Below, one piece after another: positions 1 through 35,669 of a stretch of 35,669 bases of DNA. The notes under the pieces are model-generated. The model ran no database searches and had not been told where the DNA came from. It worked only from the letters and a program-made list of their open reading frames with translations. Position numbers and translations under genes: made by a program. Numbering within the stretch: position 1 is the first letter of the stretch; each line of letters begins with the position of its first letter. Origin of the DNA: Anaerolineales bacterium (GTDB lineage Bacteria > Chloroflexota > Anaerolineae > Anaerolineales > UBA4823); contig JAFGBV010000159.1 of NCBI GenBank assembly GCA_016932955.1, positions 1-35,669 of the forward strand, read 5' to 3'.

Positions 1-1319
1 AAAAGCAAGAGGGCACCACCAAAGGTACTGTGGTGCTGGCAACGGTGTATGGCGATGTGCATGATATTGGCAAGAACCTGGTGAAAACCATCTTATCGAA
101 TAACGGCTATACCGTTGTTGACCTGGGCAAGCAGGTTCCTGCGGAAGCGATCATCTCGAAGGCGGTTGAGGTGGATGCAGACGCCATCGGCCTCAGCGCG
201 CTGCTGGTGAATACATCCAAGCAGATGCCGCTGATCGTCAATGAGCTGCAGCGCCGCGGCCTGCGCCTCCCCGTGCTGGTGGGCGGGGCAGCGATCAACC
301 GCCGCTTTGGTTGGCGTATTCTCTATACCGAAGAGAACATCCCTTATGAACCAGGTGTTTTCTACTGCAAGGATGCTTTCGAGGGCCTGGCGGTGATGGA
401 AGCCCTTTCCAACTCGCAAGAACGCCCCGCTTTACTGCAACGCATTCGTGAAGAAGCGGATTTTGAGATGGGTCGTTCTCCAGGGGAGAAGAAAGCACCT
501 TCTGCGGCTCGCTCGGCAGTTCTTCCCCAGCCGCGCGGTCTCCCCGCCGGCCTGCTTCCCGGCCCGCGCACCGTGCGCTCGATGCCGCTGGAGCTTGTTT
601 TTCAGCATTTATTCAAGAACGAGCTCTTCCGCCTCTCCTGGGGGGCAAAGAATGCCCAGGGCGATGAATGGGAGAAGATCAAGATCGGGTTTGAACAGCG
701 CCTGGAGAAAATGCAGCGTGAGGCGCTGCGCAGCGGCTGGCTTAAACCACAGGCCGTGTATGGTTACTGGCCTTGCCAGGCAGATGGCAATGACCTGGTG
801 ATCTTTGACGCGCAGGATGGCGAGAAGGAGATCGCCCGCTTCACCTTCCCGCGCCAGCCTTCCTCCGAGCGCCTTTGCCTGGCTGATTACTTCTCCTCCC
901 TCGACTCGGGCGTGAAGGATATCCTCGCTTTGCAGGTTGTGACTGTTGGCGAAGAGGCGACGCAGCGTTTCGACCAATTGCAGGAAGCCGCTGATTATTC
1001 GGAGGCCTACTATGTGCATGGCCTGGCTGTACAGACGGCAGAGGCCGCGGCTGAATACCTGCACCGCCATATCCGCCGCGAACTGGGTCTGCCAGAGGGC
1101 CAGGGTAAGCGCTATTCGTGGGGTTACTCCGCCATCCCTGAGCTAGAGGATCACCGCATCGTCTTTGACCTCCTTCCTGCAGAAAGCGAGCTGGGCATGA
1201 GCCTCACCTCTGCCTACCAATTGCTGCCAGAGCAATCCACCGCCGCAATCATCCTGCATCACCCCGAAGCCAAGTACTTTAACATCGGCGAGTCGCGCCT
1301 CGAGCAGCTGATGAAATAA
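1..1319 (+). CDS. metH: Methionine synthase (cobalamin-dependent), C-terminal part; 5' end outside window
   Basis: The frame is open from the window edge (first full codon at base 3), so this is a truncated view. Near the left edge is the cobalamin motif DVHDIGKN; the His codon at 60-62 is the lower axial cobalt ligand in this family. After a Pro/Ala/Arg-rich linker (about 470-590) comes the S-adenosylmethionine-dependent reactivation domain, recognised by ELFRLSWGAKN, GQGKRYSWGY, PEQSTAAI and HHPEAKYF. The protein transfers a methyl group from methyltetrahydrofolate to homocysteine through B12, and the C-terminal domain rescues oxidised cobalamin using AdoMet and reduced flavodoxin. The next gene starts 8 bp downstream and carries the homocysteine-binding module, so this MetH probably lacks that module at its N-terminus. 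That cannot be confirmed here. The B12 and activation domain calls are secure. Confidence 0.93.
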   Translation, partial: KQEGTTKGTVVLATVYGDVHDIGKNLVKTILSNNGYTVVDLGKQVPAEAIISKAVEVDADAIGLSALLVNTSKQMPLIVNELQRRGLRLPVLVGGAAINRRFGWRILYTEENIPYEPGVFYCKDAFEGLAVMEALSNSQERPALLQRIREEADFEMGRSPGEKKAPSAARSAVLPQPRGLPAGLLPGPRTVRSMPLELVFQHLFKNELFRLSWGAKNAQGDEWEKIKIGFEQRLEKMQREALRSGWLKPQAVYGYWPCQADGNDLVIFDAQDGEKEIARFTFPRQPSSERLCLADYFSSLDSGVKDILALQVVTVGEEATQRFDQLQEAADYSEAYYVHGLAVQTAEAAAEYLHRHIRRELGLPEGQGKRYSWGYSAIPELEDHRIVFDLLPAESELGMSLTSAYQLLPEQSTAAIILHHPEAKYFNIGESRLEQLMK

Positions 1320-1326
1320 AGCGCCT

Positions 1327-3216
1327 ATGCAAATTTTGGTCACCGCCACCCAATCACCCCGAGCGAGATTCTTATCCCTGCTCGATTCTTCCCCCCGCCC
1401 GTTGCTGGCAGATGGCGCTATGGGAACCATGATCAATGCCCGCGGGGTGGGCTTTGACCAATGTTTTGATGCCCTCAACCTGTCTAATCCCGGCTTGATC
1501 GCTGAGATCCACCGCTCCTATATTGATGCAGGGGCGCAGATCATCCAAACCAATACATTTGGCGCTAATCCTTACAAGCTTGCTGCGCACGGTCTGGAAA
1601 GTAAAGTCAAAGAGATCAACCGCGCCGGGGTAGAGCTGGCACGGCGCGTGGCGCTGGCCGCGTATAAAGATGTGTGGATTGCCGGGGATGTTGGCCCATT
1701 GGGGGTGCGCCTGGCGCCGTTTGGCCGCGTCCTTGCCGAGCAGGCGCGCCAGGCTTTCATTGACCAGATCAGCGCCCTGGCAGAGGCGGGGGCTGATTTA
1801 CTCGTCATCGAAACTTTCAGCGACCTATACGAGATGCGCGAGGCCGTCGCCGCTGCGCGCCAGGTTTGTGACCTGCCCATTGTGGCAACCATCACCTTCA
1901 CCCGCGATGACCGCACCCTGCTGGGCGATTCTCCGGCAAAAGTGGCGCAGAGTCTGGCGGAAAGCAGCGCTGATGTGATCGGCGTGAACTGTTCTGGCGG
2001 ACCAGCGCAGATTTGGCGCATCCTGCGCCAGATGCGCCAGGTTGTGCCCAGCGGGCGTTTTTCCGTCAAGCCCAATGCCGGTTGGCCTGAGCAGGTTGGC
2101 GGGCGCATCATGTACCCGGCTAACCCGGACTACTTTGGCGAATACGCTCTGGCCTTTTGCGAGGCGGGCGCAAACATAATCGGCGGCTGTTGCGGCACCA
2201 CACCGCAGCATATTGCCGCCATGCACGCCGCCTTAGCACAGCACTCTCTGGGTTGCGCGCCCTCCCTTAGTGAGCTGGCAATGCCGGTGGAGACCCCCGA
2301 GCGCCTCGAATCACCCGAGCGCCAGTCGCGCCTGGCACAGAAATTAGCCGACGGGCAGTTCGTCGTCTCGGTCGAGATGGACCCGCCGCGCGGTCTTTCC
2401 GCACATAAGCTCCTGGCAGGCGCCAGCCTGCTGGCTGAAGCGGGTGCGGATGTGATCAATGTCGCCGATAGCCCGATGGCGCGCATGCGCATGAGCCCCT
2501 GGGCGGTCTGCGACCTGGTGCAGCGCACGGTTGGCATTGAGACCACGCTTCACTTCCCCACCCGGGGGCGGAATCTGCTGCGCGTGCAGGGCGACCTGCT
2601 GGCTGCCCATGCCCTGGGCATCCGTAATGTCTTCGTGGTGATGGGCGATCCCACCGCCATTGGCGATTATCCCAATGCGATGGATAACTATGATCTGGTG
2701 CCCTCCGGTCTGATCAAGCTGATTAAGCAGAATTTCAACGCTGGGATAGACCATGCCGGTGTAGATATTGGACAGCCCACCTCGTTCTTTGTCGGTTGCG
2801 CTTTGAACCTGGCGCCCCAGGACCCCCAAGCGGAGATCAAGAACCTGCGCCGCAAGCTGAAAGCCGGGGCAGATTTTATCCTGACCCAGCCGATCTACCA
2901 GCCGGAGGGAGCCAGACACTTCATTAACATGTATGAGGAACAACATGGGCGGCTGGAGATCCCAATCTTTGTGGGAATCTTGCCCTTATATAGTGCACGC
3001 CATGTGGCGTTTTTGCACAATGAAGTGCCAGGTGTATCGATCCCAGAAGAGATGCAAGTGCGGATTCGCCAGGCGGGGGAGGGGGCATCCCGCGAAGGCA
3101 TGCGTATAGCCGTTGAATTAGTGGAACAGGTCAGGGCCTGGGCGCGAGGAATCTACCTCATGCCGCAGTTCAACCGCTACGAGCTGGCAGCAGAGATCAT
3201 CGAAACCTGTAAATGA
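1327..3216 (+). CDS. Bifunctional homocysteine S-methyltransferase / 5,10-methylenetetrahydrofolate reductase
   Basis: A 629-aa two-domain cytosolic enzyme. Residues about 20-310 are the homocysteine methyltransferase barrel: ADGAMGTMI near the start, then the zinc ligands Cys222 (GVNCSGG) and Cys288/Cys289 (GGCCGTTPQH). Residues about 335-629 are an MTHFR barrel: SVEMDPPRG, INVADSP, VVMGDPTAIGDYP, LTQPIYQPE. The architecture matches the YitJ-type fusion known from Bacillus and Chloroflexota. The MTHFR half makes 5-methyl-THF, and the zinc half activates homocysteine. With the partial metH 8 bp upstream, the two genes together give a complete methionine synthase plus its methyl supply. The ATG at 1327 has no evident Shine-Dalgarno sequence, and translation may be coupled to metH. 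The exact start is less certain than the function. Confidence 0.93.
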   Translation: MQILVTATQSPRARFLSLLDSSPRPLLADGAMGTMINARGVGFDQCFDALNLSNPGLIAEIHRSYIDAGAQIIQTNTFGANPYKLAAHGLESKVKEINRAGVELARRVALAAYKDVWIAGDVGPLGVRLAPFGRVLAEQARQAFIDQISALAEAGADLLVIETFSDLYEMREAVAAARQVCDLPIVATITFTRDDRTLLGDSPAKVAQSLAESSADVIGVNCSGGPAQIWRILRQMRQVVPSGRFSVKPNAGWPEQVGGRIMYPANPDYFGEYALAFCEAGANIIGGCCGTTPQHIAAMHAALAQHSLGCAPSLSELAMPVETPERLESPERQSRLAQKLADGQFVVSVEMDPPRGLSAHKLLAGASLLAEAGADVINVADSPMARMRMSPWAVCDLVQRTVGIETTLHFPTRGRNLLRVQGDLLAAHALGIRNVFVVMGDPTAIGDYPNAMDNYDLVPSGLIKLIKQNFNAGIDHAGVDIGQPTSFFVGCALNLAPQDPQAEIKNLRRKLKAGADFILTQPIYQPEGARHFINMYEEQHGRLEIPIFVGILPLYSARHVAFLHNEVPGVSIPEEMQVRIRQAGEGASREGMRIAVELVEQVRAWARGIYLMPQFNRYELAAEIIETCK

Positions 3217-3227
3217 TGTGTTCTAGC

Positions 3228-3515
3228 CTATTGGGCAGGCGGCTCTTGGATCCCAGCCGGGGCAGCGGGCTTATTGCGCAGGGTCAGGAACCCTACCACC
3301 AGCGGGATGATGATGAAGATCAGCCCAACGCAGACGAGGCCAATCCCCGTTGCCATGGGGACCTGCCCGCCTTCGCTCATGCCGGGTAGATCCACATTCC
3401 ACGTTCCCAGGCCGGCTGCGGAGAGCGCCCCAAACAGGCACACGCTGATCCCCGGGCAGCCGCAGAGCAGTACACTTGCAATTGTGAGTATAATGCCGGT
3501 TGTACGTTTGTCCAT
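3228..3515 (-). CDS. Small membrane protein with two transmembrane segments
   Basis: A 95-aa protein with no family that I recognise. A first hydrophobic segment (about residues 7-35, containing a CGCPG motif) and a second (about 55-80) flank a short loop with Gly/Pro and acidic residues. The C-terminus is Pro/Ala/Gln-rich. The ATG at 3515 follows an excellent AGGAGG site and a -10 box (see 3536-3564), so it looks truly expressed. It converges on the metH/MTHFR genes, 11 bp from their end, and diverges from the secreted FG-GAP gene. Small two-helix proteins of this style are common in Anaerolineae genomes (recollection). No function is inferred. Confidence 0.75.
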   Translation of the reverse strand: MDKRTTGIILTIASVLLCGCPGISVCLFGALSAAGLGTWNVDLPGMSEGGQVPMATGIGLVCVGLIFIIIPLVVGFLTLRNKPAAPAGIQEPPAQ

Positions 3516-3535
3516 CGTTGGATCCTCCTGTCGTA

Positions 3536-3564
3536 ATTATATCGTAATCGATGTGGGTGAGCAA
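3536..3564 (-). promoter_or_regulatory. Promoter of the small membrane protein gene
   Basis: On the minus strand a perfect TATAAT (3536-3541) lies 17 bp downstream of TTGCTC (3559-3564), a weak -35 match. The predicted transcript start is 12-15 bases before the ATG at 3515, leaving room for the AGGAGG site. Confidence 0.5.
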
Positions 3565-3729
3565 TTTCGCTGCGTGTGTGCGCAAGAAGCGAGAAAAGTC
3601 GGTGATAGTGTTGCCTCTACCGCAAAGCCCATTCCACCTGGCTCAGCGGTCAATGTTAGCCCTTGTGTGACCATTGCTTTGCCTAGCCTCCTGCCTGTCT
3701 GACAGCCTTTACCTGCGCGCAATTCACGC

Positions 3730-3758
3730 TTGATAGTGAGACCATTGTCCGATATAAT
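3730..3758 (+). promoter_or_regulatory. Promoter of the FG-GAP/PKD secreted protein gene
   Basis: TTGATA (3730-3735), exactly 17 bp, then TATAAT (3753-3758): a near-consensus housekeeping-sigma promoter. It predicts a 5' leader of about 110 bases before the ATG at 3876. The rest of the 360-bp gap between the two divergent genes (3516-3875) shows no convincing gene. Confidence 0.6.
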
Positions 3759-3875
3759 TTTATGAGCAACCACTTGCACCCCCAACACTTTTGCCGTCTC
3801 GCATGAGTCATTAATTGCATACGTATCAATCCAATATACCTTTGCCGCTCATTGTTATCATACAAGGAGGCTCGT

Positions 3876-6800
3876 ATGAAACTCACTCTCCGACGTAATC
3901 CATTGTTGATCATTGCGGTGCTGCTGGGAGGCTTGGTTTTGGCTGCCGCCATCCCCAGCTTGGTAGCCGCCCGTTCCCTTCCCATCTATGAAAAACATAC
4001 TCTCGCCGACAATATCCCAAATGTGAACGATTTGGCTGCAGCCGATATTGACGGCGATGGCAACCTGGATGTGCTGGGTGCTTCTCTCGCCGCGGACACC
4101 GTGGTGTGGTGGCAAAGCGATGGCACTCCCGGGGATGGTGGATGGCTAACCCATACCCTCACCTCGACACTGAATGGTGCATCTAACCCCCTTGCGGCAG
4201 ATATCAACCGTGACGGGAAGGTGGATATCTTTGCCAATGGTTATTTCGGGGAATATGTCTGGTGGGAAAATGATGGCACATCGGCTGTGGAAAACTGGAG
4301 CACACATATCATTACAGATGTGAACCAGGATCTGAGCTCGGCCTGCCTCGAAGATCTGGACGGGGATGGCGATCTGGATGTAGCAGGCGCGCTGTTCAAT
4401 GACAATCTATATGATGTGCTAGACCTGATCTGGCTGGAAAATATTACCGGTGAGGGCACTAACTGGAGCCAGCATGCAATTACCACAACATTTCTAATGG
4501 CTTTTGCCCTCTTTACGGCAGATGTGGACGGTGATGGCGATGCCGATATGATTTCCGACTCGTCTGCCCCAGGGCTGATCTGGTGGGAAAACAGCGCTGT
4601 CGATGGCAGTGTGTGGAGCGCGCACACGATATTAAGTCACAGCTTCAGCCACGCTACTTCCCTCGGTGATGTGGATGGGGATGGTGACGTGGATATTCTG
4701 GGAAACGATCACCGCGATCAAGAGCAGGCTTTATGGTGGGAAAACAGCGACGGCGCTGGAGGAACCTGGATCGAGCATACGATTGATTCCTCCCACGATT
4801 ACACATGGGTGGTGCGTGCCGCCGATCTGGACCAGGACGGCGATCTGGACGCGCTGGGCTATACGCCCTATGGCGATGATCTCGTCTGGTGGGAAAACAC
4901 TGCCGGCGATGGGGCAGCCTGGGCAGAGCATATCGTGGAAGAGAATTTGGATGAGCCGAGTGCTGTTTTTGCGGTAGACCTGGACCTGGACGGGGATCTC
5001 GATCTGCTGGGGTCGGAAGACGGAACAACCGAGCAGGTGTGTTGGTGGGAAAACACAGCTATCCACCGCAATGCCGCCTACACCGCCAGCGAGGTGATTG
5101 ATGCGGCGCTGCCGGTGTGGGATGTCAGCACGGCGGATGTGGACGGCGATGGCGACCTGGATCTCCTCGGCGCGGCCACAGATCACACCACGCCGACCAA
5201 TGGCTGGCTCAGTTGGTGGCGCAATGTGGATGGCGCCGGCTCAGCCTGGACTGAGGTTCCGGTTCTGGTGGATGGGCTGGACGGTGCGGTGGCGGTGCGC
5301 GCCGGCGACCTGGATGATGATGGCGATATGGACCTCCTGGCGGCTGGCTGGCAGGAGGATGACGTTGCCTGGTTTGAGAATGATGATGGTCTTGGCGACT
5401 CGTGGACGCGTCACGATTTGATCACCACGTATGACGGCGCTTACACCGTGGCGATTGCCGACGTGGACGGCGATGGCGACCTGGACGCGCTGGCAGGGGG
5501 TTCAGAGAATGCCACTATTTCGTGGTGGGAAAACAACCGCACCGATACCGGCTGGGCTGAGCACGTGGTCCACTACGAGCACGCCCACATCATCCGCAAA
5601 ATCGAAGTGGCAGATGTGGATCGGGATGGCGACGTGGATGTGATTGGGGTTTCCAATGGCAAAGGCTATGTGGCATGGTGGGAAAATGACGCCGCCGGCA
5701 CGTTTTGGACGCGCCACTACATTTCCGGTGGGCTGGATGCCTTTCCCTCGCCTCAATCGGCGCATATTGGCGATATGGACCGTGACGGTGATGTGGATGT
5801 GATTGTTTCAAGGAATGCCGAGGGCCAGGCCCCGGTCGATTTGGTCTGGTTTGAAAACGATGCCAGCGACACCTGGACGATGCACACCATTGCCGATCAG
5901 TTCTTCAGCGCCGATGGCGTATTTGCCACGGATCTTGATCAGGATGGCGACCTGGATGTGGTAGCCGTGCTGCCCTCAGAAACACAGATGGCACTGCGCT
6001 GGCTCGAAAATACTGCTGGCGATGGCAGCACATGGGTTGCCCGCGATTTGGCGCTGCCCTTCTACGGGCGCAACCTGACTGCCGCTGATATCGACGGCGA
6101 TGGTGCCATTGACATCCTGGGTGCCAATCATGACCTCGACCAACTGCTACTCTGGCGCAACCTGGGCGGGCAGTTTGCCCTGGCAACCGCCGATACCACC
6201 CCCGCTGGCGGGTTTCTGCCTGGCCAGATGGAGGATATGCTGAGCATCCAGGTCACCCACAACGGGCGCACTGGCGACCATGATGCGGAACTGGCAACCA
6301 TCGAGCTGCTTTTCGAGTCCAGCCCCGGCAACCCGCTGACCACCGCCGAAGCCAATGCCTTGATAGACGAGCTGAGCGTTTACCTGGATACCGGCTCAGG
6401 AAATTTCGACCCGGCAGTCGACACCCTCGTCACCACATTAGAGCAGTTGGACCTGACTCTTGGCGTCCAAAGCCTGACCCTGCCCGATGGTGCGGAAAGT
6501 GTGCGCGTGGTTCATGGCGCGCCCAGCCTCTTTTTCATCGCCCCCAGACTGACAGCCGATGCCAACCAGCAAACTCCCAGTCAGTTCCGCATCACCCACC
6601 TCACCGAAGCGAGCACTTCCGCTGAGGATTGTGAGGTCGATGTGCCATTGCAATTGGAATATGCAGCCAATACTACCTCCGGCACCATCACGCTGATCAA
6701 CCATGCGCCGAACGCCCTCGACGACACCCCTGCCACGGATGAAGATACTCCCCTGGTGATCCAGGTCACGCTCAATGATACCGACGAGGATAACAACCCC

Positions 6801-7826
6801 CTGGCAGTGATCAGCGTTACCCAACCGCTGAGTGGCAGCGCCGTCATCAGCGGCACGCAGCAGGTTCTGTATACGCCTGAGCTGAACTACAACGGCGCTG
6901 ATTCGTTTTTCTATACGATTTCAGATGGGGTTCTGACGGATACTGCCACGGTGAATCTGACCGTGCTGCCAGTCAATGACCTGCCCGAAGTCGATGCCGG
7001 TGCGGACCGCTTTGCTCAGGAAGGGGGTGTGGTGATCTTCTCCGGCGCATTCACCGATCCAGATAGCGGTCAAAGCCATACGATTGAATGGGACTTTGGC
7101 GATGGCGGTACTGCCTCCGGTGAGTTATCACCCAGCCATACCTATCTGGACGATGGCGTTTATCCGGTTAGCCTCACCGTAGACGACCAGGAAGGCGGCA
7201 TAGTCAGCGATACGCTGCAGATAACCGTATCCAACGTGGCTCCTGCGCTCAGCCTGGGCGGAGCAGCCAGCCTGAATGAAGGCGCTGTGTATACGTTGAC
7301 CCTAAGCACTGTTACAGATCCGGGAAATGATACGCTCACCACCTGCACCGTCCATTGGGGGGATGGGGCAACCGCCTCTTGCCTGCCAGCCATTGGTGGC
7401 AGCCTGGGTCACATATATGCCGATGGGCCTGCTGACCGCACGATCTGGGTTGATTTGGAGGATGAGGATGGAGAATATCTCGATGTGGACAGCCTGGAGG
7501 TCAGCCTGCAAAACGTGGCCCCTGTGGTGGATGCGGGAGCAGACCGGCAAATCGACATGGGTGGGTCGTTGATGATAATGGCGTCATTCATCGACCCTGG
7601 AGAGGATACCCACACCGCCACAATTGATTGGGGCGATGGGGTGGTGGAGCCTGGGCTGGTTGATCAACTCGCAGGCACAGTCTCAGGCAGCCACCAATAC
7701 AGCCAGCCGGGCAATTATACCGTGACCATCACCCTGGAAGACAGCGATAGCGCACAAAACAGCGACACCTGCGGCGTGACGGTTAATCCACTTCGTGTGT
7801 TCCTGCCCCTTGTCACGCGCCATTAA
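3876..7826 (+). CDS. Large secreted protein: 14 FG-GAP/VCBS repeats, cadherin-like and PKD domains
   Basis: A 1316-aa exported protein. The start at 3876 is chosen for AAGGAGG five bases upstream; an in-frame ATG at 3852 would add eight residues before the basic signal-peptide start. A signal peptide covers residues 1 to about 34. Residues about 56-755 hold 14 copies of a roughly 52-aa unit built on a DxDGDGDxD calcium loop followed by a WW(E)N strand, typical of FG-GAP/VCBS beta-propellers. Then come an unassigned beta-rich stretch (about 760-940), a cadherin-like 'tandem' domain (about 942-1038, with DEDTP and LNYNGADSF), three PKD-like Ig domains (WDFGDG, HWGDG and DWGDG), and the tail VFLPLVTRH. 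No catalytic motif is visible. A role in adhesion or carbohydrate binding at the surface is inferred from architecture only. Confidence 0.88.
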   Translation: MKLTLRRNPLLIIAVLLGGLVLAAAIPSLVAARSLPIYEKHTLADNIPNVNDLAAADIDGDGNLDVLGASLAADTVVWWQSDGTPGDGGWLTHTLTSTLNGASNPLAADINRDGKVDIFANGYFGEYVWWENDGTSAVENWSTHIITDVNQDLSSACLEDLDGDGDLDVAGALFNDNLYDVLDLIWLENITGEGTNWSQHAITTTFLMAFALFTADVDGDGDADMISDSSAPGLIWWENSAVDGSVWSAHTILSHSFSHATSLGDVDGDGDVDILGNDHRDQEQALWWENSDGAGGTWIEHTIDSSHDYTWVVRAADLDQDGDLDALGYTPYGDDLVWWENTAGDGAAWAEHIVEENLDEPSAVFAVDLDLDGDLDLLGSEDGTTEQVCWWENTAIHRNAAYTASEVIDAALPVWDVSTADVDGDGDLDLLGAATDHTTPTNGWLSWWRNVDGAGSAWTEVPVLVDGLDGAVAVRAGDLDDDGDMDLLAAGWQEDDVAWFENDDGLGDSWTRHDLITTYDGAYTVAIADVDGDGDLDALAGGSENATISWWENNRTDTGWAEHVVHYEHAHIIRKIEVADVDRDGDVDVIGVSNGKGYVAWWENDAAGTFWTRHYISGGLDAFPSPQSAHIGDMDRDGDVDVIVSRNAEGQAPVDLVWFENDASDTWTMHTIADQFFSADGVFATDLDQDGDLDVVAVLPSETQMALRWLENTAGDGSTWVARDLALPFYGRNLTAADIDGDGAIDILGANHDLDQLLLWRNLGGQFALATADTTPAGGFLPGQMEDMLSIQVTHNGRTGDHDAELATIELLFESSPGNPLTTAEANALIDELSVYLDTGSGNFDPAVDTLVTTLEQLDLTLGVQSLTLPDGAESVRVVHGAPSLFFIAPRLTADANQQTPSQFRITHLTEASTSAEDCEVDVPLQLEYAANTTSGTITLINHAPNALDDTPATDEDTPLVIQVTLNDTDEDNNPLAVISVTQPLSGSAVISGTQQVLYTPELNYNGADSFFYTISDGVLTDTATVNLTVLPVNDLPEVDAGADRFAQEGGVVIFSGAFTDPDSGQSHTIEWDFGDGGTASGELSPSHTYLDDGVYPVSLTVDDQEGGIVSDTLQITVSNVAPALSLGGAASLNEGAVYTLTLSTVTDPGNDTLTTCTVHWGDGATASCLPAIGGSLGHIYADGPADRTIWVDLEDEDGEYLDVDSLEVSLQNVAPVVDAGADRQIDMGGSLMIMASFIDPGEDTHTATIDWGDGVVEPGLVDQLAGTVSGSHQYSQPGNYTVTITLEDSDSAQNSDTCGVTVNPLRVFLPLVTRH

Positions 7827-7835
7827 GAAAGCGCC

Positions 7836-7880
7836 AAAAAGGATGTGCTGTGTGGCTTTGCCGCGTAGCACATCCTTTTT
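7836..7880. terminator. Bidirectional intrinsic terminator
   Basis: A 14-bp perfect stem, AAAAAGGATGTGCT (7836-7849) with AGCACATCCTTTTT (7867-7880). The A-run on one side and the T-run on the other let it act for both the FG-GAP gene (+) and pheT (-), which converge here. Confidence 0.85.
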
Positions 7881-7885
7881 GATAT

Positions 7886-10501
7886 TTACCTGCGCAACTG
7901 CGCCTTCACTTCCTGCTCCAGGCGGCGCAAGATGCGCTGGCGGATACCAGCCAGGTCTTTATCGCTCAGCGTCTTATCGGGCGCCTGGTAGGTGATGCTG
8001 TATGCCAGGCTTTTCTTGCCCTGCCCAATCTGCTCGGAGCGGTAGATGTCAAACAGACGCACATTGGCAACCAATTTACCGCCCGCGTTGCGAATGCTCT
8101 CAGCCACTTGTTCAGCCGCTATGTCTTCATCCACCACCAGCGCCAGGTCTTCCAGTGCGGGGGGATATGCGGGCACCGGGCGCGTCTCGTATTGCTCCAG
8201 GATCAACGGTAGCAATAGTTCCAGGTCGATTCCGGCAGCCAGCAGCGGTGTGGGGGGCAGGTCGTACTGCTCGCACACCAGGGGATGCAGCTCGCCAAAC
8301 ACGCCGATCTCCTGCTCACCAGAGAGGATGCGCGCACATTTGCCCGGGTGCAGGCTGGGATTCTCGGCTGGCTCGTAGCGCAGCGCCGGGATGTGCAGCG
8401 CGTCCAACAGCACTGCAAGCAATCCTTTGAGGTCGAAGAAGTCCATTGCCTGCGTATCGGCGGGCTGCCAGCCGGGCAGGCTGCGCGGTCCTGTTAGGAT
8501 GATGCCCAGGCGCTGCAGTTCGCGCGGCAATTCTTGCCCTTCCTCCACCAGGAATACCGGGCCAATCTCGAACAGCGCCATGCGCTCGCGCAGGCGGGCG
8601 TTGCGCTCTACGGTCTCCAGTAAGAAAGAGAGCAGGCTGTGGCGCAGCACGGTGCGGTCACTGGAGATCGGATTCGCCAGGGTGAGGTACGGACGCTCAT
8701 CCGGCATCCCTGGGATACGGCGGCGGGCTTCGCGCTCTGGCGTGGTCAGGCGGTGGCTGACGATCTCTTGCAAGCCCACGCCCACCAGCAGGTCGCGCAA
8801 TCGCTCCTCGCCCTCCAGCGCGGGATTGTTACGCTGATGTGGCAGCTCATCCCTCAGCCGCGTTTCGGGGATTCGCTCGTATCCGTAAATACGGGCGACC
8901 TCTTCCAATAGATCAGCCTTACCTGCCTGCCCTTCGCCGATGTCCAGGCGGTGATCGGGAGCGGTTGCGCGCACGGTATCGCCCTGTACTTCCACGCCGA
9001 ACTCCAGGCCGCGCAGCAAGTCCGCGATCTGCTCGGCGCTCAGGCTGATGCCCAGGACACGCTGCACGTCGCCCTCGCTCACTTCCACGGTCGGATCATG
9101 CGGGGGCAGAGGGTAATTGTCTACCAATCCCTGGCAGATCACGCCACCGGCGAGCTGGCGCATCAACTCCAGGCAGCGGCTCACCCCGCGTTCCGCCACG
9201 GCAGGGTGCACGCCGCGCGAGAAGCGGTAAGCTGCCTCAGAGAGCAGCTTTTGCGCCGCCACCGTCTTGCGGATGTTGATGAAGTTCCAGGCAGCCCCCT
9301 CCAGCAGGATATTGATCGTGCTCTTGCCGCGCGCCGAGGCTTTTCCGAGCTGAGGTGCCTCCTCGTCCAGCGGAATGCCTGTGGCGTCCAGCGTTTCCTG
9401 CGAGGCATCATATACTTCAGACTCAGCCCCACCCATCACGCCGGCGATGGAGAGACCTCCGGCAGTATCGCATACCAGCACAGTGAACTCATCCAGCGGG
9501 CGCTCCACCCCGTCCAGCGTGGTCAGGCGCTCGCCGGGTTTGGCGCGCCGCGTGATGATCGTAGGCGCTTTGCCCTGCGCGCGCTGCACCAGCACATCGT
9601 AGTCGAAGGCGTGCAGCGGCTCGCCAATCTCCAGCATGGCGTAATTGGTCGCATCGACGATGTTGTTGATCGGGCGCATCCCTGCCAATTTCAGGCGGCG
9701 CTGCAGCCAGTATGGGCTGGGCTTGATCTCTACGTCCTGGATCAGGCCGAGCACGAAGCGAGGGTTGAGCGCAGGCTCCGTGATCTGCATGAAGGCTTTG
9801 CCCTCGATCGAGGGCCCTTTGGCCTCGAAGGTGTAGCTGGGCTGGCGCAATTCCTGCCCGGTGAGGGCAGCTACCTCGCGCGCCACCCCCAGGATGCTGG
9901 CGGCGCGGGCGATATTGGGCAGGATGCTGATATCCAGCACCGCGTCGCCCATGTATTCTGCCAGCGGCACGCTTACCGGCGCATCCTCATCCAGGATGAT
10001 CACCCCCTCGTGATCTTCGGAGATGCCCAGCTCTTTTTCAGAGCAGATCATCGAGTAGGACTCGACGCCGCGTATCTTGGTGCGCTTCAGCGTGGTCAGC
10101 GCCTGCCCGGCTTGGTGTCCGTCGTAAATCCGAGCGCCTTCCTTGGCATACGCCACCTTGAGCGGCTTCGCCAGCGCGCCGATACCCTTGTAGGGGAACA
10201 GGTTGGGCGCGCCAGTGAGCACAATATGCTCCTGGATGCCGTCAAAGAGCTTGCACAGCACCAAGCGGTCCGCATTGGGATGCGGCAATACCTCCGAGAC
10301 GGAGGCGGTGACGATCTTATCTGCTTCCCAGGTCAATCCGCAGACTTTCACCTCCAGGTTGCCATGGCTCTCTGGCATCGGCAGTCCAATATAGGTGATA
10401 TTCTCCACCTCCAGCCCGGCCATCGTCAGGCGACGGGCAAGCTCATCGATGGGGATGGTAATATCAACGAAGTCTTTTAACCAGCTTATCGGTACCAGCA
10501 T
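7886..10501 (-). CDS. pheT: Phenylalanyl-tRNA synthetase beta subunit
   Basis: An 871-aa beta subunit of the (alpha-beta)2 enzyme that charges tRNA-Phe. The start at 10501 (MLVPISWLKDF) is set by GGAGGTG just upstream and by the conserved N-terminus; an earlier in-frame start would run into pheS. Order: N-terminal region, tRNA-binding EMAP-like domain (about 40-160), B3/B4 editing domain (about 220-440), B5 domain (about 465-550), class-II-like core, and a C-terminal ferredoxin-fold anticodon-binding domain (YPPALEDLALVVDE to the end). Length is about 70 residues above the usual 800, mainly from an inserted stretch around residues 360-400. It lies 13 bp after pheS, under the same T-box, and ends at a shared terminator. 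Confidence 0.97.
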   Translation of the reverse strand: MLVPISWLKDFVDITIPIDELARRLTMAGLEVENITYIGLPMPESHGNLEVKVCGLTWEADKIVTASVSEVLPHPNADRLVLCKLFDGIQEHIVLTGAPNLFPYKGIGALAKPLKVAYAKEGARIYDGHQAGQALTTLKRTKIRGVESYSMICSEKELGISEDHEGVIILDEDAPVSVPLAEYMGDAVLDISILPNIARAASILGVAREVAALTGQELRQPSYTFEAKGPSIEGKAFMQITEPALNPRFVLGLIQDVEIKPSPYWLQRRLKLAGMRPINNIVDATNYAMLEIGEPLHAFDYDVLVQRAQGKAPTIITRRAKPGERLTTLDGVERPLDEFTVLVCDTAGGLSIAGVMGGAESEVYDASQETLDATGIPLDEEAPQLGKASARGKSTINILLEGAAWNFINIRKTVAAQKLLSEAAYRFSRGVHPAVAERGVSRCLELMRQLAGGVICQGLVDNYPLPPHDPTVEVSEGDVQRVLGISLSAEQIADLLRGLEFGVEVQGDTVRATAPDHRLDIGEGQAGKADLLEEVARIYGYERIPETRLRDELPHQRNNPALEGEERLRDLLVGVGLQEIVSHRLTTPEREARRRIPGMPDERPYLTLANPISSDRTVLRHSLLSFLLETVERNARLRERMALFEIGPVFLVEEGQELPRELQRLGIILTGPRSLPGWQPADTQAMDFFDLKGLLAVLLDALHIPALRYEPAENPSLHPGKCARILSGEQEIGVFGELHPLVCEQYDLPPTPLLAAGIDLELLLPLILEQYETRPVPAYPPALEDLALVVDEDIAAEQVAESIRNAGGKLVANVRLFDIYRSEQIGQGKKSLAYSITYQAPDKTLSDKDLAGIRQRILRRLEQEVKAQLRR

Positions 10502-10514
10502 CGTGCACCTCCGC

Positions 10515-11540
10515 TTAGAATTGTTCCAGGAACCGCAGGTCATTCGACCACAAATAGCGAATGTCCTCGATCATGTGTTTGAGCATCGCGACGCGTTCAG
10601 GTCCGATTCCCGCCGCAAAACCGCTGAACTGTTCGGGGTCGTAGCCGCCGTTTGCCAGCACGGTGGGATGCACCATGCCGCAGCCCATGATCTCCAGCCA
10701 GCCGCTATCGCCGCACACCCGGCAGCCCTGCCCGTGGCACAAGAAGCACTCGAAATCGACCTCAGCGCTGGGCTCGGTGAAGGGGAAATGCGAAGCGCGA
10801 AAGCGCGTGCGAATGCTTTCGCCGAACATGCGCTGGGCAAAGTCGCCAATCGTGCCCTTCAGGTCGGCGAAGGTGATGTTGTGCCCTACCACCAGCACCT
10901 CCAACTGGTTAAACTGCGTCTCTTTGCGCGCCGAGACCTGCTCGTAGCGGTAGCACATACCCGGCAGGATAGCGCGCACCGGTTGGGGGGCGTACTGGCG
11001 CATCACATGGATTTGCCCGGGAGAGGTGTGCGTGCGCAGCAGCACGCCGGGGCGCGTGGTGTGAAAAGTATCCCACATATCCCGCGCTGGGTGGTGGGGA
11101 GGCATGTTCAGTAGTCCGAAGTTAAGGTCATCCGTTTCCACTTCCGGTGAGCGGTAAACCTGGAATCCCATATCCTGGAACACGCGGATGATCTGGCGTA
11201 GCGTGGCGACGGTGGGATGCAGGCGACCTAAGGGTGTGGGGCGCCCGGGCAGGGTCACATCCAGCCGTTCGCTGCCCAGCGAGCGCTGCAATGCTGCCTG
11301 GCGCATCTCCTCGGTGCGCGCAGCCAGCGCCGTTTCCAGGGCGCGCTTAACCTCGTTGGCGCGCCGCCCGATCTGTGGGCGTTCCTCCTTGGAGAGTCGC
11401 CCCAGTTGGTCAAAGATCTGCATCAATGGAGCGCTGCGTCCCAGGTAGGCAATTCGCCACTGTTCCAGCGCCGCCTCATCTTCGACTGCCTGCAGCGCAG
11501 TTTTGGCAGCCTGTTCGATCTGGTCGAGTTGGTTGAGCAT
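10515..11540 (-). CDS. pheS: Phenylalanyl-tRNA synthetase alpha subunit
   Basis: A 341-aa catalytic alpha subunit. The start at 11540 (MLNQLDQIEQ) follows GGAGGTGAAT; an in-frame start at 11567 lies inside the T-box terminator U-tract and is unlikely. An N-terminal coiled coil (about 1-90) binds tRNA, followed by the class II core with NMPPHHPARDMWDTF, TSPGQIHVM, the motif 2 region PGMCYRYEQ, and motif 3 (GFAAGIGPERVAML). A four-cysteine insert (CFLCHGQGCRVCGDSGW) precedes GCGMVHP; this variant occurs in several PheS proteins and probably binds zinc. Transcription should be controlled by uncharged tRNA-Phe through the T-box immediately upstream. First gene of pheST. Confidence 0.97.
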   Translation of the reverse strand: MLNQLDQIEQAAKTALQAVEDEAALEQWRIAYLGRSAPLMQIFDQLGRLSKEERPQIGRRANEVKRALETALAARTEEMRQAALQRSLGSERLDVTLPGRPTPLGRLHPTVATLRQIIRVFQDMGFQVYRSPEVETDDLNFGLLNMPPHHPARDMWDTFHTTRPGVLLRTHTSPGQIHVMRQYAPQPVRAILPGMCYRYEQVSARKETQFNQLEVLVVGHNITFADLKGTIGDFAQRMFGESIRTRFRASHFPFTEPSAEVDFECFLCHGQGCRVCGDSGWLEIMGCGMVHPTVLANGGYDPEQFSGFAAGIGPERVAMLKHMIEDIRYLWSNDLRFLEQF

Positions 11541-11550
11541 ATTCACCTCC

Positions 11551-11592
11551 AAAAATAAGCAAAACATCCCCTCCCAAACAAGGGACGGGATG
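11551..11592 (-). terminator. T-box regulated terminator before pheS
   Basis: Minus-strand stem CATCCCGTCCC/GGGAGGGGATG (plus-strand arms 11582-11592 and 11565-11575; 10 of 11 pairs, six-base loop), followed by TTTTGCTTATTTTT. It lies directly after the T-box sequence, as expected for tRNA-controlled attenuation. Confidence 0.85.
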
Positions 11593-11860
11593 TGGTTCCC
11601 GCGGTACCACCCTCATTGGCCGCGTCTTCGCAGCCCGCTTTCCGCCAACGGCCCCTTGGGGCGATTGGCTTCCCTGCTAACGCTGGGATTGCGTTCCGAG
11701 CTACTAGGAGAGCTTGCTGCTCCATTCACCCGGACGGCTCAGGAGGGAACTTCATCGGGGTTCCACCTGGCGGGGGTCTCAGTCTGCGCCCGCCGCCTCC
11801 CTGTTGGCTTTCGCCTGGCTACTTTCCTCTGTCGCTGCCGTTTTTGGTGGTTGGTTGTTG
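11565..11860 (-). ncRNA. T-box riboswitch (leader of pheST)
   Basis: The minus strand carries AGGGTGGTACCGCGG (complement of 11599-11613), a perfect match to the T-box consensus that pairs with the tRNA acceptor end in the antiterminator. A strong terminator follows and pheS starts 25 bp later. Upstream lie several GC-rich helices and an AGTA motif expected in stem I. A UUC codon (complement of 11747-11749, in context GAAGUUCCCUCC, followed by UGAGCC) is the best candidate specifier and fits phenylalanine. The specifier and stem I fold were read by eye and are less sure than the T-box itself. Uncharged tRNA-Phe should permit readthrough. Confidence 0.92.
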
Positions 11861-11865
11861 CCCTT

Positions 11866-11893
11866 ATTATCCGCAAAATGAGCAGACTGTCAA
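11866..11893 (-). promoter_or_regulatory. Promoter of the T-box-pheST transcript
   Basis: On the minus strand, consensus TTGACA (complement of 11888-11893), a 16-bp spacer, and GATAAT (complement of 11866-11871). The transcript would start around 11858-11860, just before the predicted stem I of the T-box. Confidence 0.7.
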
Positions 11894-11914
11894 GGATGAG
11901 AAGATTAATTCTGC

Positions 11915-11958
11915 TGGACATTGCCTGGAATTAGGTATATGATAATGTTATCCAACAT
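11915..11958 (+). promoter_or_regulatory. Promoter, with overlapping inverted repeats, of the cysteine-pair repeat protein
   Basis: TGGACA (11915-11920), 17 bp, then TATGAT (11938-11943), one mismatch from consensus in each box. Overlapping the -10 are two small nested inverted repeats, GATAA-TG-TTATC (11941-11952) and ATGTT-ATCC-AACAT (11945-11958), at a position where a repressor could act. The operator idea is speculative. It diverges from the T-box promoter, with only about 20 bp between the two -35 boxes. Confidence 0.4.
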
Positions 11959-12029
11959 AGCGTCAGGGGGTGGCGGATTAAGACTGCACTTTTCAAACCA
12001 ACCGTCAACATTTTCCAAAGGAGGCTATT

Positions 12030-13556
12030 GTGAGAAAAAGATTCATGTTCGGAATTTTGGCACCTGTTCTGATTATCGGCCTGACGATGGGGACAGGCAT
12101 GGCACAGGATTCCCCGCCGGCAGAGGCGGCGACCTTAGGTTTGGATACCCGCTGGATCATCGAAGAGGTGGATACCGCTACCCAGACGGGCGGCTACACT
12201 TCGATCGTGGTCGATAATATACCCTATATTGCCTATTACAACTTCACCGATGGCGATCTCTACCTGACCAGCCCCGTAGAGCCTGGCGAGGGCAACTGCG
12301 GCCCGTCCGATAACTGGGACTGCCGCACGGTGGACACCCAGGGCGATGTGGGCAGGTATACTTCGATCGATATATATCGGAGTTCCACAATCCTGGGCTC
12401 CTGGAAATTAGGTATCGCCTATCATGATGCAACCAATCACGCGCTCAAGCTTGCGGAGTATATCTGTTACCCCCTCATGGGTTGTGATTGGTTTTTCACA
12501 ACCATCGATTCGGGGGGGGGCGGAGATGTCGTGGGAACCTATGTTTCCTTCGTCTATGACGATAGTGGCAAAGGGCATATTGCCTACCAGGCTTTTGACT
12601 ATGGATCCGCCTGGGATTTTTATGATTTGCGCTATGCGCACGAGGTGGGCAGCGGAGGCACCGGCTGTGACATGGGTATCACTGACTGGCAGTGTGATAC
12701 CGTACAAATAGCTCTTGCAAATAACAGCACCAATGGCTTCCCAGGGATCGATCTTACGCTGCTGTATTTTGGCAATTCCACCACTCCGACTCCGTTCATC
12801 GCTTACTATGATTCACCGCAGAAGAGTGATCCTACGCTCGGCGGCAACCTGAACCTGGCGTATTTTGTCAACCAAAGCGGCTCCGGTTGTGAAATTGGCC
12901 CTACCTGGCAGTGTGACGCCATCGAAGGCACGGATCCGAATCCAGAGATCGATACCGGGCTGAGCCCGCAGATCTATATCCAAAAAACTGGGAGTGAGTA
13001 TTACACCAACATCTTTTACTATGATAAAGCCAATGGCGCATTGCGCTGGGCGCGGGCAGCCAGTCTCTACCAGGGTGCTGAGGCCAACTGCGGCCCGATT
13101 GAGGGCTTTAACCAGCAGTTATGGCGCTGCGACGATGTGGATACGCTCTTAGCGGGGTGGGTGGGTGGTCCAGCTATTTCCCTGGCTCTGGATGAGGCGG
13201 GATACCCGGTGCTGGCTTACCAGAGCGCTAATGATGATCTAGCCCCCTCCAGCCTCGAAATGGCCCGGCCCGCCGGCAGGGCTGGGGTGAACTTCGGGAT
13301 TGGCAACTGCGGAGACCCTCTCCCCTCTCCCGGCATGCTCTTTTCCTACTGGCAGTGTGAGATCATCGATCAAGGCGGTGGTCAGGTTGGCTCTATCGAT
13401 GAGGCGAACTTCACTGCAGTGGGGGTCGACAGCGATGGGCTGATCACCATCGGCTATGAAGAATCCGATGACTATGATGATCCTGAGGTTGATATCCTGA
13501 AGGTGGCTTACCAGGAGCAGTATTACACGACAGCCATGCCAATCGTGATCAAGTGA
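12030..13556 (+). CDS. Secreted repeat protein with six cysteine-pair motifs (probable beta-propeller)
   Basis: A 508-aa exported protein starting at GTG 12030, with AAAGGAGG seven bases upstream. A signal peptide ends near MAQDSPPA (about residue 27). The body repeats a unit of 60-80 aa with two landmarks: a strand of the type IAYYD..N..L.LA, and a cysteine pair of the type C-x(5-14)-W-x-C followed by acidic residues and an (I/V)D or similar. Six Cys pairs are visible (GNCGPSDNWDC, CYPLMGCDW, CDMGITDWQC, CEIGPTWQC, NCGPIEGFNQQLWRC and NCGDPLPSPGMLFSYWQC). The tail is YTTAMPIVIK. I recognise no named family. The periodic strands suggest a propeller pinned by one disulfide per blade, and export makes disulfides plausible. 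Confidence 0.8.
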   Translation: MRKRFMFGILAPVLIIGLTMGTGMAQDSPPAEAATLGLDTRWIIEEVDTATQTGGYTSIVVDNIPYIAYYNFTDGDLYLTSPVEPGEGNCGPSDNWDCRTVDTQGDVGRYTSIDIYRSSTILGSWKLGIAYHDATNHALKLAEYICYPLMGCDWFFTTIDSGGGGDVVGTYVSFVYDDSGKGHIAYQAFDYGSAWDFYDLRYAHEVGSGGTGCDMGITDWQCDTVQIALANNSTNGFPGIDLTLLYFGNSTTPTPFIAYYDSPQKSDPTLGGNLNLAYFVNQSGSGCEIGPTWQCDAIEGTDPNPEIDTGLSPQIYIQKTGSEYYTNIFYYDKANGALRWARAASLYQGAEANCGPIEGFNQQLWRCDDVDTLLAGWVGGPAISLALDEAGYPVLAYQSANDDLAPSSLEMARPAGRAGVNFGIGNCGDPLPSPGMLFSYWQCEIIDQGGGQVGSIDEANFTAVGVDSDGLITIGYEESDDYDDPEVDILKVAYQEQYYTTAMPIVIK

Positions 13557-13594
13557 GCAGGCCTGCCTGAATAGGCGAAATACAATTCGGCTTA

Positions 13595-13630
13595 TGGTGT
13601 GTGCGGGCAAGAGACTACCCGCACACACCA
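13595..13630. repeat. Strong 13-bp hairpin between genes, without U-tract
   Basis: TGGTGTGTGCGGG (13595-13607) pairs perfectly with CCCGCACACACCA (13618-13630) across a 10-base loop. It lies 38 bp after the stop of the repeat-protein gene and 20 bp before a TATAAT box. No T-run follows, so it may be a weak terminator, an mRNA 3'-end stabiliser or a protein-binding site. Confidence 0.55.
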
Positions 13631-13650
13631 ACGATTCTCCCAGATGCGTG

Positions 13651-13656
13651 TATAAT
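13651..13656 (+). promoter_or_regulatory. -10 box giving a probably leaderless transcript
   Basis: A perfect TATAAT ends five bases before the ATG at 13662, so the expected transcript start falls on or inside the start codons (ATGATG). No Shine-Dalgarno sequence is present, and no good -35 box is seen. Confidence 0.5.
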
Positions 13657-13661
13657 CGGGC

Positions 13662-14597
13662 ATGATGACCCATCACGCACATTCACCCTGGCTGAGATGC
13701 CTGGGGATGCTCTTCCTGGTGATTTTGCTCGCAGCCTGCAACGGGACCGCTACGCCGCCGCCCACTGGCTCCCCAGCCCTCCCCACGGAGACCCTCGCTT
13801 CCCCAGATGCCTCCCCGCAGCCATCTTCCACCCCTATCCCCCCCACGTCCACTCCCGTCCCCTTGGCAGCCCTGGTCGATGGTGCCCCGATCACGCTGGC
13901 GGAATTCCAGGCCGAAGTGGCGCGCTACCAGTCCGCGCCTGGCACAGATCCTGCAGCCGATATACAGCAGATTGTCCTGGATGAGTTGATTGACCAGACC
14001 CTGCTCGCTCTTTCTGCCGCGGAGCAAGGGTTCATTGTCGATGAGGCGCTGCTCCAGGCGCGCATCGACCAGTTAGCCGGGCAGTTAGGTGGTGCACAGG
14101 CATTGAACGATTGGATGGCTGGTTACGGTTACAGCGAGCCGGATTTCCGCCTGGCGCTGGCGCGTGCCATCGCTGCAGCCTGGATGCGCGATCAGATTGC
14201 CGCCGCTGTGCCAGAAGTCGCCGAACAAGCACACGTGCGCCAGATTTTGCTATATAATTCTGATCAGGCGGACCAGGTGTACGCGCTGTTGCAGAGCGGG
14301 CAAGATTTTGCCCAGTTGGCGAGTCAATACGACTCCATGACCGGCGGCGACCTGGGCTGGTTCCCGCGAGGCTTTCTCACCGAGCCATCTCTGGAGGATG
14401 CAGCCTTTGCCTTGGAACCAGGTGAATATAGCCCTGTGATCGAGACTCGCCTGGGCTATCACATTTTACAATTGATCGAGATTGACCCGCAGCACCCCTT
14501 GCTGCCAGATGCCCGTCGGGCGCTGCAAGCAGAGGCGCTGCGTGATTGGCTGGAGCAGCGCCGCGCCCAGAGTGAGATTATGGTGTTGCTGCCCTGA
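13662..14597 (+). CDS. Parvulin-type peptidyl-prolyl isomerase lipoprotein (SurA/PrsA-like)
   Basis: A 311-aa envelope lipoprotein. A signal peptide ends in the lipobox LLAAC (lipidated Cys26), then comes a Ser/Thr/Pro-rich linker (about 30-68). A SurA N-domain-like helical region (about 70-185) begins with VDGAPITLAEFQAEV. A rotamase domain (about 188-270) carries VRQILLYN, FAQLASQYDS, GGDLGWFPRG and LGYHILQLIEI. It should assist folding of exported proteins outside the membrane, perhaps the large secreted proteins encoded upstream. ATG occurs twice at the start (13662 and 13665). With the -10 box five bases away, translation is probably leaderless. A membrane-anchored protein follows after 26 bp. 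Confidence 0.9.
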   Translation: MMTHHAHSPWLRCLGMLFLVILLAACNGTATPPPTGSPALPTETLASPDASPQPSSTPIPPTSTPVPLAALVDGAPITLAEFQAEVARYQSAPGTDPAADIQQIVLDELIDQTLLALSAAEQGFIVDEALLQARIDQLAGQLGGAQALNDWMAGYGYSEPDFRLALARAIAAAWMRDQIAAAVPEVAEQAHVRQILLYNSDQADQVYALLQSGQDFAQLASQYDSMTGGDLGWFPRGFLTEPSLEDAAFALEPGEYSPVIETRLGYHILQLIEIDPQHPLLPDARRALQAEALRDWLEQRRAQSEIMVLLP

Positions 14598-14623
14598 CAT
14601 ACTCTGATTGGGGAGAGGAGACT

Positions 14624-15370
14624 ATGGAATCGAGCGAAAAACGACGACCTAAGCGCCGCAAGCGATCATTCGATGTGGTGTGGAATGTAATTACCATCCT
14701 GATCTTGTTCAGCGTGGCTTGTGTGGGGATCATCGGCATCCTGATCTTTGCCAATCCCAGCGGTACCATGAACCCCTGGCCCCCGCCGACTGAGATCGTG
14801 ATCCCTACCCTGCCTTTCACCGCCACCCCCACGGTCACGCCGCGCATCACCCTGCAGCCCTCCTGGACCCCTACGGTGGAGCAGTTAGTTCCCACCTCCA
14901 CCAATACCCCCCGACCTTCAGCGACGCCGATCCTCACCGATACGCCGGTCGGCTTTGTGCCATCCCAAACTCCCACCCCTGGCGGGTTTACCTTTGTGGT
15001 GCAGCGTGGCAGCCCATCGGCAATCTCCGGGCAGGGCTTCCACCCCGATGTAGGTTGTAACTGGATGGGCGTGGCGGGACAGGCCACCAGCCTGAGCGGG
15101 CAGCCGGTGATTGGCCTGTTCGTTCAATTGGGCGGCAGCCTGGAGGGCAGGGCCCTTGAAACCATGCTAACCATGACCGGTACGGCAATCCAGTACGGGC
15201 AGGCAGGCTTTGAATTCACCCTTGCCGATCGTCCTATCCCCTCCCAGGGCACGCTGTGGGTGCAACTGCTGGATCAACAGAACCTGCCCCTCTCGGATAA
15301 GGTCTATTTTGACACCTATGCTGAGTGCGAGAAGAACCTGATCGTCATTTACTTTGCTCAGGTAAAATAG
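14624..15370 (+). CDS. Membrane-anchored Thr/Pro-rich protein with CNWMGVAGQ domain
   Basis: A 248-aa protein. A strongly basic N-terminus (KRRPKRRKR) is followed by one membrane segment (about residues 20-42), giving an N-in, C-out anchor. A Thr/Pro-rich spacer (about 45-120) leads to a C-terminal domain (about 120-248) with GCNWMGVAGQ, GQPVIGLFVQLGG and a late cysteine (YAECEKN) that could pair with the first. I have seen similar CNW(M/L)GVAGQV modules in Anaerolineae proteins, without a known function. The start is supported by GAGAGGAG upstream. It is likely in one transcript with the parvulin lipoprotein and is closed by a strong terminator. Confidence 0.8.
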   Translation: MESSEKRRPKRRKRSFDVVWNVITILILFSVACVGIIGILIFANPSGTMNPWPPPTEIVIPTLPFTATPTVTPRITLQPSWTPTVEQLVPTSTNTPRPSATPILTDTPVGFVPSQTPTPGGFTFVVQRGSPSAISGQGFHPDVGCNWMGVAGQATSLSGQPVIGLFVQLGGSLEGRALETMLTMTGTAIQYGQAGFEFTLADRPIPSQGTLWVQLLDQQNLPLSDKVYFDTYAECEKNLIVIYFAQVK

Positions 15371-15398
15371 AGAAAACCTGGTTGTGCAAGGTTGTCTG

Positions 15399-15443
15399 GG
15401 ATGTTTGCAAAGAAGCCATCCTTTGCAAACATCCTTTTTTTTT
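15399..15443 (+). terminator. Intrinsic terminator
   Basis: A 14-bp perfect stem, GGATGTTTGCAAAG (15399-15412) with CTTTGCAAACATCC (15421-15434), followed by nine Ts (15435-15443). It ends the plus-strand operon. The dgkA gene comes in from the other strand and stops at 15444. Confidence 0.93.
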
Positions 15444-15854
15444 CTATTTCCCGAAAAACGCGCTGATTTTTCCCCACAGCGGAGGCCCCAGGATTAGCAG
15501 CCCGATCATCATCGACGCCACTGCCGCGATCAGCACCGCCGCCGCGCCCACATCCTTGCCGACTTTGGCCAGGGCGTGGTGCTCGTTGTGGCTTGCCAGG
15601 TCCACCACCGCCTCCAGCGCCGTGTTGAGGAATTCGGCAATCCACACGATCGCAATAGCCAGGAAGATCACTGCCCAATCGCGAGTCGAGATGCGCAGCC
15701 ATAGCGAAACGATGATCACAGCCACGCTGACCACCGCATGGATCCATGCGTTGCGTTGGGTGCGGATGACATGCCACCAGCCAGAGAAGGCATAACGGAA
15801 AGATCGCCCTCTCGAGATAAAAAAGCCGCGAATTTTTGAAACAATCGTGGTCAT
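15444..15854 (-). CDS. dgkA: Diacylglycerol/undecaprenol kinase (DgkA family)
   Basis: A 136-aa integral membrane kinase with three hydrophobic helices and the family signature EFLNTALEAVVD followed by AKVGKDVGAAAVL. In bacteria without an E. coli-type lipid cycle, this family usually phosphorylates undecaprenol for cell-wall carrier recycling. The start is placed at 15854 because its ATG overlaps the ybeY stop as ATGA, implying translational coupling; an in-frame ATG at 15875 lies inside ybeY. Last gene of the mtaB-dgkA run. Confidence 0.93.
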   Translation of the reverse strand: MTTIVSKIRGFFISRGRSFRYAFSGWWHVIRTQRNAWIHAVVSVAVIIVSLWLRISTRDWAVIFLAIAIVWIAEFLNTALEAVVDLASHNEHHALAKVGKDVGAAAVLIAAVASMMIGLLILGPPLWGKISAFFGK

Positions 15855-16300
15855 AGTTGAGGGCGGATGGCGCATCCGAGCAGTGCTAGCACGGCGTCCT
15901 GGGCAGCTTGCATGCGCTGCTTCTCAGCATCTTCTCCGTGATCATACCCGAGCAGGTGCAGTAAGCCGTGTACTGCCAACAGTTGCAGTTCGTCTGCCAG
16001 CCGGTGCTTGCCCGCCTCAGCCTGGGCGCGGGCGCGCGGCAGCGAGATCAGCACATCCCCCAGGTAGAGGGCGCCAGTTTCCGGGTCTTTTTCCCCCGCG
16101 GCAAAAGAGAGCACATCTGTAGGCGCATCGATGCTGCGATACTCCAGGTTGAGTTGTTGGAGCAGCTCATCGTCTCCGATCACTAATGTGGCCTCTGCTG
16201 CCTCGTTACCCGCAAAAGCCAGCGTCTGCAGGGCAGCCTGCTCCAGCAGTGCAGGATCGACGGGGAGTTGAAGGGGGGGATTAATTTGCAGGTTGATCAT
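15851..16300 (-). CDS. ybeY: Endoribonuclease YbeY (rRNA maturation factor)
   Basis: A 149-aa metalloenzyme for 16S rRNA 3' processing and ribosome quality control. The zinc motif HGLLHLLGYDH is intact, with the three histidines in the usual spacing, preceded by DVLSFAAGEKD and LGDVLIS. The start at 16300 (MINLQINP) gives the typical family length; the upstream in-frame ATG would add 38 residues of shadow sequence inside the upstream gene. It overlaps the upstream HD-domain gene by 20 bp and dgkA by 4 bp. The order HD phosphohydrolase, ybeY, dgkA is the classic one also seen in Firmicutes. Confidence 0.96.
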   Translation of the reverse strand: MINLQINPPLQLPVDPALLEQAALQTLAFAGNEAAEATLVIGDDELLQQLNLEYRSIDAPTDVLSFAAGEKDPETGALYLGDVLISLPRARAQAEAGKHRLADELQLLAVHGLLHLLGYDHGEDAEKQRMQAAQDAVLALLGCAIRPQL

Positions 16301-18440
16301 GGGGTGGGGTTTCCATCCCCTGGGTAGCTCCTTCGGGCAGCGCAGGCGCTTGGCCTGCTGGCAGCGCGGCATCCTGGGCCAGGCTTGGGTAAGCAATGCG
16401 TGGGTGGTAAACACCGCGCAGGGTGGCGATGAAGGATTCCTGGATCAGCGCTAACTCGCGCAGCGTTAAGTCGGAATCATCCAACTGCCCGCTATCCAGG
16501 CGATTCTTGATCACGGTGCGGATCAGTTCTGCCAGCTCGTATTCGTCGCGCGGTTGTTCGGCGCGCATGCGCGCTTCGCATCCATCTGCCAGCATCAGCA
16601 GGGCAGTTTCGCGTGAGCGCGGGCGCGGGCCTGGGTAACGGAACTTCTCGATATCCACGAGGCTCTCATCGTCCCCAACCGCCTCCGTCGCCCGCGCATA
16701 CTGGTAACGGGTGATCATCGTACCATGGTGCTCGAGAATAAAGTCCTGGATGCGCGAGGGCAGGCGATACTTGCGCGCCAGCTCTATCCCATCGCGCACA
16801 TGACGCAGGATGTTGGCCGCGCTAACCTCCGGATCCAAATCGTCGTGAGGGTTCACGTTGCTGACCTGCTGGTTTTCCACAAAGTAAAAAGCGTTGGCTG
16901 CTTTGCCGGCATCGTGGTAGAGCGCCCCCACCCGTGCCAACATGGCATCAGCTCCGATGCGTTCTGCAGCCTGTTCCACCAGGTTGGATAACTGCAGGCT
17001 GTGCTGGTAGGTGCCAGGAGCGTTGCGCAAGATGAATTGCAACAGTGGGTGATCAGGCCGTGAAAGCTCGATCAGTTGCAGGTTGGTTGTGCGGTCAAGC
17101 AGTTGAGCCAGGAAATAATGCAGCACCAGGCTGATGCCCGCTGAAACCATGCCATTCACCACTGCCGCGGCTGCCAGTGTGGCCAGCCCTACCCAATCGG
17201 CAGAGAGTTTTTGCAGGTGATAGACGGAGGTCACCAGCGCCCCCGAAACGGCAATCGCTGCACCCGCCCAAAAGAAAGAAGTCACATGTTGGGCGCGGCG
17301 CAAGGCCAGGATGCCAAAGATCCCGCTGAGGGTATAAAAAACAATCAGGTCTACCGCATAGGGCAGGTTGAAGGCACTTAAGACTGCCAGTGGAAAGAGG
17401 GTGGCGATTGTCAGTTCTGCCCCATATAAGGCTGCAATCGTTAGGCCGTATGCCATAATCGGAAAAGCGAAAGGCAGCACGGTATGCTCCGGAATGATCA
17501 GGCGGGCAGATACCAGAAATACCAGCCACAGGGTGGTAAGGATGGTGATGGAGCGCAAATGATGATCAAAGAACCCTAACCTTGTGGCGCGTTGCAGGTA
17601 TGCGATGAGGAAAGCACTGCTAACGATGGTGAGTATAATGGCGCTGGCAGTATCCTGCCAGCGGCTGGCAGGCTGGGCCAGCCCATATTCTTGCAGCGCT
17701 TCAAGGTCGGTCTCGCTGATCACCTCGCCGCGCTTGACGATCGTCTCATTGCTCAGGAAAGTCCGCACCACGGGGGGGGTGTTCTCGCGTGCCTGCTGGC
17801 GGGCGGCTTGTGTCATTTCCTCGTTGTATATGCTGTTAGGCGCTACAAAAGCCGTCACCAGCTCGGCGACGATCAGCGCCTGATCTTCCGACAATGAAAG
17901 GCTGACCAATGTGGGCACGCTACGACGAGTATCTTCGACCCGGTTCTCGCGAATGGTATTGCGCATCACCTGCTCGAGCACGATGATGGCTTCCTGGCTC
18001 ACCGCCTGCCAGCGCAGATCGCTCATCTCCAGGATGGCCAGTGCGGTATCGTGTTTGATCTCGATATCCTCTAAAGCGGAAAGATCAGCCATTTTCTGAT
18101 CCTGCGTGGCATACAGATCAGCGCGCACACTGATAATGAATGCCAGGGCAGAGCGCAGGCGCTCTAGTTGTTTACGGGCAATATTCGTATCGGGGGTAGT
18201 GTAAACAGGTGCTAAGGCATCTGCTGCCGCCTGGCGCTGAATCTCGGTCAGAATCTGGCTTTCGTAAGAGTAGGGATAGGGCGCCTGGATATCGTAAGGC
18301 GCTACTTCTCCCACCTGCAGCGGGTTTTGCGTCTGGTCTGCTACCTGCGGGTAGAGCAAGGCAAAGAGAACGACCGCGTTGAACAGCAGCAACAGGGCCG
18401 CCAGAAAAATTGTGCGCCGGTTGAACAGCTCTTTGTTCAC
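16281..18440 (-). CDS. pgpH: 7TM-HD phosphohydrolase, PgpH-type c-di-AMP phosphodiesterase
   Basis: A 719-aa membrane enzyme. One N-terminal membrane helix (about 10-32) is followed by an extracytoplasmic 7TMR-HDED domain (about 50-260), a block of seven membrane helices (about 265-480), and a cytoplasmic HD domain (about 500-650). The HD domain has HSLQLSNLVEQAAERIGAD, YHDAGK (the HD pair), ILRHVRDG and ILEHHGT as metal ligands. Characterised members hydrolyse the second messenger c-di-AMP; that specificity is inferred from family and gene neighbourhood. Translation starts at GTG 18440 with a weak upstream GGGATGG. The C-terminal 30 residues are Pro/Ala-rich. It is 11 bp after yqeY. Confidence 0.9.
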   Translation of the reverse strand: MNKELFNRRTIFLAALLLLFNAVVLFALLYPQVADQTQNPLQVGEVAPYDIQAPYPYSYESQILTEIQRQAAADALAPVYTTPDTNIARKQLERLRSALAFIISVRADLYATQDQKMADLSALEDIEIKHDTALAILEMSDLRWQAVSQEAIIVLEQVMRNTIRENRVEDTRRSVPTLVSLSLSEDQALIVAELVTAFVAPNSIYNEEMTQAARQQARENTPPVVRTFLSNETIVKRGEVISETDLEALQEYGLAQPASRWQDTASAIILTIVSSAFLIAYLQRATRLGFFDHHLRSITILTTLWLVFLVSARLIIPEHTVLPFAFPIMAYGLTIAALYGAELTIATLFPLAVLSAFNLPYAVDLIVFYTLSGIFGILALRRAQHVTSFFWAGAAIAVSGALVTSVYHLQKLSADWVGLATLAAAAVVNGMVSAGISLVLHYFLAQLLDRTTNLQLIELSRPDHPLLQFILRNAPGTYQHSLQLSNLVEQAAERIGADAMLARVGALYHDAGKAANAFYFVENQQVSNVNPHDDLDPEVSAANILRHVRDGIELARKYRLPSRIQDFILEHHGTMITRYQYARATEAVGDDESLVDIEKFRYPGPRPRSRETALLMLADGCEARMRAEQPRDEYELAELIRTVIKNRLDSGQLDDSDLTLRELALIQESFIATLRGVYHPRIAYPSLAQDAALPAGQAPALPEGATQGMETPPHDQPAN

Positions 18441-18451
18441 GCCATCCCAGT

Positions 18452-18895
18452 TTACTGCAGTGCTCTGCGCACTGCCTGGCTTGCCTGGTCGCCTGTGGCG
18501 CGCCCTTGCAGGTGCGGCATCAAGACCTTCATCACTTGTCCCATCTCGCGCATCGAGGTGGCGCCGGTTTCCTGGATGGCCTGTTTCACCAGGACTTCCA
18601 GTTCTTCATTTGAAAAGGCCTTGGGAAGGAAGGCTTCCAGCACGGCGATCTCGTTTTCTGCCGCTGCCACCAGATCGCTGCGCCCGGCGCGTTCCGCGTC
18701 AGCAATCGACTCGCGTCGTGATTTCACCTCTTTCTGTAAGATTCCCATCAGACCGGATTCGTCCAGCGACTGGCCTTTTTCAACTTCAGCAAGCTGGATT
18801 GCAGTGAGCGCCATGCGCAGGGTATTCTTGCGCGTGGTATCCCCAGCACGCATGGCTTCTTGGAGAGAATTGCGTAATTGTGATTTAAGGTCCAT
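18452..18895 (-). CDS. yqeY: GatB/YqeY domain protein
   Basis: A 147-aa protein that matches the YqeY family in full: N-terminal MDLKSQLRNSLQEAMRAGD, then KEVKSRRESI, AFLPK and a C-terminal tail-like domain with MGQVMKVLMPHLQGRATG. The domain is shared with the C-terminus of the GatB amidotransferase subunit and is thought to contact tRNA; the role of the free-standing protein is not settled. It sits 6 bp after the HIT gene and 11 bp before the HD phosphohydrolase. Confidence 0.94.
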   Translation of the reverse strand: MDLKSQLRNSLQEAMRAGDTTRKNTLRMALTAIQLAEVEKGQSLDESGLMGILQKEVKSRRESIADAERAGRSDLVAAAENEIAVLEAFLPKAFSNEELEVLVKQAIQETGATSMREMGQVMKVLMPHLQGRATGDQASQAVRRALQ

Positions 18896-18901
18896 TTCCT
18901 T

Positions 18902-19246
18902 TTATCCAACGGGGTAGCGCATGTGACGCCCCCCAAGCAGGTGCATGTGCAGGTGGAAAACCACCTGCCCGCTATCGGGCCCGGTATTCACGATCAGCCT
19001 GTACCCGCTTTGCTGAATACCCTCTTGTTCGGCAATCTGCCGCGCCACAGTAAAGAGCTTGCCCAGCACTGCTACGTGTTCTGCTGTGGCTTCATTCACC
19101 GAGCCAATATGCTGGTTGGGTACGATCAGAATGTGCACTGGCGCGGCAGGGTGGATATCCTGGAATGCGGTAATGCTTTCATCCTGATATACAATCTTGC
19201 CGGGTTGTTGCCCAGCGATGATCTTGCAGAAGGCACAATCTGTCAT
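18902..19246 (-). CDS. HIT-family nucleotide hydrolase (HINT branch)
   Basis: A 114-aa histidine-triad protein. The catalytic motif HLHMHLLGG is at the C-terminal end, with the HINT-type N-terminus DCAFCKIIAGQ and HILIVPNQHI in the middle. CxxC in the first residues may bind zinc, as in many HINT proteins. The family hydrolyses AMP-linked phosphoramidates; the physiological substrate is unknown. The gene has no clear Shine-Dalgarno site and follows mtaB by 24 bp. Confidence 0.94.
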   Translation of the reverse strand: MTDCAFCKIIAGQQPGKIVYQDESITAFQDIHPAAPVHILIVPNQHIGSVNEATAEHVAVLGKLFTVARQIAEQEGIQQSGYRLIVNTGPDSGQVVFHLHMHLLGGRHMRYPVG

Positions 19247-19270
19247 TAAGGCTCTAGTCTTTCTGCGCCA

Positions 19271-20569
19271 TCAGGCGGGTGTAAAGAGTATTTCGCCATA
19301 TAGCCCGTCTGGCAGTTGGCGGGTCAGCCGAACGGGAGTGATTTTGTTCCAGAGAGGTGTGCTCGCCCGCGCAGCAATGCGCAGGTAGTTGCCGGTCAGC
19401 CCGCTCAGCGCCCAATCCTGCTCACCCTGGGCATTGACGCTTTCCCACAGCACCTCCATTTGCTGGCCCACAAAGCGGGACTGGTATGCCTGCGCAGCCT
19501 GCTTGAAAACCTGCCGCATCGCCGCATTGCGCTCTTTGCGAACGGAGTGGGGGATTTGATCCGGCATGCGCGCTGCAGGAGTACCAGGACGGGCAGAATA
19601 CGTGAATACATGCCCGTCGGCAAAGCTCATCTGGCGCACAAATGCCAGGCTTTCCGCAAACTCACTGTCGCTTTCGCCGGGGAAGCCGACAATGATATCC
19701 GTCGTCACTGCCAGGTCTGGGATGGCCGCGCGGGCAGCCTCAACCAGGCTGGCGTAGTGCTCAGGCGTGGTCTTGCGCGCCATACGGCGCAGCGTGGTTG
19801 GGCAGCCAGACTGCAACGGCAGGTGCAGGTGGCGGCAGAGCCGGGGATTTTCCCATAGGTTAAAAAAATCCTCATCCAGGTTCCAAGGTTCCACGGAAGA
19901 AAGGCGCAAGCGCGGCACCTGGCTCTTAGCCAGCGCCTCTTGCACCAATGCTTTGAGCGATTGCGCCGGCTCCAAGTCTGCGCCCCATGCGCCCAGCTGC
20001 ACACCCGTGAGCACGATCTCCTGCGCGCCTCCCTGGCAGGCAGCCCGGATATCCGCCAGGATTTCAGACGTGCTGAGGCTGTGAGCGAGCCCACGTGCCA
20101 GGCGGGTGATGCAGTATGTGCAGTGCTCGTTGCAGCCATCCTGTGCTTTGATGAAGGCACGCGTTCGTAATCGCGCACCGGGGAGGGGCGTGCGCACAGT
20201 GTATTCCAGATCGAGATCACCCGCTGGGCGCTGCAGGACGATGGGCGCTAACTGGTCTTTGTGGGCATTTTCAATCACCCGGCTCACACCCGGCAGCGCC
20301 AAGGCTTCCTCGGGGTTCAGACTCGACCAGCACCCCGTGACGATGATCTGCCGGTTCTCAGCCGAACCCAGACGGCGGGCTGCCTGGCGGATTTTCTGGC
20401 GCGAGTCAGATGCCGCCGCGGCGGTGACGCTGCACGTGTTCACTACTACCATGTCAGCCAGCCGGGCGTCATCGACCAGCATATGGCCAGCTGCACGGAA
20501 CTGGCGCCCATAGCGCTCGATCTCGCTCTGGTTCAGGCGGCAACCAACCGAATCCAGGTAGATTTTCAT
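19271..20569 (-). CDS. mtaB: tRNA t6A37 methylthiotransferase
   Basis: A 432-aa radical-SAM enzyme that converts t6A to ms2t6A at position 37 of ANN-decoding tRNAs. An N-terminal UPF0004 domain carries the three cysteines for the auxiliary cluster (VGCRLNQSE, NTCSV, TGCWS). The radical SAM motif is CNEHCTYC (CxxxCxxC), and a C-terminal TRAM domain binds tRNA. GCRLNQ plus the short N-terminus favours MtaB over MiaB or RimO. The start at 20569 (MKIYLDSVGC) is conserved; in-frame codons upstream run through an intergenic hairpin. No Shine-Dalgarno site is evident. First gene of the run to dgkA. Confidence 0.93.
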   Translation of the reverse strand: MKIYLDSVGCRLNQSEIERYGRQFRAAGHMLVDDARLADMVVVNTCSVTAAAASDSRQKIRQAARRLGSAENRQIIVTGCWSSLNPEEALALPGVSRVIENAHKDQLAPIVLQRPAGDLDLEYTVRTPLPGARLRTRAFIKAQDGCNEHCTYCITRLARGLAHSLSTSEILADIRAACQGGAQEIVLTGVQLGAWGADLEPAQSLKALVQEALAKSQVPRLRLSSVEPWNLDEDFFNLWENPRLCRHLHLPLQSGCPTTLRRMARKTTPEHYASLVEAARAAIPDLAVTTDIIVGFPGESDSEFAESLAFVRQMSFADGHVFTYSARPGTPAARMPDQIPHSVRKERNAAMRQVFKQAAQAYQSRFVGQQMEVLWESVNAQGEQDWALSGLTGNYLRIAARASTPLWNKITPVRLTRQLPDGLYGEILFTPA

Positions 20570-20589
20570 GCTAGCAACTGAGAGAAGCA

Positions 20590-20621
20590 GGGTGTCGGCG
20601 GCGCTTATGCAGCCAACACCC
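20590..20621 (-). terminator. Hairpin between the lipoprotein gene and mtaB
   Basis: In minus-strand RNA, GGGUGUUGGC pairs with GCCGACACCC (one G-U pair; loop of 12). There is no U-run, so it may be a weak terminator of the kinase-lipoprotein transcript or may attenuate readthrough into mtaB. Confidence 0.4.
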
Positions 20622-20648
20622 CACCACTCTAGAATTTCAGGATGATGC

Positions 20649-21287
20649 TTAAGGCTGAAGCACCTTGAAGTTATCGAAGTGGATGTCTGTGCCGGGGGTG
20701 TCGTAGGTGCCCGCAATCAGACCCACATCACCGGATGACCATTCCGAATCGCTTTGTTGGGCTAATTGTGTGCCATTGACGTATAGGGTCAGCGTTGAGC
20801 CAACGCAATCCAGGCGGATGGTGTTGAGCGCGTTACCCTGTGCAATTGCATCACTGTATGGCAGTTCCGTCATACCCAGCAGCTCCTGCGAGGCGTCCTT
20901 CACTTTGGCAATCCCGTAATAACCATCGCTGCTGATGATGCCATAGTAGAAGTTGCTCTCATCCTGGTAGCGGCAGATCACACCGAAATCGTTGTCATCC
21001 ACACCGCCCACCTTCGTCGCCTCAACTTCAACCCGCACATCGCTGAAGTTCAGGCCTGGATTAGCCCACACATCCATCTGAGTGGTATTGACCAGGATGC
21101 GGTAAACGCCGTTCTCATAATCGGTGATCCCATCATCCACGCGCACCGTATCCCAGCCGCTGCTGCTGCTGGAAAAGTCATCCTGAAACAGAACACCTGC
21201 TGGCAGGGTGGGGCTGCTCCCGCCGCAGGCAAGAATCGCCAGGGTCAGAACGAACAGCATCGCTAAAAAACCGAAATTCTTTTTCAT
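20649..21287 (-). CDS. Lipoprotein with kinase-sensor-like domain (second copy)
   Basis: A 212-aa lipoprotein: signal peptide ending in ILAC (lipidated Cys21), a short linker, then one beta-rich domain (about 32-212). The domain matches the extracytoplasmic end of the upstream kinase along its whole length: DDFSSSSSGWD, DDGITDYENGVYRI, VEVEATKVGG, GVICRYQD, ISSDGYYGIAK, LTLYVNG, SGDVGLIAGTY and FDNFKV. The overall pattern resembles a concanavalin-like/LamG or DUF1080-type jelly roll, without a visible catalytic site. Two cysteines (in GVICRY and LDCVG) are kept in all three copies and could form a disulfide. The start at 21287 has a good AAGGAG site. Confidence 0.85.
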   Translation of the reverse strand: MKKNFGFLAMLFVLTLAILACGGSSPTLPAGVLFQDDFSSSSSGWDTVRVDDGITDYENGVYRILVNTTQMDVWANPGLNFSDVRVEVEATKVGGVDDNDFGVICRYQDESNFYYGIISSDGYYGIAKVKDASQELLGMTELPYSDAIAQGNALNTIRLDCVGSTLTLYVNGTQLAQQSDSEWSSGDVGLIAGTYDTPGTDIHFDNFKVLQP

Positions 21288-21319
21288 ATCAATTCTCCTT
21301 TTTTTGTGAAATGATTCGC

Positions 21320-21994
21320 CTATGGCTTGGTGACAATAAAGTTATCAAACAGCACATCTGCTCCGGCTTCGTCATATGTGCCAACGATTATGCCCACATC
21401 TCCAGAGGTAAAGCTGCTGTCTTTCACATCTGCCAGCGTTTGCCCGTTCGCGATCAACGTCAGGTTGTCGCCTCGGCACTCAACCCGCAGATGATTCAAC
21501 ACGTTGCCAGTTTTGACCACCTGGTCATTGAATTGTAAAGTTTCCATCCCCACCAGGCTTTCTTCGCCATTTTGGAACTTGCCAATCCCGTAATACCCAT
21601 CACTGCTGATGGTCAGGAAGTAGAAATTCTCATTGTCGCGATAACGGCAGATGATGCCCAGATCATTTTCGTCCGGGCCGCCAACCTTGGTCGCATCCAC
21701 TTCGATGATCACATCGCTAAAGTTCAGGCTGGGGGTGCTCCAAAAATAGGTGTTGGCGATGTTCACCAGGATACGGTAGGAACCATCCTGGTAGTCATTG
21801 GTGCCTTCCGCATCCTGGATGCGATCCCAACCACTGGAGGGGTTGGAGAAATCATCCTGGAAGAGCAGCTTTTGTGAGGGGATATCCTGGCTATCGCCTT
21901 CCCCAAGCGGCAGGCTGATTGCTTGGCAAGCCAGCAGGCCAAGGCACAAGATAAGTAATAGGCATCGAAAACCAGTGGGCTGTTTCATTAGCAT
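21320..21994 (-). CDS. Lipoprotein with kinase-sensor-like domain (first copy)
   Basis: A lipoprotein of 224 aa from the ATG at 21994; alternatives are ATG 21988 or 22000 and GTG 22006. GGGTGGAG lies six bases before 21994. The signal peptide ends in GLLAC, then a short linker leads to the same domain as in the kinase and the next gene: DDFSNPSSGWD, IIEVDATKVGGPDENDLG, IICRYRD, ISSDGYYGIGK, SGDVGIIVGTY and FDNFIV. It begins about 25 bp after the kinase stop and ends 32 bp before the next lipoprotein gene, so the three are almost surely one transcript. Ligand unknown. Confidence 0.84.
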   Translation of the reverse strand: MLMKQPTGFRCLLLILCLGLLACQAISLPLGEGDSQDIPSQKLLFQDDFSNPSSGWDRIQDAEGTNDYQDGSYRILVNIANTYFWSTPSLNFSDVIIEVDATKVGGPDENDLGIICRYRDNENFYFLTISSDGYYGIGKFQNGEESLVGMETLQFNDQVVKTGNVLNHLRVECRGDNLTLIANGQTLADVKDSSFTSGDVGIIVGTYDEAGADVLFDNFIVTKP

Positions 21995-22018
21995 CCTCAT
22001 CTCCACCCAACATCAGCG

Positions 22019-23971
22019 CTAAGGTTGCGCAATGTAGAAATTGTCAAACAAGATATCGCTGCCGTAATTGTTGCTGGAGGTGCCAACCAACAGGCCAACA
22101 TCGCCATAACTCAGATCGGAATCCTGAGCCTGGGCTAGCAGCATATTGTTGGTGTAAAGTGTGAGGGTTTCGCCGATGCAATCAGCGCGCAGGTAATTGG
22201 TCGTTGCACCGCGGTGGATGATGTCGCTGTAATACATCGTGTCCATCTGGATCAGTGTGCTGCTGCCATTGATTACTTTGCCGATAGCGTAATAGCCGTC
22301 GCTGCTGATGATCAGGTAGTAGAAATTATCGGCATCTACCAGACGGCATAAGACGCCCAGGTAGTTATCATCCGGCCCAGCGGCCTTGGTAGCATCCACC
22401 TCAATAATCACATCATCGTCGTAAATACCAGGGGTCGCGTAAAGCGATGTATCTGGCACATTGACAAAGATGCGGAAAAAGCCATTCTCGTAATCGGTGA
22501 TGCCGTCATCACCGCGGTAGGTTGACCAGCCGCTGCTGGGATCAGAAAAATCATCCGCAAAGGTAAATAAACCTAAAGTCGGGACGGGCGTGGATAACGG
22601 CTGTAGATTTTCGGTTGGCACCATGCCCAGTATTTCTGTGGGTTTGACGCCCGGATCTATTGGCGCCGAGGCTTCGATGATCGCCCCCAGCCCAAGCAAA
22701 CCGCCCAATCCGCCAACGAAACCAAGCGTGATGCAGCCGATGATGGCCAGGATCACCAACCCGCTCATTCCCAGCCAGAACAGCCAGCCGCGTTGTTTCT
22801 TGACCGGTCTCATTGGATAAGCGCCGGGGATTGCCCGCCCCTGCATGGGAGTATTGGGCGGCGGTGTGAAATGAGGCTGCCCGATGGGCGGCGGAGGCGT
22901 GCCTGGTCTGGCAGCTTCTCTTCCCGCTTGGTCGGTCCTCTGCGGCGCAATGCCAGCCGGTGGTGGAGGCGTCAGCGGGCGCGCTTGCACCATCGCAGGA
23001 TGGCTGTCGACCACTGGCCTGACGCTTGCCTTTTGCTCGGCGCTGACTGGTGGTGACGCTTCTTGCGCAGGCGGTTGGCTGGGGAGGGGGATGGGTGTGG
23101 CTGGTGGTGGGGGCGCTACAACAGGCTTGCTCTCCCGTCCACCTTGCGCCGTTTCGGCGCGCAGGCTGATTCCTTCCAATACGCGTGCCATCTCTGTGGC
23201 ATTGGGGAAGCGTTTATCGCGCTCTTTTGCCATTGCCCGCGAGATCAGGTTCTCGCACTCAGCTGGAAGATCGGCTTTAACCTTCAAGATGCGCGGCACC
23301 GGCTCGATCAAGTGCTTCATTGCTACACCCATCGGTGTAGTGGCCTCGTAAGGCTGCTTGCCGGTGAGCATCTCGAATACGATCGCCCCCAGAGCGTAGA
23401 TATCGCTGCGGCTGTCGATATCCGGGTCCCCGCGCGCCTGTTCAGGGCTCATGTACGAGGGCGTGCCAATCAATCCATCGCCGGTGAGGGCTACAGTAGC
23501 CTCGGCAATGCGCGCGATGCCAAAGTCGGAGAGATAGGCATTGCCATGCTGGTCAAACAGGATATTGGCGGGCTTGAGGTCGCGGTGAATGATGCCCTTG
23601 GAGTGCACGTAATCCAGCGCGGCTGCCAGGCGCGAGAAGATCTGGCTGGTTTCACTGATGGATAGGGGGCCATCCTTCAGTCGCTGCGAAAGCGAGCTGC
23701 CGGTCATATAGCGCATCACCAGGTATGGTTGTTCGTTTTCTTCGCCAAAATCATATACTGGCACGATACCCGGATACTCCAGCGCGGCGATGGTTTGCGC
23801 CTCACGCTCAAAGCGCGCCCGAAAGGTGCTTTCGTGGATAATGGCGGCTGGCAGCATCTTGATGGCAACATCCCGCTTAAAACGCGGATCATGTGCCTGG
23901 TAGACGGTAGCCATCCCGCCCCGGCCTAGTTCGGCAATGACCTCATAGCGGCCAATTCGTTCTGGGTTCAT
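22019..23971 (-). CDS. Transmembrane Ser/Thr protein kinase with extracytoplasmic sensor domain
   Basis: A 650-aa Hanks-type (PknB-like) receptor kinase. Residues 8 to about 270 form the kinase: glycine loop GRGGMATVY, Lys38 (VAIK), catalytic H129-R130-D131 (HRDLKPAN), DFG 149-151, and activation segment to SPEQARG. All catalytic residues are present. A Pro-rich cytoplasmic linker (about 275-395) precedes one membrane helix (about 396-430). The C-terminal domain (about 470-650: DDFSDPSSGW, EVDATKAAG, GVLCRLVD, ISSDGYYAIGK, SYGDVGLLVGT, LFDNFYI) lies outside the membrane and is duplicated in the two following lipoproteins. No PASTA repeats, so it is not a peptidoglycan-type PknB sensor. No Shine-Dalgarno site; see the -10 at 23979. 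Confidence 0.95.
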   Translation of the reverse strand: MNPERIGRYEVIAELGRGGMATVYQAHDPRFKRDVAIKMLPAAIIHESTFRARFEREAQTIAALEYPGIVPVYDFGEENEQPYLVMRYMTGSSLSQRLKDGPLSISETSQIFSRLAAALDYVHSKGIIHRDLKPANILFDQHGNAYLSDFGIARIAEATVALTGDGLIGTPSYMSPEQARGDPDIDSRSDIYALGAIVFEMLTGKQPYEATTPMGVAMKHLIEPVPRILKVKADLPAECENLISRAMAKERDKRFPNATEMARVLEGISLRAETAQGGRESKPVVAPPPPATPIPLPSQPPAQEASPPVSAEQKASVRPVVDSHPAMVQARPLTPPPPAGIAPQRTDQAGREAARPGTPPPPIGQPHFTPPPNTPMQGRAIPGAYPMRPVKKQRGWLFWLGMSGLVILAIIGCITLGFVGGLGGLLGLGAIIEASAPIDPGVKPTEILGMVPTENLQPLSTPVPTLGLFTFADDFSDPSSGWSTYRGDDGITDYENGFFRIFVNVPDTSLYATPGIYDDDVIIEVDATKAAGPDDNYLGVLCRLVDADNFYYLIISSDGYYAIGKVINGSSTLIQMDTMYYSDIIHRGATTNYLRADCIGETLTLYTNNMLLAQAQDSDLSYGDVGLLVGTSSNNYGSDILFDNFYIAQP

Positions 23972-23978
23972 TGTTATA

Positions 23979-23984
23979 ATTTTA
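23979..23984 (-). promoter_or_regulatory. Extended -10 box of the kinase gene, probably leaderless
   Basis: On the minus strand, TGCTAAAAT (extended -10 form TGnTAAAAT) ends seven bases before the kinase ATG, placing the transcript start at the start codon. It overlaps the end of the TPR gene's downstream gap, so the kinase could be made both from this promoter and by readthrough. Confidence 0.4.
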
Positions 23985-24000
23985 GCATAGGCGGAGAAAA

Positions 24001-25440
24001 TTATGGGAAGTAGTATAACATTAATCTATTTGCCTGGTCGGCGGTGTTTGTCCCAGGAGCAAGTGTTTGCGCCAGCTTCAGCTCTTCGAAGGCTTTGCTG
24101 CCATCGCCGCGGTAGAGATATACCAGGCCCAGGTACAGGTGAGCAGGCGCATAGGATGGGTCGGCTTCCAGGGCGCGGCGCAGGAAGCGCTCGGCGTTCA
24201 GGAAATCCCCCAGCATGCTCAGGGTTTTACCCATCACAGCTAACGACGCCGGATCGTCTGGCGAGAGCAGGATCGCCTGCCGGGCAGCGGGCAGCGCCAT
24301 CTGCCTGATTTGGATCTGCTGGCCTAATGCAAACTCAGCCAGAAGCCGCCAGTAAAAGGGGTCTCCAGGGGCCAGCGCAATTGCCTGGTAGTATGCTTGC
24401 TGCGCGCTCGCCAGGTTGCCCTGCTCGGTCAGCGCATGGGCAATGTCCACCTGCAAGGTCGGGTTACCAGGGTTTGTTTCAGCTGCTTTTTCCCAGTAGT
24501 GCAGGGCTTGCTGGTAATCTCCCTGGCGCTGCCAGTACACTCCCATCAGCGCATTGGCTGCCAGCGAATCGGGATCCAGCACAACTGCCTGCTCCAGCTC
24601 CTGCAAGCCATCCCCGCCTTCGTCGGATCCTGCTGGCTGGTGCTGACGGGCTTCACCCAGGAAAGCCCAGGCCTCTGCATAATCGGGGCGGATTAGCGTT
24701 GCCTGCCGGAAGGCTTGCAGCGCCAGTTCCCATTCACCCTGTGCAGCCAGCGCCTGCCCGACCGACAGGTGCATATAGGCAGGTTCTTCGAAAAGGCGCG
24801 CCGTATTCACCCGCCGCGTGATTTCACGACTGACCGAAGCGTAAGCTGGCTGAAACTCCGCTGCCTGCGCCAGGTAAGCCAACGAAGACTCCGGATCAAA
24901 GGCAGCCAGCATCATTCCCAGATGGTAGAGCGTTTCAGCATCTGTGGGCTGCAAGACCACCTGGGCTTTCAGGTCTTGAATAGCAGCCTGGTAGTCGCCG
25001 TGCTGTTCATAGAACGCCGCCCGCCGCGTGTACACCTGGGCGGATACGGCATTGGTTGTCAGCGCCTGCTCCCACAGGCTGAGCGCGGTTGTTTCGTCCC
25101 CTTCAGCTAGGTATGCATCGCCCAGTGCAAGGAAATGATCTGCAGAAAGAATTCCCAAAGCCGCAGCCCGTTCGATGCAGGCGGTTGCCATCTGCAGGTC
25201 GCCTCCCTGGAGGGCTGCCTCGCCAGCCATGATCCATAAATCTACCCGCCAGGGGGTGAATTCGGCTGCCCGGATGAGCAGATGGGCGGTAGCCAGTGGT
25301 GTCCCAGCCTGCATGGCGGATTGTGCATCTTCAAGCGCCTGGTGGGTTGTATGTGGCTGTGGCGATAGCTGCAATAAGGTCGTGAGTAAAGCAGCCATTA
25401 GGATGAGTACATAAGGTCGGGACTCTTGGGAGCGCCGCAT
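24001..25440 (-). CDS. Secreted or membrane-anchored TPR protein
   Basis: A 479-aa protein. A hydrophobic N-terminal segment (about 10-27) serves as signal or anchor. The rest is a ladder of about ten tetratricopeptide repeats, for example LGDAYLAEGDETTALSLWEQA, LGMMLAAFDPE, VGQALAAQGEWELALQAFRQA and LGLVYLYRGDGSKAFEELK. The repeats fill the protein to its last residues, so it is probably a scaffold for protein contacts with no enzyme domain. It lies 29 bp upstream of the Ser/Thr kinase on the same strand, so a shared role is likely but unproven. The start at 25440 has no Shine-Dalgarno site and a TATAAT box six bases away. Confidence 0.88.
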   Translation of the reverse strand: MRRSQESRPYVLILMAALLTTLLQLSPQPHTTHQALEDAQSAMQAGTPLATAHLLIRAAEFTPWRVDLWIMAGEAALQGGDLQMATACIERAAALGILSADHFLALGDAYLAEGDETTALSLWEQALTTNAVSAQVYTRRAAFYEQHGDYQAAIQDLKAQVVLQPTDAETLYHLGMMLAAFDPESSLAYLAQAAEFQPAYASVSREITRRVNTARLFEEPAYMHLSVGQALAAQGEWELALQAFRQATLIRPDYAEAWAFLGEARQHQPAGSDEGGDGLQELEQAVVLDPDSLAANALMGVYWQRQGDYQQALHYWEKAAETNPGNPTLQVDIAHALTEQGNLASAQQAYYQAIALAPGDPFYWRLLAEFALGQQIQIRQMALPAARQAILLSPDDPASLAVMGKTLSMLGDFLNAERFLRRALEADPSYAPAHLYLGLVYLYRGDGSKAFEELKLAQTLAPGTNTADQANRLMLYYFP

Positions 25441-25446
25441 ATGGTC

Positions 25447-25477
25447 ATTATAGCCCGAATCTCATCTACGGTGTAAA
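25447..25477 (-). promoter_or_regulatory. Promoter giving a leaderless TPR-protein transcript
   Basis: On the minus strand a perfect TATAAT (25447-25452) ends six bases before the ATG at 25440. TTTACA (25472-25477) lies 19 bp further up, a good -35 hexamer at slightly long spacing. The expected transcript start is at the start codon. Confidence 0.5.
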
Positions 25478-25491
25478 GTGTCTGCCGGGGT

Positions 25492-25505
25492 GTACCAAAA
25501 GGTAC
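25492..25505. promoter_or_regulatory. Candidate operator: GTACC-AAAA-GGTAC
   Basis: A perfect 5-4-5 inverted repeat in the divergent region between the TPR gene and the acyl-CoA dehydrogenase gene, upstream of both -10 boxes. Its position suits a dimeric regulator. Short palindromes also arise by chance. Confidence 0.25.
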
Positions 25506-25540
25506 TAAATCCAACAACTTTTGAGTGCTCCCTGCTGGGG

Positions 25541-25546
25541 TATAAT
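25541..25546 (+). promoter_or_regulatory. -10 box of the acyl-CoA dehydrogenase gene
   Basis: A perfect TATAAT with no convincing -35 box at 16-18 bp. It is followed by AAAAGGAGAAAC and the ATG at 25569, giving a normal leader with a Shine-Dalgarno site, unlike the divergent TPR gene. Confidence 0.5.
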
Positions 25547-25568
25547 TTTCCCCAAAAGGAGAAACAAC

Positions 25569-26783
25569 ATGGATTTCCGTCTCAGCGAAGAACACCGTAT
25601 GGTTCAACGCATGGTGCGCGATTTTATTCAGAAAGAAGTAGTTCCGCAGATCAAAGAGTACGATCGCGCCCAGGGCATGCCACCCTCCATTTATGAGCGC
25701 CTGGCGCAACTGGGTATCCTGGGGATATGCATCCCGGTGCGCTATGGTGGGCAAGGGATGGATTACATCTCCTTGGGGTTGGTCTGTGAAGAATTGGAAG
25801 TGGGTGATACTGCGCTGCGCGTGATTATGTCTGTACACATGGGGCTGAATAGCATGGGTCTCTTGCAATGGGGCACGGAGGAGCAGAAACAGCGCTTCCT
25901 GGTGCCTCAGGCAAAAGGTGAGAAGCTTGCCTGCTTCGGGCTCACCGAGCCAGGCGCTGGGTCGGATGTGGCAGCCATCACCAGCACCGCCAGAAGGGAA
26001 GGCAATGAATACATCCTCAACGGCGAAAAAACCTGGATCTCTTTGGCAAGCAAAGCTCACCATGTGCTTTGGGTGGGACGCACCAATCCGCAGGCTCTTG
26101 ACCCCCACGATGGGCTTTCGGCTTTCCTGGTCGAGCTAAATCGCCCTGGTGTTACTGTGGGCGACCTGCACGGGAAATTGGGCGTCCGCGCCGGATCGAC
26201 TGGGTGGATTAATTTCCAGGATGTGCGCGTAACGGCAGATCAGCGCATTGGCGAAGAGGGCGAAGGCTTCAAGATTGCCATGTCTTGCCTGGATAACGGG
26301 CGTTATACCGTCGCCGCTGGGGCGACCGGCCTGATCCGCGCCAGCCTGGAGGCAAGCGTGCGATATGCCAAAGAACGAGTTGCCTTTGGACGTGAGATCG
26401 GAAAATTACAGCTCATTCAGCAAAAGATCGCCCGCATGGTGCAATCTTATGAGATGGCGCGCCTGCTCTACTTGCGGGCAGGGTGGATGAAGAACGAGGG
26501 ATTGCGCAACACCCGCGAGACCTCGCTTTGCAAATGGTTTGCCACCGATGCCTCGTTTGATGCTGCTTCCGAGGCGATCCAGGTGCATGGGGCTTACGGC
26601 TACAGCGATGAGTATGACGTCGAGCGCTACCTGCGCAATGCCCGCGGGGCTGTGATCTACGAGGGCACCAGCGAGATTCACCAGTTGCTGCAGGCTGGTT
26701 ATGCCCTTGGCTATCGTCAGGATGCCCCCCTGCGCTGCGAGTTACCGGCTTTTGATCCGGAATTTTGGCAATCAGGAGCATAA
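25569..26783 (+). CDS. Acyl-CoA dehydrogenase
   Basis: A 404-aa FAD flavoenzyme of beta-oxidation or amino-acid breakdown. The N-terminal helical domain starts MDFRLSEEHRMVQRMVRDF. The FAD/substrate signature CFGLTEPGAGSDVAAI is near residue 125, and RVAFGREIGKLQ and QVHGAYGYS follow. The C-terminal IYEGTSEIHQL holds the Glu used as catalytic base in short- and medium-chain members. The exact chain-length class cannot be told by eye. The start at 25569 follows AAAAGGAG; an upstream in-frame start at 25521 would place translation before the -10 box. It appears to be its own transcript, divergent from the TPR gene, and is followed by the panB remnant after 95 bp. Confidence 0.94.
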   Translation: MDFRLSEEHRMVQRMVRDFIQKEVVPQIKEYDRAQGMPPSIYERLAQLGILGICIPVRYGGQGMDYISLGLVCEELEVGDTALRVIMSVHMGLNSMGLLQWGTEEQKQRFLVPQAKGEKLACFGLTEPGAGSDVAAITSTARREGNEYILNGEKTWISLASKAHHVLWVGRTNPQALDPHDGLSAFLVELNRPGVTVGDLHGKLGVRAGSTGWINFQDVRVTADQRIGEEGEGFKIAMSCLDNGRYTVAAGATGLIRASLEASVRYAKERVAFGREIGKLQLIQQKIARMVQSYEMARLLYLRAGWMKNEGLRNTRETSLCKWFATDASFDAASEAIQVHGAYGYSDEYDVERYLRNARGAVIYEGTSEIHQLLQAGYALGYRQDAPLRCELPAFDPEFWQSGA

Positions 26784-26878
26784 TCAGCCATGTCACCTGG
26801 AGCCTGAGCGCCCGGGATGACCGCTTATAAAACCGGATCTCTACAATTCAAATTGGCCCCTACCAGGAGGAGGGTACC

Positions 26879-27240
26879 ATGTCTGCGGTGAATAATTCCC
26901 CCAAAAAGATTACAACGCGCACATTGTGCGAGATCAAAGCCCGCGGTGAGCAGATTGCGATGCTCACCGCATATGATTACCAGACAGCACGCATTGCCGA
27001 TCAGGCTGGGATCGACGCAATCCTTGTGGGTGATTCGCTGAGTATGCCTTTTCTCTCCTAGATGAGTCACCTTGGGCTCACCCCGCAGTCGGTACATCAG
27101 TTGGGCGGCTTCAAGGCGCAGGGTCGCAGCGCAGACGTCGCCCGCCGCCTGCTGGAAGATGCTGGCGCAGCGCTGCGGGTCATCGGTAATATGATTTTCC
27201 GTGACAATGCTTGGCGGGTTGGCTATTTTATGGTGAAAGG
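26879..27240 (+). pseudogene. panB: Decayed panB (ketopantoate hydroxymethyltransferase)
   Basis: The first 57 codons are a good PanB N-terminus after a strong GGAGGAGGG site: [19 protein letters not shown] and ILVGDSL. The sequence then jumps to MPFLS, ends at TAG (27059-27061), and continues in the same frame with [22 protein letters not shown] and a LLEDA helix, another PanB hallmark. Compared with a normal enzyme of about 265 aa, pieces before and after PFLS (about 26 and 45 residues) and the whole C-terminal third are missing. The frame runs on with unrelated codons to 27265, over the coaX start. It should be inactive. PanB makes ketopantoate for CoA, so its place next to coaX is a relic of a pantothenate/CoA operon. 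Confidence 0.85.
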
Positions 27241-27248
27241 AGTGAACG

Positions 27249-28013
27249 ATGCTACTAGCAATTGATATTGGCAACACCAACATAACCCTGGGTCTGTACG
27301 ATGGCGAGACCCTTGGACCTCGCTGGAGGCTTGCGACCGCCCACGAGCGCATGGTGGATGAATACGGTTTGCAGCTGATTGGCTTGCTGGCCCATGCCGA
27401 GCGCGCTCCGCACGACCTGCATGGGATTTGCCTGGCTTCGGTTGTTCCTCCCCTCACGGGTACGCTCATTTCTGCCTGCGCTCAGTACCTCAGTCTTGAG
27501 CCACTTGTGGTGGACGCTGGCGTCAAGACTGGCGTGCGGGTGCGCTACGAGGATCCGCGCGCGGTGGGAGCAGACCGCATTGTAGATGCTGCGGCTGTGC
27601 AACACCTGTATGGGGGGCCGGCTTGCGTGGTTGATTTTGGCACAGCCACCACTTTCGATGCGATCTCAGCCGATGGCGATTACCTGGGTGGCGCAATTGC
27701 TCCCGGGATCGGTATCGCTGCGGAGGCATTGTTCCTGCGCACTGCCAAGCTGCCTCGCGTTGATCTGAAGCGCCCCCCTTCGCCCATCGGGCGCAATACA
27801 ATCCATTCGATGCAGTCTGGACTGTTATTTGGCTATGTTGGGTTGGTAGAAGGAATGGTGGCTCGCTTTCGTACTGAGCTGGGCGCGGGGATGAAAGTGA
27901 TTGCTACGGGAGGCTTGGCTGAGATTGTAGCCCGTGAGACGGATGTCATGCACATCATTGCTCCCTGGCTTACCTTGGATGGACTGCGACTTATATGGGA
28001 AATGAACCAATGA
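27249..28013 (+). CDS. coaX: Type III pantothenate kinase
   Basis: A 254-aa enzyme catalysing the first step of CoA synthesis from pantothenate; the type III class needs a monovalent cation and resists CoA feedback. ASKHA-fold motifs are complete: DIGNTN at the N-terminus, [29 protein letters not shown] and a late IATGGLAE. The ATG at 27249 follows AAAGGAG, a site that lies inside the decayed panB frame, so coaX translation was probably coupled to panB and remains independent enough to survive its loss. The stop is one base before the TATAAT used by tsaC. Confidence 0.96.
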
Positions 28014-28019
28014 TATAAT
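28014..28019 (+). promoter_or_regulatory. -10 box of tsaC, short leader
   Basis: A perfect TATAAT begins right after the coaX stop codon; the tsaC ATG is 16 bases further on. The predicted leader is about 10 bases with no Shine-Dalgarno site. No good -35 is seen, so it may only supplement readthrough from coaX. Confidence 0.4.
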
Positions 28020-28035
28020 ATCATTTGTCGCCCAT

Positions 28036-28659
28036 ATGAAGACTGAAATCCTTCGCGCTGATCATCCCGTAAACATCCAACATGCCATCGATATCCTTCG
28101 CAATGGTGGGATAGTAGCCTTTCCGACTGATACCGTTTACGGTCTGGCGGTTTTACCCTTTCAGGAAGAAGTGGTCGAGCGCCTCTATTCAGCCAAAGGC
28201 CGCAACAGCGCCCGGGCGATCGCCATTCTGATTGGTAACGTAGCAGACCTGCCCAGGCTGGCATCGGTGATCGATCAACGTACAGAATGTCTGGCGAGGA
28301 ATTTTTGGCCTGGCCCTCTCACACTTATCCTCCCGGGCATCCCATCACTGCCGCGGGCGCTTTCGCAGAATGGCACCATAGGCGTGCGCATGCCCGACCA
28401 TCCCGTTGCCATGGCATTGCTGCAAAAGATTGGCCCCCTTGCGGTTACTTCAGCCAACCTTTCGGGCGGTGATAACACCAACAGCGCACGTGAGGTGATG
28501 GCGCAGATGAAAGGGCGTATTCACCTGGTCCTGGATGGGGGGATGGTATCGGGTGGCGTGCCATCGACCGTGGTGGACTGCACCGGTCCCGAGTTGGTTG
28601 TGGTACGGGAAGGGCCAATTCAATTGGAAGCTATTCAGTCAGCTCTTGTAGCGCAGTGA
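28036..28659 (+). CDS. tsaC: Threonylcarbamoyl-AMP synthase
   Basis: A 207-aa YrdC/Sua5-domain protein that makes threonylcarbamoyl-AMP from threonine, bicarbonate and ATP, the first step of the t6A37 tRNA modification. Hallmarks: VAFPTDTVYGL, a K-R pair in SAKGRNSARAIAILI, FWPGPLTLIL, TIGVRMPDHP and VTSANLSGG. The length fits the short TsaC/YwlC form without the extra Sua5 C-terminal domain. It is transcribed in the coaX direction and converges on the histidine kinase 18 bp away without a visible terminator. The partner tsaD lies about 2.6 kb to the right on the other strand. Confidence 0.95.
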   Translation: MKTEILRADHPVNIQHAIDILRNGGIVAFPTDTVYGLAVLPFQEEVVERLYSAKGRNSARAIAILIGNVADLPRLASVIDQRTECLARNFWPGPLTLILPGIPSLPRALSQNGTIGVRMPDHPVAMALLQKIGPLAVTSANLSGGDNTNSAREVMAQMKGRIHLVLDGGMVSGGVPSTVVDCTGPELVVVREGPIQLEAIQSALVAQ

Positions 28660-28677
28660 TCCTCGACTGATCCTGCC

Positions 28678-30933
28678 CTAGCTTTGTTCCTGGTAGTGCA
28701 AGGGAAGAACCACATGGAACTGGCTGCCGGGGCAGGTTGCTTCGTCATGACCGGAGCTTTCAACCCAGATCTTGCCCCGGTGCGCCTCCACAATTCCTCT
28801 GGCAATTGCTAACCCCAGCCCAGGCCCAGAGCCTTTGAATTTGGTTCTCCCAGTGGAGTGTAATGCCACTTCACCGGTCTGGTAGAACTTGGTAAAGATG
28901 AGGTCTGCGTATTCGGGATTGATCCCGATGCCCGTGTCGGAAACGATGATCTCCACACCACCTTCTGCCATGTCCATTTGCCCTGCAGAAACGTTAAGCC
29001 CGGTGATCGTGATCTTGCCGCCATCCGGTGTATATTTGATCGCATTGACGATTAGTTGATAGAAAACCTTGCGTAACGCCTCGATGTCTGCGTTGATCTT
29101 CGGCAAATCGCTCAGGTTTTCTATTTCCAGAGTCAGGTTTCTCTCTTTGCAAGACTCTCTCAGGCCATCCGTGATTAGTTTGATCAAGGCGATAAGTGAT
29201 ACAGGCTCCGTTTTCAATTCCAGTGCTCGCGTGTCGATATTTGCCATATCCAGCATGCTGCTGATGATTTCGTGCAGGCGCATAATTCCAGAATATATGC
29301 CTTTGACCAGCTTGGCGTGGAAAGGATTTCCCGTGACCACTGGGTCTTCTAAGAGCATCTCATTATAGCCCCGCATCACGGTTAATGGCGTACGCAGCTC
29401 ATGTGAGGCAATGCTGATAAAGTCAGATTTGGTGCGATCCAGGTTCTCCAACTGGGTGTTCACCGTCTGCAGATGGCGATTGGCTTGTTCCATGGCGGAA
29501 TAGGCGCGGCGGAAATCGTTGTTCAGTCGCATCAGGCTCTCAACCATGTGCGCGTTCTGCAGGGCAACGGCGGTCTGGTCAGCCAGGATACTGAGCAGGA
29601 TCAAATCATCCTCAAAGTATGGCAGCCCTGAGAGCTTTGGCCCTAGCACGATCAATCCCATCCAATCCTCTTTGGTGTAGATGGGCACATAAACATCTGC
29701 CCCCAGGCGCTCCAGCCAGCTCAACTCTTCCTGTGCAATATTCTGAAAGCGTTCCTCAAGCTGGATATCGCTTTGAAACAGATAGCGGCGCTCTTTGAGG
29801 AAATATTCAGCCAGAACCCCTTTTGCTGAGAGCAGCCCGGACTCTGGCGGCTCATCGCCAATGCCTCTGGAGCCGTGCAGCCTGTAACGGCTGACTCCTT
29901 CATCAACTTCGAATTCGACCAGGAAGAGGTGACCGCTCTCTATCTGGATTGCTTCGCTGATCAGCCCTATTGCCACAGTGGTGAGTAGCTCCGGATCCAG
30001 GATGCTGCTGACGCTCTGGCTGTATTCGCGCAGCACGCGGTTGGTCTGAAGATCGCGCCGCGGCACCAGGCGTTCCACTACACGCTCAGAGGCCAGCCAA
30101 AGAGGTGTCAGCATAGCTGCCAGGAACAAGGATAAGCCAGCGCCGACCAGTGTTGGGTTATACTCCTCAGCGCTCTCAATCAGCGGTGCAGCGATGAACA
30201 GCCCAATCAGCAGCACGATCCCGGTGAGGATGGTCATCACCAGGTATTTGATTGCTTGGCGCTCCATCTGGCGGATATCTGGCATGTATGGACGGATCAC
30301 CACAGTTGCCGCCAGCAACACTGCTGGCAGGCGCAGCGCGCAGGCAGGGGTATCCAGACTGAAGAAGCTCAGGATGTCACCAGCGATCAGAATCCCCAGA
30401 GCCAGGTTCCAGTAATTTGCGCGGTTTTTTATCAGCGGGGGCACCTTCCCCCGCGTTGCCTTGAGAGACAGGAGCACCGCTTTGCCCATGAAGGCAGCCC
30501 ACCCTGTGATCAGCAAGGTTGTCGAGATGCTCTGCAGGGTAATTACCCACGATTGACCCTTGATCACATTCTCGGGCAGGTTGAGCAAGTTGGCATCCAA
30601 GATCGTGTAGCCGGCAATCCACACAATTCCGCCTATGATCCAGGGGAGGCCCAATTTCCCGCTTCGCAGCAGCGCCTGGGTCAGGAAAGCGAAAGTCAGG
30701 CTCAGCAGCGCAATCCCGTAAAGCGGGTAGCGGCTGTTGAACGCGCTTGCCAAAAGCCGGAGATTCCCCAAAGCCAGGAGGATACCCGCAGCGATGAGAA
30801 GACCCAGGTATGCCAATAGTAGGCGCGTGGTGCTTGCCTTGAGGGCGCATTTCCTCAAGACCAGGAAGAAAATCAGCAGGTAGAGAAGACTGCAAAGGCT
30901 GGGCACGATGGCCAATGGTAGGTGTGCGCTCAT
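28678..30933 (-). CDS. Membrane-bound histidine kinase with GAF domain
   Basis: A 751-aa sensor kinase. Seven or eight hydrophobic helices fill residues 1 to about 285. A GAF domain (about 310-465) includes DVYVPIYTKEDWMGLIVLGPK. A short coiled coil leads to HisKA with the phospho-accepting His511 (ASHELRTPLTVMRGYNEML) and a HATPase domain (N box QLIVNAIKYTPDGG, DTGIGI, and GSGPGLGLAIARG). All catalytic boxes are intact. No response regulator gene is in the window, so it is an orphan here. The ATG at 30933 lies within ATGA shared with the stop of an older kinase remnant and has no good Shine-Dalgarno site, which fits former translational coupling. Confidence 0.93.
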   Translation of the reverse strand: MSAHLPLAIVPSLCSLLYLLIFFLVLRKCALKASTTRLLLAYLGLLIAAGILLALGNLRLLASAFNSRYPLYGIALLSLTFAFLTQALLRSGKLGLPWIIGGIVWIAGYTILDANLLNLPENVIKGQSWVITLQSISTTLLITGWAAFMGKAVLLSLKATRGKVPPLIKNRANYWNLALGILIAGDILSFFSLDTPACALRLPAVLLAATVVIRPYMPDIRQMERQAIKYLVMTILTGIVLLIGLFIAAPLIESAEEYNPTLVGAGLSLFLAAMLTPLWLASERVVERLVPRRDLQTNRVLREYSQSVSSILDPELLTTVAIGLISEAIQIESGHLFLVEFEVDEGVSRYRLHGSRGIGDEPPESGLLSAKGVLAEYFLKERRYLFQSDIQLEERFQNIAQEELSWLERLGADVYVPIYTKEDWMGLIVLGPKLSGLPYFEDDLILLSILADQTAVALQNAHMVESLMRLNNDFRRAYSAMEQANRHLQTVNTQLENLDRTKSDFISIASHELRTPLTVMRGYNEMLLEDPVVTGNPFHAKLVKGIYSGIMRLHEIISSMLDMANIDTRALELKTEPVSLIALIKLITDGLRESCKERNLTLEIENLSDLPKINADIEALRKVFYQLIVNAIKYTPDGGKITITGLNVSAGQMDMAEGGVEIIVSDTGIGINPEYADLIFTKFYQTGEVALHSTGRTKFKGSGPGLGLAIARGIVEAHRGKIWVESSGHDEATCPGSQFHVVLPLHYQEQS

Positions 30934-31249
30934 GGTATCTCTTGCTTTTCCTGCTGGCGGAGGCGCAGTACCACATGGAACTGCCTGCCAGGGTATCTGG
31001 TTTCATCGTGGCCTGGGCTGCTTGCCCATAGGCATCCACCGTGCAACTCCACGATCCCACGTGAAATTGCTAATCCAAACCCAGGCCACCTTCTGGCAAA
31101 TCGTATTTGCCTACTAGGAGGGGGTGCCCGTGAATATTGATGGCACCGCCATCAGGAGTGTATTTTATCGCGTTTACGATCAATTGGGAGAATACTTCGC
31201 GCACTACCTCCGGGTCTGCCATCACTGCTGGTAGCCATGGGTTTTTTGG
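30930..31249 (-). pseudogene. Remnant of a second histidine kinase (C-terminal HATPase end)
   Basis: Reading the minus strand between tsaD and the intact kinase gives NPWLPAVMADPEVVREVF, then QLIVNAIKYTPDGG (14 residues identical to the intact kinase), then after a jump and a frame change PGFGLAISRGIVELHGG, SSPGHDETRYPGRQFHVVL and a TGA stop at 30930-30932. The intact kinase ends SGHDEATCPGSQFHVVLPL, clearly related. The D-box segment is deleted, and everything upstream of the N box is gone, cut off a few bases from the tsaD stop. This is the 3' end of a tandem paralogue. Its stop overlaps the start codon of the surviving copy. Confidence 0.9.
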
Positions 31250-31250
31250 A

Positions 31251-32384
31251 TCAGGGGATTATCGTAGAAAGTTTAGCCGAGCTTCCGATTTCGGAAAGAG
31301 GCCAGTTCGGGAGCACATCCATATCCATCGTGTCGCGCTGCCCCTGCAGATAGCGGTAAGTTCCGGCGGCGGCGATCATCGCTGCGTTGTCTGTGCACAG
31401 CCAGATCGGTGGGATGTAAACGGGGACCGTTGCCCGCATCTGGATCGACTCGCGCAGCGCCTGGTTGGCTGAAACACCTCCCGCCACCAGGATCCCCTGA
31501 GCCTGGAAGCGTTGCACGGCATGGATGGTTTTACTTACCAGCACATCTACCACTGCCGCCTGAAAGCTGGCTGCCAGATCGGCGGTGGGCAAGGGATTTG
31601 CCACCTCTTCCAACCGGCGCACCTCGCGCAGCACTGCGGTCTTCAATCCGCTGAAGGAGAAATCGAAGCGATTCTCACGTTCGCCGCGATGGTCTCTATC
31701 CCCTCCTTCTTGCAGCAGTGCGCGTGGGAAGTTGAACGCCAGTGGGTTTCCTCCTTCTGCGGCGCGTTGGATCACTGGACCGCCGGGGTAGCCCAGGTTC
31801 AGTAAGCGGGCGACTTTGTCAAAGGCTTCGCCTGCAGCATCATCCAGCGTGGCGCCCAGGCTTTGGTATTGCAGGTGGTCGGTCATCAGCACCAGCTCTG
31901 TGTGCCCGCCGGAGACGATCAGCGCTACCAGGGGGAACTGCAGCGTGGGGGAAGCCTCGCCATCTGCGGGGTGCAACCAGGCGGAGTACAGGTGCGCCTC
32001 CAGGTGGTTGATTCCCAGCAGCGGCAACCCGCTGCCCAGGGCCAGCCCTTTGGCGGTGTTCATTCCCACCACCAGAGACCCTGGCAGCCCAGGCCCGCGC
32101 GTGACGGCGATGGCATCCACATCGCTGAGCTTTAGGTATGCTTGCTGGAGAGCCTGCTCAATGATGGGGTAGATGGCGAGGATGTGCTGCCGTGAGGCCA
32201 CCTCTGGAAAAATTCCGCCAAATTGTGCGTGCAGATCAACCTGCGAGGCAACAACGTTTGAGAGGATCACCCGCCCATTCTCAACCACTGCGGCTGCCGT
32301 CTCATCGCAGGAGGTTTCGACGCCGAGGATACGCACCGTGGGCGGTGCAGGTTGAGTTACGGGGGCAGAAGGGGCGCCAGGCAT
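31251..32384 (-). CDS. tsaD: tRNA threonylcarbamoyltransferase, TsaD (Kae1) subunit
   Basis: A 377-aa ASKHA-fold protein that transfers the threonylcarbamoyl group to A37 of tRNA together with TsaB and TsaE (neither is in the window). Hallmarks: LGVETSCDETAAA, HLEAHLYSAW (the metal His pair region), IVSGGHTEL, GEAFDKVARLL and the late CTDNAAMIAAAG. The start is placed at ATG 32384, giving a 16-residue Pro-rich extension before VRILGVETS. A GTG at Val17 is an alternative start; neither has a Shine-Dalgarno site. It follows the M24 peptidase by 16 bp. Its stop abuts the kinase remnant, so the last few residues (SSAKLSTIIP) may have been reshaped by that junction. Confidence 0.95.
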   Translation of the reverse strand: MPGAPSAPVTQPAPPTVRILGVETSCDETAAAVVENGRVILSNVVASQVDLHAQFGGIFPEVASRQHILAIYPIIEQALQQAYLKLSDVDAIAVTRGPGLPGSLVVGMNTAKGLALGSGLPLLGINHLEAHLYSAWLHPADGEASPTLQFPLVALIVSGGHTELVLMTDHLQYQSLGATLDDAAGEAFDKVARLLNLGYPGGPVIQRAAEGGNPLAFNFPRALLQEGGDRDHRGERENRFDFSFSGLKTAVLREVRRLEEVANPLPTADLAASFQAAVVDVLVSKTIHAVQRFQAQGILVAGGVSANQALRESIQMRATVPVYIPPIWLCTDNAAMIAAAGTYRYLQGQRDTMDMDVLPNWPLSEIGSSAKLSTIIP

Positions 32385-32400
32385 AGGAGCGTTGGGTTGA

Positions 32401-33633
32401 TTAAGTCTTGACCGGCAGCAGCAGGTCGTGTGGGTACGCTGCCAGAACCTCGAACTGCCCATCCGGGCGCACCCAGGCTGTATCCTCCAGGCGCACGCCC
32501 ATGCCGCGCTCCGGATAGTACAGCCCAGGCTCGATGGTTGCCACAACGCCTGGAATGAGAATATCGTCTGCTGCTGCCGTTATCCCAGATGCTGGTCGCT
32601 CGTGGATGTGTAACCCCACACCATGCCCCAGGCTGTGAACATATCCCTCCTGGGTCTGTGGGTTGCTTTTCACCGTCGGGTGGCCGCGCTCTTCGAATAG
32701 ATCGCAGGTGCGGCTCTGGTAATCTTTGAAAGGTGTGCCCACCTTAAGTTCTTGCATGATCTGTTCATAGACTGCCCGCACATCCTCGTATAGCGCTTGG
32801 ACCTCGTCCGGAACATACCCCAGGCACCAGGTGCGGGTGAAATCATAGAAGTAGCCTCCCCCAGGCTCGCAGGGGTAGATATCAAAGACAATGGTTTGCC
32901 CCAACCGCAGAAGGTTGTCAGGGTTTCCGCTTGAGTGGGGTACGCCTGCATCCCGCCCAATGGCAAAGATGGTTCCCTCAGGGTTTTCAGCGCCGCGCTC
33001 TGCCAGCCACAGGTTGATCAGGTTCTTCACCTCGCCAATGGTCAGCGGCTGCCCATCGCCTTTCACCAGCACGCCATCCCGTACCGCCTGGGAGGTGAGC
33101 AGCTCCGCAACCTGCCCAACTACCGCCGTGGTGATCTTGCCCATCTTCCGAATACGCTCCACCTCGTTTAGTTCTTTGGTCATCATCGCTTGCAAGATCA
33201 CCGAATTGCCCACTTCTCCCACCAATGTGATCTCAGGCATGGATTGCTGCAGTGCCGAGAAGGTGGCAAAAGCCAGCCCCGCGTCGATCTTCCCATATAG
33301 CGCCACCCGCCCGGAATGGATGTCCAGGTCTTGGAACATCCGCCGGTAGCGCGCTGCCAGCGCCCTGGCATGGTCGCCGCCGGCTTCTTTGAGCAGATCT
33401 TGGAATTTATAATCTGCCAGGCTCCTGATTGGCAGGCTGCTCTTGGCAGCTTCATCGCGTTCCATCGGATTGCAGAAGACGGTGGCTGTTTGGCCGCGCT
33501 TCTTGATCAGGTCGCCGGTCATGTGGGCGCCGCCAGTCATGTAGAACATGGCGGGATTGTGTTGTGCTGATCCGGTGATCAGGATGGCATCAATCTGGCT
33601 GGCTTGCATCAGGGCATCAAGGTCAGTTTTCAT
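32401..33633 (-). CDS. M24-family metallopeptidase (Xaa-Pro aminopeptidase/dipeptidase-like)
   Basis: A 410-aa protein with the creatinase-type N-domain (about 1-150) and the pita-bread catalytic domain (about 165-405). The five metal ligands are visible: Asp in VFDIYP, Asp in YDFTRT, His in LGHGVGLHIHE, Glu in TIEPGLYYPERG and Glu in GVRLEDTAWV. Members cleave Xaa-Pro bonds at peptide N-termini or in dipeptides; which of the two cannot be settled by eye. The ATG at 33633 has a weak GAGAGA site. A TGATAAAAT extended -10 box occurs about 40 bases upstream (33675-33683). It leads a run with tsaD. Confidence 0.92.
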   Translation of the reverse strand: MKTDLDALMQASQIDAILITGSAQHNPAMFYMTGGAHMTGDLIKKRGQTATVFCNPMERDEAAKSSLPIRSLADYKFQDLLKEAGGDHARALAARYRRMFQDLDIHSGRVALYGKIDAGLAFATFSALQQSMPEITLVGEVGNSVILQAMMTKELNEVERIRKMGKITTAVVGQVAELLTSQAVRDGVLVKGDGQPLTIGEVKNLINLWLAERGAENPEGTIFAIGRDAGVPHSSGNPDNLLRLGQTIVFDIYPCEPGGGYFYDFTRTWCLGYVPDEVQALYEDVRAVYEQIMQELKVGTPFKDYQSRTCDLFEERGHPTVKSNPQTQEGYVHSLGHGVGLHIHERPASGITAAADDILIPGVVATIEPGLYYPERGMGVRLEDTAWVRPDGQFEVLAAYPHDLLLPVKT

Positions 33634-33674
33634 AGGTCATCTCTCTTGTATGATTCCAAATGCTTCTTTAATTC

Positions 33675-33683
33675 ATTTTATCA
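33675..33683 (-). promoter_or_regulatory. Extended -10 box before the M24 peptidase gene
   Basis: Minus-strand TGATAAAAT matches the extended -10 form TGnTAtAAT with one mismatch, in the 78-bp gap after selA. The predicted leader is about 35 bases. No -35 was picked out. Confidence 0.35.
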
Positions 33684-33711
33684 TCTTTAGTGGTAAGGGT
33701 CTTCTAATCCA

Positions 33712-35082
33712 TCACCGCTCAGCGCCCAGAATGTGGCCTAGATGATGCAGCAGAGCAGCATCCTGCTCCGGTAATACGGTGCGCGGATCCAGGATCACCC
33801 GCCCTTCCTCTGCCCGCCCAATGATTGGCGGCTGGCTCTTACGCAGGCGTTCCAAAACATCCTTGGGCGATGATACGTGCAGCGAGAGCGCCATTGTTGG
33901 AAGAGTTTCACCTGGCAGGCTGCCCCCGCCGATCGTCGATTGGCTGGAGATCACTTCGCCCATGCCCAGCGCGGCTGCCCAGGCTGTCGCGCGCGCATGC
34001 AGCGCGCCAATGGGTGCTGAGATCATCTGCCAGATGGGAATGTGGGCTTCGGCTTCGTTTTTCAGGTAATGTAGCAAGGTCGCTGATAGGGCTGCCAGGC
34101 ACAGTTTATCCGCCCGGATTGCGCGCGCCAGCGGGTGTTTGCGTAGCTTGCCAATCAAGTCAGCCCGCCCAATGATGATCCCTGCTTGTGGGCCGCCCAG
34201 AAGTTTATCGCCAGAAAAGCTCACAATGTCTGCGCCACTGTTCAGTGACTCGCCAATAGTGGGTTCGTGCCCTAGGCCAAAGCGAGCCGTATCCAGCAGT
34301 GAGCCCGATCCCAGGTCATCCACCACCGGGATTTCATATTGATGCGCCAGCCGAGCGATCTCCTGCAAACTGGGTTCCGTGGTAAAACCGATGATGCGAA
34401 AGTTCGAACGGTGGGCGCGCATTACCAGCGCCGGTGGATTCTCGCTCAGTGCGTTTTCGTAATCGCTCAGGTGAACGCGGTTAGTGGTACCCACCTCGAT
34501 CAACTTAGCGCCGGATTGCTTCATCACATCTGGAACCCGAAAGCCCCCGCCGATTTCCACCAATTGCGAGCGAGCGATCACTACCCCGCGCCGGCGGGCT
34601 AGCGCGCTGAGCGTCAGCAGCACCGCGGCGGCATTATTATTGACCACCAGGGCGGCTTCTGCGTTGGTCAGGCGCATTAGCAGCGCTTCAGCATGCACCA
34701 GGCGCGAGCCGCGTTTCCCTACAGCAAGGTCATATTCCAGGTTGGAATAACCTGTTGCTACGTTTTGCATCGCCTGGATCGTGTCTTGGCTCAAGGGGGC
34801 GCGGCCCAGGTTAGTGTGCAGGATAACCCCTGTGGCATTGATCACAGGAATTAACGATGGCGCAGTCCATTGTTGTAAGAAGTACCCTGCCTTTGCCAGT
34901 AAGGTTTCCGCAGTGGGCAAAGTGCCTGACAGGGGGAATTGCTGGCGCGCCTCTTCCAATACCTGCCGCAATGCATCGACTGCCAGCGGGCGGCCATAGG
35001 AATCGATCAGGTCGCTGGCCGCTGAGCTTTGCAGAAGCTGGTCAGTAGATGGGAGGTCGCGCAGGTTGGGCATCTGGCTCAC
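33712..35082 (-). CDS. selA: L-seryl-tRNA(Sec) selenium transferase
   Basis: A 456-aa PLP enzyme converting seryl-tRNA(Sec) to selenocysteinyl-tRNA(Sec) with selenophosphate. Hallmarks: the N-terminal tRNA-binding domain starting NLRDLPSTDQLL, VINATGVILHTNLGRAPLS, GSRLVHAEALL, VVNNNAAAVLL, and the PLP lysine in SFSGDKLLGGPQAG. Length and order are typical. The start is either GTG 35082, whose GTGA overlaps the stop of the upstream gene, or ATG 35073; the former implies coupling. The presence of selA implies selenoprotein synthesis, but selB, selD and tRNA-Sec are not in the window. Confidence 0.95.
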   Translation of the reverse strand: MSQMPNLRDLPSTDQLLQSSAASDLIDSYGRPLAVDALRQVLEEARQQFPLSGTLPTAETLLAKAGYFLQQWTAPSLIPVINATGVILHTNLGRAPLSQDTIQAMQNVATGYSNLEYDLAVGKRGSRLVHAEALLMRLTNAEAALVVNNNAAAVLLTLSALARRRGVVIARSQLVEIGGGFRVPDVMKQSGAKLIEVGTTNRVHLSDYENALSENPPALVMRAHRSNFRIIGFTTEPSLQEIARLAHQYEIPVVDDLGSGSLLDTARFGLGHEPTIGESLNSGADIVSFSGDKLLGGPQAGIIIGRADLIGKLRKHPLARAIRADKLCLAALSATLLHYLKNEAEAHIPIWQMISAPIGALHARATAWAAALGMGEVISSQSTIGGGSLPGETLPTMALSLHVSSPKDVLERLRKSQPPIIGRAEEGRVILDPRTVLPEQDAALLHHLGHILGAER

Positions 35083-35519
35083 TGGGCGTTGTCGCCCTGG
35101 TTTTCATCCGTAGTCTGCTCACTTGCGCTGGGCTTCCACTGGCTTCTTTCGCTGAGTCGTAGCAAGAACTCCAACAGCCCAATGCCGACAGCCAGCAGGA
35201 TAGCCAGCGTGGGTGTGAGTACGCGCCCCATTTGTAGCCAAGCCAGGGTTGCGCCGTAGATGCCAAACCAGATCGACTGGCGCAGGACTACGCCTGTGGT
35301 GGGAGCCGGAGTCGAGGGAAAGCGCTGGTTCAAAAACGCCACAATCGGTAGGGCAGAGCCGGTAAATGCCAGTACACCCAGGAAGAAGAAAAGCCAGCGT
35401 GGCAGAACGGTGGGAAGCGAAAAGACCACCAGCACCACCATCCCGCCCCAACCCAGTATGAGCAGCATCAGGGTTGCAGGGATAAATGATTTGATGGAAG
35501 GGGAAGTTTCGGTATCCAT
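35079..35519 (-). CDS. Four-helix membrane protein of unknown function
   Basis: A 146-aa protein from the ATG at 35519; an ATG at 35540 lies inside the putative -10 box and is rejected. Four hydrophobic helices (about residues 12-36, 42-62, 77-96 and 98-116) form two pairs, followed by a polar, acidic C-terminal tail of about 25 residues (EQTTDENQGDN). The pattern is reminiscent of small accessory membrane proteins placed before ATP synthase operons, but no such genes are seen here and I do not assign a family. Its stop overlaps the selA GTG. Confidence 0.75.
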   Translation of the reverse strand: MDTETSPSIKSFIPATLMLLILGWGGMVVLVVFSLPTVLPRWLFFFLGVLAFTGSALPIVAFLNQRFPSTPAPTTGVVLRQSIWFGIYGATLAWLQMGRVLTPTLAILLAVGIGLLEFLLRLSERSQWKPSASEQTTDENQGDNAQ

Positions 35520-35535
35520 AGATTGGATTGATTCT

Positions 35536-35544
35536 ATCATAACA
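35536..35544 (-). promoter_or_regulatory. Extended -10 box upstream of the four-helix protein and selA
   Basis: Minus-strand TGTTATGAT (TGn plus TATGAT) ends 16 bases before the ATG at 35519, predicting a leader of about nine bases with no Shine-Dalgarno site. Confidence 0.4.
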
Positions 35545-35555
35545 ATAATAAACAG

Positions 35556-35664
35556 GGCTCTCTGGGATTGGCCGTGGTGGGACGGATATATGGGGGTGTT
35601 TTGCGGGCTCCGCCCGCAAAACACCCCCATACCTGCCCTCTGTAACGGCAAGTCCCAATGAGCC
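35556..35664. repeat. 109-bp nested palindrome (MITE- or REP-like element)
   Basis: The core is a perfect 20-bp hairpin, TATGGGGGTGTTTTGCGGGC (35589-35608) with its complement at 35612-35631, and a 3-base loop. Beyond it, outer arms at 35556-35575 and 35645-35664 pair 16 of 20 bases (GGCTC..TGGGA.T.GCCGT). The element therefore folds on itself from end to end. No gene is in it. It may be an immobile intergenic repeat or a terminator for genes beyond the window edge. Confidence 0.7.
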
Positions 35665-35669
35665 AAAAA

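Follow-up and report, generated by a model that had tools for sequence, protein, structure and literature searches.

A Hanks-type receptor kinase and two neighbouring lipoproteins carry the same extracytoplasmic domain in an Anaerolineales bacterium

Introduction

The activators of bacterial receptor Ser/Thr kinases are mostly unknown. How such kinases are activated has been called an outstanding question (PMC6069109). It is already known that a kinase sensor can also occur on free lipoproteins and that lipoproteins can regulate kinases. The sensor domain of the mycobacterial kinase PknH is also found in the free lipoproteins LpqQ, LprH, LppH and LpqA, and in Rv3705c; PknH-like sensors have two disulfides, and their V-shaped cleft has been proposed as the binding site of a small ligand (PMC4118811). 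QseG is a lipoprotein encoded in the operon of the histidine kinase QseE, which binds the periplasmic loop of the kinase and activates it (PMC6075780), and the GlnH-GlnX-PknG operon combines a Ser/Thr kinase with a putative ligand-binding lipoprotein (PMC8546545). In Planctomycetota, Ser/Thr kinases are described with a periplasmic DUF1080 (PF06439) domain (PMC11032199), possibly related to the domain studied here.

Here, we describe a locus from an Anaerolineales bacterium (assembly GCA_016932955.1, contig JAFGBV010000159.1; the 35,669 nucleotides analysed are called the window) in which a receptor kinase and two lipoproteins, A and B, carry one extracytoplasmic domain, termed domain D (Table 1). 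As with PknH, one domain is present on a receptor kinase and on free lipoproteins; the likeness lies in how the systems would work, with no claim that the domains form one family. The PknH fold is called distinctive, and the window lipoproteins are encoded next to their kinase whereas the passage on PknH gives no gene positions (PMC4118811). No PknH entry was among the best 50 matches listed for either D model, which excludes nothing. QseE, by contrast, is a histidine kinase, and the abstract does not describe QseG as a sensor copy (PMC6075780); the GlnH-PknG signal passes through a separate transmembrane protein, GlnX, and the account gives no common sensor domain (PMC8546545). The Planctomycetota kinases belong to another phylum, the main text on them lacks the word lipoprotein (PMC11032199), and in our Pfam scan D of the window scored below the PF06439 cut-off. 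Finally, CBM66, as in the Bacillus subtilis levanase, is described as a part of enzymes, binding fructan or xanthan (PMC11002231). Among the titles and abstract openings listed in searches of the open-licence literature, none described domain D, the locus or the arrangement.

Results

Table 1. Features of the locus, in window coordinates.
Feature	Position	Strand	Remarks
TPR protein	24001..25440	-	Hydrophobic segment at the N terminus (by eye); in relatives, often found upstream of the lipoprotein
Receptor Ser/Thr kinase, 650 aa	22019..23971	-	Kinase domain, Pro-rich linker, one transmembrane segment, extracytoplasmic domain D
Kinase domain, residues 9-255	23207..23947	-	PF00069, E 1.4e-50; HRDLKPAN, DFG and GTPSYMSPEQA motifs (by eye)
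Likely transmembrane segment, about residues 396-424	22700..22786	-	Seen by eye in the translation
Domain D of the kinase, residues 470-650	22022..22564	-	Predicted CBM66-like beta sandwich
Lipoprotein A	21320..22006	-	LLAC lipobox; domain D at 21323-21865
Lipoprotein B	20649..21287	-	ILAC lipobox; domain D at 20652-21191
Radical SAM protein with UPF0004 domain	19271..20569	-	Start by eye; which we take to be MtaB; frequent downstream neighbour of the lipoprotein
HIT-type protein	18902..19246	-	Presumed HIT-type from a histidine-triad motif (by eye); same gene order
7TM-HD protein	16281..18440	-	Presumably PgpH-like; same gene order
YbeY endoribonuclease	15851..16414	-	Same gene order

The kinase, A and B genes were all located on the minus strand where the preliminary description had placed them. 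The kinase is of the Hanks type by its domain (PF00069 score 172.5 bits, cut-off 31.7) and its HRD and DFG motifs. Its best NCBIfam match is the model of the PASTA kinase PknB, NF033483, at 325.6 bits and thus below the curated cut-off of 450; no PASTA family was among its Pfam matches, and by sequence it does not classify as that kinase. A and B have the hydrophobic N terminus followed by a lipobox cysteine that defines bacterial lipoproteins.

The A and B genes are 32 bp apart. Between the kinase and A there are 12 bp if A begins at its listed GTG and 18, 24 or 30 bp if it begins at one of three in-frame ATGs, the last agreeing with the database copy of A (P0002, 222 aa). The TPR gene ends 29 bp before the kinase start, and the downstream gaps are about 79 bp to the MtaB gene (start picked by eye) and about 24 bp to the HIT gene. 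The gaps within the array suggest that kinase-D and D lipoprotein genes are co-expressed. Four promoter sites were found, against a shuffle mean of 3.1. By eye, TATAAT- and TAAAAT-like stretches lie a few bases upstream of the start codons of the TPR and kinase genes (window 25400-25560 and 23960-24040), where transcripts might be leaderless. Elsewhere in the window lie a 508-aa ORF with no Pfam match at E up to 1e-5 (12030-13556) and a 1324-aa, probably surface-exposed protein with FG-GAP, PKD and cadherin-like repeats (3852-7826).

Domain D recurs over its full length of about 180 residues in all three proteins, as first noticed by inspection, with BLASTP identities of 49% (kinase-A), 56% (kinase-B) and 55% (A-B) and E values of about 1e-61 to 4e-70 at a nominal database size of 200,000 letters, which are far beyond chance and rule out chance similarity of the three copies. 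The motifs originally quoted are present, except that at E(V/A)DATK.GG the kinase has EVDATKAAG and B has EVEATKVGG. The two cysteines said to be common to the copies (domain positions 75 and 131) are present in every one of the 67 aligned sequences, among them the three window copies, and these copies keep 46, 47 and 46 of the 48 conserved positions. One fold of a glycan-binding type had been anticipated, and both copies that were modelled, kinase D and A, gave a beta sandwich with the CBM66 fold; D is thus predicted to be a CBM66-like beta sandwich. The profile match of D to CBM66 has an E value of about 0.005, and identity with the CBM66 of Bacillus subtilis levanase (PDB 4azz, 4b1l, 4b1m) is 20-22%. 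For PF06439 (3-keto-disaccharide hydrolase, DUF1080; gathering score 26.8 bits), A reaches 24.8 bits, B reaches 21.9 and kinase D is unlisted, and P0002 carries a precomputed PF06439.19 annotation.

Distribution and neighbourhood of domain D

Scanning genome contigs with a profile in which two of the three rows were lipoproteins confirmed D in at least 120 relatives, 80 of which were kept. A protein search returned at least 6603 D matches at E up to 0.001; it took only proteins of 0.55-1.75 times the query length and scored only the candidates with the most words in common, and because of its length limit the abundance of lipoproteins among its matches says nothing about which form of D is commonest. 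At E up to 1e-40, D was found in 27 of 38 genomes from the family of a related genome, G001, and in at least 234 of 301 sampled from its order; at E up to 1e-20, it was found in 54 of 301 sampled across the phylum.

In 94 loci (L001-L080, L135-L147 and the window; L148 and L149, which duplicate L001 and L002, and the short L081-L134 were left out), D occurs in 92 lipoprotein-size genes, seven kinase fusions and ten other longer ORFs, one of the 92 being a piece of a frameshifted kinase in L138. A lipobox pattern test (hydrophobic N terminus, then Cys) was passed by 67 of the 92, among them A and B; in 24 of the other 25 a hydrophobic stretch leading to a Cys can be seen by eye, and the remaining one is the L138 piece. 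The usual form of D in the fetched loci is therefore a lipoprotein of about 210-230 aa with conserved neighbours of its own. MtaB is the nearest recognised downstream gene in 60 of 92 cases, TPR the nearest upstream in 53 and both are present in 44 (within 1500 bp on the same strand; eight of the 92 lacked room upstream and three downstream). HIT, 7TM-HD and YbeY then follow in a number of loci, and a divergent acyl-CoA dehydrogenase gene often precedes TPR. This order, TPR - D lipoprotein - MtaB - HIT - 7TM-HD - YbeY, recurs in Anaerolineae-type genomes (window 15851-25440; L001-L080), and its lipoprotein is unnamed. Fusion of the window TPR gene with D was considered as a link between the two and rejected: four TPR-D proteins match the window TPR protein at 21-29 bits, indistinguishable from TPR in general.

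Several further arrangements were observed. Tandem D pairs occur in L044 (4504-6540), L034, L035 and L037, in L044 behind a trypsin-like protease domain, and D lipoprotein pairs lie end to end on opposite strands in L029, L041, L045, L048 and L055. In eight loci (L042, L043, L046, L051, L052, L058, L063, L066), a set that was found through closeness to D, kinases of a related subfamily follow MtaB at a distance of about 1.0-1.4 kb; three of the four that were scanned have a PD40 propeller-repeat match above cut-off.

The compact kinase-lipoprotein array is also present in a few close relatives; in each case the kinase-D gene belongs to an old kinase clade and is followed directly by one or two D lipoproteins. 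The kinase-D gene lies between TPR and lipoprotein in the window, L001 and L002, and a further contig probably carries the same set: for P0130 (kinase) as for P0004 and P0069 (lipoproteins), the longest contig listed has 13781 bases. L138 has the order kinase, its D piece in another frame, D lipoprotein, MtaB; a search upstream at E 1e-15 gave no TPR gene, and ORFs resembling those of ABC transporters (by eye) occupy this side. The kinase and D frames of L138 (5821-7703) break near the transmembrane segment, either in reality or by sequencing error. Four of the eight kinase-D genes in the examined loci directly precede a D lipoprotein; those of L009, L143 and L144 do not, and L022 stops at the contig edge. 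Related kinase-D genes also occur elsewhere in genomes G023 and G014, with no D lipoprotein in the surrounding 14 kb and 10 kb, so that such a kinase can do without an adjacent one.

Had D been scattered at random, with no enrichment beside kinases, the original proposal would have lost its basis; what was found is divided. There is no general enrichment beside the lipoprotein: a kinase gene is the nearest recognised upstream neighbour of only five of the 92 lipoprotein-size genes, one of these kinases being on the opposite strand and one of the five genes being the sensor piece of the frameshifted kinase itself. In longer D proteins, however, the kinase domain is the commonest partner (43 of the 120 listed, the window kinase included; the search covered lengths of about 357-1137 aa and had 148 matches), and others have trypsin-like protease, TPR or zinc-ribbon parts. 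With the whole window kinase as query against 61 genomes related to G001, the near-full-span matches among those listed were in G001 (69%) and G002 (61%), and G016 matched in two pieces. A kinase-D profile run on 400 genomes of the order placed G016, G001, G002 and G014 first among the matches listed, a ranking that arises by construction because four of its five rows came from these genomes. Given the length bands, the make-up of the profiles and the lists of best matches, the rarity of the arrangement is a rough estimate.

Evolutionary history of domain D

In a D tree of 167 rows (D stretches of at least 130 bits; the 240 returned proteins contributed three lipoproteins and otherwise only members with a kinase domain), the window kinase copy falls in a 27-row clade (99/89 support), in which 25 rows are kinase copies and the other two are the split L138 copy and a lipoprotein-size copy, L078, on a long branch. 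B groups with the lipoprotein of L001 and P0003/P0004 (100/99), and A with the lipoprotein of L002, P0069 and two copies of L142 (96/93). The same kinases form a group of 25 rows (SH-aLRT 92) in a kinase-domain tree of 58 rows made by a quick method, in which P0194 is not a row and kinases without D were found only through nearness to a D gene; L138 was counted as lipoprotein-like in the D tree and, by judgement, as kinase-D here. By these placements, the kinase, A and B genes of the window each belong to an old lineage of their own.

Local triplication of the kinase sensor was rejected by AU tests (kinase+A+B clade, p 1.7e-5), as was pairwise local origin (A+B, p 0.001; kinase+B, p 0.0005; kinase+A, p 3e-7); the p values, from 49 of the 167 rows picked by hand without L142_7036 and with the larger tree known beforehand, are optimistic. 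On these alignments, recent local copying among the kinase, A and B is rejected. The kinase label changes at least 11 times on the D tree, five or more of the changes being forced by supported branches and gains not being told apart from losses, and kinase-D proteins, whose kinases are PknB-like, are spread over several distant kinase clades. Repeated joining of D to kinases by fusion is the likeliest reading.

The preliminary description treated the lipoproteins as free copies of the kinase sensor. This derivation is not supported: (i), D is, in the fetched loci, chiefly a lipoprotein with neighbours of its own, (ii), the window kinase D belongs to a clade of kinase copies and, (iii), the lipoprotein usually has no adjoining kinase. 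The data rather suggest that the lipoproteins are an old and widespread family from which the kinase borrowed D, not the reverse.

Discussion

The best explanation of the locus may be proposed as follows. The three D domains would recognise one kind of ligand, with a glycan of the envelope or the extracellular space as the most likely candidate, and would associate with domains of their own kind. The lipoproteins, which the TPR protein might hold in place, would raise the local concentration of the ligand or join the receptor in mixed assemblies, and would thereby set the ease with which the kinase dimerises and autophosphorylates. As a whole, from common ligand and like-with-like association to tuning of the kinase, we advance this tentatively, as quite possible rather than probable. 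Because most lipoprotein loci lack a neighbouring kinase, regulating this kinase would not be the first job of the lipoprotein. Against the proposal, the common locus may reflect hitch-hiking in a conserved cluster, and D, which in other proteins follows trypsin-like protease or zinc-ribbon parts, may be a generic binder and not a signal sensor. A like-with-like receptor complex, in which the kinase sensor and one or two lipoprotein copies would surround a common envelope glycan on a TPR scaffold, with the Anaerolineae-type D lipoprotein as a signal-presenting subunit tapped several times by kinase fusion, we consider unlikely.

The strongest rival to tuning of the kinase by the lipoproteins is the parallel use of one generic module: the kinase would sense through its own D, the lipoproteins and TPR protein would perform a separate envelope task, and the genes would be neighbours by history only. 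The wide occurrence of the lipoprotein locus without a kinase, the kinase-D genes at other loci in G014 and G023 and the pairing of D with kinase, protease, TPR and zinc-ribbon parts all speak for this reading, which we hold to be possible but doubtful; yet at four loci, of all the places available in genomes of about 2-6 Mb, a D lipoprotein gene directly follows a kinase-D gene, although one ancestral event may underlie all four. The lipoproteins could instead act as decoys that bind the ligand of the receptor and damp signalling, as membrane-anchored free copies encoded beside it and retaining, like it, nearly all conserved positions might do. However, D genes of lipoprotein size greatly outnumber those fused to kinases in the fetched loci (92 vs 7), so decoy action would be a secondary role, and we judge it improbable. 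That D is an enzyme resembling 3-keto-disaccharide hydrolases, and not a binder, with the kinase reading its substrate or product, seems very improbable.

With a sensor that is also present on lipoproteins encoded next door, this kinase is well suited to searches for a ligand and to experiments on whether a receptor is tuned by free copies of its sensor. The locus also draws attention to a TPR-lipoprotein pair that is conserved but has no name, in a group of bacteria that is largely uncultured.
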